Source: Myxococcaceae bacterium | GTDB taxonomy: Bacteria; Myxococcota_A; Polyangia; Polyangiales; Ga0077539 | Reading direction: 5' to 3' | DNA: 64,000 nt | NCBI GenBank assembly: GCA_004297725.1 | Contig: SCUS01000151.1 | Span: forward strand, 62,001-126,000 | In this document: one piece after another, positions 1 to 64,000 of the stretch | How the letters are laid out: every line of letters starts with the position of its first letter | How positions within the stretch are numbered: position 1 is the first letter of the stretch | Notes under the pieces: model-generated | Told to the model about the DNA's origin: nothing | The model's input: the letters and a program-made list of their open reading frames with translations, nothing else | Databases searched by the model: none | Made by a program: the position numbers and the translations under genes

Positions 1-316
1 TGTTGTTGGTGCCGTTGGCGCCCTGCACCGCGAGCTCGCGCATGCGGGTGAGCAGCTCGTGGATCTGCTCGGCGGCGCCGTCCGCGGTCTGCGACATCGA
101 GATGGCGTCGCTCGCGTTGCGCGAGGCCACGATCACCGAGCGCGCCGAGGCGTTCATGAGCTTGCTGATGCCGAGGCCGGCGGCGTCGTCCGCGGCGCCG
201 TTGATGCGGAAGCCGCTCGAGAGCTTGTTGAAGTTCTCGCTCAGCCCGGCCGAGGTCTTGTTCAGGTTGCTCTGAGCGATCATCGAGGAGACGTTGGTTT
301 GGATGAACAGGCCCAT
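1..316 (-). CDS. fliC: Flagellin N-terminal part (truncated by window edge)
   Basis: Reverse complement of 1-316 reads MGLFIQTNVSSMIAQSNLNKTSAGLSENFNKLSSGFRINGAADDAAGLGISKLMNASARS..., the classic flagellin N-terminal domain; AAAGGA-type RBS just upstream of the ATG at 316. Confidence 0.9.
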   Translation of the reverse strand, partial: MGLFIQTNVSSMIAQSNLNKTSAGLSENFNKLSSGFRINGAADDAAGLGISKLMNASARSVIVASRNASDAISMSQTADGAAEQIHELLTRMRELAVQGANGTNN

Positions 317-518
317 TGGAGTTCCTTTGTGCGTCTTGACGCGCGCCCCTGTGACGCCCGTCCGTGGGATCGCGGTGGATCCCTCAGCACCTTCCTGTAC
401 GGCCACCCCTCCGAGGCCTTGAATCGATTTTTCCGGAGCCCTCTCCGAGCCCCCCCTCGGGGCCCTCCCTCACTGCCATTCCGTTGTGTGCCCGCGGGCG
501 CTCTGCCATGGTCGCGCG

Positions 519-3500
519 ATGGCGCACGAATCCGCTCTCCCGCCGCACCTTTCTGAACTCTTCCAGGACGCCGTGGAGCACCACCAGGCGGGGCGTGCGG
601 CGGAGGCCGAGGCGGCCTACCGCGCCTTGCTCCAGCAGGAGCCCGACTTCCCCGGCGCGCTCGCCAACCTCGGCGACCTCGTCCATGCCCGCGGCCTCAC
701 CGGGGAGGCCTTCGCCCTCTTCGACCGCGCCATCGCGCTGGCCCCCCACGACCCGGTGGCCCACATCAATCGCGGCCGCGCGCTGCTGCTCGAGGGGAGC
801 ACCGCCGAGGCCGAAGCGGCATTTCGCGCCGCCCTCGCCATCGATCCCGACGACGCCCGGGCGCTCAACAACCTGGGCGAGCTCCTGCTGAGGCGCAGCG
901 CCTTCGAGGAGGCCCACACCCTGCTCGCGCGCGCCGTACGCGTGGCGCCGGACTCCGCGTCGGCGCACACGACCTTCGGCAAGCTCCTGCTGCTGGGCGG
1001 GCGCATCAGCGACGCCCTCGTGCTGCTCGAGCGCGCCGTGGCCCTCGCGCCGGCGAGCGCCGCGGCCCGCTCCGTCCTCGCGGGCGCCCTATGGACCGAA
1101 GGGCGCATCGAGGAGTCCCTCCGTCAGCACCGGGAGGCGCTGCGGCTGAGCCCCGGCCTCTTCGAGACCTGGTCGCTGCTGCTCTTCACCATGCACTGCG
1201 GCGCCGGCCGCTCCCCCGATGAGCTCTTCGCCGAGCACCTCCGCTTCGGCCGGGCCCTGGAGCGCAGCGTCGCCGCCGAGCGCCGCGAGCTCATCGCCGA
1301 CCCGACGCCCGGCCGACGGCTGCGGGTAGGCCTCCTCTCGCCGGACCTGCGTCGGCACCCCGTCGGGCTCTTCGTGGCGCCGGTGCTCGAGGCCCGCTCG
1401 CGCGAGGCGTTCGAGCTCTTCGCCTACAGCAGCAAGGCCTCCGCGGACGACGTGCAGGCCCGGCTCCGCGCGGCCGTCGACCACTGGATCGACGCCTCCG
1501 ACCTCACCGACAAGGCCCTCACCGCCCGCATCCGGGAGGACCGCATCGACCTGCTGGTCGACCTCGCCGGCCACACCACCAACGGGCGCATGGGCGTGCT
1601 CGCCCGCCGGGCCGCCCCGGTGCAGCTCTCCTGGCTGGGCTACCCCGACACCACCGGGCTAGGCACCGTGGACTACCGCATCACCGACGCCGTGGCCGAC
1701 CCGCCCGGAGAGAGCGACGCGCGGCACACCGAGGAGCTCCTGCGGTTGCCTGGAGGCTTCATGGCCTGGAGGGCGACCTCCGCCCCGGCCGACCCGGAGC
1801 CGCCCTGCGTGAGCGCGGGTCACGTGACCTTCGCGAGCTTCAACAACGCCTCGAAGCTCTCCCCCGAGCTGGCCCGGTGCTGGGCGGAGATCCTTCGGGC
1901 GGTGCCCGGGTCGAGGATGATCCTGAAGCACCAGGCCTTCGAGCGGGAGGCCAACCGGGCGAGGGTGAGGGCGTGGTTCGAGGAGGGGGGCATCACCCCC
2001 GATCGGCTCGAATTCGTGGGCTTCGCGGCGCGCTGGCAGGACGCCTACGCGCTCTACGCCAGGGTCGACGTGGCGCTCGACTCCTTCCCCTACAACGGCG
2101 CGACCACCACCTGCGAGACGCTCTCGCACGGGGTTCCGGTCGTGGCGCTCCGGGGGGAGACGCACGCCGGGAGGGTGAGCGCCTCGATGCTCACCGCCCT
2201 GGGAGAGACCTCGCTCCTCGCCGAGACCGAGGCGGAGTACGTGGCCCTGGCGACCGCCCTGGCCCGCGACCCCGCGCGCCTCGCGACGCTGCGCGCCTCG
2301 CTGCCGAAGCGCTGGAGCGAGAGCACCGTGGGCTCGCCCGAGCGCCTGGCGAGGGAGCTCGAGGACGCGTACCGCACGGCCTGGAAGCGCACGCTCGAAG
2401 GGGCGCCTCGCAAGGTCGTACCCGCCACGGACGAGGCCACCCTCGGCGCGCACGACTACGACCTGGTCGAGTGCGAGGACGGGGTGATGGTGGCGGTCGC
2501 GCCCTCGCTGGAGAGCCCCACCGCCTATGTGCTTCGCGAGCAGGGCGGGTGGTTCGAGGAGGAGCGAGCCTTCGTCAGCGCGTTGACGCAGCCCGGGGCG
2601 AGGGTGCTCGACGTGGGCGCCAGCTACGGCCAGTACGCCCTTCCGCTGGCCAGGGCGGTCGGCGCCTCCGGGCGGGTGTGGGCCATCGAGCCCTCGGCGC
2701 GCACGGCGGCCTTCCTGCGGGCGAGCGTCGCCCGCAACGACTTCGCGCAGGTGACGGTGGTGCAGTCCGCGATCTCCGACCAGGTCGGCGAGGCCTCGCT
2801 CCACGTGGGGGCGTCGAGCGAGCTGGCGAGCCTCACGGCCGAGGCCGCGCTGCACTCCTCGACCGAGCGGGTGGCCGTGCAGACCCTCGACGCGCTCCGA
2901 GGGCCGCTCGACCTCCGCGGGGTCGATCTGGTGAAGCTCGACGCCGAGGGCGAGGAGGCCGCCATCGTCCGCGGAGGGGCCCGCTTCTTCGCCGAGGAGT
3001 CGCCGCTGGTGCTCGCCGCCCTCCGGCGCGATGGAGGCCTGCGACACGCCTTCCTGCTCCTCGGATACGACTGCTTCCGGCTGGTTCCGGGGCTTCAGGT
3101 GCTCGCGCCCGCGCCCTCCGACGACGGGCTCGATCGCTTCTCGCTCAACGTGTTCTTCTGCAAGCCCGACCGGGCCGAGGCGCTCGCCGCGAGGGGCCTC
3201 CTCGTGCTGCCGGGGCCGTCCCTCGACGCCCGAGGCGCGGCCGGCCGGTGGCGGGGCGACCTCGCCGACCGCCCCTACGTCAGCCAGATGCTCCCCTACT
3301 GGGAGGCCCGCCACGCCGGGCGCGACGCGCTCGAAGACGCGCTCGACCGCTGGTGCGACGCGCACGACACCGCGCTCCCGGTCGCGTCGCGGCTGCGCTC
3401 TCTGGAGACCTCGCTCGAGCTGCTCTCCGCCGCGCTCGACCAGCACCCCACGCTGCCCCGGCTGGTCACGGTGGCCCGCGTCGCGTGGGAGCTCGGGCTG

Positions 3501-3809
3501 CGCGAGACCGCCGTCGGGGCGCTGCGCACCGCGGTCGAGTGGTTCACCCACGGGGAGGGCATCTCCCTCGATGAGCCCTTCCTCGTGCCCTGTCCCCGCT
3601 TCGACGCGATCCGCATCCCGAGCAACGAGGTGACCTGGTGCTTCGCGGCGGTGCTGGAGCAGTTCGAGCGGCTCCGCAGCTTCTCGTCGTACTACGAGGG
3701 CAAGGGCTCTCGCCCCATCCTCGACTCGCTCTCGCAGCTCGGCTTTATGGGGGAGGAGATGCTCCGGCGGCGGGAGCTCATCGACGCCCGCTTCGGCCCG
3801 GAGGAGTGA
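519..3809 (+). CDS. TPR repeats + GT41/SPINDLY-type O-GlcNAc transferase + FkbM-family methyltransferase fusion protein
   Basis: N-terminal TPRs; RVGLLSPDLRRHPVGLF, DLAGHTTNGRMGVLARRAAPVQLSWLGYPDTTGL and DSFPYNGATTTCETLSHGVPVV are GT41 hallmarks; then VLDVGASYGQYALPLAR / VWAIEPS / VDLVKLDAEGEE typical of FkbM methyltransferases. ATG at 519 chosen within ORF 486-3809. Confidence 0.9.
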   Translation: MAHESALPPHLSELFQDAVEHHQAGRAAEAEAAYRALLQQEPDFPGALANLGDLVHARGLTGEAFALFDRAIALAPHDPVAHINRGRALLLEGSTAEAEAAFRAALAIDPDDARALNNLGELLLRRSAFEEAHTLLARAVRVAPDSASAHTTFGKLLLLGGRISDALVLLERAVALAPASAAARSVLAGALWTEGRIEESLRQHREALRLSPGLFETWSLLLFTMHCGAGRSPDELFAEHLRFGRALERSVAAERRELIADPTPGRRLRVGLLSPDLRRHPVGLFVAPVLEARSREAFELFAYSSKASADDVQARLRAAVDHWIDASDLTDKALTARIREDRIDLLVDLAGHTTNGRMGVLARRAAPVQLSWLGYPDTTGLGTVDYRITDAVADPPGESDARHTEELLRLPGGFMAWRATSAPADPEPPCVSAGHVTFASFNNASKLSPELARCWAEILRAVPGSRMILKHQAFEREANRARVRAWFEEGGITPDRLEFVGFAARWQDAYALYARVDVALDSFPYNGATTTCETLSHGVPVVALRGETHAGRVSASMLTALGETSLLAETEAEYVALATALARDPARLATLRASLPKRWSESTVGSPERLARELEDAYRTAWKRTLEGAPRKVVPATDEATLGAHDYDLVECEDGVMVAVAPSLESPTAYVLREQGGWFEEERAFVSALTQPGARVLDVGASYGQYALPLARAVGASGRVWAIEPSARTAAFLRASVARNDFAQVTVVQSAISDQVGEASLHVGASSELASLTAEAALHSSTERVAVQTLDALRGPLDLRGVDLVKLDAEGEEAAIVRGGARFFAEESPLVLAALRRDGGLRHAFLLLGYDCFRLVPGLQVLAPAPSDDGLDRFSLNVFFCKPDRAEALAARGLLVLPGPSLDARGAAGRWRGDLADRPYVSQMLPYWEARHAGRDALEDALDRWCDAHDTALPVASRLRSLETSLELLSAALDQHPTLPRLVTVARVAWELGLRETAVGALRTAVEWFTHGEGISLDEPFLVPCPRFDAIRIPSNEVTWCFAAVLEQFERLRSFSSYYEGKGSRPILDSLSQLGFMGEEMLRRRELIDARFGPEE

Positions 3810-4685
3810 TCAGCGCCTGACCGACGAGACCTGGAGCAGCTCGCGCGTCACGGCGATGGCGCGCTCGTAGCCCGCCCTGGTGACGGACAGCGCGGTGAAG
3901 GCCTCGGTGGCGTCGGCCTCGGTCTCCGAGGCGCGGGCGCTGCTCACCGAGATCAGCGCCGCGGCGGTGACGTCGACCGAGGAGTGCAGGCGCTCGGCGC
4001 CGATGCCGGTGTTGACCTGCGCGGTGACCAGCTGCCGGTGACCGGCCTCCATGTTGGCGATCGCCGTCTGGATGCCGCCGAGGTTGTTGCCCGTGAGGGC
4101 CGTCGCGAAGGCCTGCAGGTCGGCGAGGATGTCGCGTCCGCCCGCGACCGTGAAGGCCGTCGCGCCGCTGGCGTTGGAGCGCGCGGTGACGCCGTCGGCG
4201 ACCTCCACCGGCACCGCGGTGTCGTTGCCGGTGAAGACCCCGGCGGCGGTGAAGGGCGCGGTGGCGGTGGCGGTTCCGCCGAAGAGGTAGCCGGTGGCGC
4301 CGCGGGTGTTGGCGAAGCCCAGCAGGGCGTCGCGGAGCGAGGTGATCTGGCCGGCCATGTTGGCGCGCGTCTGCGCGTCGACGCTGCCGTTGGCCGCCTG
4401 CACCGCGAGCGATCGGGCCTCCTCCAGCAGGTCGCCCGCGCTCGCCAGGACGGACTCCGCCAGGTCGAGGTCTCCGCCCGCGCGGTTGAGGGTGTGCGAG
4501 CGGTTGTTCATTCGCTGGATCTGCGCGTCGTGGCGGACCTTCATCGACCACGCGACCGGGTCGTCGGAGGGGGCGTTGACCCGCAGCCCCGAGGAGGCGA
4601 CGCGGCTGGCGTCGGTGAACTGCTGCACCGCGCGGCTCTGCCCCACGCGGGCGGCGTCGAGGGCCATCTTGTCGGTGATGCGCAT
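3810..4685 (-). CDS. flgL: Flagellar hook-associated protein FlgL (HAP3)
   Basis: MRITDKMALDAARVGQSRAVQQFTDASRVASSGLRVNAPSDDPVAWSMKVR; flagellin-like; adjacent to flgK. Confidence 0.85.
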   Translation of the reverse strand: MRITDKMALDAARVGQSRAVQQFTDASRVASSGLRVNAPSDDPVAWSMKVRHDAQIQRMNNRSHTLNRAGGDLDLAESVLASAGDLLEEARSLAVQAANGSVDAQTRANMAGQITSLRDALLGFANTRGATGYLFGGTATATAPFTAAGVFTGNDTAVPVEVADGVTARSNASGATAFTVAGGRDILADLQAFATALTGNNLGGIQTAIANMEAGHRQLVTAQVNTGIGAERLHSSVDVTAAALISVSSARASETEADATEAFTALSVTRAGYERAIAVTRELLQVSSVRR

Positions 4686-6067
4686 CAGAAGGACTTCATC
4701 AGGGTGTCGAGGAGCTCGTCGGCCACCCGCAGCACGCGGGTCGAAGCCTCGAAGGCCCTCTGGAACTTCGACAGGTTGACCATCTCCTCGTCGAGCGAGA
4801 CGCCCGAGGCGCTCTCCCGCAGGGTCTCGGCCTGCTGCACGGTCTCGTCGCGGAGCTGCTCCTCCGCGTTGGCCGCCTGAAGCCGCACCCCGAGGTCGGA
4901 GGCCACGGCGCCGAAGCGCTCGGCCGGCGGCGTGGTCCCGCCCGCGAGGGCGCGGCTGGAGAGGCCCGCGAGCTGGAGCGCGACGGTGTTGCCGCCCGGC
5001 AGGTCGGTCGCAGCGCCCGCGGCGCCGACCCGGTCGGGCTGGCCCGCGAGGGCGGGGTTGAGGGCCATCGCCCGGGCGGCGCCGACCGCCACCGCGGGGG
5101 CCGAGAAGAGGTTGCGGCCGGTCACCCCGTCGAGCCCGAAGCCCGAGGCGTGCGCGGTGTTGACCGCGGTGGAGAGGTCGAAGGCGAAGCGGTCGAGGGC
5201 GGCCTGCACGCTGGGGACGTCCACGTCGCGGGCCTCGCGCAGCCCGCCGAGGGTGCCCTGGTTCATCGCGGCCGTGGCGTCGGTGGTCGCGCCGCCGGGC
5301 TGCTGCACCTGGAGCCGGAGGTTGTTGGCCGGGTCGAGGGTCACCGAGACCGACGAGGCGTTGCCGCCCTCGACCAGCACCGTGCCCGCGGAGAAGAGCG
5401 TGACCTGGCCGCTGGCGTCCTCGACCGCGCGAGCGCCGAGGCGGTCGCCGACCTCCTGCACAAGCTGGTCGCGCTGGTCTCGCAGGTCGGCCCCGGCGTC
5501 TCCGAGCGAGGTCGCCTCGGCGATGGAGCGGTTGAGCGTCGCGATGCGGGCGAGGCGCTCGTTGACCTCTCCGGCCACGCCGCGCGCCTGGTCGAAGAGG
5601 CCGTCGCGCTGCGCCGCGAGGTCGCTGGCGGTGGTCGAGACCTGCTGCGCGAGGGCGCCTGCGCGCTGGAGCACCGCGAGCCGGGCGGAGGTGTCCGAGG
5701 GGGCGCCGCTCAGGGTGTCGAGGCTCTGGAAGAAGCTGTTGACCCGGTCGGAGATGGTGCCGCTGCTCGGGGCGATGGCGGCCTCGGTGGCCGAGAGCGC
5801 CGAGGCGCGCGCGGAGGCGGCGCCGCGGCGGCCGTGCTCCTCGACGACGCGGCCGTGGGCGAAGCGGCTGAAGGTGCGGGAGATGCCGTTCACCGAGACG
5901 CCGCCGTTGCTGTCCCGGCCGAAGGGGCGCGCGGAGAGCAGCACGCCGCGGCGGACGTAGCCGGGCGTGTTGACGTTGGCGATGTTCTGGCCGGTGACGG
6001 AGACGCCGGAGGACTGCGCCTGCATCCCGTCGCGGGCTACGCCGAGGAGGGAGAAGAGGGAGCTCAT
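4685..6067 (-). CDS. flgK: Flagellar hook-associated protein FlgK (HAP1)
   Basis: MSSLFSLLGVARDGMQAQSSGVSVTGQNIANVNTPGYVRRGV N-term and LDEEMVNLSKFQRAFEASTRVLRVADELLDTLM C-term. Confidence 0.93.
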   Translation of the reverse strand: MSSLFSLLGVARDGMQAQSSGVSVTGQNIANVNTPGYVRRGVLLSARPFGRDSNGGVSVNGISRTFSRFAHGRVVEEHGRRGAASARASALSATEAAIAPSSGTISDRVNSFFQSLDTLSGAPSDTSARLAVLQRAGALAQQVSTTASDLAAQRDGLFDQARGVAGEVNERLARIATLNRSIAEATSLGDAGADLRDQRDQLVQEVGDRLGARAVEDASGQVTLFSAGTVLVEGGNASSVSVTLDPANNLRLQVQQPGGATTDATAAMNQGTLGGLREARDVDVPSVQAALDRFAFDLSTAVNTAHASGFGLDGVTGRNLFSAPAVAVGAARAMALNPALAGQPDRVGAAGAATDLPGGNTVALQLAGLSSRALAGGTTPPAERFGAVASDLGVRLQAANAEEQLRDETVQQAETLRESASGVSLDEEMVNLSKFQRAFEASTRVLRVADELLDTLMKSF

Positions 6068-6083
6068 GGTGGGTCCTAAGGTC

Positions 6084-6407
6084 TCAGCCGCGGACGGAGA
6101 GGCCCGCGGAGGAGGGCGCTGGGGCGTAGGGGGTGGCGGGAGACCCGTCGTGGAAGGCCGAGAGGACGTCGCGGAGGCAGTCGCGGGCGTGGGCGAGGAG
6201 CACGGCGTTTCGGCGGAGCCCGGCGGCCAGGTCGCGGAAGCGAGGCGCGAGCTCGGTGCGGCCGCGGGTGCTCTCGCGAATCGCCAGGAAGAGGTCGGCC
6301 TTCTCCGCGGCGATGTCGTGCACGCGGGCGCCGTCGAGGCGGCGGATGGCCCCCCGCTCTTCCTCCAGGAGACGATCGAACTGTCCGAACATCTGCTCCG
6401 GGTCCAT
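6084..6407 (-). CDS. flgN: Putative FlgN-type flagellar export chaperone
   Basis: Small helical protein MDPEQMFGQFDRLLEEERGAIRRLDGARVHDIAAEKADLFLAI between flgM and flgK; start chosen inside ORF 6084-6479. Confidence 0.6.
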   Translation of the reverse strand: MDPEQMFGQFDRLLEEERGAIRRLDGARVHDIAAEKADLFLAIRESTRGRTELAPRFRDLAAGLRRNAVLLAHARDCLRDVLSAFHDGSPATPYAPAPSSAGLSVRG

Positions 6408-6438
6408 CAGAACCTTTGACTCCCCTCTTCGTTGCGGT

Positions 6439-6705
6439 TCAGCCGCCGCGGGCGATGCGCTCCGCGATCTCCCTCGCATCGACGCGGAAGGTGCCCGCTT
6501 CGATGGAGGCCTTCAGCCGCGAGACCTTCGCGGCGTCGATGTCACCGTCGGCCGCGAGCGAGAGCGCTCGGCTCTCGGCGGACACCCGGACGTGGACGCT
6601 CTCGTCCGCGGAGGCCGTCGGCTCGTCGGCGCGGCCGGAGGCGGGGCGAGCGGGGCCCTTCGCGGGTTCGAGGCCGGGGGTCGGGGTTACGAAGGGGATG
6701 CGCAT
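6439..6705 (-). CDS. flgM: Putative anti-sigma-28 factor FlgM
   Basis: 88 aa; C-terminal VSRLKASIEAGTFRVDAREIAERIARG matches FlgM pattern; next to flgN/flgK. Confidence 0.75.
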   Translation of the reverse strand: MRIPFVTPTPGLEPAKGPARPASGRADEPTASADESVHVRVSAESRALSLAADGDIDAAKVSRLKASIEAGTFRVDAREIAERIARGG

Positions 6706-6723
6706 GGTTCGATCCTCAGAGGC

Positions 6724-7080
6724 TCAGGGAGTGTCCTGTCCCCCACCAGAACGCCCACCCCCGGCGGAACTTGAACGAGAAATCGCCCCGTCCTCCCCGG
6801 AGGCCGCGATGCGCCCGATCTGTCCCGCCAGCACGGCCTCGAGCTGCCGCGTGAGCCCGATGCCCCCGGCCTGGCTGACCCCGGTGGCCAGGGCGTCGAC
6901 CGCCATGTCCCCGTAGCTCCCCGCCGCGCTGCCCATCTTCGCCGTGTGGAGGAGCTGCCGCAGCAGCATCGCCTCGAACTCGCTGGCCACCCGATGCAGG
7001 TCGCTGGGAGCCGTGGCGGGGCGGGTCGCCGCGCTCGCTGGAGTCGCCGTCGGGCCCACCGGGTTGATCGCGTCGCTCAT
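6724..7080 (-). CDS. flgJ: FlgJ N-terminal rod-binding domain protein (no muramidase domain)
   Basis: LHRVASEFEAMLLRQLLHTAKMGSAAGSYGDMAVDALATGVSQAGGIGLTRQLEAVL; directly downstream of flgI. Confidence 0.85.
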   Translation of the reverse strand: MSDAINPVGPTATPASAATRPATAPSDLHRVASEFEAMLLRQLLHTAKMGSAAGSYGDMAVDALATGVSQAGGIGLTRQLEAVLAGQIGRIAASGEDGAISRSSSAGGGRSGGGQDTP

Positions 7081-8180
7081 TGGATCTCCACGTCGGCCTC
7101 GATGGCGTTGGCGCCCCGGAGGGCCTCGAGCACGCTGGCGAGCTCCCTCGGAGGGAGGCCGAGACGGCCCAGCGCGGCCGAGACGTCGGCCAGGGTCGGC
7201 GCCCCGGAGAGGTAGGTCACGCTCGGCGTCGGGTCCGTCGCGGTGACGGTGCTGTTGGGCACCACCGCGGTCGTGCCCGCGGCCAGGGCGTTGGGCTGCA
7301 CCACCGTCGGCGTCTCCCGGATCACCACGGTCATGTTGCCGTGCACCACCACCGCGGGGGAGATGCGCACGTCGCCGCCGGCCACGATGGTCCCGGTGCG
7401 CTCGTTGATGATCACGCGGGCCTGCCGCACCGGGGCGACGTCGAGGTCTTCGAGGGCGGCGATGAAGTCCACGAGCTCGGTCCCCTCGGGGACGCGCACC
7501 GAGACCGCGCCGCTGTCCCGGGTGCTGGCCGTCCCGGCGCCGTAGCGCTGGTTGACCGCCGCGGCGATGCGCGAGGCCACGGTGAACCCGGGGCGACGGA
7601 GGTTGAGCCGCAGCGATCCGTCGGTGACCAGCGTGGCCGGGATCTCGTGCTCGACGGTGCCGCCCTCGGCGATGCGACCGACGGTGATGGTCCCGCTGCG
7701 GACGGTGGTGCCCGAGAAGCCCTGCGCGAAGAAGCCGCCGGTGGTGATGGCCCCCTGGGCGAGCGCGTAGGCCCGCTGGTCGGCGCCGCGGAGGATCGTC
7801 TGCAGCAGCACGCCCCCGGCGAGGGAGCGGGCGTTGCCGATGGACGAGACGGTCACGTCGAGGGTGGTGCCCTGGCGGGCGAAGGCCGGGATGGACGCGG
7901 TCACCATCACCGCCGCCACGTTGCGCAGCCTGAACTGGCTCGGGTCGGCCTGGACCCCGAGGCGTCGCAGCATGGCGATCACCGACTGCGCGGTGAAGGG
8001 CGCGTTGAGGTCGTCGCCGGTGTTGGCGAGGCCGGTGACGAGGCCGTAGCCGAGGAGCTGGTTGCCGCGCGCTCCGGAGACGTCCGCGAGGTCGCGGAGG
8101 TGCTCGGCGCCCGCGGCGCCGGGGCGGGCGAGCAGCGCGAGGGCGAGGAGGGCGATCGTGAGGAGGGGGGTGGTTCGCAC
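7077..8180 (-). CDS. flgI: Flagellar P-ring protein FlgI
   Basis: LRDLADVSGARGNQLLGYGLVTGLANTGDDLNAPFTAQSVIAMLRRLGV; signal peptide. Confidence 0.96.
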   Translation of the reverse strand: MRTTPLLTIALLALALLARPGAAGAEHLRDLADVSGARGNQLLGYGLVTGLANTGDDLNAPFTAQSVIAMLRRLGVQADPSQFRLRNVAAVMVTASIPAFARQGTTLDVTVSSIGNARSLAGGVLLQTILRGADQRAYALAQGAITTGGFFAQGFSGTTVRSGTITVGRIAEGGTVEHEIPATLVTDGSLRLNLRRPGFTVASRIAAAVNQRYGAGTASTRDSGAVSVRVPEGTELVDFIAALEDLDVAPVRQARVIINERTGTIVAGGDVRISPAVVVHGNMTVVIRETPTVVQPNALAAGTTAVVPNSTVTATDPTPSVTYLSGAPTLADVSAALGRLGLPPRELASVLEALRGANAIEADVEIQ

Positions 8181-8187
8181 GGCGCGC

Positions 8188-8889
8188 TCAGAAGGGGTTG
8201 ATGATGTCGAGCAGGCGCATCAGCCAGCCGCGGTGCTGGGTGTCGGCCACCTCGCCCTCGCCGCTGAACTCCACCTGGGCGTCGGCGATGCGCGACGAGG
8301 CCACGGTGTTGTCGCGGGCGATGTCCGCGCGACGAACGAGCCCGGAGATGTACAGGTGGTACTGCTCGTTGTTGACCCGAACGGTCTTGGTCCCTTCGAG
8401 GAAGAGGTCGCCGTTGGGCATCTCGCGAACGATGCGCACCGCGACGTTGCCGTCGAGCGCTCCGGTGCGGGCGGTGTTGCCGTCGGCGTTGAAGCTGGTG
8501 CGGCTCGCGAAGGCCAGCAGCTGCGAGGGATCGAGCTCGGGGTAGGCCGTGCGGAGCGCGGGGATCAGCCCCAGCACGTTGGTGAGCCCGCTCTCGTGGC
8601 TCGACTCCCGGAGCGTGCGCGTCGTGGCGCCGCCCCGGGCGTTGGCCTGCTCGTCGATGACCACCACCACGAGGTCGCCCACCCGCACCGCGCGGGTGTC
8701 CTCCATGTAGCCCGCGACGGCGTCGCTGAAGAGCGATCCGTTGGCCGGGCGCGAGGCCGGGTCGGCCTGGGCGTAGGCGCCGCCCGAGTAGTCGCGGTGC
8801 CGCGCGGGGGGCATCGTGAGGGCGCGCGTCGCGCAGGCGCTGCTGAGGCTTACCCAGGCGGCAAGGCAGAGGGTCGATCGACGCATCAC
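8188..8889 (-). CDS. flgH: Flagellar L-ring lipoprotein FlgH
   Basis: LFSDAVAGYMEDTRAVRVGDLVVVVIDEQANARGGATTRTLR and LFLEGTKTVRVNNEQYHLYISGLVRRADIARDNTVASSRIADAQVEFSGEGEVAD. Confidence 0.95.
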   Translation of the reverse strand: MMRRSTLCLAAWVSLSSACATRALTMPPARHRDYSGGAYAQADPASRPANGSLFSDAVAGYMEDTRAVRVGDLVVVVIDEQANARGGATTRTLRESSHESGLTNVLGLIPALRTAYPELDPSQLLAFASRTSFNADGNTARTGALDGNVAVRIVREMPNGDLFLEGTKTVRVNNEQYHLYISGLVRRADIARDNTVASSRIADAQVEFSGEGEVADTQHRGWLMRLLDIINPF

Positions 8890-9644
8890 GGCCCGTCCTC
8901 CGCGAGGGCCGTCTCGCGCTCGATGAGCCTCGCCCTCAGCACCCGCCCGGAGGGCCGGAGGATCACCGGGAGGGTGTCGCCCACGTCGGCGTCGGCACCG
9001 GCGCTCGCCCCGACGCGGATCTCCACGAGGCCCTGGCGCACCACCAGGGTCACCGCGGCGCCGCGGGCGAGCTCAGGGGCGGCCGCGGAGGGAGGGAGCA
9101 TCAGGTCGACCTGCACCGAGGCGCGGCCGAGGACGTCGGCGCCCGCGCGGAAGGTGACCAGCGCGGTGGTGGAAAGCGCCCCGGCCCGTCGGGGCAGCCG
9201 GGGGAGCTCGGCGGTGACGGCGTCCCAGCCCGCGGGCACGTCGAGCCCTCGGGAGGCGCGCACCCCCGTCAGCGCGGCGCCCCGGGGGAGGGGGCGCTGA
9301 GAGAGCCCGGCGCGGGTGAGGCGCTCGAGCTCGGTGGCCGAGACGGTGCGGGAGAGGCGCACCACGCGGACGGCCTCGGGAATCTGCGAGGGCTCCGTCG
9401 CGGCGTGCTCCCTGAGCGCGCGGAGGATGGTGGCGCGGTCGATGAGCCGCGAACCCCCGACGGAGGGGGAGGGGCCGAGGTCGATCGAGGCCGAGTCCGA
9501 GGGGGCGCCGCGCACCACGTCGCCGACGAGCACCCGCGCGCCCGTCACGGTGACGAGCGAAGGCGGAGAGGCCTCGGCGCTCGCCACGCCCAGCGAGAGC
9601 GCCAGGGCGGCGAGCAGGGTGGGTCGGCTGCGCCCGCGGCTCAT
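8886..9644 (-). CDS. flgA: Flagella basal body P-ring formation protein FlgA
   Basis: MSRGRSRPTLLAALALSLGVASAEA signal peptide and SAF-like C-term (AAVTLVVRQGLVEIRVGASAGADADVGDTLPVILRPSGRVLRARLI); start overlaps flgG stop. Confidence 0.85.
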   Translation of the reverse strand: MSRGRSRPTLLAALALSLGVASAEASPPSLVTVTGARVLVGDVVRGAPSDSASIDLGPSPSVGGSRLIDRATILRALREHAATEPSQIPEAVRVVRLSRTVSATELERLTRAGLSQRPLPRGAALTGVRASRGLDVPAGWDAVTAELPRLPRRAGALSTTALVTFRAGADVLGRASVQVDLMLPPSAAAPELARGAAVTLVVRQGLVEIRVGASAGADADVGDTLPVILRPSGRVLRARLIERETALAEDGP

Positions 9645-10420
9645 CGCATCTGCGTCGCGTTGCGGAGCATCTCGTCGGCGGCCTGCACGACCTTGGAGTT
9701 GACCTCGTAGGCGCGCTGGGTGCGGATGAGCCCGATCATCTCCTGCACCACCTCGACGTTGGAGCCCTCGAGGGAGCCCTGCATCAGGCTGCCGAGGCCG
9801 TTCTGCCCGGGGGTGCCGCTGGTGGCCTCGCCGCTCGCGCCGGTGGCGGTGAAGAGGTTGTGCCCCACCGGCTGGAGCCCCGCGGGGTTGGGGAAGGCCA
9901 CGAGCTGGATCTGCCCGAGCTGCGTGGGGACGTGCTGCCCCGCCTGGGTGGCGCTGACGGTGCCGTCTGCGCCGATGGTGACCCGGGTCGCGTCGATGGG
10001 GATGTTGATCGCGGGCTCGATGGGGAGGCCCTCGACGTTGACGAGGCGCCCCTGGGAGTCGAGCCGAAGGGCGCCCGCGCGGGTGTAGGCGACGTCGCCG
10101 TTGACCCGGTTGACCGCGAGGAAGCCAGCGCCCTCGATGGCCACGTCGAGGGGGTTGTCGGTCTGCTGGATGGACCCCTGGGAGAACTGCCGCGAGGTGG
10201 CGACGACGCGCGCTCCCGAGCCGAGCTGCACCCCCGCCGGGGCCCCGACGCCGCCGCCCGGACCCGCGGGGCGGACGGTCTGGTAGATCAGGTCCTCGAA
10301 CTGCGACTCCTGGCGCTTGTAGCCAGAGGTGTTGGCGTTCGCGAGGTTGTTGGAGATCGTGTCGAGGTTCGTCTCCTGCGCGACCATCCCCGTAGCAGCG
10401 ACGTGTAGCGATCGGAACAT
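9641..10420 (-). CDS. flgG: Flagellar distal rod protein FlgG
   Basis: MFRSLHVAATGMVAQETNLDTISNNLANANTSGYKRQESQFEDLIYQTVRPAG and EGSNVEVVQEMIGLIRTQRAYEVNSKVVQAADEML. Confidence 0.95.
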   Translation of the reverse strand: MFRSLHVAATGMVAQETNLDTISNNLANANTSGYKRQESQFEDLIYQTVRPAGPGGGVGAPAGVQLGSGARVVATSRQFSQGSIQQTDNPLDVAIEGAGFLAVNRVNGDVAYTRAGALRLDSQGRLVNVEGLPIEPAINIPIDATRVTIGADGTVSATQAGQHVPTQLGQIQLVAFPNPAGLQPVGHNLFTATGASGEATSGTPGQNGLGSLMQGSLEGSNVEVVQEMIGLIRTQRAYEVNSKVVQAADEMLRNATQMR

Positions 10421-10515
10421 GGCGGACTGCCGTTGCGAGTTGGATGCCATGGGCTCGCACCGTCTCCGCGAGGCCGCGCCGGGGGTGTTTGGTAGAGAGG
10501 GCAGCGCGGTGAGGG

Positions 10516-10538
10516 GGCCGCCACGCCCTTGGCGGGCC
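10516..10538 (-). terminator. Hairpin immediately after motB stop, candidate terminator/attenuator
   Basis: GGCCGCCA-CGCCCT-TGGCGGGCC inverted repeat (one-base bulge) between motB stop (10540) and flgG; no clear T-tract. Confidence 0.4.
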
Positions 10539-10539
10539 G

Positions 10540-11430
10540 TCAGTCGGCTGGCGCCGCGGCCGCGTCGTCCATGACGGCGGCGTCGGTGCCGGCGGCGCTG
10601 GCGTCGCCCGCGGTGTCGGGGCTCGCGGCGCTGGCGTCACCCACCTCGGCGCGGATCGCGGCGACCGGGTCGACGGCGGCGTCGGCGTCGAGGGCGGAGT
10701 CGTTGGCCGGGTCGTGGATCGAGACCACGATGTCGACCCGACGGTTCTGCTGGCGGCCGTCGTCGGTGGTGTTGGGAGCGATGGGGTGAAACTCCCCGTA
10801 GCCCGAGGCGGAGAGGTGATCCGGGGGGAAGGCCGCGCCCGCGATCACCTGGAGCACCGAGACGGCGCGGGCGGTCGAGAGCTCCCAGTTGGAGCGGTAG
10901 CGCGAGGTGCGGATGGGGTTGCCGTCGGTGTGCCCCTCGACGCGCATGTTGACGGGAAACTCCTTGAGCGAACGGGCGAGGTTGGTGAGGATCGTCAGGG
11001 CGGCGTCCTTCACCGAGGCGTCGCCGCTCTCGAAGAAGACGTGGTCGGGCATGCGCAGGACGAAGTCGTTGCGGCGGCGGATCACCCGGACGGACTCCAT
11101 CCCCGTGTTGTGGGTGATGGCCCCGTTGAGGGCCTCGGCGAGGTTCTCCAGGCTGAACACCACGTGGGGGTCGGTGACCTCGCGGCGCTCCGCGCGCCGG
11201 GGGGGCGTGTTGGTGTTGGCCATCATCAGCCCGTCGCTGCCGCGAGGGACGATCGTCACGCCGGTGGCGCCCGCGAAGCTCTCGGAGAAGGCCCCGAGGC
11301 GGCGCTGGTCGACCTGCGACGTCGAGAACATCACCACGAAGAACGCGAACAACAGCGTGATGAAGTCGGCGTAGCTGATGAGCCAGCGCTCGTGGTTGAC
11401 GTGCTCCGCGTGCTTCTTGCGCCTGCCCAT
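10540..11430 (-). CDS. motB: Flagellar motor stator protein MotB (OmpA-family C-terminus)
   Basis: ERWLISYADFITLLFAFFVVMFSTSQVDQ plug/TM and VEGHTDGNPIRTSRYRSNWELSTARAVSVLQVI OmpA domain. Confidence 0.95.
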   Translation of the reverse strand: MGRRKKHAEHVNHERWLISYADFITLLFAFFVVMFSTSQVDQRRLGAFSESFAGATGVTIVPRGSDGLMMANTNTPPRRAERREVTDPHVVFSLENLAEALNGAITHNTGMESVRVIRRRNDFVLRMPDHVFFESGDASVKDAALTILTNLARSLKEFPVNMRVEGHTDGNPIRTSRYRSNWELSTARAVSVLQVIAGAAFPPDHLSASGYGEFHPIAPNTTDDGRQQNRRVDIVVSIHDPANDSALDADAAVDPVAAIRAEVGDASAASPDTAGDASAAGTDAAVMDDAAAAPAD

Positions 11431-11470
11431 TGAGAGGTCCTGAGTCGGTCTCCCCGCCCGCGGCGGGGGG

Positions 11471-12241
11471 TTACGCGCGCGCGGCCTTCGCCGGGCTGTG
11501 GTCGTGGAGGAAGGCCGAGAGGCGCTCGCGCACCAGCTTGGGGTTCATCCCCTCCTGGATCGCGAGCACGCCCACCAGGGTGAGCTGGCGGAGGTTGGAC
11601 TCGTCCCGCACCTGCAGCTTGATGCGCCCCCCCAGCGGCAGGAAGACGATGTTCGCCACGCCCACCCCGTAGATGGTCGCCACGAAGGCCGCCGCGATGC
11701 CGTGGCCCACGGCGTTGATGTCCGAGAGGTTGCTCATCACGTGGATGAGCCCGAGCACCGCGCCGATGATCCCCACCGTCGGGGCGTAGCCGCCGCCGGC
11801 CTCGAAGACCTTGGCGGCCTCCTCGCCGTGCTCCTCCTGCTTGTCGATGATGATCTCCATCGTCTCGCGCAGCGCGTTGGAGTCGGCCCCGTCGATGGCC
11901 ATCATCAGCGCCTTCGAGAGGAAGGGGTCCGACGCGTTGGAGGCCACCTTCTCCAGCGCCAGGATGCCCTCGAGGCGCGCCTGGTTGGCGTACCCGACGA
12001 TCTCCTCGATGAGGGCCCGCGCGTCCTGCGTGGGCTTCTTGAAGGTCTTGCCCGCGGCCTGGAGCGCGGCCTTCAAGGTCGCGAGGGGGTACTGCACGAT
12101 GACGGCGCCGATGGTTCCGCCGAGCACGATGAGCGCGGCGGGGCCGCCGAGCACCGAGCTCATGTGGCCGCCCTCCAGCGCGTTGCCGAAGAGGATCGCC
12201 ACGAAGGCGACCACCATCCCGATGATGGGTCCGGGCTGCAT
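11471..12241 (-). CDS. motA: Flagellar motor stator protein MotA
   Basis: MQPGPIIGMVVAFVAILFGNALEGGHMSSVLGGPAALIVLGGTIGAVIVQYPL...; overlaps flbD stop. Confidence 0.95.
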   Translation of the reverse strand: MQPGPIIGMVVAFVAILFGNALEGGHMSSVLGGPAALIVLGGTIGAVIVQYPLATLKAALQAAGKTFKKPTQDARALIEEIVGYANQARLEGILALEKVASNASDPFLSKALMMAIDGADSNALRETMEIIIDKQEEHGEEAAKVFEAGGGYAPTVGIIGAVLGLIHVMSNLSDINAVGHGIAAAFVATIYGVGVANIVFLPLGGRIKLQVRDESNLRQLTLVGVLAIQEGMNPKLVRERLSAFLHDHSPAKAARA

Positions 12242-12516
12242 CAGCGCTCGTCCCGCCGCCGCTGCAGGTCCGCCGGCCTGCCCACCCTCGGGGGATCGCC
12301 CTCGATGGGCCCGAGGGGCACGCCCGCCGGGTCGACCATCCTCACCAGGCGCCGGTACTCCAGCACCGTCTGGATCAGCTCGTCGAGCGTCTCCCTCACC
12401 ATCAGCTTCTCGCCGTTGATGAGGAAGAGCGTCGTGTCGGGCGTCGCCTCCACCCACGAGATGTGGTCGGGGTTGATCGCGATGGTGTGGTGGTTGAGCC
12501 GGGTGAGTTTCAACAT
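12241..12516 (-). CDS. flbD: Flagellar protein FlbD
   Basis: MLKLTRLNHHTIAINPDHISWVEATPDTTLFLINGEKLMVRETLDELIQTVLEYRR; upstream of motA. Confidence 0.88.
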   Translation of the reverse strand: MLKLTRLNHHTIAINPDHISWVEATPDTTLFLINGEKLMVRETLDELIQTVLEYRRLVRMVDPAGVPLGPIEGDPPRVGRPADLQRRRDER

Positions 12517-12579
12517 GCGCGGAGGTCCATCTCCCGCCATCGCAGGGCAACCCTCGGGCCACCCGCCGCGCTCCCCTCG

Positions 12580-12595
12580 CGGCACGCTTCGTGTA
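12580..12595 (+). promoter_or_regulatory. Candidate sigma-54 -24/-12 element upstream of flgB
   Basis: CGGCACG-CTTC-GTGTA compared with TGGCACG-N4-TTGCW, 24 bp before flgB ATG in the divergent flbD/flgB gap; the -12 half is imperfect. Confidence 0.3.
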
Positions 12596-12618
12596 GCCGC
12601 TCCGATCGAGGTTCTCCC

Positions 12619-13008
12619 ATGAGCGGCATCCTGGACACCACAGAGCGCATCCGTAGCGGGCTCGACTACCACCTCCAACGCCACAACCTGCTGACGGCCA
12701 ACCTCACGCAGATCGACACCCCGGGCTTCCGCCCGCTCGACCTGGTGCGGCGCGCGTCCTTCGAGGCCGAGCTCGACACGGCCATCTCCGCCAGCACCGA
12801 GGGGCACATCCCCCTCGCTCGCGGCGCGGGCAACCGCTTCGACGTGGTGCAGGACCCCAACGCCACCGTCGGCTTCGACGGCAACGGCGTGAGCGTCGAC
12901 CGCGAGGCCGTGAAGATCGCGGCCAACCAGATCCGGTACGACTCGCTCACGGTGCTCGCGACACAACAACTCACCGGCCTGCAGTGGGCCGCCAGCGACG
13001 GACGGTAA
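12619..13008 (+). CDS. flgB: Flagellar proximal rod protein FlgB
   Basis: MSGILDTTERIRSGLDYHLQRHNLLTANLTQIDTPGFRPLDL; start chosen inside ORF 12463-13008. Confidence 0.92.
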   Translation: MSGILDTTERIRSGLDYHLQRHNLLTANLTQIDTPGFRPLDLVRRASFEAELDTAISASTEGHIPLARGAGNRFDVVQDPNATVGFDGNGVSVDREAVKIAANQIRYDSLTVLATQQLTGLQWAASDGR

Positions 13009-13014
13009 CCACCC

Positions 13015-13461
13015 ATGAGCGGACACTTCTCCGTGGCGGGCGTCTTCAGCGCCCTCGAGGTCGCGGGCTCGGGGCTCACGGCCGAGCGCGGGCGCATGAA
13101 CATCATCGCCGGCAACCTCGCCAACGTGCGCACCACCCGCGACGCCAACGGCGCGCCCTACCGCCGCCTCGACCCGGTGTTCTCCGCCGAGATGGTGGCG
13201 CCCAACGCGCATGACCCGGTGCTGCGAGAGGTGCAGGGCGTCCGGCTGTCGGACGTGCGGCCCGACCCCACCCCCGGCCAGCGGATGTACGAGCCCGGCC
13301 ACCCCGACGCCGACGCGCAGGGCTACGTCGAGTACCCGAACGTCAACGTGGTGACGGAGATGGTCAACCTCATGACTGCCTCCCGCGCCTACGAGGCCGG
13401 GGTGACCAGCATCGAGTCGGTGAAGTCCATGGCCCGCGCGGCCCTTCGCATCGGGCAGTAG
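13015..13461 (+). CDS. flgC: Flagellar proximal rod protein FlgC
   Basis: FSALEVAGSGLTAERGRMNIIAGNLANVRTTRDANGAPYRRLDPVF and VTEMVNLMTASRAYEAGVTSIESVKSMARAALRIGQ. Confidence 0.95.
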   Translation: MSGHFSVAGVFSALEVAGSGLTAERGRMNIIAGNLANVRTTRDANGAPYRRLDPVFSAEMVAPNAHDPVLREVQGVRLSDVRPDPTPGQRMYEPGHPDADAQGYVEYPNVNVVTEMVNLMTASRAYEAGVTSIESVKSMARAALRIGQ

Positions 13462-13463
13462 CG

Positions 13464-13781
13464 GTGAGCGCCATCGCGTCGATCGCGGACGTGTCGAGGG
13501 TCTACCCCACGGCCGAGGTGGGCATGGGGTCCATGGGCCCGGCTCCGGCGAGCACCGCCCCGGTGGACTTCGGCGACGTGCTCCACGACGCCGTCAACCG
13601 GGTGAACGCCATGAGCGAGCGCTCCACGCGCCAGGTCGAGGCGCTGGCCGCGGGCGCCTCGGACGACATCCACGGCACCATGATCTCCGTGCAGGAGGCC
13701 ACCATCGGGGTGAGGCTGCTGGGGTCGGTGCGCAACAAGCTGCTCGACGCGTTCCACGAGGTCTGGCGCACCGGTGTCTGA
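13464..13781 (+). CDS. fliE: Flagellar hook-basal body complex protein FliE
   Basis: VDFGDVLHDAVNRVNAMSERSTRQVEALAAG...DIHGTMISVQEATIGVRLLGSVRNKLLDAFHEVWRTGV; GTG start. Confidence 0.93.
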   Translation: MSAIASIADVSRVYPTAEVGMGSMGPAPASTAPVDFGDVLHDAVNRVNAMSERSTRQVEALAAGASDDIHGTMISVQEATIGVRLLGSVRNKLLDAFHEVWRTGV

Positions 13782-15390
13782 AGAAGCCTCAACGTTCGCA
13801 CCCCTCATGGCGCGGGTGGCGCCAGCGCAGCGATGGATCACCTCGCTGTCTCGCCCGGCGAGGGTGCTGCTGGCCTCGACGCTCATCGTCGCGGCGCTGC
13901 TGGGCGCGTGGCTCACCTGGCGGAGCAGCGTCGCCAACTGGGGCGTGCTGTACACGCAGCTCGACCGTGACGACGCCGCCGCCCTGGTGAACAAGCTCAA
14001 GGAGCTCAAGGTCCCGTACCGGGTGCGGGGCGAGGGGACCGCCATCGAGGTGCCCGAGGAGAAGGTGCACGAGCTGCGGCTGGAGCTCGCCAGCGCGGGC
14101 CTGCCTCGCGGCGGCGGCGTGGGCTTCGAGGCCTTCGACCGGATGCGCCTCGGGGCGACTGAGTTCGAGCAGCGGGTGATGTTCCGTCGGGCGCTGGAGG
14201 GCGAGCTGGGGCGCACCATCGGCTCGCTGGGCGCCGTGCAGTCCGCGAGGGTGCACCTGGTGATGACCGAGCGGAGCGTGTTCGTGTCGCGCAACGACCC
14301 GGCGAGCGCCTCGGTGGTGGTGCGGCTCCGGCCGGGGCGCCACCTCGGGCCCGCGGAGGTCTCGGGCATCGTGCACATGGTCGCCTCGTCGGTGCCGTCG
14401 CTCAACGCGTCGAGGGTCGCCCTGGTGACCACCGACGGCGAGATGCTCCACCGCCCTCGGGCCCCTGGCGACGAGGAGGGCGCCGAGGACGAGCGCGGCT
14501 CCGGCGGGCGCTCCCTCGAGTCCTCGCTGGAGGAGCGCACCCGCGCCCTGCTGTCGAGGCTCGTGGGCGAGGGCCACGTCGACGTGCGCGCCTCCGTCGA
14601 GATGGACCACGCCCGCGTCGAGCGCACCGAGGACCACTACGACCGCGCCCGCACCGCGCTCCGCAGCGAGGAGCAGAGCCAGGAGTTCGTCACCGCCGCG
14701 GGCAACATCACCGTGGCCGGGGTTCCGGGCGCGGAGAGCAACATCGGGTCTGCCGCCGAGCCGGTGGACCCCGCCCAGGCCGACGGCGGCGTGCTCCGGG
14801 AGCAGCACACGCGCAACTTCGAGGTCGACCACGTGAGCGAGCGTCGGCTCACCACCCGCGGCGTCGTCAAGCGCATCACCGTGGCGGTCGTCGTCGACGG
14901 CGTGACCCGCACCGAGGGCGGCCAGACCCGGGTGGTCCCCCGGGACGCCGCGGAGCTCGCCCACCTGACCGCGCTGGTGCGGGGCGCCATCGGCGCCAAC
15001 ACCGAGCGCGGCGACGTGGTGACGGTGGAGTCGATCCCCTTCCAGGAGACCCTCGACGCCCCGGTGGCGACGGCCTCGAGGCGCGCCGTGGCGAGGCCCT
15101 CGCGCACCCCGCGCGGGTACATCATCGCCGGGGTGGTGGCCGCCGCGGCGGTGCTCCTGGGCGTCGCCCTGCTGGCGCTCCGTCGTCGCTCGCCGAAGGA
15201 GAACCCCACGGGCATCCAGCTCGCCGGGCTGCCTCCGCAGGAGCCCGTCCCCCAGCTCGACCCCGAGGTGGTGCGGGAGAGCCTCCGGGCGCAGGTGCAC
15301 TCCCGGGTGCTCGCCGACCCGGCCACCGCGGCCCTGGTGCTGCGCTTCTGGCTGGGCACCGACGCCCCCGACCGCAACGCCAAGAACTGA
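13774..15390 (+). CDS. fliF: Flagellar MS-ring protein FliF
   Basis: NWGVLYTQLDRDDAAALVNKLKELKVPYRVRGEGTAIEVPEEKVHELRLELASAGLPRGGGVGFEAFD; two TM segments. Confidence 0.96.
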   Translation: MSEEASTFAPLMARVAPAQRWITSLSRPARVLLASTLIVAALLGAWLTWRSSVANWGVLYTQLDRDDAAALVNKLKELKVPYRVRGEGTAIEVPEEKVHELRLELASAGLPRGGGVGFEAFDRMRLGATEFEQRVMFRRALEGELGRTIGSLGAVQSARVHLVMTERSVFVSRNDPASASVVVRLRPGRHLGPAEVSGIVHMVASSVPSLNASRVALVTTDGEMLHRPRAPGDEEGAEDERGSGGRSLESSLEERTRALLSRLVGEGHVDVRASVEMDHARVERTEDHYDRARTALRSEEQSQEFVTAAGNITVAGVPGAESNIGSAAEPVDPAQADGGVLREQHTRNFEVDHVSERRLTTRGVVKRITVAVVVDGVTRTEGGQTRVVPRDAAELAHLTALVRGAIGANTERGDVVTVESIPFQETLDAPVATASRRAVARPSRTPRGYIIAGVVAAAAVLLGVALLALRRRSPKENPTGIQLAGLPPQEPVPQLDPEVVRESLRAQVHSRVLADPATAALVLRFWLGTDAPDRNAKN

Positions 15391-15423
15391 GCGCCACCCG
15401 CAGCGGGTACGCCCGTTGCTCCG

Positions 15424-16401
15424 ATGGGCGGGCAGATGCCTACCGGAGCCGAGAAGGCCGTCCTCTTCCTGCTCTCGCTCGACGAGGAGATCGCTCGCCC
15501 CATCGTGAGCGAGCTGGGGGTCGCCGAGCTCCACAAGCTGCGCGCCGTGGCCTCCACGATGCGAGAGGTCCCCGCCGGGGCCATCGAGGAGACCTGGCGG
15601 GAGTTTCTCGAGCGCTCCCGCAGCGCCGTGGCCGTGCCCCGAGGCGGCCTGCCCTACCTGCGCCGGCTCTCGGTGGTGGCGCTCGGCGAGGAGCAGACCA
15701 ACGCCGTCTTCGAGGACGGCATCACCAGCCCCTTCTCCCGGCTGGAGAGCGCGCCCCCGGACGCCGTGGTGGCCCTGCTCAGCCGGGAGTCGCCCCAGAT
15801 GGCGGCGGCCATCCTCACCCGGCTCGATCCGGCGGCGGCCGCGGCCATCCTCTCGGCCATGCCGCCGGAGCGCCAGATCGCCGTCGTCGAGAACGTCAGC
15901 CGCTTGACGGAGCTTCCCGCCAAGGTGCTCGAAGACGTCGCCGTCGCGCTGGTCGAGGAGCTCCCCACCGCCGACGCCAACACCCTGGTGACCGTCGACG
16001 GCGTGGCCCGCGCGGCCGCCATGCTCAACGCCATCGGGCCGTCGGCCTCCAACATCCTCAAGGACTTCGACGCCTCCGACGCAGCCCTCGCGGGCCGGGT
16101 GCGCCAGGCGATGTTCACCTTCGACGACCTGCGCCGGGTCGACGCCCGCGCCATGCGGGAGATCCTGATCGAGCTGCCCTCCGAGCGCCTCGTCATCGCC
16201 CTGAAGGGAGCGTCGCCGGAGGTCACCGCGGCGATCTTCGCGGGCCTCTCCGAGCGCGCCGCCGAGCTGGCCCGCGACGACCTGGAGGTGCTCGGCAAGG
16301 TGCGCCGCGCCGACGTCGAGGCCGCCCGGAGAGAGCTCGTCGAGGTGGCCCTGCGGCTCGCCGCCGACGGGCGCATCGACCTCGGCCGTGAGGAGGCGTA
16401 G
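15424..16401 (+). CDS. fliG: Flagellar motor switch protein FliG
   Basis: EKAVLFLLSLDEEIARPIVSELGVAELHKL; QMAAAILTRLDPAAAAAILSAMP; FTFDDLRRVDARAMREILIELPSERLVIALKGASPEV. Confidence 0.95.
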   Translation: MGGQMPTGAEKAVLFLLSLDEEIARPIVSELGVAELHKLRAVASTMREVPAGAIEETWREFLERSRSAVAVPRGGLPYLRRLSVVALGEEQTNAVFEDGITSPFSRLESAPPDAVVALLSRESPQMAAAILTRLDPAAAAAILSAMPPERQIAVVENVSRLTELPAKVLEDVAVALVEELPTADANTLVTVDGVARAAAMLNAIGPSASNILKDFDASDAALAGRVRQAMFTFDDLRRVDARAMREILIELPSERLVIALKGASPEVTAAIFAGLSERAAELARDDLEVLGKVRRADVEAARRELVEVALRLAADGRIDLGREEA

Positions 16402-16409
16402 CGCACCCG

Positions 16410-17090
16410 ATGGCCCGCCCCGACGAGACCCCCTCCATCGCTCCCTGGTGCCTGCGGCCTGACGACGCGCCCCGCAACTCGCGCCCCCCGTGGATGGAGA
16501 GCGCTCCCTCCGCCGCGGCCCATGCGACCCACGAGGGGGCCGTCGACGAGGCGCCCTCGGAGGCCGCCGAGCCGACGGTGCCGGCCTCGGTCCACCTCGC
16601 GCTGGTCGAGGCGCACGCCGCGCTGCTGGCGCGCCACGAGGCGCTCGTGGCCGAGAACGCGGCCCTCCACGACCGTCGCCAGCAGCTCGTCGCGGCCAAC
16701 GACGCCCTCGCCCGAGACGCCGAGACGGCGAGGGAGCGGCTGCTGGTGGAGAGCGTCCCGGAGATGGTGCGCCTCGCCTGCGCCGTCGCGAGCAGGGTGG
16801 TCGGCGGCGAGCTGCTCACCGACCCGGCCATCGTGGTGGGCTGGGTGCGCGAGGCCGTGGCCGCGCTGGGCGACCGCGAGTCGGTGGCCGTCTCCGTGGC
16901 GCCGGACATCGCCGCGAGCATCCCCTCGGAGGAGTGGAGCGACGCCCTCGGCAGCCAGCAGTCCCCCGCGGTCGACGCCTCGCTGGCGCCCGGCGCGATC
17001 TCGGTGCGCTCCGGGGCCTCCACGGTGCACGTGAGCGCCGCGGCCCGCTTCGCCGCCGTGGCCGCCGACCTCCACGCGGACGCCTCGTGA
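16410..17090 (+). CDS. fliH: Flagellar assembly protein FliH
   Basis: VRLACAVASRVVGGELLTDPAIVVGWVREAVAALGDRESVAVSVAPD; between fliG and fliI. Confidence 0.8.
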   Translation: MARPDETPSIAPWCLRPDDAPRNSRPPWMESAPSAAAHATHEGAVDEAPSEAAEPTVPASVHLALVEAHAALLARHEALVAENAALHDRRQQLVAANDALARDAETARERLLVESVPEMVRLACAVASRVVGGELLTDPAIVVGWVREAVAALGDRESVAVSVAPDIAASIPSEEWSDALGSQQSPAVDASLAPGAISVRSGASTVHVSAAARFAAVAADLHADAS

Positions 17091-18412
17091 GCCCGGCGCG
17101 CGGGGCCGATCTCTCGCGCTACGTCGAGCGCGCCCGCGCGGCGAGGACCCTCCTGGTCGAGGGTCGGGTGCGCGACGTCGTCGGGGTGATCGTCGGGGTC
17201 GAGGGGATCATGGCCCCGGTGGGGGCGCAGCTCGAGCTCGACCTCGGCGGGCGCAAGCTGCGGCTGGAGGTGCTGGGCTTCCGGGAGGGGAGGCTGCTCA
17301 CCGCGCCGCTCGGCGACACCACGGGCATCGCGCCGGGGATGCCGGTGCGCCCTCGCGAGGACGGCGCCCTGGCGCCCGTCGGCGACGCGCTGCTGGGCCA
17401 CGTCGTCGACGCCTTCGGCAACCCGACGGACTCGGAGATCCTGGGTCCCACGGAGCGCTCTCCGGTGCGGTGCGCGCCGCCTCCCGCGCTCTCCCGCCGG
17501 CCCATCACCGAGGCGCTGGGGACGGGCGTGCGCGCCCTCGACGCGCTGCTCCCGCTCGGGCTCGGACAGCGCGTGGGGCTCTTCGCGGGCACCGGCGTGG
17601 GCAAGAGCACGCTCCTCGGGATGCTCTGCCGGCACGCCTCGGCGGACGTGATCGTGGTGGGGCTCATCGGGGAGCGCGGCCGCGAGGTGGGCGACTTCGT
17701 GCGGCAGGTGCTCGGCGAGGAGGGCCTCGCCCGCTCGGTGGTGGTGGCCGCGACCAGCGACGAGCCGCCGCTGGTGCGCGCCCGCGGCGCCCTCTACGCC
17801 ACCACCCTGGCCGAGCACTTCCGGGCGCAGGGCAAGCAGGTGCTGCTGGTGATGGACTCGGTCACCCGCTACGCCATGGCGCTGCGCGAGGCGACGCTGG
17901 CCGCGGGCGAGCCGCCGCTCACCAAGGGCTACACGCCGACGGTGTTCGCGTCGCTGCCCTCGCTGATGGAGCGCGCGGGCACCTGCGACGGACCGGGCTC
18001 GATCACCGCGGTGTACACGGTGCTGGTGGAGGGCGACGACCTCAACGACCCCATCGCCGACGCGGTGCGAGGCGTGCTCGACGGGCACATCGTGCTGACC
18101 CGAAAGCTGGCCGACAAGGGCCTCTTCCCCGCCATCGACGTGCTGCGCAGCGTGTCGCGACTCGCCCAGGATCTCTGCCCCCGGCAGCACCTCGACGAGA
18201 TCGCCAGGGTGCGGGAGATGCTCGGCACCTACGAGGACGCCGCCGACCTCATCCAGATCGGGGCCTACGTGGCCGGGTCGGACCCTCGCGTCGACCGGGC
18301 CCGCGCCGCCATGCCTCGCATCGAGGCGCTGATCCGTCAGCCGCTCGCCGAGGGGGTTCCTCGCGCGGAGGCCCTCAACGCGCTGCGCCTCACCGCAGGG
18401 GTCGCCCGATGA
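17087..18412 (+). CDS. fliI: Flagellum-specific ATPase FliI
   Basis: GTG start; ALGTGVRALDALLPLGLGQRVGLFAGTGVGKSTLLGMLCRHASADVIVVGLIGERGREVGDFV Walker A; MDSVTRYAMALREATLAAGEPPLTKGYTPTVFASLP. Confidence 0.95.
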   Translation: MSPARGADLSRYVERARAARTLLVEGRVRDVVGVIVGVEGIMAPVGAQLELDLGGRKLRLEVLGFREGRLLTAPLGDTTGIAPGMPVRPREDGALAPVGDALLGHVVDAFGNPTDSEILGPTERSPVRCAPPPALSRRPITEALGTGVRALDALLPLGLGQRVGLFAGTGVGKSTLLGMLCRHASADVIVVGLIGERGREVGDFVRQVLGEEGLARSVVVAATSDEPPLVRARGALYATTLAEHFRAQGKQVLLVMDSVTRYAMALREATLAAGEPPLTKGYTPTVFASLPSLMERAGTCDGPGSITAVYTVLVEGDDLNDPIADAVRGVLDGHIVLTRKLADKGLFPAIDVLRSVSRLAQDLCPRQHLDEIARVREMLGTYEDAADLIQIGAYVAGSDPRVDRARAAMPRIEALIRQPLAEGVPRAEALNALRLTAGVAR

Positions 18413-18846
18413 GCGTCGACCGGCTGCAGCGCGCGGGGATGCTGGTCGAGCTGCGGCAGCGCGCGGTCGAGCTGGCGCAGACCCTGAGCGCCGAGGCGGC
18501 GCGCCGCGCCCTCGAGGCGGACGAGGCCTCGAAGCGGGCCGCGGAGGCCTGGGAGGAGTCGACGTGGACGACCCCCGGGGAGCGCATCTCGAGCGTCGAC
18601 CTGGCCGAGCTCTGCGCGTGGCAGGGCACGCTCCGTCAGCGCGCCGACGCGGCGGCGGCGGCGGCGGTCGCGGCGCACGCGGAGGCCGAGCGGCAGCGGG
18701 CGGCGCTGGTCGCGGCGCGATCGGAGCTGCGGAAGATCGAGGTGTGGCGCGACGGGCTCGCGGCCACGCTGCGCTCGGCGGCGCTGCGGGGCGAGCGGAT
18801 CGCCTCGGACGAGGTCGCGGCTCGGACGGCGAGGAGGCTGGGATGA
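18409..18846 (+). CDS. fliJ: Putative flagellar export protein FliJ
   Basis: ~145 aa coiled coil MSVDRLQRAGMLVELRQRAVELAQTLSAEAARRALEADEASKRAAEAWEES, position after fliI. Confidence 0.65.
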   Translation: MSVDRLQRAGMLVELRQRAVELAQTLSAEAARRALEADEASKRAAEAWEESTWTTPGERISSVDLAELCAWQGTLRQRADAAAAAAVAAHAEAERQRAALVAARSELRKIEVWRDGLAATLRSAALRGERIASDEVAARTARRLG

Positions 18847-20081
18847 GGATCACTCAGGGCACGGGGATCGATCTGGCGGCGGCCCGGCTCGACGCCATGC
18901 GCACCGCAGGGGCGGACAGGGAGCTGGTGTTCACGGTCCCGGAGGAGGAGCCCGAGCCGAGGGCGAGGAGGGCGAGAGAGGAGCGCGACCGGGAGCGGGA
19001 GACCGCGAGAGAGGCCCCCTCCGTCGAGCGTAGCGTGGAGGCCGCCATGTGGGCCGCGCCCGCCGTCGCGCCAGCCAGGATGGAGTCGGCCGAGGCGCCG
19101 CCCGCCGCGCTCGATCGCGAGCCTCGCAAGGCGCCCGCCTCGGGGAGTGCGCCTCGCGAGACCGCGCGGTCCGAGGGCAGGGAGAGCGCCCCGGCGGCGG
19201 TGAAGCGCGCCGAGCCCGCGGCCTCCGAGGGACAAGCGGAGGGGCGCGCAGAGGGGCGCCCCGAGGCCGGGCGATCGACGCACGGGGCCGACGGGGCGAA
19301 GGCCCGCAGCGTCGATCCATTGCCCGACGTCGAGGGCGCGACGCCTGCGCCCGAAGGGGCGTCCTCGGCGGCCGGACAGAGGCCCGCGGAGGCCGTCGCC
19401 AGCGCCTCGGCGCAGGTCGCCGTGGAGACCGTGACGCTGCCCGCTGCGGCTCCGGCCGTGTCGTCAGCCGCCGCGTCGGCCTCCGTGGCGGTGGCGCCCA
19501 AGGGGTCGCCCTCGGACCCGGCGCTCCCGGAGGCTCGCGCGAAGGGCGCAGCCCCGGCGGCGAGCTCGCTCCCTACGGTGACGGGCGCGCTTCCCACCGA
19601 GTCGCAGCGCCAGAGCGACAACGGCCTGACGCCCGTCAAGGGCTCGGCGCCCGCGGCCCTCCCCGAGGGGGAGAGCCCGCTGCGATCGAGGCTCCAGGAC
19701 GCCCTGCGCTCTTCGGTGCACCAGCGGGTGCTGCAGCAGCCGGCGAGCGGCGAGGTGGTGCTGCCCGGCCTCGGTCGGGTGGCGGTGACCGCCCGCGCCG
19801 CGGACTCGGCCGTCGCCGTCGAGGTGCACGCCGCGCAGTCCGCGACCGCGCAGCTCCTCCACGCCAGCGCCGGGGACATCGCGGCCGACGTGCTCGCGGC
19901 GGAGATTCCCCTCTCCACGCTGACCTTCTCGGGCGCCGGAACCTGGACGCGCTCCGACGGTCACGCCCCACCCTCCGAGCGCGATCCCTCGGCTCGCGGA
20001 GCCGCCACGGACGAGCCCGCCGCCACGCCCTCGGGGAGCGCCCTCCCGGTAGCTCCGGGTCGGGTCCGGATCGTGCTCTGA
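18843..20081 (+). CDS. fliK: Putative FliK hook-length control protein
   Basis: Ala/Glu/Pro-rich low-complexity body and C-terminal domain (GRVAVTARAADSAVAVEVHAAQSATAQLLHASAGDIAADVLAAEIPLSTLTFSG), between fliJ and flgD. Confidence 0.65.
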   Translation: MRITQGTGIDLAAARLDAMRTAGADRELVFTVPEEEPEPRARRAREERDRERETAREAPSVERSVEAAMWAAPAVAPARMESAEAPPAALDREPRKAPASGSAPRETARSEGRESAPAAVKRAEPAASEGQAEGRAEGRPEAGRSTHGADGAKARSVDPLPDVEGATPAPEGASSAAGQRPAEAVASASAQVAVETVTLPAAAPAVSSAAASASVAVAPKGSPSDPALPEARAKGAAPAASSLPTVTGALPTESQRQSDNGLTPVKGSAPAALPEGESPLRSRLQDALRSSVHQRVLQQPASGEVVLPGLGRVAVTARAADSAVAVEVHAAQSATAQLLHASAGDIAADVLAAEIPLSTLTFSGAGTWTRSDGHAPPSERDPSARGAATDEPAATPSGSALPVAPGRVRIVL

Positions 20082-20093
20082 ACCGACGCCGCC

Positions 20094-20777
20094 ATGCCCA
20101 ACCCGATCAGCGCGCTCACGACGACCCCGGGCTCAGCCCGCACGTCCGAGACGGCCTCGCCCACCATGGACCGTGACGGCTTCCTCAAGCTCCTGGTCGC
20201 GCAGCTCTCCAACCAGGACCCGCTGCAGCCCGCCGAGGGCATGGAGTTCGTCACGCAGCTCTCGCAGTTCGCGCTGGTCGAGCAGTCGCTCTCCCAGACC
20301 AACCAGCTCGGGGTGATCTCCACCCAGATGCGCGGGCTCTCCCACAACGAGGCCGCCGGGCTGGTCGGCCAGTCGGTCACCGTGCGCGGCCGGAGCGTCG
20401 CCTTCGACGGCGCCGCCGCCACCACCTCCAACGTCACCCTCGGCGCGCCCGCGGCCCGCGTGTCCGTGTCCTTCCGCGACGCCAACGGCCGCGTCGTCCG
20501 CACGATGGAGCTCGGCGCCCACCAGGCCGGCCCCCTCGCGGTGCGCTGGGACGGCCGAGACGACCAGGGCCAGTCCGTCGCCCGGGGGAGCTACTCCGTC
20601 GCGGTCACGGCCACCACCGAGGACGAGCGCGCGGTGACCGTCACCCACGACGTGTCGGGCACCGTCACCCGCGTCTCCTACGACCAGGGCTACCCCCAGC
20701 TCACCCTCGACTCCGGGGCCTCGGCCCCCATCTCCGACCTCGTCAGCGTCGGCGGCAGCGCGCCCCGCACCCCCTGA
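20094..20777 (+). CDS. flgD: Flagellar hook assembly protein FlgD
   Basis: MDRDGFLKLLVAQLSNQDPLQPAEGMEFVTQLSQFALVEQSL. Confidence 0.95.
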   Translation: MPNPISALTTTPGSARTSETASPTMDRDGFLKLLVAQLSNQDPLQPAEGMEFVTQLSQFALVEQSLSQTNQLGVISTQMRGLSHNEAAGLVGQSVTVRGRSVAFDGAAATTSNVTLGAPAARVSVSFRDANGRVVRTMELGAHQAGPLAVRWDGRDDQGQSVARGSYSVAVTATTEDERAVTVTHDVSGTVTRVSYDQGYPQLTLDSGASAPISDLVSVGGSAPRTP

Positions 20778-20812
20778 GCCGCAGCGAAACACCCCCGCAC
20801 GGAGCCATCGAC

Positions 20813-22102
20813 ATGACCCTTCGCAACGCCTTGAACACCGGCGTCTCCGGACTCATCACCGAGGGCCGCGCGCTCGGCGTCGTCGGCGACAACGTGGCCA
20901 ACCTCAACACCGTCGGCTTCAAGCAGTCGCGCGCCATCTTCGAGGACGTCCTCGGCGGCGCGGTGGGCGCGGGCGACGCCGCGGGCTTCGGCGTGCGCAT
21001 GGCGCGCACCCAGCAGATCTTCGCGCAGGGCACGCTGCTCAACACCGACGTGCCCACCGACGTGGCGCTCTCCGGCGACGGCTTCTTCATCGTGCGGGGC
21101 TCCGTCGGCGGCGTCGACGGCAGCTTCTACACCCGGGCCGGGCAGTGCACCGTGCGCAACGACGGCACCCTGGTGAACCCCAACGGCCTCGCGCTCCAGG
21201 GCTACCGCGCCAACCCCGACGGCACCTTCTCCTCGCTGCTCGGCGACATCGAGGTGCCCACCACCAGCCTTCCTCCCCGGGCGACCACCCGGCTCAACGT
21301 GACGGCCAACCTGGACTCGACCTCCGCCACCCCCGCGGCGGCCTTCGATCCGCTCAACCCGGGGCCCACGTCCAACTTCTCCACCGCCATGACGGTGTAC
21401 GACTCGCTCGGAACGCCCCACACGGTGAGCATCTACTACCGCCGCACCGCCGCCAACTCGTGGGAGTACCACGCGCTCGCCAACGGCGGAGAGCTCGCGG
21501 GCGGCGTCGCCGGGCGCAACACCGAGATCGCCGCGGGCACGCTCGCCTTCAACGCCAGCGGGGCGCTCCAGACCAACACCGTCACCGCCGGCGGCACCGT
21601 GAGCTTCACCGGCGCGGTCGCGGCGCAGCCCCTGGCCTTCAACTTCGGGACGCCCATCGCGGCCGGCGGAACCGGCCTCGACGGCATCAGCCAGTTCGGC
21701 TCGCCCAGCAGCGTCGGCGCCCAGAGCCAGGACGGCTACGCGCCCGGCGACCTCAACAACGTGCGCATCGACGGAGACGGCACCGTCAACGGCATCTTCA
21801 CCAACGGCGAGACCATCCCCATCGGCCGGATGGCGGTCGCGCGCTTCCGCTCCAACGACGGCCTCGACCGCGCCGGGCACAACCTCTGGACGGACACCCG
21901 CGAGTCGGGCGAGCCCGCCATCGGCACCGCGGGCACCGGCGGCCGGGGGTCCATCGTCGCGGGCTCGCTGGAGCAGAGCAACGTCGAGGTCACCGAGCAG
22001 TTCGTGGAGCTCATCGCGCACCAGCGGTCGTTTCAGGCCAACTCCAAGACCATCACCACCGCCGACCAGATGCTCCAGGAGCTGATGAACATCAGCCGAT
22101 GA
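20813..22102 (+). CDS. flgE: Flagellar hook protein FlgE
   Basis: LRNALNTGVSGLITEGRALGVVGDNVANLNTVGFKQSRAIFEDVL ... QSNVEVTEQFVELIAHQRSFQANSKTITTADQMLQELMNISR. Confidence 0.95.
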   Translation: MTLRNALNTGVSGLITEGRALGVVGDNVANLNTVGFKQSRAIFEDVLGGAVGAGDAAGFGVRMARTQQIFAQGTLLNTDVPTDVALSGDGFFIVRGSVGGVDGSFYTRAGQCTVRNDGTLVNPNGLALQGYRANPDGTFSSLLGDIEVPTTSLPPRATTRLNVTANLDSTSATPAAAFDPLNPGPTSNFSTAMTVYDSLGTPHTVSIYYRRTAANSWEYHALANGGELAGGVAGRNTEIAAGTLAFNASGALQTNTVTAGGTVSFTGAVAAQPLAFNFGTPIAAGGTGLDGISQFGSPSSVGAQSQDGYAPGDLNNVRIDGDGTVNGIFTNGETIPIGRMAVARFRSNDGLDRAGHNLWTDTRESGEPAIGTAGTGGRGSIVAGSLEQSNVEVTEQFVELIAHQRSFQANSKTITTADQMLQELMNISR

Positions 22103-22124
22103 GCCCCTCGAATCGCACCGCACC

Positions 22125-22640
22125 ATGAGCGACGACAAGAACGACAAGGCCCGCAAGGGCGACGCCCCCGCTCCCTCCCCGAAGGGCGTGAGCGTGGTGG
22201 CCCTCATCCTCACGGCGCTCGTGTCCGCCGGAGCCGCCGGCGGGGCCTCGCTCTATGTGAGCAAGCGCACCGCCCACCCGGCTCCCTCGGCGCACGCCGC
22301 CCAGGCCGCCGCGCACGCGCCCGCCGCGCACGCGCCCCCCGGCTTCACCCTGCCGCTCGATCCCTTCGTGCTGATGTCCGCCGACAGCCATCGCGCCTTC
22401 CACGCGATGCGCACCACCCTGGCGCTGGAGTTCGCCCCCGCCACCCGCGAGGAGGACGTCCGCCCCTACGTCGCCCGCATCCGCGACGCGGCGCTCTCGA
22501 TGCTCCGCGCCATCCCCTACGAGGTCGCCTCCGACCCCGCCCAGATGGACCACCTCCGCGCCGAGCTCCAGACCCGCTTCCAGGCCACCGGCGTGCGGGG
22601 CATCGCGCGGGTGCTCATCACCGACCTCGTGGTCCAATGA
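22125..22640 (+). CDS. fliL: Flagellar basal body-associated protein FliL
   Basis: N-terminal TM; FTLPLDPFVLMSADSHRAFHAMRTTLALEFA...LRAELQTRFQATGVRGIARVLITDLVVQ. Confidence 0.85.
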   Translation: MSDDKNDKARKGDAPAPSPKGVSVVALILTALVSAGAAGGASLYVSKRTAHPAPSAHAAQAAAHAPAAHAPPGFTLPLDPFVLMSADSHRAFHAMRTTLALEFAPATREEDVRPYVARIRDAALSMLRAIPYEVASDPAQMDHLRAELQTRFQATGVRGIARVLITDLVVQ

Positions 22641-23482
22641 GCGCCGACGAGCCCGTCGCCACCGGACCGCTGCGCTTCGCCCTGGAGGGCCAGGGGTTTC
22701 GTCGCGCGGTGGCGATGATCGAGGGGGAGAGCACCCGCCTCGCCACGGCGCTGCGCCGCGCGCTCCCCTTCCTCGCCCGCCGCGAGGTGCCCATCACCCT
22801 CGGCTGGGCCCGGGCGCTCCCCATGAGCGACGCGCTGCGCGACCTTCCCCGGCCCGTCCATGTCTCGGCCCTCACGGTCGAGCCGGGCCGCGCCCCCGGC
22901 GCCCTCGTGCTCGACACCAACGCCCTGCGGCTGCTGCTCGACGGGGTGCTGGGCGGCGACGGCCGGGCGCTCCCCACGCTCGACGCCGCCGGGCTCACGG
23001 CCCCGCAGCGGGCCCTCGTGGGCCGCACCGTCGAGGGCATCGTGCGCGCCGTCGGCGAGGTGCTCGCCTCCCGCATCGGCGTGAACATCGCCCTCGCCTC
23101 CGACCGCCCGGACCCCAACGCCAGCGATGGGACCTCCATCGTCTGCGCCTTCATGCTCGGGGCCGACCTGGGGCGCGTGCTGCTGGTGCTCCCCAAGAAC
23201 GCCCTGCTGGGCCCTGGCGCCGCCATCACCTCCGCGCTCCCGGCCCCGGAGAACTACAACCCGCACGTGCTGCGCGCCCTCGACGGCGTCGACCTCGAGC
23301 TGGTGGTCGAGCTCGCGAGGGTGCCCGCGCGCCTCGACGTGGTGCTCGGGCTGAAGGTGGGCGACACGCTGCCGCTGGGCATCCCGGTGAGCGATCCGGT
23401 GAGCGTGCGCATCGACGACAAGCCGATGTTCCGAGGCAGGCCGACCACCGTCGCGGGCTGCATCGCCGTCCGCATCGAGTGA
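22637..23482 (+). CDS. fliM: Flagellar motor switch protein FliM
   Basis: Position fliL-M-N; C-terminal SpoA-like domain (LELVVELARVPARLDVVLGLKVGDTLPLGIPVSDPVSVRIDDKPMFRGRPTTVAGCIAVRIE). Confidence 0.82.
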   Translation: MSADEPVATGPLRFALEGQGFRRAVAMIEGESTRLATALRRALPFLARREVPITLGWARALPMSDALRDLPRPVHVSALTVEPGRAPGALVLDTNALRLLLDGVLGGDGRALPTLDAAGLTAPQRALVGRTVEGIVRAVGEVLASRIGVNIALASDRPDPNASDGTSIVCAFMLGADLGRVLLVLPKNALLGPGAAITSALPAPENYNPHVLRALDGVDLELVVELARVPARLDVVLGLKVGDTLPLGIPVSDPVSVRIDDKPMFRGRPTTVAGCIAVRIE

Positions 23483-23483
23483 C

Positions 23484-23499
23484 AGGCACGATCGTTGAT
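23484..23499 (+). promoter_or_regulatory. Candidate sigma-54 -24/-12 element upstream of fliN
   Basis: AGGCACG-ATCG-TTGAT compared with TGGCACG-N4-TTGCW, in the 75-bp fliM-fliN gap. Confidence 0.35.
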
Positions 23500-23557
23500 T
23501 AGGTGATCGATCGCCCGGGGGTTTCGCTTCGCCCGGGGAGGAGATCCATCGCCCGCC

Positions 23558-23887
23558 ATGAGCCTGCAGGTACCTGCCATCAACCCCGAGACGGGCCTCC
23601 CCATCGAGGTCGCGGCGCCTTCCGCCGACGCGCCGCCCGCCTACCACCTGCTGCGAGACGTCGAGGTCGAGATCACCGTCGAGATCGGGCGCCGCCAGAT
23701 GCGCATCGCCGACGTGCTGAAGCTCTCCCCCGGCCAGACCCTCTCGCTCTCCAAGGCCGCGGGCGAGCCGCTCGACCTCTACGTCAACGGCCGCCTCCTC
23801 GGCCGCGGCGAGGCCGTCGTCATCGGCGACCAGTACGGCGTGCGCATCACCGAGCTCATCTCCGCCGAACCCGGAGGCCGCCCATGA
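23558..23887 (+). CDS. fliN: Flagellar motor switch protein FliN
   Basis: LLRDVEVEITVEIGRRQMRIADVLKLSPGQTLSLSKAAGEPLDLYVNGRLLGRGEAVVIGDQYGVRITELI. Confidence 0.95.
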   Translation: MSLQVPAINPETGLPIEVAAPSADAPPAYHLLRDVEVEITVEIGRRQMRIADVLKLSPGQTLSLSKAAGEPLDLYVNGRLLGRGEAVVIGDQYGVRITELISAEPGGRP

Positions 23888-24807
23888 ACAAGACCCCCCG
23901 CATCCTGAGCGCCATCGCGTTGACGGCCCTGGTTGGCGTCTTGACGGCGCCCGCCGCGCAGGCCCAGCAGGTCGACGCCACCACCGACTACCAGCAGGTG
24001 GCCCGGCGCTACTACCGCACGCGCCGCTCTCATCGCCACGCCCCGCCCGCTCCGCCCCCCGTAGCCGCCGCCCCCGCAGCCGCCGCCCACGCGCCGGTCG
24101 TCGCATCGCCTGCGCGCGTTCCCGCTCCGGCCCCCGTGGTCGCGGCCCCCGTGGTCGCGGCCCCCGCCCGGGCTCCCGCGGTCGCGGCTCCCGCCCCTGC
24201 GCCGGCCCCCGTGCTCGCGGCGCCCGCGCCTGCGCCCGTGGTCGAGGCGCCTGCCCCTGCGCCCGCCGCGACGCCGCTGCCGGTGCGCCACGGTCGCCCG
24301 CTGGTGATGGCCGCCCGCCAGACCTATCCCAGCGGCGGATGGAAGATCCTCGTGGGCTTCGGCGGCCTCGGGCTCGCGCTCTTCCTCTGGAAGCGCCGGG
24401 TCCCGGTGTCGACGCTCAGCCTCGGCTGCGAGATCCAGGTGGTGAACCGCACCTCCATCGGAGGGAAGTGCGAGCTGATCGTGGTCGACGTCGGGGGACA
24501 GCGCATGCTCCTCGGCGCCACCAGCGGATCGGTGCAGTACCTCGCCGCCATCGACGCCCCTGAGCTCGCGAGCGCCGCCGCCCCCGACAAGACCGCGGGC
24601 TTCGAGTCGATGTTCGCCGCGGCCCGCTCCCGCACCCGGGAGAGGGGCATCGAGCCCCGCCCTCGCGAGATGGCCGCCGAGCGCCCTCGCGACACCTCGC
24701 GCTCCCCGCTCAACCCGCAGCCCCTGCGCAGCGAGGCTCCCGCCCGCAGGAGCTCCGCCCCGGAGGGCCAGGTCGCCGGCCTGCTCGCGCTCGGGGTCCT
24801 TCGTTGA
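23884..24807 (+). CDS. fliO: FliO-like flagellar protein with long Ala/Pro-rich N-terminal region
   Basis: Signal peptide, Ala/Pro-rich linker, TM (WKILVGFGGLGLALFLWKRR), then a FliO-like segment (VNRTSIGGKCELIVVDVGGQRMLLGATSGSVQYLAAI); between fliN and fliP. Confidence 0.72.
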   Translation: MNKTPRILSAIALTALVGVLTAPAAQAQQVDATTDYQQVARRYYRTRRSHRHAPPAPPPVAAAPAAAAHAPVVASPARVPAPAPVVAAPVVAAPARAPAVAAPAPAPAPVLAAPAPAPVVEAPAPAPAATPLPVRHGRPLVMAARQTYPSGGWKILVGFGGLGLALFLWKRRVPVSTLSLGCEIQVVNRTSIGGKCELIVVDVGGQRMLLGATSGSVQYLAAIDAPELASAAAPDKTAGFESMFAAARSRTRERGIEPRPREMAAERPRDTSRSPLNPQPLRSEAPARRSSAPEGQVAGLLALGVLR

Positions 24808-25544
24808 TCGCGCCCCGCCGCCTCCTCGCCCTCGCGACGGCGGCGGCCGCCTCGCTCCTCCCGGCGCTCTCCTGGGCCGACCCGCTGCCCTCCCCGGGCA
24901 ACGTGCTCACCGACCCCGGGCTCACGCCCCAGCTCAAGATCCTCGCGCTCCTCACGCTGCTCTCGCTGCTCCCGGCCATCGTGCTGACGATGACCTCCTT
25001 CACCCGCGTGGTGGTGGTGCTGGGCTTCGTGCGCCACGGCATCGGAACCCAGCAGTCGCCCCCCACGCAGGTCATCGTCGGGCTCGCGATCTTCCTCACG
25101 GCCTTCACCATGGCGCCGGTGACCACGGCCATCGCCCGTGACGCCTGGGAGCCCTACGCCTCGGGTCGCATCACCGCCGAGCAGGCCGTCGCCAGGGCCA
25201 CCACGCCGCTCCGCAGCTTCATGCTCCGGCAGACCCGCGAGGCCGACCTCGCCCTCTTCTACGAGGCCTCCCGCCAGGCGCTCCCGCAGACCGAGGAGGA
25301 GGTGCCGCTGCGCATCGCCGCCCCGGCCTTCGTGGTGAGCGAGCTCACGACGGCCTTCCAGATGGGCGTGATGGTGCTGCTTCCCTTCCTGGTCATCGAC
25401 CTGGTGGTCTCGGCGCTGCTGATGTCGATGGGCATGATGATGGTCCCGCCCTCGACGCTCAGCCTGCCCGTCAAGCTGCTGCTCTTCGTGGTCGCCGACG
25501 GCTGGCACCTGCTCGTCGGATCGCTCCTGCGGAGCTTCGCGTGA
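24804..25544 (+). CDS. fliP: Flagellar export protein FliP
   Basis: LTLLSLLPAIVLTMTSFTRVVVVLGFVRHGIGTQQSPPTQVIVGLAIFLTAFTMAPV; TTG start overlapping fliO stop. Confidence 0.96.
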   Translation: MIAPRRLLALATAAAASLLPALSWADPLPSPGNVLTDPGLTPQLKILALLTLLSLLPAIVLTMTSFTRVVVVLGFVRHGIGTQQSPPTQVIVGLAIFLTAFTMAPVTTAIARDAWEPYASGRITAEQAVARATTPLRSFMLRQTREADLALFYEASRQALPQTEEEVPLRIAAPAFVVSELTTAFQMGVMVLLPFLVIDLVVSALLMSMGMMMVPPSTLSLPVKLLLFVVADGWHLLVGSLLRSFA

Positions 25545-25813
25545 CCACCGACGGCGCCCTCGCGCTGATGTTCGACCTCTTCGTCACCTGCGCTCGGGTG
25601 GGCGGCCCGCTGCTGCTCATCGCCCTCGTGGCGGGCCTCGTCGTCGGCGTCGCGCAGGCCGCCACGCAGCTCAACGAGAGCAGCGTGAGCTTCGTGGTGA
25701 AGGCCACCGCCATGGTCGTCACGCTGCTGCTGCTCGGTCCCACGATCGGCGGCTTCGCGGTGCAGTACACCCGCACCAGCCTGCAGGCCATCGAGCACGT
25801 CGTCCGGGGATGA
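25541..25813 (+). CDS. fliQ: Flagellar export protein FliQ
   Basis: PLLLIALVAGLVVGVAQAATQLNESSVSFVVKATAMVVTLLLLG; 90 aa. Confidence 0.94.
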   Translation: MTTDGALALMFDLFVTCARVGGPLLLIALVAGLVVGVAQAATQLNESSVSFVVKATAMVVTLLLLGPTIGGFAVQYTRTSLQAIEHVVRG

Positions 25814-26583
25814 ACCTCCCGCACGAGCTCATGGCGCAGGCCCTGGGCGCGGCCCTGGCCTTCTCGCGCACCGCGGGCTTCGTGGTCACCTCGCCCTTCC
25901 CCGGCCCGTACACCGGGCCCACCCAGCGCCTCGGGCTCGCGCTGATGCTCGCCTGGGTCGCCAGCGCCTGCGCCCCGGCGACCCCCTTCACCCACCTCGA
26001 CATCCGCCTCTTCGGCCACGTCGCCTCCGAGCTCGCGGTGGGCCTGCTCCTGGGCGCCGCCTTCCGCTTCGTGCTCTCCGCCGCCGAGGTGCTGGCGCAG
26101 ACCGTCTCGCTCTCCACGGCGCTCTCCTCGCCGTCGATCTTCAACCCCACCATCGAGTCGACCGAGGCGCCGCTCGCCTTCGCGGTCTCGCTCATGGGCG
26201 TGCTGGTCGCCCTCGCCGTGGGCGCCCACCGGGTGGCCATCCTCTGGCTGCTGGAGTCCTTCCGGGCGCTGCCCGTCGGGGTCACGGTCCCCTTCGACGC
26301 CGCCGCCGGAACCTTCGTCGACCTCGCCGCCGAGGCGATGGTGGTCGGGGTCAACCAGGCGCTGCCCGTCGTGGTGGTGACCCTCGTCACGCAGGTGACG
26401 CTGGCGATGATCGCCCGCGCCGCCCCGGCGCTGCAGCTCTTCAACGTCGGCATCGGGATCATCGTCGCCGCGGGCACGGCCGTCTTCATGTCCTCGCTGA
26501 GGGACGTCACCTCCGGCCTCGGCCAGCACTTCCTCACCCTCTCCGCGCGCATCGAGCACCTGCTCTCGGTGCTCGGAACCTGA
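25810..26583 (+). CDS. fliR: Flagellar export protein FliR
   Basis: Polytopic membrane protein following FliQ; SSPSIFNPTIESTEAPLAFAVSLMGVLVALAVGAHR. Confidence 0.9.
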   Translation: MNLPHELMAQALGAALAFSRTAGFVVTSPFPGPYTGPTQRLGLALMLAWVASACAPATPFTHLDIRLFGHVASELAVGLLLGAAFRFVLSAAEVLAQTVSLSTALSSPSIFNPTIESTEAPLAFAVSLMGVLVALAVGAHRVAILWLLESFRALPVGVTVPFDAAAGTFVDLAAEAMVVGVNQALPVVVVTLVTQVTLAMIARAAPALQLFNVGIGIIVAAGTAVFMSSLRDVTSGLGQHFLTLSARIEHLLSVLGT

Positions 26584-26590
26584 TCCTCCG

Positions 26591-27673
26591 ATGAGCGACG
26601 CAGACCAGGGCGAGAGAGAGTTCGACCCGACCCCGCAGCGGAGGGAGCAGTTTCGCAAGGACGGCCGCTACGCCAAGGCGCGCGACGCGGGCGGGGTCGC
26701 GGCGACCATCGCCGTGGTGGCGGTGCTCCTCGGCTCCCGGCCCATCATGTCGCGCGCGGCGGGGCTGCTCTTCGCCAACAGCCTGGGCGACCTCGGGGCC
26801 CTGGAGCGGGTGGGCATCGGCCGAACGCTCGCGCTGCTGGGCGGGCTGATGCTCTCCCTCGTCGGCCCGGCGGTCCTCGCGGCGGCGGCGGCGGCGATGG
26901 CGGTGGGCCTCGCCCAGACGGGCCTCGAGGTGAGCTCCGAAGGCATCGGGTTCAAGCTCGAGCGGCTCAACCCCATCGAGGGGCTCAAGCGGCTGTTCTC
27001 GTTCAAGCAGGGCGCCGCGGAGGTGGCGCTGGGGATGCTGCGGGTGTGGGTGGTGGGCTGGGTGGCGTGGCGGGCGCTCGCGCGCGACCTGCCGTCGCTC
27101 GTGGGCCTCTCCCGGCTGCCGACGGACGCGGCCATGGGGCGAGGGGCGGAGGTGATCGTGCGGGTGGTGCTGCACGCCCTGCTGGCGCTCTCCCTGGTCG
27201 CGGCCGTCGATTACGGCTGGAGCTGGTGGAAGCTGGAGCGGGACATGAAGATGACCCGCCGCGAGATGATGGACGAGAACCGCTCGCAGGAGGGCGATCC
27301 CAAGGCCAAGGGGCGCATGAAGGCCCGGGCGAGGGCGATGGCGCGCAAGCGCTCGCTGGCCAACGTCAAGCAGGCCGACGTGGTGGTGACCAACCCGACG
27401 CACGTCGCGGTGGCGCTGCGCTACGCCGAGGGCGACGCCGCGCCGGTGGTGGTCGCCAAGGGGCACGACGCGATGGCGCTGCAGATCCGCACCGAGGCCC
27501 GGAGGCACGGGGTCCCCATCCTGGAGAACCGCAAGCTCGCCCGCGCCCTCGACGCCGAGGTGCCGCTGGGGAAGATGGTCCCCGGCAAGCACTTCGCGGC
27601 CGTGGCCCGGGTGCTGGCCTGGGTCTACAAGATCCGGCCCTCGGCCCGGCGTGTGCGTAGCGCCCGGCCATGA
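26591..27673 (+). CDS. flhB: Flagellar export switch protein FlhB
   Basis: EFDPTPQRREQFRKDGRYAKARD N-term and conserved NPTH autocleavage motif (VVTNPTHVAVALRY). Confidence 0.95.
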   Translation: MSDADQGEREFDPTPQRREQFRKDGRYAKARDAGGVAATIAVVAVLLGSRPIMSRAAGLLFANSLGDLGALERVGIGRTLALLGGLMLSLVGPAVLAAAAAAMAVGLAQTGLEVSSEGIGFKLERLNPIEGLKRLFSFKQGAAEVALGMLRVWVVGWVAWRALARDLPSLVGLSRLPTDAAMGRGAEVIVRVVLHALLALSLVAAVDYGWSWWKLERDMKMTRREMMDENRSQEGDPKAKGRMKARARAMARKRSLANVKQADVVVTNPTHVAVALRYAEGDAAPVVVAKGHDAMALQIRTEARRHGVPILENRKLARALDAEVPLGKMVPGKHFAAVARVLAWVYKIRPSARRVRSARP

Positions 27674-29751
27674 GCGCGCAGGCCCCCACCCGAAGCAGCG
27701 ACCGCTGGGACATGGTGGTGCCGCTCGGCATCATCGGCGTCGTCCTGATGATGGTGCTGCCGGTGCCGGCGCCGCTCCTCGACGTGCTGCTCTCCTTCTC
27801 CGTCGCCCTGGCGGTGGGGGTCTTCCTCACGGCGCTCTTCATCGAGGAGGCCCTGGAGTTCAGCGCCTTCCCGGCCTTCGTGCTCATCGCCACGTTGCTG
27901 CGCCTCAGCCTCAACGTGGCCACCACCCGGCGCATCCTGCTGCACGGCGCCGAGGGTCCGAGCGCCGCGGGGCACGTCGTCGAGGCCTTCGGCCGCTTCG
28001 TGGTCGAGGGCAACGTGCTGGTCGGGCTCGTGGTCTTCCTCATCCTGGCGGTGATCAACTTCGTGGTGATCACCAAGGGCGCCGGGCGCGTCGCGGAGGT
28101 GGCCGCGCGCTTCACCCTCGACGCGATGCCCGGCAAGCAGATGGCCATCGACGCCGACCTGGCCTCCGGCGCCCTCGACGGCGAGGGCGCCCGCAGCCGC
28201 CGCAAGAACCTGGAGCGCGAGGCCGACTTCTTCGGCGCCATGGACGGCGCCAGCAAGTTCGTCCACGGCGACGCCATCGCGGGCCTTCTCATCACGGCCA
28301 TCAACCTCGTCGGCGGCCTCGTCATGGGCCTCTCCTCGGGGATGGACCTCGCCCAGGCCGGCGAGACCTTCTCGGTGCTGAGCGTGGGCGACGCGCTCTC
28401 CACGCAGATCCCCGCGCTGCTGATCTCCGCCGCGGCGGGCATCGTGGTGACCCGGAGCGCCACCCGAGAGCCCATCGGCCGGGCCTTCAGCGACCAGCTC
28501 CTCGGCCGACCGAGGCCCGTGCTGATGACCGCCGGAATCATGACGCTCCTGGCCCTGGTGCCCGGGATGCCCGCCTTCCCGTGCCTGCTGATGGCGGGCG
28601 GCCTGGTGCTGGCCTCCCGCTCCCGCACCCGCAGGACCGAGGCCGCCACCGCCGCCGCGGGGGCCTCCTCCGAGCCGAGGCGCTCGGCCTCCGAGGAGGT
28701 CGACGCCGCCCTCGGGCTGGAGACGCTCACCCTGGAGGTCGGCTACGAGCTCGTCGGCGTGGTCGACACCGCCCGCGGAGGAACCCTCCTCGACCGCGTG
28801 GCCGCCCTTCGCCAGCAGCTCGCGCGCGACCTCGGCCTGGTGATGCCGCCGGTGCACGTGGGCGACAACCTGTCGCTCCAGCCCGGCGGGTACCGGGTGC
28901 TCATCCTGGGCAACGAGATCGGCCGGGGGCTCTGCCGCGCGGGCCGGCTGCTGGCGGTCGACCCCAGCGGGATGTCCCCCGCGCTCGACGGGGAGCGCAC
29001 CACCGACCCGACCTTCAACATGCCCGCGTGGTGGATCGCCCAGCGCGACAAGGAGCTCGCCGAGGCCCTCGGGTACACGGTGGTCGACCACGCGACGATC
29101 CTCGCGACGCACCTGGGCGAGCTGCTCCGCACCAACGCCCACCGTCTGCTGGGTCGCCAGGAGGTGCAGCACCTGCTGGAGGTGCTGGCGCGCACGGCGC
29201 CGAAGCTGGTCGACGACGTGGTGCCGGCGCTCATCTCCCTGGGCGACCTGCTGCGCGTGCTGCGCAACCTGGTCCGCGAGTCGGTCTCCATCCGGGACAT
29301 GCGCACCATCCTGGAGTCGCTGGCGGAGTTCAGCGCGCAGACCAAGGACGTCGAGCAGCTCACCGAGCTGGTGAGGGAGCGCCTCGCGCCGCAGATCACG
29401 TCGCGCTTCAAGGGCGGGGACAGCAGCGTCGCCGCCATGACGCTCGACGCCTCGCTCGAGGACATCCTCCGCCGCTCGCTCCGGGACATCGCCGCGGGCA
29501 CCGGCGGCGCCCTCGACCCTGCGCTGCTCCGAGGCGTGGTGCAGTCCGCCGAGCGCGCGGTGGGAACCTTCAACGCCCAGGGCGTCACACCGCTGCTGGT
29601 GTCTCCGCCGGACCTTCGCCGCTACGTGAGGGCGATCTTCGAGTGGAAGCTCCCTCAGCTCGCGATCGTGTCCTTCCGGGAGATCGAGCCGAGCGCCCAG
29701 CTCCGGGTGATCGAGCGCCTCGGCCCGACCCATGCACTGGACGGCCGCTGA
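27670..29751 (+). CDS. flhA: Flagellar export protein FlhA
   Basis: ALEFSAFPAFVLIATLLRLSLNVATTRRILLHG; FVVITKGAGRVAEVAARFTLDAMPGKQMAIDADL. Confidence 0.96.
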   Translation: MSAQAPTRSSDRWDMVVPLGIIGVVLMMVLPVPAPLLDVLLSFSVALAVGVFLTALFIEEALEFSAFPAFVLIATLLRLSLNVATTRRILLHGAEGPSAAGHVVEAFGRFVVEGNVLVGLVVFLILAVINFVVITKGAGRVAEVAARFTLDAMPGKQMAIDADLASGALDGEGARSRRKNLEREADFFGAMDGASKFVHGDAIAGLLITAINLVGGLVMGLSSGMDLAQAGETFSVLSVGDALSTQIPALLISAAAGIVVTRSATREPIGRAFSDQLLGRPRPVLMTAGIMTLLALVPGMPAFPCLLMAGGLVLASRSRTRRTEAATAAAGASSEPRRSASEEVDAALGLETLTLEVGYELVGVVDTARGGTLLDRVAALRQQLARDLGLVMPPVHVGDNLSLQPGGYRVLILGNEIGRGLCRAGRLLAVDPSGMSPALDGERTTDPTFNMPAWWIAQRDKELAEALGYTVVDHATILATHLGELLRTNAHRLLGRQEVQHLLEVLARTAPKLVDDVVPALISLGDLLRVLRNLVRESVSIRDMRTILESLAEFSAQTKDVEQLTELVRERLAPQITSRFKGGDSSVAAMTLDASLEDILRRSLRDIAAGTGGALDPALLRGVVQSAERAVGTFNAQGVTPLLVSPPDLRRYVRAIFEWKLPQLAIVSFREIEPSAQLRVIERLGPTHALDGR

Positions 29752-30970
29752 GGTTGAGAGCGAGATGATGAGACGTCAGGTCTTTCGCGGGCGCACGCTG
29801 GCCTCGGCCCGTCAGGCCGCCGAGCAGGTGTTCGGCAGCGGCGCCGTGCTGCTGACGACCCGCGAGGTTCGCCGCCCCGGGCTCGCTGGAATGCTCGGCA
29901 CCACGGAGATCGAGGTGGTCGCCGCCGCCCCGGAGGCCGAAGCCCCGCCCTCCGTCCCTCCGCCTCCACCGTCGCGCCCGTCGACGCAGCTCTTCGCCCA
30001 GGAGGCCTACGCCCCCGAGCGTCGGCCCGACGTGGCCGCGGTCGCCACCCTCCGCAACGAGCTCCGCTCCGAGCTCCGCTCGCTCAAGGCCTCCTCGCTC
30101 CAGTCCGATCGCGGCGCCCCCGACCTCCTGGCCGAGCTCGCCGCGCTGCGCGTCGCCATCGAAGACGCGACGCCCGCGCTCCGCCTCGGCGACGAGGCCG
30201 CCGCGATGCTCCGCCGGCTGGGCATCGAGGGCTCCGCGGCCGCCGGCGTGGCCCGCTGGCTCAAGGGCCCGGAAGACGGCCGCGCCCTCTCCGAGCGGAT
30301 GCGCGACGCGCTCTCCGAGGCGATCAAGGTGACCGCCTGGCCGATCGCGACCCCGGGGCGCGCGGTGATCGCCCTCGCCGGGCCGACCGGCGTCGGCAAG
30401 ACGACGACCATCGCCAAGCTGGCGGCGCACGCCACCATCGACCGGCGCTCGGTGACCCTGGTGACCTGCGACGGCTTCCGCGTGGGCGCGGTCGAGCAGC
30501 TCCAGCGCTACGCCACGCTGCTGGGCGCCCAGTTCGTCTCGGTGGGCACCGCCGAGGAGCTGGCGCGCTGCCTCGACGAGGCCACCACCGACCTGGTCTT
30601 CGTCGACACCGCGGGCCGCCGACCGACCGCCGACGGCGCCGAGAGCCTGCTCTCCGCGCAGTCCTTCGGGGAGCGCGACCGCGGCTACGCGCGCCACGTG
30701 CTGCTCTGCCTCCCGGCCGCGCTCCGGGCGCAGGACGCGGCCTCGGCGCTCAAGACCTTCGGCTCGCTCGACCCGACGGCCCTGGCGATCACCAAGATCG
30801 ACGAGACCTCGGCGCCGTCGGGGCTGCTCCACGGGACGGCCGCCTCGGGGCTCCCGCTCTCGGTGCTCTGCGCGGGGCAGGAGGTGCCCGAGCACATCGC
30901 CCAGGCGACCGTCGCGGCGATCCTCGACCAGCTCGTGCCGCGCACCGGCGCCCGGGGATCGGCGGCATGA
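29732..30970 (+). CDS. flhF: Flagellar SRP-type GTPase FlhF (alternative start 29765)
   Basis: MMRRQVFRGRTLASARQAAEQVFG; GPTGVGKTTTIAKLAAHATIDRRSVTLVTCDGFRVGAVEQLQRYATLLG; LVFVDTAGRRP; ITKIDETSAPSGLL. Confidence 0.92.
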   Translation: MHWTAAEVESEMMRRQVFRGRTLASARQAAEQVFGSGAVLLTTREVRRPGLAGMLGTTEIEVVAAAPEAEAPPSVPPPPPSRPSTQLFAQEAYAPERRPDVAAVATLRNELRSELRSLKASSLQSDRGAPDLLAELAALRVAIEDATPALRLGDEAAAMLRRLGIEGSAAAGVARWLKGPEDGRALSERMRDALSEAIKVTAWPIATPGRAVIALAGPTGVGKTTTIAKLAAHATIDRRSVTLVTCDGFRVGAVEQLQRYATLLGAQFVSVGTAEELARCLDEATTDLVFVDTAGRRPTADGAESLLSAQSFGERDRGYARHVLLCLPAALRAQDAASALKTFGSLDPTALAITKIDETSAPSGLLHGTAASGLPLSVLCAGQEVPEHIAQATVAAILDQLVPRTGARGSAA

Positions 30971-31686
30971 ACGTCCCTGCGCTCGGCGTGGTGGAGGGCG
31001 ACGCCCGCAGGGCGCTCGACAAGGCGCAGTACGACCGGTTTCTCCCGATCGTGCGGCGCATCGCCATGCGCGCGGCGCGGCGGGTCCCGCGGCACATCGC
31101 GGTGGCCGACCTGGTGAGCTGCGGCTGGCTCGGGCTGATGGAGGCCTTTCACCGAGCGACCCCGGGCATGGCCCCGGAGGAGTTCGAGGCCTACGCGTCG
31201 TACCGCATCCGCGGCGCGATGCTCGACTACCTCCGCAGCCTCGACACGGGCTCGAAGCACATGCGCCGCGCCTCGCGCGACCTCTCCCGCACCATCAAGA
31301 ACCTCGGTCAGTCCCTCGGCCGCGCCCCGACGGAGCAGGAGATCGCCCAGTCGCTGGGCATGACCGAGCCCGGCTACCAGGAGCACCTGGCCCGGCTCTC
31401 CGAAGCCGGGATGACCCGGCTGGAGCTGTTCGACTTCGACCACGACAAGGTCGACTCCGGGGTCGAGCCCGCCGACGACGCCCTCGCGCACCGCCAGCTC
31501 GCTGACGCGCTCGCCGACGCGGTGACGCAGCTCCCGGCGCGGCTCCAGATGGTGCTGGCGCTCTACTACCAGGAGGAGTGCACCCTCAAGGAGATCGGGG
31601 CGGTGCTCAACCTCAGCGAGTCGATGATCTCCCGTCTCCACACCGAGGCGGTGCACCGCCTCCGCGCAGCGATCGGAAGGGAATGA
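30967..31686 (+). CDS. fliA: Flagellar sigma-28 factor FliA
   Basis: VADLVSCGWLGLMEAFHRA..FEAYASYRIRGAMLDYLRSLD and LPARLQMVLALYYQEECTLKEIGAVLNLSESMISRLHTEAVHRLR. Confidence 0.94.
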   Translation: MNVPALGVVEGDARRALDKAQYDRFLPIVRRIAMRAARRVPRHIAVADLVSCGWLGLMEAFHRATPGMAPEEFEAYASYRIRGAMLDYLRSLDTGSKHMRRASRDLSRTIKNLGQSLGRAPTEQEIAQSLGMTEPGYQEHLARLSEAGMTRLELFDFDHDKVDSGVEPADDALAHRQLADALADAVTQLPARLQMVLALYYQEECTLKEIGAVLNLSESMISRLHTEAVHRLRAAIGRE

Positions 31687-31690
31687 ACCC

Positions 31691-32422
31691 ATGAGCGATG
31701 GCATCTACGTGGCCCTGAGCGGGGCCCTCGGGCAGTCGACGCTGCTCGAGTCGACCGCCAACAACCTGGCCAACGCCTCGACGGACGGCTACCACCGGGT
31801 GCATCCGGTGTTTCAGCAGGTGCTCTCCGCGGCGGGCGGCGCGGCCTCGCGTCGCACCCCGGGGGTCACCGTGGCGAGGCTGCAGGTCGACCAGAGCGCG
31901 GGGGCGTTTCGTCCCACCGGGCGCGCGCTGGACGCGTCGCTGCCCGACGACACCTGGCTGGCGGTGTCGACCCCTCGGGGAGAGCGCTACACGCGCGCGG
32001 TCTCGCTGACCATCGACCCCACCGGGGCGGTGCGCACCGCGCAGGGCCACGCGGTGATGGGCGAGACGGGTCGGCCGCTGCAGGTCCCTCCGGGCACGAT
32101 CGACGTGGGGCTCACCGCGACCGGCGAGCTCCGCAACGTCGACACCCTGGTGGGCAGGCTACGGCTGGTGCGCTTCAACCAGCCGCAGCAGCTTCTCCAG
32201 GAGGGCGCGACGCTGGTGGCCGCGGGCGGCGCCGTGCCCACGCTGGCGGTCAACCCCTCGCTGACGGTGGGCTCGCTCGAGGGATCCAACGCGACCACGG
32301 TCACGTCGATGACCGAGATGGTGACGGCGACGCGCACCTTCGAGGCCTTTCAGCGGGTGATCGACGCCTTCCGCGAGGCCGACCGCCGCGTGGTGTCCTC
32401 GGTGCCGGGCTCCCTGGGCTGA
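31691..32422 (+). CDS. flgF: Flagellar basal-body rod protein, FlgF-like
   Basis: MSDGIYVALSGALGQSTLLESTANNLANASTDGYHRVHPVF and EGSNATTVTSMTEMVTATRTFEAFQRVIDAF. Confidence 0.82.
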   Translation: MSDGIYVALSGALGQSTLLESTANNLANASTDGYHRVHPVFQQVLSAAGGAASRRTPGVTVARLQVDQSAGAFRPTGRALDASLPDDTWLAVSTPRGERYTRAVSLTIDPTGAVRTAQGHAVMGETGRPLQVPPGTIDVGLTATGELRNVDTLVGRLRLVRFNQPQQLLQEGATLVAAGGAVPTLAVNPSLTVGSLEGSNATTVTSMTEMVTATRTFEAFQRVIDAFREADRRVVSSVPGSLG

Positions 32423-32430
32423 GCGCAGCG

Positions 32431-33117
32431 ATGCGCGTCGACGCCGTCTCCCCGCTCGGCTCCGCAGCCTCCGAGGCGCCTCGCGCGAGGTCCTCGCAGG
32501 AGGTCCCGCTCGCCCGCACGGTGACGTCGCGGGAGGAGATCCGCGAGGCGCTCGGCCGCTCCTTCGAGGCGGTGATGGGCGAGGCCCCGACGCCCGCGGC
32601 GCTCGACCTGCTCAGCGCCCAGGCGAGCCTCGAGACCGGCCGCGGCCGCAGCATGTACAACTTCAATTTCGGGGGCATCAAGGGCACGAGCCCGGGCGGC
32701 CTCACCACCGTCGCTCGCACCCACGAGTGGGAGGGCGGGGCTCGCTACGAGACCCACGCGCACTTCCGCGCGTACGGCTCCCTCGACGAGGGCGCCCAGG
32801 ACTTCCTCTCGCTGCTTCACCGCCGCTACGCGGGCGCCGTGGAGGCCGCGACCCGCGGCGACGTCGACGGCTACGCGCACGCCCTCAAGCAGGGCGGCTA
32901 CTTCACCGGCCCCGAGGATCGCTACGCCAACGACCTCCGCGGCCTGCTGGGCCTCCCCCGAGGCCCCGAGGCGCTGAGCCCGTCCGCGCCCTCGCCGGCC
33001 CTCGACGGGGGCGCTGGCCTCGGCGACTTCTCCTCGTCGAGCCAGGTGGCGCTGATGCTCAACGCGGTGTCGATGAGCATCGCGCGCATCGCCGACCCTC
33101 GACCCGAGCGGGACTGA
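32431..33117 (+). CDS. Flagellar peptidoglycan hydrolase, FlgJ C-terminal glucosaminidase-type domain
   Basis: SAQASLETGRGRSMYNFNFGGIKGTSPGG...FRAYGSLDEGAQDFLSLLHRRY...HALKQGGYFTGPEDRYANDLRGLL. Confidence 0.82.
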   Translation: MRVDAVSPLGSAASEAPRARSSQEVPLARTVTSREEIREALGRSFEAVMGEAPTPAALDLLSAQASLETGRGRSMYNFNFGGIKGTSPGGLTTVARTHEWEGGARYETHAHFRAYGSLDEGAQDFLSLLHRRYAGAVEAATRGDVDGYAHALKQGGYFTGPEDRYANDLRGLLGLPRGPEALSPSAPSPALDGGAGLGDFSSSSQVALMLNAVSMSIARIADPRPERD

Positions 33118-33129
33118 ACCCCCGCTCGG
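33104..33129. terminator. Candidate bidirectional terminator at end of flagellar operon
   Basis: Perfect 9-bp inverted repeat CCGAGCGGG-ACTGAACC-CCCGCTCGG between convergent genes; the stop codon of the upstream CDS is in the loop. No strong T-tract. Confidence 0.5.
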
Positions 33130-33141
33130 TCCGCTCCCTCT

Positions 33142-33483
33142 TCAGTCCCCGGTCGCGTCCATCGCGGCATCCGCCGCCGCGGCGTCCTCCGCGGCGTCCG
33201 TCGACGCGCCGCCGTCGGCCACGACATCCGCCACCACCGTGTCGGCCACCGTCGTATCGGTCCCCAGCGGCGCATCCACGACCACGGCGGTGTCCACCAC
33301 GGCGGTGTCGGCCACGCCGGTGTCGGCGTCCGTCGGCGGGATGGCGCACCTCGTCGCGAGGCAGCTCAGGGGCTGCGCGCAGTCGCTGTGGCGCACGCAG
33401 CGACCGTCCTCGCAGCCGAGGGCGAGCGCAGCGAGCAGGGCGAGCGCGGCGAGGCCGCGTCGATCAGAGGTGGATCGCGACAC
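33142..33483 (-). CDS. Putative lipoprotein with Asp/Thr/Ala/Val-rich low-complexity tail
   Basis: GTG start; LAALALLAALALGCEDGRCVRHSDCAQPLSCLATRC lipobox and Cys-rich segment, then DADTGVADTAVVDTAVVVDAPLGTDTTVADTVVADV. Confidence 0.55.
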   Translation of the reverse strand: MSRSTSDRRGLAALALLAALALGCEDGRCVRHSDCAQPLSCLATRCAIPPTDADTGVADTAVVDTAVVVDAPLGTDTTVADTVVADVVADGGASTDAAEDAAAADAAMDATGD

Positions 33484-34006
33484 CGAGCGCTCCGTTGGTG
33501 GCGAAGAGGACCGACCGAGCGGGCACGTCGTTGCCGAGGAAGAAGACATCCACGGAGAGCGCGCCGATGAGGGACACGACGCTGCCGAGGCGCAGGTCGA
33601 AGGTGACCGAGGCCTCCGGTCCGGCGAGCACGTAGGGCGCGAAGAAGATCGCCGCCGCGACGCCAGGGCGCAGCGTCAGCCTCCCCACGCTGCGAGAGAA
33701 CTCGAAGCGCGGAACCACCCCGACGCTGGTGCGCCCGTCCACCTCGGCGCGCAGCGAGAAGCCGGTGACCCACTGAGGGGTCGTGCTGTGCCAGGTGCGC
33801 CAGGCGACGTCGACGTAGACCGGCGTGTGGGTCGCGTACGAGTTGCCGCCGCCGCTGCTGCCCAGCGACAGCCCCGAGGCGCCGCTCAGGGCGATGGAGT
33901 GGAACTGCGTCGGAGCCTGCGTCTGCGCTTCCGAGACAGCGGCCGCCAGGAGGATCTCCGCCGCGACGAGCGCTCCGAAGGCGAAGGGAGAAGCGAGGGA
34001 CGACAC
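33464..34006 (-). CDS. Putative exported outer-membrane beta-barrel-like protein
   Basis: Signal-peptide-like N-term and alternating amphipathic strands (VYVDVAWRTWHSTTPQWVTGFSLRAEVDGRTSVGVVPRFEFSRSVGRLTLRPGVAAAIFFAP). Confidence 0.55.
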   Translation of the reverse strand: MSSLASPFAFGALVAAEILLAAAVSEAQTQAPTQFHSIALSGASGLSLGSSGGGNSYATHTPVYVDVAWRTWHSTTPQWVTGFSLRAEVDGRTSVGVVPRFEFSRSVGRLTLRPGVAAAIFFAPYVLAGPEASVTFDLRLGSVVSLIGALSVDVFFLGNDVPARSVLFATNGALGVAIHL

Positions 34007-34035
34007 GGTGGCTGCGGCGATTGGGCAGCGCTTCG

Positions 34036-34758
34036 ATGCCTATTGTCAAGAAAGTCGGAGACCGGCTATCCATGCCCTCGGAGCGGACGACGATGTTCTA
34101 CGTGCATGGGGTGCAGGGGAGGCTGTTCGAGGGCCCCCTGGAAGACCTGCGTCGGGTCGAGTCGGTGCAGCGGGCTTCGGCGGCCCGCGCGGTCTCTCCC
34201 ATCGGCATCGATGCGGGAGAGCGCGACCCGGTCGAGGCGATGCTCGCACGACGGGCCGACGCTCCGCCCCGCAACGCGCTGTCGGCCTATTCGCAGAGCG
34301 CTCCGGTGTCGGCGCCCCGTCACGCGGTGACCCGGGTGGAGGAGCTCATGAGCCGCTCGGTGGTGACCGTGCGCGCCGAGGCCTCGGTGCTCGACGCGTG
34401 GACGCTGCTGGCCGCGCGCTCCTTCGGGCAGGCGCCGGTCGTCGATGGGCGGGGCGCCCTCGTGGGGCTGCTGACCCGCGCCGACCTGCTGCGCTCCGAT
34501 CGCCTCCCTGCTCCGGGCATCGACGTGCGGGTGTGGGCGGCCTTCCTCGCGCGTCGTGTGGCCGACGTCATGTGGACCCCGGTGCCCGGCGTCTCGCCCG
34601 AGACGGACATCCGCCGGGCTGCGAGCGCGCTGCTGGACACCGGGCTGCCGGGGCTCCCGGTGGTCGACGAGGCGGGCGCCCTCACCGGCTTCCTGTCCCG
34701 CACGGACATCCTCCGCGCGGTGGCCCACGACCCGCCGCTCGACCTCTGGCTTCGCTGA
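34036..34758 (+). CDS. CBS-domain pair protein
   Basis: VEELMSRSVVTVRAEASVLDAWTLLAARSFGQAPVVDGRGALVGLLTRADLL and VADVMWTPVPGVSPETDIRRAASALLDTGLPGLPVVDEAGALTGFLSRTDILRAV. Confidence 0.88.
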   Translation: MPIVKKVGDRLSMPSERTTMFYVHGVQGRLFEGPLEDLRRVESVQRASAARAVSPIGIDAGERDPVEAMLARRADAPPRNALSAYSQSAPVSAPRHAVTRVEELMSRSVVTVRAEASVLDAWTLLAARSFGQAPVVDGRGALVGLLTRADLLRSDRLPAPGIDVRVWAAFLARRVADVMWTPVPGVSPETDIRRAASALLDTGLPGLPVVDEAGALTGFLSRTDILRAVAHDPPLDLWLR

Positions 34759-35201
34759 TGGATACTTTCCCCAACACCGCCATGAGATCCACCGCGCTGG
34801 CCTGCCTCGTGGGATCGCTCGTCTCCACAACCTCGGTCGCGTGGGCGCAGGAGCTCGTCGACGGCACCGGGTACTTCCGCGGCCCCGCGTCCGGGGTCGT
34901 CACCGGCGACGGCACGGGGTACTTCCGCGGGGTGGCGCCCTCCGCGCCGCCTCCGCCGCGTAGCCCGGTCGCGACCGTGCCCCCGGCTCTCACGCCCTAT
35001 GGCCAGGGCGCCTGGTGGTCCTGGGGATTCCCCTCCTGGGGATGGTTCGGCAGTCCGCTGTTGGGCAGTCGCCTCTTCCCATATGGATATGGGACACCGC
35101 GCGCTCTCTTCCCTACAACGGGCCGTCTTCTTGACGCCTCGATGCATCGACGCTCTCCTCGCTCGCCGATGCCTCTCGTCAACGAATACCGTCCCTGGTG
35201 A
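34758..35201 (+). CDS. Putative small exported protein with duplicated DGTGYFRG motif
   Basis: Signal peptide MRSTALACLVGSLVSTTSVAWAQ, then DGTGYFRGPASGVVTGDGTGYFRGV; start overlaps CBS stop and stop overlaps the PilZ start. Confidence 0.5.
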   Translation: MDTFPNTAMRSTALACLVGSLVSTTSVAWAQELVDGTGYFRGPASGVVTGDGTGYFRGVAPSAPPPPRSPVATVPPALTPYGQGAWWSWGFPSWGWFGSPLLGSRLFPYGYGTPRALFPTTGRLLDASMHRRSPRSPMPLVNEYRPW

Positions 35202-35854
35202 GCTCCATGCTGAAGGTCGACCCGTTCGAGCACCTGGGCCCCGGCGAGGTGGTGTCCATCGACGTCGGCGACAACATCTCGCTCTCCTTCCGCGTCGAGC
35301 GCACCGACCCCGAGCAGCGCCGGGTGCACCTGCACCTGGAGGGGGACGAGCGCTCGGCCGACGGCGTGGAGTTCGTCGACTGGCGCGTGTTCATGCTGCT
35401 GGGCCAGCACCGGTCGAGCAGCTCCGGCCCCGTGGCGGTGAGCGTCCCCACCGAGCTCCGCGGTCTGTCTCGAAGCCCGCTGCGGCTGGAGCTCGAGGTG
35501 CTCGAAGGCACCGCGCTCATGCAGCGCCGCAGCCTGTACCGCACCACGCGCCCAGGCATCCGGGCGAGGGTGCGGGTCGACGGTGCGACCGAGACCGTGC
35601 AAGGAGACGTCCTCGACCTGAGCGCGTCGGGCCTCGCGCTGAGCACCTACGTCTCTCCTCCCTCGACGGGCACCGGGCTCGACCTCGAGGTGCTGCTCCC
35701 GACGGGTGAGACCTTGCCCGCGCGCGGTCGCCTGGTCGGCGCGATGGCCCGGGGCTCCGGGGGCGACGACTGGCGCTGGAACGTCCAGTTCGACGACCTC
35801 CCCGCGGCGGTGCGCGACGCGCTGCGGTCCTACATCCACCGCGCGCAGCCGTAG
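35198..35854 (+). CDS. PilZ-domain protein (c-di-GMP-effector-like)
   Basis: MQRRSLYRTTRPGIRARVRVDGATETVQGDVLDLSASGLALST ... GRLVGAMARGSGGDDWRWNVQFDDLPAAVRDALRSYI. Confidence 0.75.
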   Translation: MSSMLKVDPFEHLGPGEVVSIDVGDNISLSFRVERTDPEQRRVHLHLEGDERSADGVEFVDWRVFMLLGQHRSSSSGPVAVSVPTELRGLSRSPLRLELEVLEGTALMQRRSLYRTTRPGIRARVRVDGATETVQGDVLDLSASGLALSTYVSPPSTGTGLDLEVLLPTGETLPARGRLVGAMARGSGGDDWRWNVQFDDLPAAVRDALRSYIHRAQP

Positions 35855-35859
35855 CGGCG

Positions 35860-36516
35860 ATGGACGCGCCCGATCCCTTCACCCTGATCAGCGCCGGCAT
35901 GCGGGTGCAGCTCGAGCTGGCTCCCGAGCAGCGGGTGCGCCTCGTGGTGGACTTCGTCCGCAAGGGCCTCTCGACCATCTGGTGCCATCGCGGACCCGAG
36001 CGCGAGCTGCCCGAGCTCGCCGCCGGATCGCGGGTGCTCACCCTGGAGGCCGGTGACATGAGCGGGCTGCTGAAGGTCCCCGTGATGCCGACCGCCGTGG
36101 CCGTCGCCGATCGCTCCGACGGCAGGGTGCTCACGGTCAGCCTGAAGGTCCTGTCGGGCACGATCTGGGTACAGCGGCGCAGGTACATCCGTCTCCGCAA
36201 CCCGCCCATGGCGCTGGACCTCCGGCTCGCGGGGGCGACCCTCGGGGTCGAAGCGCGAGCGCTCAACCTCGGCGGCGGCGGCCTTGCGGTGGCGGTGCCG
36301 ACCGACGGCTTCCGCCCCGGCGACCAGGTGGAGCTGCAGTTCAGGATCGCGAACGTCGCCCCGCTCCCGGCGCGAGGAACGGTGCTGCGTGTGGAGCCTC
36401 TGCTCGGCGGCGACTCGGTGCTGGCGATCCAGCTCACCGAGATCCGGGAGAGCCACCGTGACCGCCTGGTGAGCCTGATCTTCCGAGAGCAGACGCGACG
36501 TCGCATCGCGGAGTGA
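35860..36516 (+). CDS. PilZ-domain protein (YcgR-like)
   Basis: VQRRRYIRLRNPPMALDLRLAGATLGVEARALNLGGGGLAVAVPTDGFRPGDQVELQFRI ... DSVLAIQLTEIRESHRDRLVSLIFREQTRRR. Confidence 0.8.
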   Translation: MDAPDPFTLISAGMRVQLELAPEQRVRLVVDFVRKGLSTIWCHRGPERELPELAAGSRVLTLEAGDMSGLLKVPVMPTAVAVADRSDGRVLTVSLKVLSGTIWVQRRRYIRLRNPPMALDLRLAGATLGVEARALNLGGGGLAVAVPTDGFRPGDQVELQFRIANVAPLPARGTVLRVEPLLGGDSVLAIQLTEIRESHRDRLVSLIFREQTRRRIAE

Positions 36517-36689
36517 CGCCCCCTCCCTGACCGTGTCGCCCGGTCGAGGCGCTAAGCCACAGCTGAGGAACGCTGCCACGGAGGGTCGAGCCCGACGCGA
36601 CGGGGGAATGCGCTCGGGCGATGAGCCAACACCTCGTCACGACGCAGGTAATCCAGCATCGCGTCGGCAGGGCATGGGCGCTGCAATGC

Positions 36690-36859
36690 TCGCAGACTGT
36701 CGTAGTTCGCGAGATGAAGTGCACGACCGGATGGGGCCCGTCTTTCTTCTCCTCGCGGGGCCTTTCGACCGCAATCGCGAAGCGAGGTGTCACCGTGAAC
36801 ACGCTGCATCTGGGGTATCTCCCTGTCCTCCACTCCTACGTGACCGCAGGGCCGAAATG
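36690..36859 (+). pseudogene. Possible relic of a short-chain dehydrogenase (SDR) C-terminal region
   Basis: Frame reads ...SSRGLSTAIAKRGVTVNTLHLGYLPVL, resembling the SDR segment LA.E.A.KGVTVNTVSPGYI, but no Rossmann or YxxxK part is present. Confidence 0.3.
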
Positions 36860-38092
36860 AGCCCCGCGGCCATCGCTCGCATCGCCGCGATCGCCGGCGC
36901 ATTCCTGCTCTCGGGCTGCTCCCAGGAGCTCGCGACCTCGCCGGGCGCGGACGCCTCGGAGCACGACGCGCCTCGACTGCCTGAGGTCGATGGTCGCCAG
37001 CCGATCCTGCCCCTGCTCTTCGTCGACGCCGGGGCCGCGAGCCCGCATGACGCGCCCCGCACGGACGCTCCGAGCGTCACGCCCGATGCGGTGGGCGTCT
37101 CCGATGCGGTGGGCGTCCCCGATGTGGTGGGCGTCCCCGATGTGTCGATGCTCGTGGATGCAGCCCCGATCGACGCGGGCGCCCCGGTGGACGTCGGCGG
37201 TCGTGACGCCTCGCTCCCCGTCGACACGGGCGCCCCGACGGACACCGGTCCTCGCGGGGGCCCGGCTACGGCCGATCGGCCTGTCCCCGTCGATGTGCCC
37301 GCCATGGTCGATGCAGGCACGCTGCCGGGCTCCAGCCCCGCCATCCCCGCGTGGGACGGAGCGACCGTGGCGCACGTGCGTGAGCTGCGCGCCCGCGGCG
37401 TGGCGATGGGCAACCGCCTCGGGGTCTTCGCCAAGATCGGCGACTCCATCACCGAGAGCGGGAGCTTCCTCTTCGACATCGGCTTCGGCTGGGCCGAGCT
37501 GGGCGGCTACGGAGCCCTCAACACCACGATCCAGTACTTCCGCGCGACGACGCTCGACGGCGGGGTGAGCTCCTTCAACCGACCGAGCGCCTGCGCCACC
37601 GCCGGGTGGACCACCGACGACGCGCTGGCCGGCGGCAACGACGCCCCCATCTGGCGTGAGCTCCGCGCGATCCGCCCCTCCTGGGCGATCGTGATGTACG
37701 GCACCAACGACGTCGATCGAAGCACCGTCGCGGCCTTCACCGTCAACCTGAACCGCATCGTCGACATCATCGAGTCGGTCGGGACGGTGCCCGCGCTCAG
37801 CACCATCCCCGACCGCTACGACGGCGCCGACCGCGCAGCCCGGGCGCTGCAGATCTCCGCGGCGATCCGCAGCGTGGCGGCGGCGAGGCACGTCCCGCTG
37901 CTCGACTACTGGGCCGCGCTCCAGGGGCTCCCCATGCACGGCGTCTCCGACGACGGCATCCACCCCAGCGTGTACCTCTCCGGAGGCAGCACGGCCTCGG
38001 CCAGCTTCACCCCGGAGGGCCTGCAGTACGGCTACAACGTCCGCAACCTCACCGCGCTGCTGATGCTCGACCGCATGCGCTCTCTCCCCTGA
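36857..38092 (+). CDS. SGNH/GDSL-type hydrolase lipoprotein
   Basis: Lipobox FLLSGC; NRLGVFAKIGDSITESGSFL, WAIVMYGTNDVD and GVSDDGIHPS correspond to SGNH blocks I, III and V; N-terminal DA/VG/P-rich linker. Confidence 0.8.
   Translation: MSPAAIARIAAIAGAFLLSGCSQELATSPGADASEHDAPRLPEVDGRQPILPLLFVDAGAASPHDAPRTDAPSVTPDAVGVSDAVGVPDVVGVPDVSMLVDAAPIDAGAPVDVGGRDASLPVDTGAPTDTGPRGGPATADRPVPVDVPAMVDAGTLPGSSPAIPAWDGATVAHVRELRARGVAMGNRLGVFAKIGDSITESGSFLFDIGFGWAELGGYGALNTTIQYFRATTLDGGVSSFNRPSACATAGWTTDDALAGGNDAPIWRELRAIRPSWAIVMYGTNDVDRSTVAAFTVNLNRIVDIIESVGTVPALSTIPDRYDGADRAARALQISAAIRSVAAARHVPLLDYWAALQGLPMHGVSDDGIHPSVYLSGGSTASASFTPEGLQYGYNVRNLTALLMLDRMRSLP
37083..37144 (+). repeat. 18-bp in-frame tandem repeat (DAVGVS/DAVGVP/DVVGVP) in the SGNH lipoprotein linker
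   Basis: gatgcggtgggcgtctcc-gatgcggtgggcgtcccc-gatgtggtgggcgtcccc-gatgtg. Confidence 0.85.
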
Positions 38093-38119
38093 TCGCGACG
38101 CCTGCTCCGTCCCCGTGGT

Positions 38120-38135
38120 GGGTGTGACCACACCC
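38120..38135. repeat. Short inverted repeat just upstream of the HD-domain gene
   Basis: GGGTGTG-AC-CACACCC ending 1 bp before the ATG at 38137. Confidence 0.45.
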
Positions 38136-38136
38136 C

Positions 38137-38664
38137 ATGGGTGAGAGGCGCAGCCCAACGCTCCCTCCGACCACCGCCGTGTACGCCGACCTCCTCGACC
38201 TCCTCGTCGCCCTCGACCGCATCCCGCAGGACCCGCGGTACCACCCCGAGGGCGACGCCCTCTACCACTCCCTCCAGGTGTTCCAGCACGCCCGCCGGGA
38301 GTCCCGCGACCCGGCCCTCGTCGCGGCCGCGCTGCTGCACGACGTCGGCAAGGCCCTCCGCTCCGGCGACCACGCCGTCGAGGGCGCCGACCTCCTCGAA
38401 GGACTCGTCGCGCCCCGGGTGGTCTGGCTCGTCCGCCACCACCTCGACCTGCTCCACAGCCCCGGCGCGACCCGTCGCCACTTACGGGGTACAGTAAAAC
38501 TCCATGACCTCGAACTGCTCCGCCGCTGGGACCTGGCGGGCCGCTCGCCCCGAGCGAGCGTGTGCTCCCCTGAAGAAGCCGTGACCCACCTCGCCCTCGA
38601 CCCTGCTGCCCTCGGCCCCGACGCCGACGAGGCCCGCCATGGAAAGGACCCCTCCTCCCGCTGA
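38137..38664 (+). CDS. HD-domain phosphohydrolase-like protein
   Basis: QDPRYHPEGDALYHSLQVFQHARRES..LVAAALLHDVGKALRSGDHAVEGADLL..VVWLVRHH: HD motif series, resembling the HD domain of CCA-adding enzymes. Confidence 0.78.
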   Translation: MGERRSPTLPPTTAVYADLLDLLVALDRIPQDPRYHPEGDALYHSLQVFQHARRESRDPALVAAALLHDVGKALRSGDHAVEGADLLEGLVAPRVVWLVRHHLDLLHSPGATRRHLRGTVKLHDLELLRRWDLAGRSPRASVCSPEEAVTHLALDPAALGPDADEARHGKDPSSR

Positions 38665-38986
38665 CCGTCTCTGTCTCCGCGCGACCTTCGACCGGGTCCC
38701 CGCCGAGGCCGCGCTCTGGGCGCCGCCGGACGCCGCCCTCGACGAGCTCCGGGACGCCGTCCGCCGCGCCGTCGAGGCCGTGCTCTCCGAGCGTCAGCGA
38801 GCCATCGTCGAGTGGCACTTCTTCGAGGGCATCTCCCAGGGGGAGATCGCCCGCCGGCTGGGGGTGAGCCAGCAGGTGGTGCAGAAGTCCATCTACGGCG
38901 TCACCCGCCGGGGCCGCCCGGTCGGCGGGTCGCTTCGCCGGCTCCGCGAGGCCCTCACCGCCCCTCCTGGGAGCACGGACCGCTGA
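38639..38986 (+). CDS. Sigma-70 region 4-like HTH protein
   Basis: AVEAVLSERQRAIVEWHFFEGISQGEIARRLGVSQQVVQKSIYGVTRR. Confidence 0.75.
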   Translation: MERTPPPADRLCLRATFDRVPAEAALWAPPDAALDELRDAVRRAVEAVLSERQRAIVEWHFFEGISQGEIARRLGVSQQVVQKSIYGVTRRGRPVGGSLRRLREALTAPPGSTDR

Positions 38987-39816
38987 TGGCGCGCATGGGA
39001 CCAGGCGGGCTTCGCGGAGCGATCGCGGGCGAGGCCGCGAGGCTCATGTACGAGGAGGGCGTGAAGCAGTACTTCACCGCCAAGCGGCTGGCGGCCAAGC
39101 GCCTCCTCGGCCGGGTCGGAGGTCGTCGGACGCGCTACCACCCGCAGGACCTGCCCTCCAACGGCGAGATCCGAGACGCGCTGCTGGCGATCGCGGAGTA
39201 CGCCGAGGGCTCCGGCCGCACGAAGCGGCTCTTCGCGATGCGGGTGGTGGCGCTGCGGGCGATGAGGGCCCTCGAGCCCTTCGAGCCGAGGCTCATCGGG
39301 AGCGTCAGCACCGGGCACATCCGTCGAGGGAGCGACATCGACCTGCACGTCTTCACCGACGACGAGGACGCGCTCATGGAGCACCTCAAGGCCCTCGGCT
39401 GGCGCTGGGAGACCGAGCGGGTGTCGATCATGAAGGGCGGCGCGATGCGGGACTTCCTCCACGTCCATGTGCAGGACGCCTTCGAGTTGGAGCTCACGGT
39501 CTACCCCCGCCGCGACCTCCGCTTCCGCCCTCGCAGCAGCACCGACGGCAAGCCCATCGTCCGGGTGAAGGCCCACGCGCTGGAGGCGCTCATCGCCGAG
39601 GAGCACCCGGTTGAGTGGCAGCGCTACCTCACCGACGGAAGCCTGCCGGAGCTCGACGACGACGACGAGGACGAGGGGATGAGGGACCTCTCCTCCTGGG
39701 ACGGGCTGCTGTGCCCCGACGACGAGGACGACGACCCGGAGATGGCGCCGACCGCGGAGGAGCTGGCGCTGGACGAAGGTCCCTACGACCCGCTGCCGGG
39801 CTTCGAGAAGACGTAG
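38986..39816 (+). CDS. Nucleotidyltransferase (pol-beta superfamily) with acidic C-terminal tail
   Basis: LIGSVSTGHIRRGSDIDLHVFTDDEDAL: GS-x-x-x-G...DxD motif; DDDDEDEG C-terminal region; ATG overlaps previous stop. Confidence 0.75.
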   Translation: MARMGPGGLRGAIAGEAARLMYEEGVKQYFTAKRLAAKRLLGRVGGRRTRYHPQDLPSNGEIRDALLAIAEYAEGSGRTKRLFAMRVVALRAMRALEPFEPRLIGSVSTGHIRRGSDIDLHVFTDDEDALMEHLKALGWRWETERVSIMKGGAMRDFLHVHVQDAFELELTVYPRRDLRFRPRSSTDGKPIVRVKAHALEALIAEEHPVEWQRYLTDGSLPELDDDDEDEGMRDLSSWDGLLCPDDEDDDPEMAPTAEELALDEGPYDPLPGFEKT

Positions 39817-39822
39817 CGACGG

Positions 39823-40851
39823 TCAGTCGAGCGGGAGCGCCGCGATCTCCGCGCCCTCGGCGATGCCCAGGAACTCGAAGGCCGCGCGAGGGATCAGCAC
39901 GGCGCCGTCGTCGTCGAAGCGCACGGCGCAGCTCGTCGCCCGGAAGAAGGGCGCCTTGTGGAGGTCGGTGGCGACCAGGGCGCGGGTGCCGTCGAACTCG
40001 TCCACCGGGCGCGCCGGGCCCCGGTGGGTGCGGCGCAGCAGCAGGATCTCGTCGGTGGCCGCCCGGAAGTGCGGACCCCCGTCGAAGGGGTCGATGCGGT
40101 GGCAGTACTGGAAGCCGATGCGCCGGAGCATCTTCTCGACCCCGCGGGTCTCGCGTCCGACCTTGCCGATGACCTCCTGGGCGTCGGGGGGCAGCAGCGA
40201 GGCGTAGATGTCTCCGGTGGGGAAGAGCGACTTGATGAACTCCTTGTTGCCCTTGGAGAGCCGGTCGGCCTCGGAGTAGCTCATGTCGGTGAACTTCCGG
40301 CCGAGCGCCTCCCAGAGGTGGCTGGTGCCGTCGGGCAGCAGCGGCGGGAGCAGCTCGGCGACCACGTCGTTGCGGAAGAGCCCGCGGTGCATCGCCATGA
40401 ACAGGAAGCGCACGTACGAGATCATCATCCCCACGCGCTCTGGCACCAGGCGAAACTCCGGCAGCACGATGAGCCCGCCGATCTCCGTGGGCCCCTCGTA
40501 GGAGTGCCCGAGGCGCAGCAGCGTGTGGACGAAGTGCCGGTCGAGGGTCTGGCTGTATTTCTCCTCCACGATCACGTCGAGGAAGATGTACGGCGCGTCG
40601 CGGCGGCCGAGCTGCGCGAGGATCTTGCTGGTGCCGATGATCCGCTGCGCCAGGAGGTCTTCGATGACGAAGACGAACTCCCTCCGGCGCGGGTCTTTGA
40701 CGGCGCCCGAGAACGACCGCATCGAGAGGTCGAGGATCTCCGCGACGGCCTCCGGGTCATCGGGGAGGTTCACCGTGTTGAGGTGCCGCGCCAGCTCCAT
40801 CATCTGCGGCGCATCGTCCGGCGTCGCCCCTCGGATCACGTAGCGGAACAT
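39823..40851 (-). CDS. Arginine N-succinyltransferase family protein (AstA-like)
   Basis: FVFVIEDLLAQRIIGTSKILAQLGRRDAPYI; HSYEGPTEIGGLIVLPEFR; ALGRKFTDMSYSEADRLSKGNKEFIKSLFPTGDIYASLLP. Confidence 0.8.
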   Translation of the reverse strand: MFRYVIRGATPDDAPQMMELARHLNTVNLPDDPEAVAEILDLSMRSFSGAVKDPRRREFVFVIEDLLAQRIIGTSKILAQLGRRDAPYIFLDVIVEEKYSQTLDRHFVHTLLRLGHSYEGPTEIGGLIVLPEFRLVPERVGMMISYVRFLFMAMHRGLFRNDVVAELLPPLLPDGTSHLWEALGRKFTDMSYSEADRLSKGNKEFIKSLFPTGDIYASLLPPDAQEVIGKVGRETRGVEKMLRRIGFQYCHRIDPFDGGPHFRAATDEILLLRRTHRGPARPVDEFDGTRALVATDLHKAPFFRATSCAVRFDDDGAVLIPRAAFEFLGIAEGAEIAALPLD

Positions 40852-40867
40852 CCCCTGAACGCTCCCT

Positions 40868-41317
40868 TCAAAACTCCCGGGCGCTGTCGACGAGGATGGT
40901 CACCGGCCCCTCGTTGACGCTCTCCACCAGCATCTCCGCCCGGAACACCCCCGTCTCTACCACGACCCCGCGCGCCCGGATGAGCTCCCCCACCCGGCGG
41001 TAGAGGGCCTCCGCGGCCACGGGCTCCATCGCCCGATCGAAGGACGGCCGCCGCCCCCGGCGCATGTCGCCATAGAGCGTGAACTGCGACACCAGCAGCA
41101 CCGCGCCGCCCACCGTCGACACGTCGAGGCTCATCTTCCCCGCGGCGTCCTCGAAGACCCTCATCCCGACGATCTTGTCGGCCATGAAGACCGCCGCGGC
41201 CTCGTCGTCGCCGGCCCCGACGCCCAGGAAGACCAGCAGTCCCCTGGCGATCTCTCCGACCACCTGGCCGCCGACCCGCACCCGCGCCTCGGCCACCCGC
41301 TGCGCGACCGCCCTCAT
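40868..41317 (-). CDS. dtd: D-aminoacyl-tRNA deacylase
   Basis: MRAVAQRVAEARVRVGGQVVGEIARGLLVFLGVGAGDDE...LLVSQFTLYGDMRRGRRPSFDRAMEP. Confidence 0.95.
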   Translation of the reverse strand: MRAVAQRVAEARVRVGGQVVGEIARGLLVFLGVGAGDDEAAAVFMADKIVGMRVFEDAAGKMSLDVSTVGGAVLLVSQFTLYGDMRRGRRPSFDRAMEPVAAEALYRRVGELIRARGVVVETGVFRAEMLVESVNEGPVTILVDSAREF

Positions 41318-42003
41318 CGCCCGAGGTCCTGCGCCACCTTCGGGAGCTTCGCGTCCGGCGGTCGCACGTAGGTGGGCTCCATGCTCCCGTCGTCGAGGGT
41401 GGCCCTGCCCGCGAGCACCTCGAGGGCCACGGTGCGCCCGGTGGGCGATCCCAGGGCGCGGGGCCTCACGACGAAGCGATCGATACCGACCGAGGTAAGC
41501 CGGGTGACCGCGTGGGGAGCGAGGTCGCCGTAGACCACGACGAGGTGATGGCCCGCGGCCGCGAGGGCACGCTCTCCGATCTCCTCCGGGGGCAGGTGCA
41601 GCAGCGGCAGCCACTCGTGCTCGCCGAAGCCCTCGGCGAAGAGCTCGTCGCGGCGCCCGTCGATGCAGGCGAGGGTGCGCGACCCGGGCGTGATGACCCC
41701 GCTCGCGATCGCCTGGAGCGACCCGACGCCCCAGAGGGGGAGGCCCGTGGCCAGCTCCAGGCCGCGGATGGTGGCGAAGCCCGCGCGCAGCCCGGTGAAC
41801 GACCCGGGGCCCCTGCCGATGGCCAGGGCGTCGAGCTCGTCGAGCCGGAGCCCCGAGAGGGTGAGGGCCTGCTCGATGAGCCCGAGCAGGTGGGTGGCGT
41901 GGCCCGTGGCGATGCGACGGTTGATCTCCGAGAGGACGCAGCCGTCGTCGACGACGGCGACGGAGGCGGTGGCGGTGCTGGTGTCGAGGGCGAGCAGGCG
42001 CAT
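41314..42003 (-). CDS. tsaB: tRNA threonylcarbamoyladenosine biosynthesis protein TsaB
   Basis: MRLLALDTSTATASVAVVDDG...AIGRGPGSFTGLRAGFATIRGLELATGLPLWGVGSLQAIA. Confidence 0.93.
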   Translation of the reverse strand: MRLLALDTSTATASVAVVDDGCVLSEINRRIATGHATHLLGLIEQALTLSGLRLDELDALAIGRGPGSFTGLRAGFATIRGLELATGLPLWGVGSLQAIASGVITPGSRTLACIDGRRDELFAEGFGEHEWLPLLHLPPEEIGERALAAAGHHLVVVYGDLAPHAVTRLTSVGIDRFVVRPRALGSPTGRTVALEVLAGRATLDDGSMEPTYVRPPDAKLPKVAQDLGR

Positions 42004-42016
42004 CAGGCCGAGCAGA

Positions 42017-43471
42017 CTACCGCGGCCGACCGGGCGCATCGCGCCACGAAATCACCCGCGGGTCGGCGGCGTGCTCCGAGGCGAAGCGCTGGAGCTCGGC
42101 GCGGCGGAGCCGCTGCGGGCCGCCGAGCCAGGCGGCGTCGCGCAGGTCGAGCACGACGGGCCTGCCCTGGCGGAGGGCCTCGTCGAGGCGGGCCGAAGGG
42201 TCCGCGGGCCACGACCAGCCGGGGCAGAGGGTGGTCCAGCGAGGGGGGGGAGCGCCCCAGGAGGCGCGGTGGTCGCGGGCGATGCGCGCGGTGAGGCGCA
42301 CCGCGGGGCAGGGCTGACCCGTGACGATGACCGAGTCCGGGGGCACGCGCTGGAGGTCGCGGGGGAGGGCGGCGACGAGCTCTCGCAGCGGCCGCTGACG
42401 GGCGTCGAGGAGGTGGCCTGCGAGCGGGAGCAATACCAGGGAGGGTAAGATCCAGAGGAGCCAGGCGCGGCGGGGGAGCGAGCGGTCGAGCCAGGCCGCG
42501 GCGGGGAGCGTGGTCGCGACGACGAACTCCGTCAGCAGGTAGCGAGGCGAGAAGGCGATGTCCTGGTAGCGGGAGAGGGCGAGCAGCCCGAGGCTGGCGG
42601 GCAGCACCATGGGCCACCAGCGATCGCGGGAGCGGGCCCACCACGCGGCGGCGGCGGGGAGCGCGACGGGGGAGAGCGCGACCAGCCAGAGGAGGTAGCG
42701 GGAGAGGGCCTCGCCGGGGGGGCGAGGCTCCCGGCGCTCGGCGGCCATGCCGTGCATCCAGCGGGCGATGGAGGCGAGGTAGTCGGGGTTGGTCGCGCGG
42801 GCCAGGAGCAGGAGAGAGCCCGCGGAGAGCGCGAAGCCCGCGCCGAGGAGCAGCGGGTCTCGCAGCGGGCGGCGGGTCGCACCCACCGGCACGAGGAGCG
42901 CGGTGAGGAGGTGTATCGCGGCCTGCTCGCGGAGCCCGAAGGCGAGCCCCACGAGGGCCCCGGAGCCGAGCACCGCGGCGGCGCCCGCCCCTCCGGCGCG
43001 GACCACCAGCGCCAGCAGGACCATCGCGGCGGCGGCGCCGTCGGTGAGCACGGCGTCGCGGGTGTGGGCCCCGGCGGGGGAGAGGGCGACGAGGAGGCCG
43101 GCGGTCCAGGCGGCGCGGGTGGAGAGGCCGACGCGGCGGGCGAGCGAGGCGGCGAGGGGAGCGGCGAGGGCGGCGAAGGCGAGCCAGCTGTGGCGCAGCA
43201 GCGGCTCGACGGACCACGGGGAGGCGCCGAGGGAGAGGGCCACCCGGGTCGCGAGGTGCGAGGCAAGCACGAAGAGGGGACGGCCCAGCAGGAGGCCGCC
43301 GACGCGGCCGGTGAGCGCCTGCTCGACGTAGTTGAGGCTGTCCCAATAGAGCGGCGCGCGAGGCCCGATCGCGAGCGAGGCGGCCACGGCGATGGACCAG
43401 AGCGCGAGGTGCCGGGTGTGCGCGGAGGTTGACGCATCGTCCGCCGCGCTGGCACGATCGAATCGGATCAC
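42017..43471 (-). CDS. Multi-pass membrane glycosyltransferase (GT39/ArnT-like)
   Basis: Many TM helices; APLYWDSLNYVEQALTG...FVLASHLATRVALSLG; start of ORF fits divergent promoter region. Confidence 0.55.
   Translation of the reverse strand: MIRFDRASAADDASTSAHTRHLALWSIAVAASLAIGPRAPLYWDSLNYVEQALTGRVGGLLLGRPLFVLASHLATRVALSLGASPWSVEPLLRHSWLAFAALAAPLAASLARRVGLSTRAAWTAGLLVALSPAGAHTRDAVLTDGAAAAMVLLALVVRAGGAGAAAVLGSGALVGLAFGLREQAAIHLLTALLVPVGATRRPLRDPLLLGAGFALSAGSLLLLARATNPDYLASIARWMHGMAAERREPRPPGEALSRYLLWLVALSPVALPAAAAWWARSRDRWWPMVLPASLGLLALSRYQDIAFSPRYLLTEFVVATTLPAAAWLDRSLPRRAWLLWILPSLVLLPLAGHLLDARQRPLRELVAALPRDLQRVPPDSVIVTGQPCPAVRLTARIARDHRASWGAPPPRWTTLCPGWSWPADPSARLDEALRQGRPVVLDLRDAAWLGGPQRLRRAELQRFASEHAADPRVISWRDAPGRPR
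43429..43458 (+). promoter_or_regulatory. Candidate sigma-70-like promoter upstream of roadblock gene
   Basis: TTGACG-N18-CACGAT, ~35 bp before ATG 43493. Confidence 0.35.
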
Positions 43472-43492
43472 CGGAAACGCGAGGCTGATGCG

Positions 43493-43852
43493 ATGTTCAA
43501 TGAGACCCTGCGGGAAATCGTCGAGGGAACCGAAGGCGGAGTCGCCGGGCTGCTCATGGGGTTCGACGGTATCGCCGTCGACAGCTGGACGCGAGAGGAC
43601 AGCGAGCTCGACATCACCACCGTGGGCATGGAGCTCTCGATGGTCTTGAAGGACATCCAGCGCGCGGCCGAGCAGCTCGAGGCGGGCGGCGCGCGCGAGG
43701 TGGCGATCCAGGCGGAGAAGCTCACCACGGTGGTGCGCATGCTCAACGGCGACTACTTCGTGGCGCTCGCGCTCACGCCGGAGGGCAACCTCGGCAAGGG
43801 TCGCTTCCTGCTGCGCATCGCCGCGCCGAAGTTCGTCGCCGCCCTCAGCTGA
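43493..43852 (+). CDS. Roadblock/LC7-domain protein
   Basis: IVEGTEGGVAGLLMGFDGIAVDSW...YFVALALTPEGNLGKGRFLLRIAAPKFVAAL. Confidence 0.75.
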   Translation: MFNETLREIVEGTEGGVAGLLMGFDGIAVDSWTREDSELDITTVGMELSMVLKDIQRAAEQLEAGGAREVAIQAEKLTTVVRMLNGDYFVALALTPEGNLGKGRFLLRIAAPKFVAALS

Positions 43853-43860
43853 GCCCCCTC

Positions 43861-44343
43861 GTGTCCGCTGCCCGCTGGAGCGTGCTGGTGCTGCACGGTC
43901 CCAACCTCAACCTGCTCGGCGTGCGAGAGCCGGAGATCTACGGCGACGCCACCCTCGCCGACATCGACGCCGCGGTGGTGCGCGACGGCGCGGCGCTGGG
44001 CGCGAGCGTCGCCTGCTTCCAGTCCAACCACGAGGGCGCCCTCATCGACCGGCTGCACGCCGCGCGCGGAGCGGTCGACGGCGTGGTGCTCAACGCGGGC
44101 GGGCTCACCCACACCAGCGTGGCGCTCCTCGACGCGCTGCGCGCCTGCGCGATCCCGACGGTCGAGTGTCACCTGAGCAACACCGCGGCGCGCGAGCCGT
44201 TTCGACGCCGCTCCCGGGTGGCCCCGGCGTGCGTCGGTTCGGTCTCCGGCTTCGGAGCGATGAGCTACACCCTGGCGATCCGAGGACTGATCGCGCACCT
44301 CGAGCGGCGCCGCCTGAGCGGTGACCGAGAGAGCACCCCATGA
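43861..44343 (+). CDS. aroQ: 3-dehydroquinate dehydratase, type II
   Basis: VLVLHGPNLNLLGVREPEIYGDATL..CFQSNHEGALIDRLHAA..VLNAGGLTHTSVALLDAL..VECHLSN. Confidence 0.95.
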   Translation: MSAARWSVLVLHGPNLNLLGVREPEIYGDATLADIDAAVVRDGAALGASVACFQSNHEGALIDRLHAARGAVDGVVLNAGGLTHTSVALLDALRACAIPTVECHLSNTAAREPFRRRSRVAPACVGSVSGFGAMSYTLAIRGLIAHLERRRLSGDRESTP

Positions 44344-44825
44344 ACATCGACCTGATCCAGTTGAAGCGCCTCATGCGCGCGATGCGTCGGTACGACCTCG
44401 ACGAGGTGGAGCTCCGCGAGGGCGACGGAGCCATCGTGCTTCGCCGCGCGCCCCGCGGAGAGGCCGCCGTCCCCGGGGCGGTGCTCCCGGTGACCGTCGC
44501 CAGGCCGAGCCATTTCCCGATGGACACCGGCGAGCGCGCGGCGGCCTCCGGGGTCCCCGCCGCGGCCCCGGTCGACGCCAGCCTGGTAACCGTCACCGCC
44601 CCGCTCATCGGAACCTTCTACCGGGCGGCCTCCCCCCAGTCGCGCCCCTTCGTGGAGGTCGGGTCCACGGTGCAGACCGGCGCGGTGCTCTGCATCATCG
44701 AGGCGATGAAGCTCATGAACGAGATCGAGTCCGAGCTCTCCGGCACGGTCGTCGAGGTGCTCGTGGAGAACGGCCGCGCGGTGGAGTTCGGCGAAGCCCT
44801 CTTCCGCATCCGGCCGTCGAGGTGA
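44340..44825 (+). CDS. accB: Acetyl-CoA carboxylase biotin carboxyl carrier protein
   Basis: APLIGTFYRAASPQSRPFVEVGSTVQTGAVLCIIEAMKLMNEIESELSGTVVEVLVENGRAVEFGEALF (biotinylation EAMKLMNEI). Confidence 0.96.
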   Translation: MNIDLIQLKRLMRAMRRYDLDEVELREGDGAIVLRRAPRGEAAVPGAVLPVTVARPSHFPMDTGERAAASGVPAAAPVDASLVTVTAPLIGTFYRAASPQSRPFVEVGSTVQTGAVLCIIEAMKLMNEIESELSGTVVEVLVENGRAVEFGEALFRIRPSR

Positions 44826-44826
44826 T

Positions 44827-46184
<1,358 letters not shown>

Positions 46185-46188
<4 letters not shown>

Positions 46189-46214
46189 CGCTGCGGCCGC
46201 GCGCCCACTACGCT
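46185..46214 (+). promoter_or_regulatory. Candidate sigma-70-like promoter upstream of TPR gene
   Basis: TTGACG-N18-TACGCT; the -35 overlaps the accC stop; start at 46271. Confidence 0.4.
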
Positions 46215-46270
46215 AGCGGCGGCTTCACGGCCGCTCCTTCCTGCCTTTTTTGCCGAGGTTTGCAACCGCA

Positions 46271-48766
46271 GTGAGCATCGATCGCCAGAAGGTCATCGAC
46301 GCGGCGCAGAAGTTCGCTGCCAAGAACCAGTTCGACAAGGCCGTCGCGGAGTACCAGCGCGTGCTCCGCGAAGACCCGTCGGACGTACGCATCCTGTTGA
46401 AGGTCGGCGACCTCCAGGTGCGCATGAACGCCCGGGCCGCCGCGGTGGAGACGTACACCCGGGTCGCCCAGACCTACGACCAGCAGGGCTTCTTCCTGAA
46501 GGCCGTCGCGGTCTACAAGCAGATCCTGCAGATCGACCCGGCGCGCATCGACCTCTACGGGCGGCTGAGCGAGCTCTACCTGAAGCTCGGCCTCACCTCC
46601 GACGCGCTGCAGAGCCTCGAGCTCCTCGGGCAGCGGCACGCCAAGGCGGGCGAAGACGAGGCGCTCGGCGAGGTGTACCGCCGGATGCTGGGCGTCGACC
46701 CCAACTCCGTGGGCACGCGCATCCGCCTCGCGGAGCTTCACAGCCGGCTCGGGCGGGGCGACGACGCGGCGCGGGAGTTCGAGGCGGGCGCCTCGCTGCT
46801 GGAGAAGGCCGGCCGCCTCGATGAGTGGTCGAGGGTGGCCGAGCGGCTCTTCTTCCACCGGCCCGACGACGTGCCGATGGCGCTGCGGCTCGCGGCCTAC
46901 TACCTCGATCGCGACGACGCCCGGCGAGCGCTCCCGAAGCTGCAGATCGCCTACAAGGCCAACGCCAAGGACGTCCAGACGCTGGAGCTGCTGGCGAGCG
47001 CGTTCCGCGGCCTCGGGCAGATCCAGAAGACGCTCTCGGTGCTGAAGGAGGTCGCGCGCCTGCACGGCGACGCCGGCCGCGGTCGAGAGCGCAACGAGGT
47101 CTACCAGCGGGTGCTGGAGCTGGCCCCCACCGACCAGGAGGCGCGCGAGGCGCTACGGGTCGCGGGCAGGGCCCCGGGGCGCCGCACCTCCTCGCCGCCG
47201 CCGCCGAAGAAGACCGAGAGCGCCGCCCCCGCGGGGCGAGGCGCCCCGATGCCCTCGGAGGAGCCCGACGAGGTCGACGCCGAGCTGCTCGTGGTCGAAG
47301 ACGACGGGGCGATCTTCGACCTCAAGCCCACGGTGCCTCCCGGGACGGAGTCCGAGGCGCCCAGCTCCGGGGTGCACCTCCCGGCCGAGGCCAACGACGC
47401 CTCCCGGGGCAAGCCGCGCTTCCAGGTGCCCCCGCCGGGCCCCCCCGCGAGGCCCTTCGCAGCCCCGACCGCGCCCGCCGCCCCGATGCCCGCGCCGATG
47501 GACCGTGGGCCGAGCGCGGAGGCGCTTCGGCTGGTCAACGAGGCGGAGATCTTCCTCAAGTACGGCCTGCGCTCGAAGGTGTCCGATCACCTCACGCGGG
47601 CCTCGCGCCTCGACCCCGTCGCGGCCGACCTGCACCTTCGCATCCGCGACCTCTACGTGGCGATGAACGACCCCGCCGGGGTGCTCCAGGAGTCCCTGGT
47701 GCTGGCGGGAATCTTCCAGGAGACCGATCCGCCGGCGGCGGTGGCGGCGGTGCGGCGGGCGCTGGAGATCGACCCCGCCAACCCCATCGCCCGGCAGCTC
47801 CTCTCGATGTTCGGCGAGGACGAGCCCTCGTCTCCGGAGATCGAGGAGACCTCGGTGACGGCGATGGTCGAGCCCCCGGAGACGGAGGTCTATGCGCACT
47901 CCGATCACTTCCGGGAGTACCTCCCGGACATCGGCGGCTACGACGGCGCCGAGGCCCCGGTCGAGGAGGCGATGGCCGAGCCCGAGGAGCCCGCGGTGCC
48001 CCGGCGGGAGATCGAAGACGGCCTCGACGAGGCGGAGTTCTTCGTCACCCAGGGGCTCTACGACGACGCGCGAGACATCCTGCTCCAGCTCCTGGAGATC
48101 TATCCCAACCATCCCCTGGTGATGGATCGATGGTCGGAGATCGAGCAGATCCTCCAGGCGCAGGAGGAGGGCGACGAGGCGGTTCCGCTCGCCGACGAGA
48201 TCGGCGTCGCGCCGGAGCCCCTCTGGGCAGACCTCGCGCCGGAGCCCGGCGTCTCGGAGATGCACGCCGTGTTCGACGCGGCGGACGGCTCCGGCCCCTC
48301 GGCGCTCTCCCTCGAGGACTGCGACACCCACTACGACCTGGGCATCGCCTACAAGGAGATGGGCCTGCTCGACGACGCGATCGCGGAGTTTCGCGTGGCC
48401 ACCGCGAGCCCTGCTCGTCGCTGCATCGGCGAGCTGATGCTGGGCATCTGCCACGTCGAGAAGGGCGACCCCGCGACGGCGATCGAGCACTTTCGCGAGG
48501 GGCTCCAGTCGCCGCAGCGCAACGAGCACGAGGAGCTCGGCCTCTACTTCGAGATCGGCAACGCGTACGAGCTGCTCGGAGACATCGGCGAGGCGCTCTA
48601 CTACCTGCAGAAGGTGGAGAAGCACGACCCGACCTTCCGCAACGTGAGGGCGCGGGTGCAGTCGATCCAGCTCCACGGGGCGTCGGGGCCGATGCGATCG
48701 AACATCTCCATCGCGCCGGGCGCCGAGGAGGTCGATCAGGCCTTCGACGACCTCTTGAAGGACTGA
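46271..48766 (+). CDS. Large TPR-repeat protein
   Basis: Repeated TPR units (KAVAEYQRVLREDPSDVRILLKVGDLQVR; AVAVYKQILQIDPARIDLYGRLSELYLKLG; DDAIAEFRVATASPARRCIGELMLGICHVEKG); GTG start with RBS. Confidence 0.85.
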   Translation: MSIDRQKVIDAAQKFAAKNQFDKAVAEYQRVLREDPSDVRILLKVGDLQVRMNARAAAVETYTRVAQTYDQQGFFLKAVAVYKQILQIDPARIDLYGRLSELYLKLGLTSDALQSLELLGQRHAKAGEDEALGEVYRRMLGVDPNSVGTRIRLAELHSRLGRGDDAAREFEAGASLLEKAGRLDEWSRVAERLFFHRPDDVPMALRLAAYYLDRDDARRALPKLQIAYKANAKDVQTLELLASAFRGLGQIQKTLSVLKEVARLHGDAGRGRERNEVYQRVLELAPTDQEAREALRVAGRAPGRRTSSPPPPKKTESAAPAGRGAPMPSEEPDEVDAELLVVEDDGAIFDLKPTVPPGTESEAPSSGVHLPAEANDASRGKPRFQVPPPGPPARPFAAPTAPAAPMPAPMDRGPSAEALRLVNEAEIFLKYGLRSKVSDHLTRASRLDPVAADLHLRIRDLYVAMNDPAGVLQESLVLAGIFQETDPPAAVAAVRRALEIDPANPIARQLLSMFGEDEPSSPEIEETSVTAMVEPPETEVYAHSDHFREYLPDIGGYDGAEAPVEEAMAEPEEPAVPRREIEDGLDEAEFFVTQGLYDDARDILLQLLEIYPNHPLVMDRWSEIEQILQAQEEGDEAVPLADEIGVAPEPLWADLAPEPGVSEMHAVFDAADGSGPSALSLEDCDTHYDLGIAYKEMGLLDDAIAEFRVATASPARRCIGELMLGICHVEKGDPATAIEHFREGLQSPQRNEHEELGLYFEIGNAYELLGDIGEALYYLQKVEKHDPTFRNVRARVQSIQLHGASGPMRSNISIAPGAEEVDQAFDDLLKD

Positions 48767-49833
48767 CGCTTCGCCGTTGGGGCGCTGGTCTCGACCGGCG
48801 CCGAGGAAACGGCGATGGTGATGCTGGGAGGCGGCGGCGGCCACTGGCCGATGGCCGAGACCGGCTGAGGGCGGACCGCCGACGGGGGAGGTGGCGCCGG
48901 GGGGGGCTTCGCCTCGCGCGCGGGCGGAGGCGTGGTGGAGAGCACCCGGGCGAGGTCTTCGAAGCCCTTGAGCGCGCTTCGGAATCGGGCCTCGGAGCCC
49001 TCTCCCGCGCGGTCGGGGTGCAGCGCGATGAGCACCGAGCGCCTCGACCGGGTGAGCACCTTCGCGCTGCACGGCCACACGGTGAGCCGCGCGCTCTCCA
49101 GGAAGAACTCCGCGTCGAGCGTGAGACCCCGAGGGCTCAGCGGCGTCTCCGGCGCGACGGGCGGCGAGGTCGCGTCGTCAGGCAGCCCCCCGAAGGATCC
49201 GCCGAACGAACCCGCCGGGGGCTTCGGCTCTGGCGGAGCGACCCTCTTCGCCGTCGGAGCCTTCGCCTGCGGTGCAGGCGCCGGGGGAGTGGGCTTCGTC
49301 GGGGGCTGCGCCGCGCCCGGCGTCACCCGCGCGAAGAGCTTCGGGACCACCGACTCGTCGCGCAGCGCCGTCTCGCGGCAGGCGCCCTCGATGGCGCGCA
49401 GGAGGGCGCGCGTGGTGTCGGCCTGGCGCCCCAGCACGACCCCGTCGATGGACAGCAGCTCGGCCTCGCGCACCGACCTCACCAGCGAGCGGATGCAATA
49501 CAGGTCGGTGTAAGCCCTGCCGTCGACGCGCGTCCCCTGGGCCAGGGCCGCGGCGACCATGGCGCGCAGGTCGAAGGTCACCGTGGTCTCGGCCGCGATG
49601 GAAGCCGCGTGGACGTAGCCCGAGGTGCGGGCGAGGCCGCGGCGGGTGAGCCACCGCAGCAGCTCGGGCACCGGGTCGAGCGTGCGCGCCGCGGACTCGA
49701 GCGCCAGCAGCACCTCGCGCTCAAGCCGATCGCCGAGGCCGCTGCGGTGCGTCCTCGTGGACTGCGCGAAGGACAGCAGCGCCCCCAGCGCAGGCGTCGG
49801 GCGGACGATGAAGGTGACCTTCCGGACCATCAC
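48736..49833 (-). CDS. Hypothetical protein with degenerate J-domain-like C-terminal segment
   Basis: RRSVLIALHPDRAGEGSEARFRSALKGFEDLARVLS resembles J-domain helix II-HPD-helix III; Pro-rich linker. Confidence 0.6.
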   Translation of the reverse strand: MMVRKVTFIVRPTPALGALLSFAQSTRTHRSGLGDRLEREVLLALESAARTLDPVPELLRWLTRRGLARTSGYVHAASIAAETTVTFDLRAMVAAALAQGTRVDGRAYTDLYCIRSLVRSVREAELLSIDGVVLGRQADTTRALLRAIEGACRETALRDESVVPKLFARVTPGAAQPPTKPTPPAPAPQAKAPTAKRVAPPEPKPPAGSFGGSFGGLPDDATSPPVAPETPLSPRGLTLDAEFFLESARLTVWPCSAKVLTRSRRSVLIALHPDRAGEGSEARFRSALKGFEDLARVLSTTPPPAREAKPPPAPPPPSAVRPQPVSAIGQWPPPPPSITIAVSSAPVETSAPTAKRQSFKRSSKA

Positions 49834-49840
49834 AGGGCCC

Positions 49841-50518
49841 TCAGGCGACCTTCGCGGGAGCCGGGAGGAGGTTGCCGGCGAAGACCCGGTCGAGGTCGAG
49901 GCTCTCGATGCCTCGCTCCCAGTTGCGGGCCCGCGACTGGAGCCACAGCGCCAGCGCGGCGAGGTTGGCCTCGCAGGACTTCTGCGTCCGGGAGGTCTTG
50001 TCGACGATGGCCCCGGAGGGCAGCCGCATGCGCAGCCGGGCCCAGTTGGCGGCCGTGTCCCAGGTGACCTTCACGTCGCGCTCGGCCACCGACAGCCGAG
50101 CGAGGCTGGAGCGAAACACCTCGATGCACTCCTCGATGCTGCGCTGGCCCTCGTAGTGGTTGACCCGCCAGGCGCCCTTCGCGGCGTCGTTGTCGTCGTT
50201 GGCGGCCAGCACCAGGCAGTCGGCGAAGGCCTCCTCGAAGGACTCGATGCCTCGCTCGAGGTTGCGCGCCCGGTCTTCGAGCCAGAGCGCGAGGCACGCG
50301 GAGTTGGCCGCGGGCGTGGGCTGCGTCGCGCAGGTGCGCTCGACCCGGCGGCCCAGCACCTGGAAGCGCAGGCTCACGCTCCCGGCGTCGAGGCCGACGC
50401 CCTCGGTGAAGGTCACGTCCTCCAACCCGAGTCGCTCTCGAAGTCGGGCGACCTTCGCCTCGATGTCCTCGGGAGACATCTGTCCACGGTACTGGCTGCG
50501 TGCTGTGCTTCGGTTCAT
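49841..50518 (-). CDS. Hypothetical protein with internal duplication
   Basis: Two related halves: CLALWLEDRARNLERGIESFEEAFADCL and ALALWLQSRARNWERGIESLDLDRVFAGNL. Confidence 0.65.
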   Translation of the reverse strand: MNRSTARSQYRGQMSPEDIEAKVARLRERLGLEDVTFTEGVGLDAGSVSLRFQVLGRRVERTCATQPTPAANSACLALWLEDRARNLERGIESFEEAFADCLVLAANDDNDAAKGAWRVNHYEGQRSIEECIEVFRSSLARLSVAERDVKVTWDTAANWARLRMRLPSGAIVDKTSRTQKSCEANLAALALWLQSRARNWERGIESLDLDRVFAGNLLPAPAKVA

Positions 50519-50630
50519 GGCGCTTCTCCGGTGGCTCGCGATGCCCTCGCGACCCGACGGAGAAGGTACTACCCGATCACTGAACCGATGGCCAGTGGAT
50601 GCGCCGGAGCAGGGACATTCCCCGTCCCGA

Positions 50631-51338
50631 TCAGAAGAACCCGCCGGGCCTCCGAGCGGGGATGCGCTGCGGCCCACGGATGACCGGGGCGGAGCGCGGC
50701 CGCGGGGCGCGCGGGGGCGCGGCCTCCTCGAAGCCCTGGGTGCTCACGTACACGTTGTCGGCGTCGGTGGTGTGCACCACCAGCTCGGGGTTGGCGGGCC
50801 GGAGCAGCGGCTGCTCCCGCGTGTCGACGCGCAGGCGCAGCGTGTCGCCCCCGCCGACGCGGAAGATCATGTGCGCGATGCCCTGGAGGTCGGTGCGGGT
50901 GATCTCGCGGTTTTCGTAGAGGATGGGGAGGTTGGGGCGCCCCGGGACGCGCACCACCACGGCGGCGATGCGCTGCGTGGGCGGGCACTGGGCGGTGGTC
51001 TCGATGCCTTGTCCGCGCTGGGCCTGGTCGAGCTGCACCGTCGAGCGCAGCACCACGGAGAGGGGCTGCGCGGGCGAGCGGAAGCCGGCGGGGCAGCGCA
51101 CCACGACCTCGACGGAGGTGCCCTCGACCCCGACGGTCTCCATGCGGAAGCGGCCCTGCGCGTCGGTGGCGCCGAGCTCCCTCCCAGCGATGACCACGGC
51201 GGCGCCGGGGAGGGGACGGCTGTCGGACATCACCCGGAGGGTGATGGGATAGAGCGGCGGGGGCGCGGTGTTGCCGCAGCCTGGCGCGGCCCCGAGGAGG
51301 CTCAGGGCGACGAGGGCGCGGGCGTAGCGGGAGAGCAT
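50631..51338 (-). CDS. Putative lipoprotein with carboxypeptidase-regulatory-like (Ig-like) domain
   Basis: LSLLGAAPGCGN lipobox; SRPLPGAAVVIAGRELGATDAQGRFRMETVGVEGTSVEVVVRCPAGF. Confidence 0.6.
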   Translation of the reverse strand: MLSRYARALVALSLLGAAPGCGNTAPPPLYPITLRVMSDSRPLPGAAVVIAGRELGATDAQGRFRMETVGVEGTSVEVVVRCPAGFRSPAQPLSVVLRSTVQLDQAQRGQGIETTAQCPPTQRIAAVVVRVPGRPNLPILYENREITRTDLQGIAHMIFRVGGGDTLRLRVDTREQPLLRPANPELVVHTTDADNVYVSTQGFEEAAPPRAPRPRSAPVIRGPQRIPARRPGGFF

Positions 51339-52768
51339 CCGGCGGCTCCTGGGGTGCAGGTGGGTTGGGCGGCGCGAGCACGGAGGACGAGCGCGAAGTG
51401 GCGGAAGAGCGGGGCCTCGCGGTGCTGTGCGGCGAGGTTCTCGTAGAGCGCGGCGGCGGCGTCGTAGCGGTGCGCGGCGACCATGTCGGCGGCGAGCTTG
51501 ATCGGGTCTTGCTGGTTGGGCGGCGGGAAGCGCGGCCGGCCGTCGGGGCCCTGGGAGGCGACGATGGGCGCCGGGACGATCACCCCGAGGAGCTGGTTGG
51601 GACCCGTCGGGAGCCCGAGGAGGTTGTTGCTGAGGGGCGCCGGGGCGGCGGTGGTGCGCACGATCTGCCGGACCACGCGGCGTCCGCCTCCGGCCGCGCC
51701 GGGGCGGGGGGCGTTGTTGAAGGTCATCCCCAGGGCGGCGACGCCGAGGGTGAGCGCCGCGAGCAGCCAGGTGCGCATCGGCACGCCGCCGGGGCCGGGC
51801 GTCGCGGTGCTCGCGGGAGCCGGCGGAGGGGGCGGAAGCTCCATCGGGCCGAAGGGGTCGTCGAAGCCCGCGGGGGGCTGTGGTGGACCCCCGTTCATCA
51901 TCATCGGCGGCGGAGGCGGGGCCGACATCGGGGACGGGCCCACCAGCGGGCCGAAGGCTCCCGGGACGAAGCCCGGCGCCATCGGCGGGGCGAGCGTGCC
52001 CGGTCGCGGCGCGCTCGGGAGGTTGACCGAGGGCTGCTGCACCACGGCCGCGGGAGGCGCCGACATCCGGGCCGCGGAGGAGCCCGCGAGCGGCGTGAAC
52101 GACTGCTGGTTGAGCAGGCCCGCGGCCTCCATGGCGGCGTAGGGAGAGGCCCGGATCACCGTCGCCTCGGAGTTCGCCGGAGGCAGTCCCAGGTCGGGGG
52201 TCATGCCCCGCGACGGCGACGGCGAGGCCTGGCGCGCGTGGTTGGTCGGGAGCGAGGGGAGCTGCCCCGTGGCGCTCGCCGCCGAGCGCTGCGGCGCGGG
52301 GGCCTGGGCGGGCGGCGGGTTCGACTGGAGCGCTGCGGCGATGCCCTCGGCGGAGAACACCATGGTGCTCTCCTCCTCGTCGATGAAGGCCGCGGCCTTC
52401 GGGTTGACCGGCCCGGTGGCGCTCTTCTCCCGGGCGTCGGGCCCGCTCACCGTCGCGCGGATCACCGCCTGGCCGAAGTACACCTCGGCGCCGTCGAAGA
52501 TCTGCCGCCAGTCCTCGGCGCGGTCGACGCCCACGTACACGCCCGAGAGGCTGCCGCCGTCGCGCACCCAGAGCACCTTGCCGTCCCAGTAGAGCTCGAG
52601 GTGCGAGGCCTCGACGCCGTGCCCTCGGACCTTCCAGTGCGCGGCCGGCCCCGAGCCGAGGATCACCTGGCGTGCGGCCATGGCGCTGGTGAAGGTGGCC
52701 GTGGGGTTGGGGCTCTCGCCCTGCGACAGCGACAGCGTGACGACGTTGGTGTTCGCCGGTTGCGTCAT
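51302..52768 (-). CDS. FHA-domain-like protein with Pro-rich linker, TM and C-terminal repeat region
   Basis: ILGSGPAAHWKVRGHGVEASHLELYWDGKVLWVRDGGSLSGVYVG; Pro/Met-rich linker; TM TWLLAALTLGVAALGMTF. Confidence 0.65.
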   Translation of the reverse strand: MTQPANTNVVTLSLSQGESPNPTATFTSAMAARQVILGSGPAAHWKVRGHGVEASHLELYWDGKVLWVRDGGSLSGVYVGVDRAEDWRQIFDGAEVYFGQAVIRATVSGPDAREKSATGPVNPKAAAFIDEEESTMVFSAEGIAAALQSNPPPAQAPAPQRSAASATGQLPSLPTNHARQASPSPSRGMTPDLGLPPANSEATVIRASPYAAMEAAGLLNQQSFTPLAGSSAARMSAPPAAVVQQPSVNLPSAPRPGTLAPPMAPGFVPGAFGPLVGPSPMSAPPPPPMMMNGGPPQPPAGFDDPFGPMELPPPPPAPASTATPGPGGVPMRTWLLAALTLGVAALGMTFNNAPRPGAAGGGRRVVRQIVRTTAAPAPLSNNLLGLPTGPNQLLGVIVPAPIVASQGPDGRPRFPPPNQQDPIKLAADMVAAHRYDAAAALYENLAAQHREAPLFRHFALVLRARAAQPTCTPGAAGCSPATPAPSSP

Positions 52769-53931
52769 CCGTGGTGCCCCCCGCCCTGACCGTAGCCCGA
52801 CTGCGCCTCGGGGCCCTGCTCGGCGCGTACCCGCGCGGCCTCGTAGACGGCCTCGGGGAAGGCCATGCCGTAGGAGTGCACCATGTCGGTGCAGAGCGGG
52901 AGCTCGCCGGTGGGCTCGAAGGTGCTGATGAGGTTGCCCTCCTCGTCGCGGCCGTGGAAGCGCCGCGCGAAGATGTCGACGATCTCGAAGCCCTTCTCCG
53001 CGGAGTACCCGCGCACCTCGGAGACGTGGGTGACCCTGCGGCTGCCGTCCTGCAGGCGGGAGGTCTGCACCACGAGGTTGATGGCGCTCCCGAGCTGCAC
53101 CCGCAGCGCCGAGAGAGGCAGCTCGACATCGCTCATCAGGGACATGGTCTCCAGGCGGGTGAGTGTGTCGTGGGGATAGGTCGCGTGCACGGTGGTGATG
53201 CAACCGCCGTGGCCGGAGGTCATGGCCTGCACCAGGTCGAGCGCCTCGCCGCCGCGGATCTCGCCCACCACGATGCGGTCGGGCCGCATGCGGAGCGTCG
53301 CGCGGAACAGGTCGCGGATGCTCACCTTGCCGCGGCCCTTGGCGTCGCCGGGGCGGGCCTCGAGCTGCACCACGTGCTGCCGCTGGAGCTGCACCTCCCG
53401 GCTGTCCTCGATGATCACGATGCGCTCGCCGTCGGGGATGAACGAGCTCAGGGCGTTGAGCATCGAGGTCTTGCCGGAGCCCGTTCCGCCCGCCACCACG
53501 ATGTTCTGCTTCATCACCACGAGGCACTCGAGCACCTGCGCGGCCTCGGTGGTGAGCGAGCCGAAGTCCACGAGGCGCTGCACCGTCAGCGTCTCCTTGA
53601 AGAAGCGACGGATGGAGACGTCGGGCCCGTCGGGCGCCGCCGGGGGGATCACCGCCTCGATGCGCGACCCGTCCGGGAGCCGCGCCTCGAGGATGGGATT
53701 GTCTTCGTTGACCATCTTGCCCACGTACTGGGCGATGTTGCGCAGCGCGGCGTTCAGCGCCTCATGGCTGGGGAACCGCGCGTCCGTCAGGGTGAGCTTG
53801 CCCGCCTTCTCGATGAAGATCTGGTTGGGCCCGTTGATCATGATCTCCGACACCTTGGGGTCGTCCAGAAACGGCCGCACCGGCGCCAGGAACGACAGGA
53901 GCGTCTCCTCGTACACCTCTTTCGGGATCAT
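52765..53931 (-). CDS. Tad-type pilus assembly ATPase TadA/CpaF (stand-alone copy)
   Basis: VSEIMINGPNQIFIEKAGKLTLTDARF; GGTGSGKTSMLNAL; IRDLFRATLRMRPDRIVVGEIRGGEALDLVQAMTSGHGGCITTVHA. Confidence 0.92.
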   Translation of the reverse strand: MIPKEVYEETLLSFLAPVRPFLDDPKVSEIMINGPNQIFIEKAGKLTLTDARFPSHEALNAALRNIAQYVGKMVNEDNPILEARLPDGSRIEAVIPPAAPDGPDVSIRRFFKETLTVQRLVDFGSLTTEAAQVLECLVVMKQNIVVAGGTGSGKTSMLNALSSFIPDGERIVIIEDSREVQLQRQHVVQLEARPGDAKGRGKVSIRDLFRATLRMRPDRIVVGEIRGGEALDLVQAMTSGHGGCITTVHATYPHDTLTRLETMSLMSDVELPLSALRVQLGSAINLVVQTSRLQDGSRRVTHVSEVRGYSAEKGFEIVDIFARRFHGRDEEGNLISTFEPTGELPLCTDMVHSYGMAFPEAVYEAARVRAEQGPEAQSGYGQGGGHHG

Positions 53932-54520
53932 TGGTCACCTGCTGTAGGAGCCCCGCGCGGGCTTCGTCCGCGTGCGCGCCCGAGGGCTCGATCGCGAGGT
54001 AGCGCCGGTAGTGCGGGTCGGCGCCCACCGGGTCGTTGAAGTGTTCTCGCAGCATCGTCGCGAGGGCGAAGTGCGCCTCGGCGTGGTCTTCCCTGGCGCG
54101 CAGCACCTCCTCCAGGTCGCGCCGCGCCGCGAGGCTGTCGTTGAGCCCCACGCGGATGGTCGCCACCAGATAGCGCAGCCGCCACGCCTGCGGGTGCCGC
54201 TGCAGGTAGGGCTCGGCGTAGGACACCGCCGCGCGGAAGCGCGAGGCCGCCACGCAGACCTCCAGCAGCAGCGGCAGCACGCGCTCCTCCCTCATGCCGC
54301 GGGTGATGCTCGACGCCAGGTACTGCTCGGCGCGCACCAGGTCGCCGCTGCGCGCGAGGGAGATGCCCTGGTCGAAGAGCTGCTGCCCCCGCACGTCGTT
54401 CATCGGGTCGTGGTCCGGGGGCGCTCGCAGCGAGTCGCGCGAGCCGGCGCAGCCCGCCAGGCAGAGGCTCAGAAGCAGCACCGTCGCAGGCCGTCGCGTC
54501 GATGAGGCTGTCCGGGTCAC
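53762..54520 (-). CDS. TPR lipoprotein (TadD-like); C-terminus overlaps the CpaF ORF by 170 bp
   Basis: LLLSLCLAGCAGSRDSL lipobox; RAEQYLASSITRGMREERVLPLLLEVCVAASRFRAAVSYAEPYLQRHPQAWRLRYLVATIRVGLNDSLAARRDLEEVL; GTG start. Confidence 0.7.
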   Translation of the reverse strand: MTRTASSTRRPATVLLLSLCLAGCAGSRDSLRAPPDHDPMNDVRGQQLFDQGISLARSGDLVRAEQYLASSITRGMREERVLPLLLEVCVAASRFRAAVSYAEPYLQRHPQAWRLRYLVATIRVGLNDSLAARRDLEEVLRAREDHAEAHFALATMLREHFNDPVGADPHYRRYLAIEPSGAHADEARAGLLQQVTNDPERGVRGDAPVVPGAGAAVSGRPQGVGDHDQRAQPDLHREGGQAHPDGRAVPQP

Positions 54521-54566
54521 GGCGGGCTTTATATACCGGGTGACCGCGGCGCGTGTAGCGTGTCGT

Positions 54567-54588
54567 GGCGATCGTGACGTCGATCGCC
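54567..54588. repeat. Perfect inverted repeat between FHA protein and TadD-like genes
   Basis: GGCGATCG-TGACGT-CGATCGCC. Confidence 0.6.
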
Positions 54589-54593
54589 GCCGC

Positions 54594-55487
54594 TCAGCGC
54601 TGCGCGGCCTGGGCCTGATCGAGCCGCAGGGTGAGCTGGCGCTCGAGGGCCGCGAGCGCGTCGCGGTAGGGGCCTCGCCGGTGGCTCACCATGGCGGTGA
54701 TCATCCGCACCTCGAAGAGGGCGTCCTCGGTGCGCGACTGCTCGAGGGCGCGCTCCAGCCGGAAGCGGTGCGCGCGGTACTCGTCCTCCAGGCGGTTTCT
54801 GAGCGAGGCCGCGCGGCGGGTGGCCTGCTCGGCGGAGGCGGCGTCGCCCGTGGCCGTGTAGCAGCTCGCGGCCTGCGTGTAGTAGAGCACCGACTCGATG
54901 CCGTCCTGCATGCGGAAGGGCATGCGCTCGGCCTTCGACAGGGCCACGCGGGTGCTCTCCTCGGCGGACTGCCGGGTGAGCGCCGGGTCCGCCGCGGGGC
55001 ACGGGCGCACGAGGGGCTCGTCGAAGAGGCGCGGGGCGTCGGTGCCCATGCGCGACGGGGCGTTGTTGTGGTTGGGGCTGAACGACGTGTAGAGCGCGAA
55101 GGGGATGATGATCGCCGCGGCGATCAACAACACGGGAGAGACCTTCTCCTCCTTCTTGGCGCCGTCGCCGGCGGCCTTCTTGATGACCTTGGTGCCGTCG
55201 TTGAGGCCGAGGCGCACCGGGCCGATGGTGAGGGCGCGGCCCCAGCCCACCATGCCGCGCTCGAAGGGCTCGCCGTCGAGCAGCGTCGGGGTGGTCACGC
55301 CGCGCGCCACCGCCACCCAGACGCCGTCGGGGCGGGGCGAGAGAAGCAGGTGCTCCGGGGCGATCTCCGGGCGGTCGATCACCACGAGGCAGCGGGACGC
55401 GGTGCCCACCACCACGCGCTCGTCGGTCAGCGGGTACGACTGCACCGAGCCGTCGGGGAAGTACACATCGAGCTGCGGAGTCGCCAT
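54594..55487 (-). CDS. FHA-like domain protein with single TM
   Basis: VYFPDGSVQSYPLTDERVVVGTASRCLVVIDRPEIAPEHLLLSPRPDGVWVAVARGVTTPTLLDGEPF; TM SPVLLIAAAIIIPFALYTSF. Confidence 0.65.
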   Translation of the reverse strand: MATPQLDVYFPDGSVQSYPLTDERVVVGTASRCLVVIDRPEIAPEHLLLSPRPDGVWVAVARGVTTPTLLDGEPFERGMVGWGRALTIGPVRLGLNDGTKVIKKAAGDGAKKEEKVSPVLLIAAAIIIPFALYTSFSPNHNNAPSRMGTDAPRLFDEPLVRPCPAADPALTRQSAEESTRVALSKAERMPFRMQDGIESVLYYTQAASCYTATGDAASAEQATRRAASLRNRLEDEYRAHRFRLERALEQSRTEDALFEVRMITAMVSHRRGPYRDALAALERQLTLRLDQAQAAQR

Positions 55488-55500
55488 TCCCGTCGACCTT

Positions 55501-56409
55501 TCAGATTCCCTTGCCGGCCGCGATGTTCACCGCGAAGGGCCCGAGGATGATCAGCATGATGGTGCAGAAGATCAGCATCAGCGGCGCCATCATCAGCACG
55601 CCGGCGCGCGCTGCGCTCTCCTCCGCCGCGATGCTGCGACGCATGCGGAGCATGGTGGCCTGGATCTGCAGCACCTCCGCGAGGGGGTTGCCCTTCTCCT
55701 CGGCCTGCACGACCGCCGAGACGAAGTCGCGCACGGACTCCGTGGGGGCGCGCTCGGCGAAGGAGAGCAGCGCCTGCTTGCGGGTGCGGCCGAGCTCGAG
55801 CTCCTGGAGGATGCGGGTCAGCTCCTCGTAGAGGGCGTCGTGCTTGTCGGCGGTCTTCTCGGTGACCTGGCGCAGGGCGCCCGGGAAGTCGAGGCCCGCG
55901 CTCATGGTGAGCGCCACGAGGTCGATGGCGTGGGGCAGGCCGCGGTTGACCTGCGTGAAGCGCCGCTCGATCTCCCCGGAGACCTGCATGTGCGGGAGGA
56001 TCGATCCGAAGCCGGCGAACATCAGCACCACGATGCCGCCGACGCTGGAGAGCTTGTCGATGAGGACGCCCGCGCCGAGCAGCCCGAGGGAGGAGATGAC
56101 GCTGAGCGCGAGGTACTCGTCGGCGGTGAGCCCGAGGTACTCGCCCGCCTGCCGGAGCTGGTCGTTGATGCGGGTTCGGGTGTCCTCGATGGGCAGCGAC
56201 GCGATGCGCCGGGCGAGCCAGCGCATGAGCGGCTCGATGGTGTTGAAGAGCCCCTGCTCGTCGAGGATGGCCTTGCGCTTGAGGCCCTTCTGGCCGACGT
56301 CGGGCTGCAGCTCCGCGGGGCTCTTGGCGAACTGGTAGATCACCGTCGCGAGGGCGAGCACGAGCAGCGCCAGGGAGATGCCGCCGAGAATCTCTGTCGA
56401 GGGGGTCAT
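55501..56409 (-). CDS. tadC: Tad pilus membrane protein TadC (T2SSF domain)
   Basis: GLPHAIDLVALTMSAGLDFPGALRQVTEKT...ELELGRTRKQALLSFAERAPTESVRDFVSAVVQAEEKGNPLAEVLQIQA. Confidence 0.9.
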   Translation of the reverse strand: MTPSTEILGGISLALLVLALATVIYQFAKSPAELQPDVGQKGLKRKAILDEQGLFNTIEPLMRWLARRIASLPIEDTRTRINDQLRQAGEYLGLTADEYLALSVISSLGLLGAGVLIDKLSSVGGIVVLMFAGFGSILPHMQVSGEIERRFTQVNRGLPHAIDLVALTMSAGLDFPGALRQVTEKTADKHDALYEELTRILQELELGRTRKQALLSFAERAPTESVRDFVSAVVQAEEKGNPLAEVLQIQATMLRMRRSIAAEESAARAGVLMMAPLMLIFCTIMLIILGPFAVNIAAGKGI

Positions 56410-56431
56410 GCGGGTGCGTCCTTCCCTTCGC

Positions 56432-57325
56432 TCAGATGTCCACCGCGAGGATCTTCCGCGCGAGGAAGACCGCCACGACCCAGAAGAGCACGGCGATGGA
56501 GGAGATGATGTAGCCGATGAAGTTGGACGAGAGCGGCTTGAGCCACTCCGGGTCCATCCAGTTGAGCAGCGCCACGAGCAGCGGCGGGATCACCCCGAGC
56601 ACCCAGGCCTGCGCCCGCCCCTCGGCGGTCTTCGATCGCACGACGCCCTCGAGGCGGGCCATCTCTCGCAGCGTGCTGGCGCTGGTCTCCAGGATCTTCG
56701 GGAGGTCGCCGCCGGTCTGCCGCCCGATGAGCACGGTGGTGAGCGCGCCGGAGAAGGCCCGGGTGCCCACGCGCGTCGCCATGTTGAGCAGCGCGGTGTC
56801 GAGGGGCATCCCGAGCTGGTTCTCCTTCATGGTGAGCTCGAGCTCCTGCTTGATGGGGGCGCGCAGCAGCATGGTGCAGGCGCCGAGCGCGTCGCCGAGC
56901 GAGGGCGAGGCCTTGAGCGCGTTGGCGAGCGCGAGCAGGAAGGTGTCGAGCTGCGCCTCGATGGCCACCTTGCGCTTGGCCTTGGCGTCGGAGATCCAGA
57001 TGAGCGGCGCGGCGGCCACGATGGGGATGCCGATGAGGGCGATGGGGATGTTCGAGCTCTCGCCCATGATGGCGAGGTAGGCGGGCTCGAAGAGCAGCAG
57101 CGCGGCGATGAGCCCGAGCTGCCAGTTGGTGACGTACTTCCCGCTCGGGTCCTGGATGAACATCGCCCGGAGCTGCACGTCGAGGTGCTTGGCGTAGCGG
57201 TCGTAGGCGCGGTGCAGCGGGCTGTCCGGGAAGGTCAGCGTGACGTAGATGACCGCGGCGAGCCCCAGCGGGAAGAGCAGGAGCCCGATCCAGCCCATGA
57301 GCGTGGTCTGCGGGGCGGCGGTCAT
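56432..57325 (-). CDS. tadB: Tad pilus membrane protein TadB (T2SSF domain)
   Basis: LDTFLLALANALKASPSLGDALGACTMLLRAPIKQELELTMKENQLGMPLDTALLNMATRVGTRAFSGALTTVLIGRQTGGDLPKILETSASTLREMARLEGVV. Confidence 0.9.
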   Translation of the reverse strand: MTAAPQTTLMGWIGLLLFPLGLAAVIYVTLTFPDSPLHRAYDRYAKHLDVQLRAMFIQDPSGKYVTNWQLGLIAALLLFEPAYLAIMGESSNIPIALIGIPIVAAAPLIWISDAKAKRKVAIEAQLDTFLLALANALKASPSLGDALGACTMLLRAPIKQELELTMKENQLGMPLDTALLNMATRVGTRAFSGALTTVLIGRQTGGDLPKILETSASTLREMARLEGVVRSKTAEGRAQAWVLGVIPPLLVALLNWMDPEWLKPLSSNFIGYIISSIAVLFWVVAVFLARKILAVDI

Positions 57326-59154
57326 AGGTAGTCCTTCCCTTGCACGAGCCCGTAGGAGATGAACGCGTCGAGGTAGGAGGGGAGGTAGCCCGTGGCGCGG
57401 TACTCGCCGAGCACCTTGCCGTCGCCCGCGATGCCCGAGCGCTGAAACTCGAAGATCGGCCTGAGCTGGATCTCGAAGTTGTCATCCATCCCGATGACCT
57501 CGGAGATGGCGGTGATGCGGCGGGTGCCGTCGGAGAAGCGCGACTGCTGCACGACGAGGTGCACGCTGTTGGCGATCTGCTCGCGGATGGCGCGCGCCGG
57601 CAGGTCGATGCCGCTCATGAGCGCGAGCACCTCCAGGCGGTTGATGGCCTCGCGGGGCGAGTTGGCGTGCGTGGTGGTGAGCGAGCCGTCGTGGCCGGTG
57701 TTCATCGCCTGGAGCATGTCGAGGCACTCGCCGCCGCGGCACTCCCCCACCACGATGCGGTCGGGGCGCATGCGCAGGGCGTTCTTCACCAGGTCGCGGA
57801 TGGTGTACTCGCCCTTCCCCTCCATGTTGGCGGGCCGGGACTCGAGCGACACCACGTGCGGCTGGTTGAGCTGCAGCTCCGCGGCGTCCTCGATGGTGAC
57901 GATGCGCTCCTCCTTGGGGATGGCCGAGGAGAGCACGTTGAGCGTGGTGGTCTTTCCGGAGCCCGTGCCCCCGGAGATCACGATGTTCTTCTTGGCGATC
58001 ACCGAGCGCGTGAGGAAGCGCGCCATCTGCTCGGTGAGCGCCCCGAACTCGATGAGGTTCTGGAGCGTGAGGGGGGTCTTGGAGAACTTCCGGATGGTGA
58101 TGCAGGCGCCCTTGATGGAGAGCGGCTTGATGACGGCGTTGACGCGCGAGCCGTCCTTCAGGCGCGCATCGACGAGCGGCGTGCTCTCGTCGATGCGCCG
58201 GCCGAGGGGGGTCACGATGCGCTCGATGCACGAGCGCACGGCCTCGTCGTCGGTGAAGCGCGCGTCGGCCCGCTGCAGCTTGCCGCGCCGCTCGACGAAG
58301 ATCGTCTGCGGGTCGACGACCATGATCTCCGAGATGGAGCCGTCGGCGAGAAACTGCTCCAGCGGCCCGAGCCCGAGGGCCTCGTCGGAGATCTCCTGGA
58401 TGAGCCGCTCGAGGTCGGTGCCCGGGGGAATCTCGCCGGAGAGCTGCCCCACGATGCGCTTGAGGGCGTCGCGCACCTTCGGGCGCATCTGCGAGTCGCC
58501 CATCTTCGAGCGGTCGAGCGCCGCGAGGTCGAGGTTGTCGAGGAGCATCCGGTGGATGCGCCGACGGAGCTCGACGGAGACGTGCATGGTCCCCGCGGTG
58601 CCGCCGCCGGCCTGGCGGTAGGCCGCGGGCGGAGCGGGCGGAGCGGGCGGGGCAGCGGCCGGCGGGGCCATCTGCTGCGTCGGCATCACCGTGCGCGGTC
58701 GGCCGTCCTGGGCGGCCGGTGCGGGGCCGCCGAGGCCCTGCGGCGCCGCGAGGGTCTGCATCCCGCCGTGGGCCGCTCGACCCGGCAGCGGAGGGAGCGA
58801 CGGGCCCTGGCCGGGGCTGATGGTCTGCGCGGGCACAGGGCCCGCGGCCGCGGGGCCCTGGCGGATCACCCGGATGACGTAGGGCCCGACCATGATGGGC
58901 GTGCCGAAGGGCACCGGGATCTCCGAGCGGAACACCCGCTGGGTGCCCACCTGGGTGCCGTTGCTGGACGAGTCGCGCACCACGATGGCCGACGACTGGA
59001 TCATCACCGAGACGTGGCGCCGGGAGATGTCCGGCGAGGCGAGCACCACGGTGCAGGTCTCGTCCCGCCCGATGGAGATCTCTCCCCCCGACGGGACCAT
59101 GTACGTCATCGGCGGCGCGTTCGGGGTCTCGATCGAAAGGAGCACCTGGTCCAT
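57322..59154 (-). CDS. tadA: Tad pilus assembly ATPase TadA/CpaF with N-terminal FHA domain
   Basis: FHA: GEISIGRDETCTVVLASPDISRRHVSVMIQSSAIVVRDSSSNGTQVG; ATPase: GGTGSGKTTTLNVLSSAIPKEERIVTIEDAAELQL, MRPDRIVVGECRGGECLDMLQAMNTGHDGSLTTTHANSPREA. Confidence 0.95.
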   Translation of the reverse strand: MDQVLLSIETPNAPPMTYMVPSGGEISIGRDETCTVVLASPDISRRHVSVMIQSSAIVVRDSSSNGTQVGTQRVFRSEIPVPFGTPIMVGPYVIRVIRQGPAAAGPVPAQTISPGQGPSLPPLPGRAAHGGMQTLAAPQGLGGPAPAAQDGRPRTVMPTQQMAPPAAAPPAPPAPPAAYRQAGGGTAGTMHVSVELRRRIHRMLLDNLDLAALDRSKMGDSQMRPKVRDALKRIVGQLSGEIPPGTDLERLIQEISDEALGLGPLEQFLADGSISEIMVVDPQTIFVERRGKLQRADARFTDDEAVRSCIERIVTPLGRRIDESTPLVDARLKDGSRVNAVIKPLSIKGACITIRKFSKTPLTLQNLIEFGALTEQMARFLTRSVIAKKNIVISGGTGSGKTTTLNVLSSAIPKEERIVTIEDAAELQLNQPHVVSLESRPANMEGKGEYTIRDLVKNALRMRPDRIVVGECRGGECLDMLQAMNTGHDGSLTTTHANSPREAINRLEVLALMSGIDLPARAIREQIANSVHLVVQQSRFSDGTRRITAISEVIGMDDNFEIQLRPIFEFQRSGIAGDGKVLGEYRATGYLPSYLDAFISYGLVQGKDYL

Positions 59155-59186
59155 CGCGAGGCCCTCTTTACTCTCCCACCGCCACC

Positions 59187-60554
59187 TTAGCGGTACTGCG
59201 TCCCGGTCGGCTCGTAGAGCCGCACTTCATCGATGTCGCCGGAGAACTGCTCGTACTGCCGCAGCGCCTCGGCCACGCGGTCTTGTGCGCTACGAGAGAG
59301 CCCCTCGACCACCGTCGGCACGATGAAGATCATGCCCTCGTGCTCCTGCTCGCTGTTGCGCTCGGAGCCGAAGAGGTACCCGAGGATGGGGATCTGCCGC
59401 AGCCCAGGCAGGCCGCTGGAGCCCTGCGACTGCGAGCGCGACCGGAAGCCGCCCATCACGATCGACTGGCCGAGCTGGAGGTTCACCAGGGTGGTGACGT
59501 GGGCGATGTTGCGGCCGGGCATGTCGCCGCCGTTCTCGACGGGGTCGCTGATGTCCGCGTTGACCCGGATGTCGATGCGGGAGCTCTGCGGGTCGAAGCG
59601 CGGCGTGACCGTGAGGTTGGTGCCGTAGTTGATGGTCGCCAGCGAGGCCGACCCGTTGGACCCGATGAGCTTGTAGTTGAGCTCGCCGCCGTTGCGGTAG
59701 GTGGCCTCGTTGCCGTTGGCGGTGATCACCGTCGCCTGCCGCAGGATGCGCGCCCAGCCGCCGTTGCTGGCGATGTCCAGGCGCGGCAGCGGCTGGTTGC
59801 TGATGATGGCCTGGGCGAGCTGCACGCCCTCGCCGACGCCGCCCATGCCCATCGGGGCGACGAGGTTGATGGTCGCGGTGGCCTGCGAGCTCGGGGGGTT
59901 GCCGCCGATGTACGCGGGCCAGGCGATGCCCACCTGGCGACCGGAGTTGGTGGCGAAGTCGACGAAGTAGAGGTCGAGGCGGACGTTGATGCGGCGCTCG
60001 ACGATGGTGGCGTCGATGGAGACCAGCGACTCGACCTGGCCGGGGTAGAGCCCGGCGATCTGCTGCACCCGGTGCTGCTGCTGCTCCGAGGCGACGCCGC
60101 CCTCGAGGTAGAGCCGGGCGCCGATGCGCCGGATCTGCACGCCGTTGTAGCCCTCGAGGAGGTTCTCGATCTCCGCCTGCACGGCCTCGGGGCGGCGCGC
60201 GAAGACGGTGATCTGCAGGGTCTCCTGGGCGCCGCTGTTGCGGATGAGCAGCAGCGTGGTGGAGCCGGCGCGCTGGCCGACCACCACGAGGTTGCGCCCG
60301 TCGGCGGGGGTGCGCACGTCGACGACCCCGGGGGTGCCCTCGGAGAACTGCCGGATGCCTTCGGCGGGGACGAGCACCTGCTCGCCCACGGCGAGGGAGA
60401 GGTCACGCCCGGTGCCTCGCGGCGCGGCGGTGGTGGTGCCCGCGGCGGGCTGCTGGGCGAGGGCGGGGGCGGCGGCGAGGAAGCTCGCGCAGCCCACCGC
60501 GGCGAGCGTGACGATCGAGCGGAGTCGGAGGGAGATCATGGGTTGCGACCGCAT
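59187..60554 (-). CDS. cpaC: Tad/Flp pilus secretin (RcpA/CpaC family)
   Basis: VDVRTPADGRNLVVVGQRAGSTTLLLIRNSG; YFVDFATNSGRQVGIAWP; IAHVTTLVNLQLGQSIVMGGFRSRSQSQGSSGLPGLRQIPILGYLFGSERNSEQEHEGMIFIVPTVVE. Confidence 0.92.
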   Translation of the reverse strand: MRSQPMISLRLRSIVTLAAVGCASFLAAAPALAQQPAAGTTTAAPRGTGRDLSLAVGEQVLVPAEGIRQFSEGTPGVVDVRTPADGRNLVVVGQRAGSTTLLLIRNSGAQETLQITVFARRPEAVQAEIENLLEGYNGVQIRRIGARLYLEGGVASEQQQHRVQQIAGLYPGQVESLVSIDATIVERRINVRLDLYFVDFATNSGRQVGIAWPAYIGGNPPSSQATATINLVAPMGMGGVGEGVQLAQAIISNQPLPRLDIASNGGWARILRQATVITANGNEATYRNGGELNYKLIGSNGSASLATINYGTNLTVTPRFDPQSSRIDIRVNADISDPVENGGDMPGRNIAHVTTLVNLQLGQSIVMGGFRSRSQSQGSSGLPGLRQIPILGYLFGSERNSEQEHEGMIFIVPTVVEGLSRSAQDRVAEALRQYEQFSGDIDEVRLYEPTGTQYR

Positions 60555-60557
60555 CGT

Positions 60558-61394
60558 TCAGAGGGCGTTGGGGTTCTGCGGGCCGATGCGCTCGATGACC
60601 TGACGGCGACGGCGCGAGACGTTGGCGCGGCGGGTGGGCTCGAAGATGTCCTCGATGTTGGTCTCCGGGACCCCCTCGAGGATCGCGATGTCCTCGGGGT
60701 TGCGGAGCACCAGCGTGAGGCCGGTGTGTCGCCCCCCGGCGCCGCCGCGGTCGGCGGCGTAGGTGAGGAGCTGGGCCTCTTCCATCGAGACGCTGAGGGT
60801 GATCTGGGAGATCTCCACGGGGGTGTTGCCGCCGGCGGTGCCGTTGACGGTCTGCCGCTGCGCCTCGCCGCCGGTGTCGCGCCCCGCGGCCAGCACGAGC
60901 ACGTTCTGAAGCAGGGGGATGGTCACGCGGTCGTTCTCGCCGCCGGTGCGGGAGAGCGTGCCGAGGACATCGACGCGGTCGCCCGGGCGGAGCAGTCCGC
61001 CGAAGGAGTTGGTGATGTCGGCGCGCACGGTGATGGCGCGCATCCCGGTGCTGACCAGCGAGGACAGGTCGCGGCGCGCGTCGGAGGCGGTGGCCAGGTC
61101 GGTCCACATCACGGTCTGGTTGGCGCGGAGTCCATTCGAGACCCGCACGCCGATGATGCGGCGGACGTCGGAGTATCGGATGAAGCGGTCTTCGAGGTAG
61201 GCCTGAGGGATCAACCGATATCCCATCATGTTCTCGGAGAGCGCGGCGCCGAGGGGGATGTCCTGCACCGCGATGAGCACCCTCACCGGAACGCCTCCGG
61301 ACGCCTCAGCCTCGAAGCGCTGCTTGTAGAGCAGCAGCAGCACCAGCCCGAGGGCCGCCGCACCGATTGCGATGATGAGCGCCTTGGTGTTCAT
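60558..61394 (-). CDS. cpaB: Flp pilus assembly protein CpaB/RcpC
   Basis: MNTKALIIAIGAAALGLVLLLLYKQRFEAEASGGVPVRVLIAVQDIPLGAALSENMM; LRANQTVMWTDL; MRAITVRADITNSFGGLLRPGDRVDVLGTL. Confidence 0.92.
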   Translation of the reverse strand: MNTKALIIAIGAAALGLVLLLLYKQRFEAEASGGVPVRVLIAVQDIPLGAALSENMMGYRLIPQAYLEDRFIRYSDVRRIIGVRVSNGLRANQTVMWTDLATASDARRDLSSLVSTGMRAITVRADITNSFGGLLRPGDRVDVLGTLSRTGGENDRVTIPLLQNVLVLAAGRDTGGEAQRQTVNGTAGGNTPVEISQITLSVSMEEAQLLTYAADRGGAGGRHTGLTLVLRNPEDIAILEGVPETNIEDIFEPTRRANVSRRRRQVIERIGPQNPNAL

Positions 61395-61545
61395 CCAAGT
61401 CTCCGGATGGGCATTTGAGGGGTCTGCAGAAACATCCGCCGAAGCCGACGAACCCGCGGGGCGCAGCCTACGCCGAAGCGCTCTCCCGACACAACGGGAT
61501 CGATGGGGCGACGGCAGTTGGAGAGGGAGTGAGGAGGGGGGAGGA

Positions 61546-62487
61546 TCAGCGGGCGACGAGCGACATCATCGAGGTCACGCCGTCGGCGTGGTCGAAGACG
61601 AGGAAGAGCGTCTCGGGGCCCTTCTCGAAGGCCACCATGCGGTCGCGCCGGGCCTCGATCTCCGAGGGGAGCTGGCGGTCGCGGGGGAGGTCGAGGACGG
61701 TCCAGCCGCGGTGGGCCATCTGGTCGCGGTACCAGGAGCGCACCTGCGCGGCGGGGGCGCGCACGGTGTACACGCCGAGCTTGTTGGGTACGCCGTCTTC
61801 GTAGGCGGAGATCACCCGGCGCATCGAGGGGTAGCGCGCGAGCCCGGGGATGTCCGCGCCGGGCGCGTCGCCCTGCTCGGGGAAGAGCCGGAGGATGTTG
61901 AACTGTCCCTGCGTGGCGACGGTGAGGATGCGGGTGTTGCCGGTGCTGCCGCGGGTGACGTAGGCGTAGCGGAGCTCGCCGTAGCGGGAGAGGTCGCCGG
62001 AGGCGATCATCGACTCGGCGCGGCGCAGGATCTCCTGCGGGGTGAGGCGGGTCTCGCCGACGTCGAGGCAGGCGACGTAGCCGCCGGAGGCGTCGCCGAT
62101 GCGCACGGTCTCGATGGACGCCGCGCGGCGCGCGCCCGGGGCCCAGAGCTGGTTGAAGGCCGCGTGGTCGAGGGCGCGGAGGTTCTCTGAGAGGTGCCCC
62201 GAGGTGCGCGCGCAGCGGGCCTCGTAGTAGTCGAGCACGGCCTCGACGCCGTCGCGGGTGGTGCCCATCGAGAGGTAGAGCGACTCGCCGTTGAGCACCA
62301 CGCGCCGGGGAGCTTCCATCACTCCCTGCTCGGCGTAGGGCATGAGCTGGCGGGCGAGGTGGCGCATGCCCTCGTTCACCTGGGCGCGCGCGGAGCGGAC
62401 GCTCACGACGGCGGTGACGAGCATGCCCGTGGCGACGAAGGCCCCGAGTCGGGTGAGCTGCGGGAGATGCCGGGTGCGACGAAACAT
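61546..62487 (-). CDS. Hypothetical exported protein in Tad locus
   Basis: ORF with N-terminal TM/signal (LGAFVATGMLVTAVVSVRSARAQ) in co-directional Tad cluster. Confidence 0.6.
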   Translation of the reverse strand: MFRRTRHLPQLTRLGAFVATGMLVTAVVSVRSARAQVNEGMRHLARQLMPYAEQGVMEAPRRVVLNGESLYLSMGTTRDGVEAVLDYYEARCARTSGHLSENLRALDHAAFNQLWAPGARRAASIETVRIGDASGGYVACLDVGETRLTPQEILRRAESMIASGDLSRYGELRYAYVTRGSTGNTRILTVATQGQFNILRLFPEQGDAPGADIPGLARYPSMRRVISAYEDGVPNKLGVYTVRAPAAQVRSWYRDQMAHRGWTVLDLPRDRQLPSEIEARRDRMVAFEKGPETLFLVFDHADGVTSMMSLVAR

Positions 62488-62511
62488 GGCGCGTCTCTTT
62501 CTCCCCTTACG

Positions 62512-63027
62512 TTACCGGCACACGGGGATGACCGTGCAGAACAACTGGCGGGCGACGTCCGCGGGCGACGAGCGCACGGTGTTGCAGGCCATGCTGTTGC
62601 CCGCGAGGGCGTTGAGCGACCCGCCGCCGAGGAGCGTCGGGCGGTTGACCGGGCGGGTCAGTCGCCCGGAGGCGGTCTGGCCGAAGAAGCCTCCGAGCAG
62701 CGCGGAGCCGGCGCCGCCGAGCATGCTCTGGAGGGAGTTGAGGGCGCCCGGCCGCTCGCCCGCGCCCGCGGCGGTGTCGGCGCCCACGCGCACCTGGCTG
62801 CACCCCGGGAGCGGGCGCTGGCAGGCCTCGAAGGCGTAGCTCACCACGCAGTGGCGGTTCTGCTGCATGGTGTAGAGCTTCGTGCTCCAGGCCTTGTGCA
62901 CGAACATCATGCAGGAGAACACGGCGACGAAGAAGGGGAGCATCACCACGGTCTCGGCGTAGGCCGCGCCTCGGGAGGCGTGGTGCCGACGTCGGCGTCG
63001 GGGCTGTCGGGTCGTTGGGGCGTTCAC
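62512..63027 (-). CDS. TadE/TadF-like pseudopilin
   Basis: HHASRGAAYAETVVMLPFFVAVFSCMMFVHKAWSTKLYTMQQ (TadE-like G-x-A-x-x-E + TM). Confidence 0.7.
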   Translation of the reverse strand: MNAPTTRQPRRRRRHHASRGAAYAETVVMLPFFVAVFSCMMFVHKAWSTKLYTMQQNRHCVVSYAFEACQRPLPGCSQVRVGADTAAGAGERPGALNSLQSMLGGAGSALLGGFFGQTASGRLTRPVNRPTLLGGGSLNALAGNSMACNTVRSSPADVARQLFCTVIPVCR

Positions 63028-63043
63028 GGCGCTGCAGCTCCTC

Positions 63044-64000
63044 TCAGTGGATGATGACCCGGTCGATGAGGCTCAGGTCGATGCCCGGGCCGACGGCGCC
63101 GCTGATGCCGAGGAGGTTGGACGGCATGCGGAAGCGGCGGAAGCGCGCGCGCCAGTACATGTGCCAGGTCCACTCGTCGCGGTCTTCGTCGCCTTCGTAG
63201 TAGTACTCGGCCTGCGCGAGGCCGACCCGGGCGAGGTTGCCGACGGTGCCGAAGAGCCCGCCGCTGCCGGTGTTGCGACCCCAGGCGGCCATGGACACGC
63301 CGCGCTGGTTGGCCTCGAAGGGGGGCGTGCCGATCACGATGCCGCGGATCTGCACGTACTCGCAGTCCTGGCCGGGCATGCCGTCGTTGCAGCTGCCGTC
63401 GCCCGGGTCGATCTCGTGCGGCCGCATGTTGGCTTCGTTGCGGGGGCAGAAGAAGAGGGCCATCGCCTCGTCGAGGAGCCGCGTCGCCCAGCTCAGCACG
63501 CTGCCGCCCAGGAGGGCGAGCGGGAAGGTGAGGAAGCGCGAGAGCGGCTCGGCGGCGTGGAGGCAGGTGCTGCGGATGTTGACCGGGCGCACCGGGAGGG
63601 GATGGTCGATCATCGGGTGGATGAAGCCCGCGGTGACCGGCGGCTGGTAGGTTCCGGTGAGGGTGGTCACCACCACGCGGGTCTGCGCGAGGTAGGGCCA
63701 GGTCGTGCGGATGACGTCCTGCGCGCTGTGCCCGAGGCGGAGGGCGGGCTGAACGACGCCGTTCTCGTAGGAGTTGGCGAGGTTGCGGATCATGTTGCCC
63801 GCCTGACCGAGCGCGGCGGAGAGCGGCGGCGCCCAGATGGTGAGCGCGGCGGCCGCGAAGAGGGCCCACTGCACCAGGCGCATCGCGAAGAGGATCGAGA
63901 CCAGCAGCGCCATCACGATGTTGATCATCGCGATGAGGTTCATGCCGCGGGCGTGCATCACGGCTCCGGAGAAGGCCACGGCGTCGGCCGCGTCCTGCAT
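63044..64000 (-). CDS. TadG-like (putative Flp pilus-assembly) protein, N-terminus truncated by window edge
   Basis: QDAADAVAFSGAVMHARGMNLIAMINIVMALLVSILFAMRLVQW; no upstream boundary within the window. Confidence 0.6.
   Translation of the reverse strand: MQDAADAVAFSGAVMHARGMNLIAMINIVMALLVSILFAMRLVQWALFAAAALTIWAPPLSAALGQAGNMIRNLANSYENGVVQPALRLGHSAQDVIRTTWPYLAQTRVVVTTLTGTYQPPVTAGFIHPMIDHPLPVRPVNIRSTCLHAAEPLSRFLTFPLALLGGSVLSWATRLLDEAMALFFCPRNEANMRPHEIDPGDGSCNDGMPGQDCEYVQIRGIVIGTPPFEANQRGVSMAAWGRNTGSGGLFGTVGNLARVGLAQAEYYYEGDEDRDEWTWHMYWRARFRRFRMPSNLLGISGAVGPGIDLSLIDRVIIH

Follow-up and report, generated by a model that had tools for sequence, protein, structure and literature searches.

A nucleotidyltransferase–HD protein pair, split or fused, in Myxococcota, giant sulfur bacteria and Planctomycetota, with a probable operon-specific regulator in most myxococcotal loci

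An operon of three overlapping genes

Analysis of a 64,000-nucleotide stretch of a Myxococcaceae bacterium genome (hereafter the window) uncovered three open reading frames (ORFs) on the plus strand, at 38137–38664, 38639–38986 and 38986–39816, which encode an HD-domain protein (HD), a helix-turn-helix protein resembling sigma factor region 4 (HTH) and a pol-beta-type nucleotidyltransferase (NT). The ORF coordinates agree with the overlaps of 26 nt (HD/HTH) and 1 nt (HTH/NT) reported in a first-pass annotation made from the sequence alone, and the 26-nt overlap is seen again in most near relatives. The operon is present as a single copy in the host genome, and its conservation in three phyla excludes chance as the origin of the trio. 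Searches of the three proteins against NCBIfam, PADLOC and PHROGs returned no curated assignment. GTG 38179 is the likely start of the HD gene (38179–38664, plus strand) in place of ATG 38137, the start in the ORF list, since the GTG aligns with the ATG or GTG starts of relatives; ATG 38137 itself sits within a conserved DNA element (38117–38145) described below. Upstream of the operon, a 519-aa ORF contains an 18-bp tandem repeat (3.4 copies, window positions 37082–37142) in a linker region, and its C-terminal part resembles an SGNH hydrolase when judged by eye.

The HD gene product matches the Pfam domain PF01966 at 41.5 bits (cut-off 22). Alignments place its metal-ligand set, H44, H68-D69, H79, H102 and D132 (numbered from 38137), at 38266–38532 on the plus strand, with an HPE motif encoded just 5′. 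Across 55 HD proteins, H44, H68, D69, H79 and H102 are invariant and D132 is nearly so.

The NT gene (38986–39816, plus strand) encodes a 276-aa protein with 61 relatives that falls just under the Pfam cut-off for NTP_transf_2 (20.4 bits against 21). Alignment of 56 HD-linked NTs locates the catalytic motif GSVSTGHIRRGSDID (G105–D119) at 39298–39342 and a third acid, E169, at 39490–39492, both on the plus strand; G105, S106, D117, D119 and E169 are invariant in this set, and none of the 56 members matches PolyA_pol (PF01743). An N-terminal helical module (QYFTAK..A..R / LPSNGEI) recognized in the alignments occupies 38986–39231, and a C-terminal tail of acidic low-complexity sequence, with YDPLPGFE as its last residues, occupies 39652–39813 on the same strand. 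The HD and pol-beta motifs and the acidic tail quoted in the first-pass annotation are present in the sequence. The tail is a low-confidence region of the AlphaFold2 model (mean pLDDT 84.9); together with its terminal peptide, Y[DE]PLPGFE, it is found in many Polyangia only and is possibly a docking motif. In Foldseek, the NT core matches terminal uridylyl- and adenylyltransferases best, but at a TM score of about 0.25 these matches reflect the common core only and do not suffice for assignment to a subclass.

Pairing, fusion and joint decay of NT and HD

Among 97 relatives, 15 encode an NT. HD adjoins NT at 14 of these 15 loci, and the remaining one, L005 at a contig end, retains the last part of HD; HTH is missing from a single locus (G080/L015), where HD abuts NT directly. 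When the relatives were scanned with an HD profile, those with a strong HD match (E below 1e-40) were exactly the 15 with NT, the remaining matches (E 1e-15 or weaker) being other HD proteins. The two genes are therefore present together in 15 relatives and both absent from 82 (Fisher p about 6e-18, although Fisher tests here overstate independence because the loci share descent). A scan of named genomes recovered 61 NT loci in Myxococcota (Polyangium, Sorangium, Minicystis, Byssovorax and others), in gammaproteobacterial giant sulfur bacteria of the Thiotrichaceae (Thiomargarita, Parabeggiatoa and others) and in Planctomycetota, and HD adjoins or is fused to NT at all 61. Besides HD, HTH and NT, no further conserved neighbour, and no conserved effector gene, was found among these loci.

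In Planctomycetota, every ORF read (35 of 35) is a single chain of about 370 aa in which NT precedes HD across a linker of about 20 residues; the split two-gene form has the reverse order. The fused chain indicates that the HD–NT gene pair is a split bifunctional enzyme. Distances among NT proteins correlate with those among HD proteins (r 0.83; 0.74 for split loci). The earlier suggestion that NT and HD form a split pair is borne out by fusion, by perfect co-occurrence and by the joint decay described below, and neighbourhood conservation extends to HD–NT in three phyla, but HTH proved optional rather than part of the core. An origin as phage or plasmid cargo was rejected, as no relatives were found in viral contigs or plasmids; membership of a known defence system was likewise rejected, PADLOC matches being weak only.

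Copies with a dead or missing partner provide natural controls. In 36 of 399 sampled Pseudomonadota genomes (about 9%), the only relative is one of the whole NT protein, and no specific HD gene is present. The aligned HD-less relatives have typically lost S106 (GPV or GAV in the motif) and/or D117/D119, whereas copies with a neighbouring HD in the same comparison keep all catalytic residues. On the tree, the HD-less proteins form one starred group separate from the HD-linked ones. These pseudomonadotal proteins (L107–L134), whose scanned members match no Pfam or NCBIfam model, appear from their degenerate active sites to be a pseudo-nucleotidyltransferase family worth a study of its own.

Decay is also seen from the side of HD. 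The NT is dead in five fused proteins, of which three have lost the HD ligand H79 or H102. In five more HD copies from Planctomycetota the NT core is absent; the N-terminal module persists in four of them, and four of the five have lost a ligand (L202, D132N; L203, H102C; L204, H79F and H102R; L205, H102R). In all, 7 of 10 HD copies whose NT is dead or deleted have lost metal ligands, versus 0 of 85 with an intact NT; the loci being related, these events are not independent, and the dead-NT copies require just two losses on the tree. The direction is consistent, and suggests that each half retains its chemistry when the other does. The N-terminal module survives degeneration or deletion of the NT core; its persistence in the Planctomycetota HD proteins L202–L205 after loss of the core marks it as separable, and it may bind the target.

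A region-4-only protein and a direct-repeat element

The middle gene (38639–38986, plus strand) encodes a 115-aa protein that matches PF08281 (sigma-70 region 4) at 37.2 bits (cut-off 25.7). Matches are limited to region 4, and the core-binding region 2 that a sigma-70 factor would have as well was not found in the protein, in agreement with the first reading of it. At E<1e-3 it is the only homologue in its genome. The gene is found in most Myxococcota loci and is missing from Thiotrichaceae and some Polyangia.

The presence of HTH tracks a direct-repeat element 5′ of HD, GGTGGGTGTGACCACACCCCATGGGTGAG (38117–38145, plus strand), which we propose as the HTH operator. The element pattern, TGGGTGT-N9–15-[TA]GGGT[GA], occurs at 27 of the 32 HTH-positive loci with sufficient upstream sequence versus 0 of 21 HTH-negative loci (Fisher 2e-10), against a background of one match in 1.43 Mb; L021, L033 and L035 carry near variants. 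The strict form is present once in the 9.4-Mb genome, at the operon, while a looser form is expected several times by chance. Phylogeny alone does not account for the tie, as the HTH-negative Polyangia L040, L058 and L062, nested among HTH-positive ones on the tree, also lack the element. HTH is therefore read as probably a dedicated autoregulator of the operon, given that its presence follows the element and that the strict form has a single genomic copy; the dedicated regulator proposed earlier is retained on this basis. At L032, which has no detectable HTH, the first half-site alone remains 5′ of HD (TTGGGTGTGACC) and is perhaps a remnant left by loss of the regulator. A perfect 7-bp palindrome 5′ of ATG 38137 was also considered as the operator and rejected, because, of the two, relatives conserve only the direct repeat.

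Relation to known enzymes and proposed function

GlnD carries out uridylylation with its NT domain and removal of UMP with the neighbouring HD domain (PMC4285133). The enzyme described here resembles GlnD in coupling a pol-beta NT and an HD as one unit, with the same NT-HD order in the fused form, but GlnD is about 900 aa long compared with about 370 aa for the fused enzyme. GlnD_UR_UTase (PF08335) has no match in the window or in the fused proteins and the host genome has its own GlnD/GlnE-type genes elsewhere, on which grounds a split GlnD was rejected. CCA-adding and poly(A) enzymes share with it the HPE..D...H...HD.GK motif of their HD domains and a fused form with NT before HD; the NT here differs in lacking PF01743 and in its N-terminal module. 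Two ordinary CCA/poly(A)-type (PF01743) genes lie elsewhere in the host genome, which does not depend on this NT for CCA addition, and a replacement of CCA enzymes was rejected. Having its own copies of both, the host has had neither its CCA/poly(A)-type nor its GlnD/GlnE-type genes replaced by the enzyme. Separately, the Sorangium genome that carries L036 has a pair of above-cut-off PF01743 matches (G412:C1:11610806-11617981) inside one 8711-aa open frame.

The resemblance to CCA-enzyme HD domains noted in the first-pass annotation holds for the shared motif, and profile comparison also recovers such domains, but the HD is nearer to PhnZ by both profile and fold. This proximity, the absence of PF01743 from NT and the two CCA/poly(A)-type genes elsewhere leave descent from a CCA enzyme unsupported; the annotation had seen a CCA-enzyme-like pair. 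MntA-HepT (MNT-HEPN) systems likewise place a small NT beside a partner gene, but the partner here is HD rather than HEPN and the MntA profile match is weak (15.1 bits, cut-off 60); a type VII toxin-antitoxin was rejected on these two points. No description of the NT-HD pair was found in family models or the literature. With the trio conserved, catalytic residues present and no clear assignment to a known family, the earlier claim of an undescribed system survives.

We judge about evenly balanced the reading in which HD and NT form a GlnD-like reversible nucleotidylylation enzyme, distinct from GlnD and provided with an operon-specific HTH autoregulator. HD and NT would be two subunits of one bifunctional enzyme, a single chain in Planctomycetota; NT would attach a nucleoside monophosphate to an acceptor, and at the binuclear HD site the group would be taken off again or the product hydrolysed. 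The sigma-4-like protein would bind the direct repeat before the operon and regulate this operon alone. Pairing, fusion, catalytic residues intact in both partners, joint decay and a regulator-tracking element are all established at the sequence level. Any shared pathway would also account for the joint decay, among them one in which NT and HD catalyse successive steps, whichever acts first. Two further points count against a switch: HD is closest to the oxygenases PhnZ and TmpB, and some Planctomycetota retain HD without a live NT.

The nearness of HD to PhnZ and TmpB, its closest solved structures by profile and fold, raises the doubtful alternative that it is a mixed-valent diiron oxygenase of that type, for which NT activates or tailors the substrate in a small metabolic pathway rather than a switch. 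Among PDB structures, the profile search ranks PhnZ first (E 9e-14), as does the comparison of predicted folds (E 8e-6, TM 0.65; model pLDDT 91). All six HD ligands align with the six PhnZ iron ligands, in the H...HD...H...H...D set of these oxygenases, given in a superfamily review as H-HD-H-H-D (PMC8177086). The YxxE loop as a whole is not conserved, however: its glutamate (E38) is present in 90 of 90 copies but its tyrosine in just 57 of 90, and substrate residues are unconserved, an equivalent of PhnZ R158 being missing from most fused NT-HD proteins. The HD also keeps the lysine of HD.GK where PhnZ has a histidine, scores 25.7 bits against a TIGR03276 cut-off of 214.6, and, in contrast to PhnZ and TmpB, is paired with an NT. 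The HPE motif, moreover, is shared with CCA-type HD domains, which are not known to be oxygenases. Because its partner is an NT, phosphohydrolysis is the favoured chemistry for HD.

Phosphohydrolysis could also serve a nucleotide-derived messenger or metabolite made by NT and hydrolysed by HD, as in RelA/SpoT, with no protein acceptor. HD domains often hydrolyse nucleotide signals, the Ap4A hydrolase YqeK has a dinuclear HD site (PMC8177086), and the mutual dependence of NT and HD and the dedicated regulation of the operon would suit such a signal; yet no conserved effector gene lies beside the operon and NT matches no known messenger synthase family among the Pfam, NCBIfam, PADLOC and PHROGs profiles, and we consider this explanation unlikely. 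Somewhat less probable still, and on a par with an oxygenase, is a pair that processes or caps RNA ends in the manner of CCA-adding and poly(A)/poly(U) enzymes, in which HD would take off either phosphates or the nucleotides added: the HD motif held in common with CCA enzymes and the terminal transferases found by Foldseek point that way, but those matches are weak, NT lies outside PF01743 and the normal CCA/poly(A)-type genes exist.

Extended to all carriers, reversible nucleotidylylation would make this a new system of regulatory modification, spread over Myxococcota, giant sulfur bacteria and Planctomycetota, in which NT-HD reversibly modifies a target recognized by the shared N-terminal module, a region-4-only factor acts at one operator in the genome, and a widespread Pseudomonadota relative that has lost catalysis keeps the fold; we put this fuller picture forward tentatively. 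Enzymes that pair NT with HD serve central control (GlnD) and tRNA maturation (CCA), among other roles, and the present one is a further NT-HD enzyme, named by no curated family, that occurs both split and fused. Its probable regulator, a sigma-region-4-only protein with apparently one genomic target, offers a clean case of its kind. Since natural dead copies serve as controls and carriers are in culture (Sorangium, Polyangium and Minicystis), the substrate should be within reach of ordinary biochemistry.
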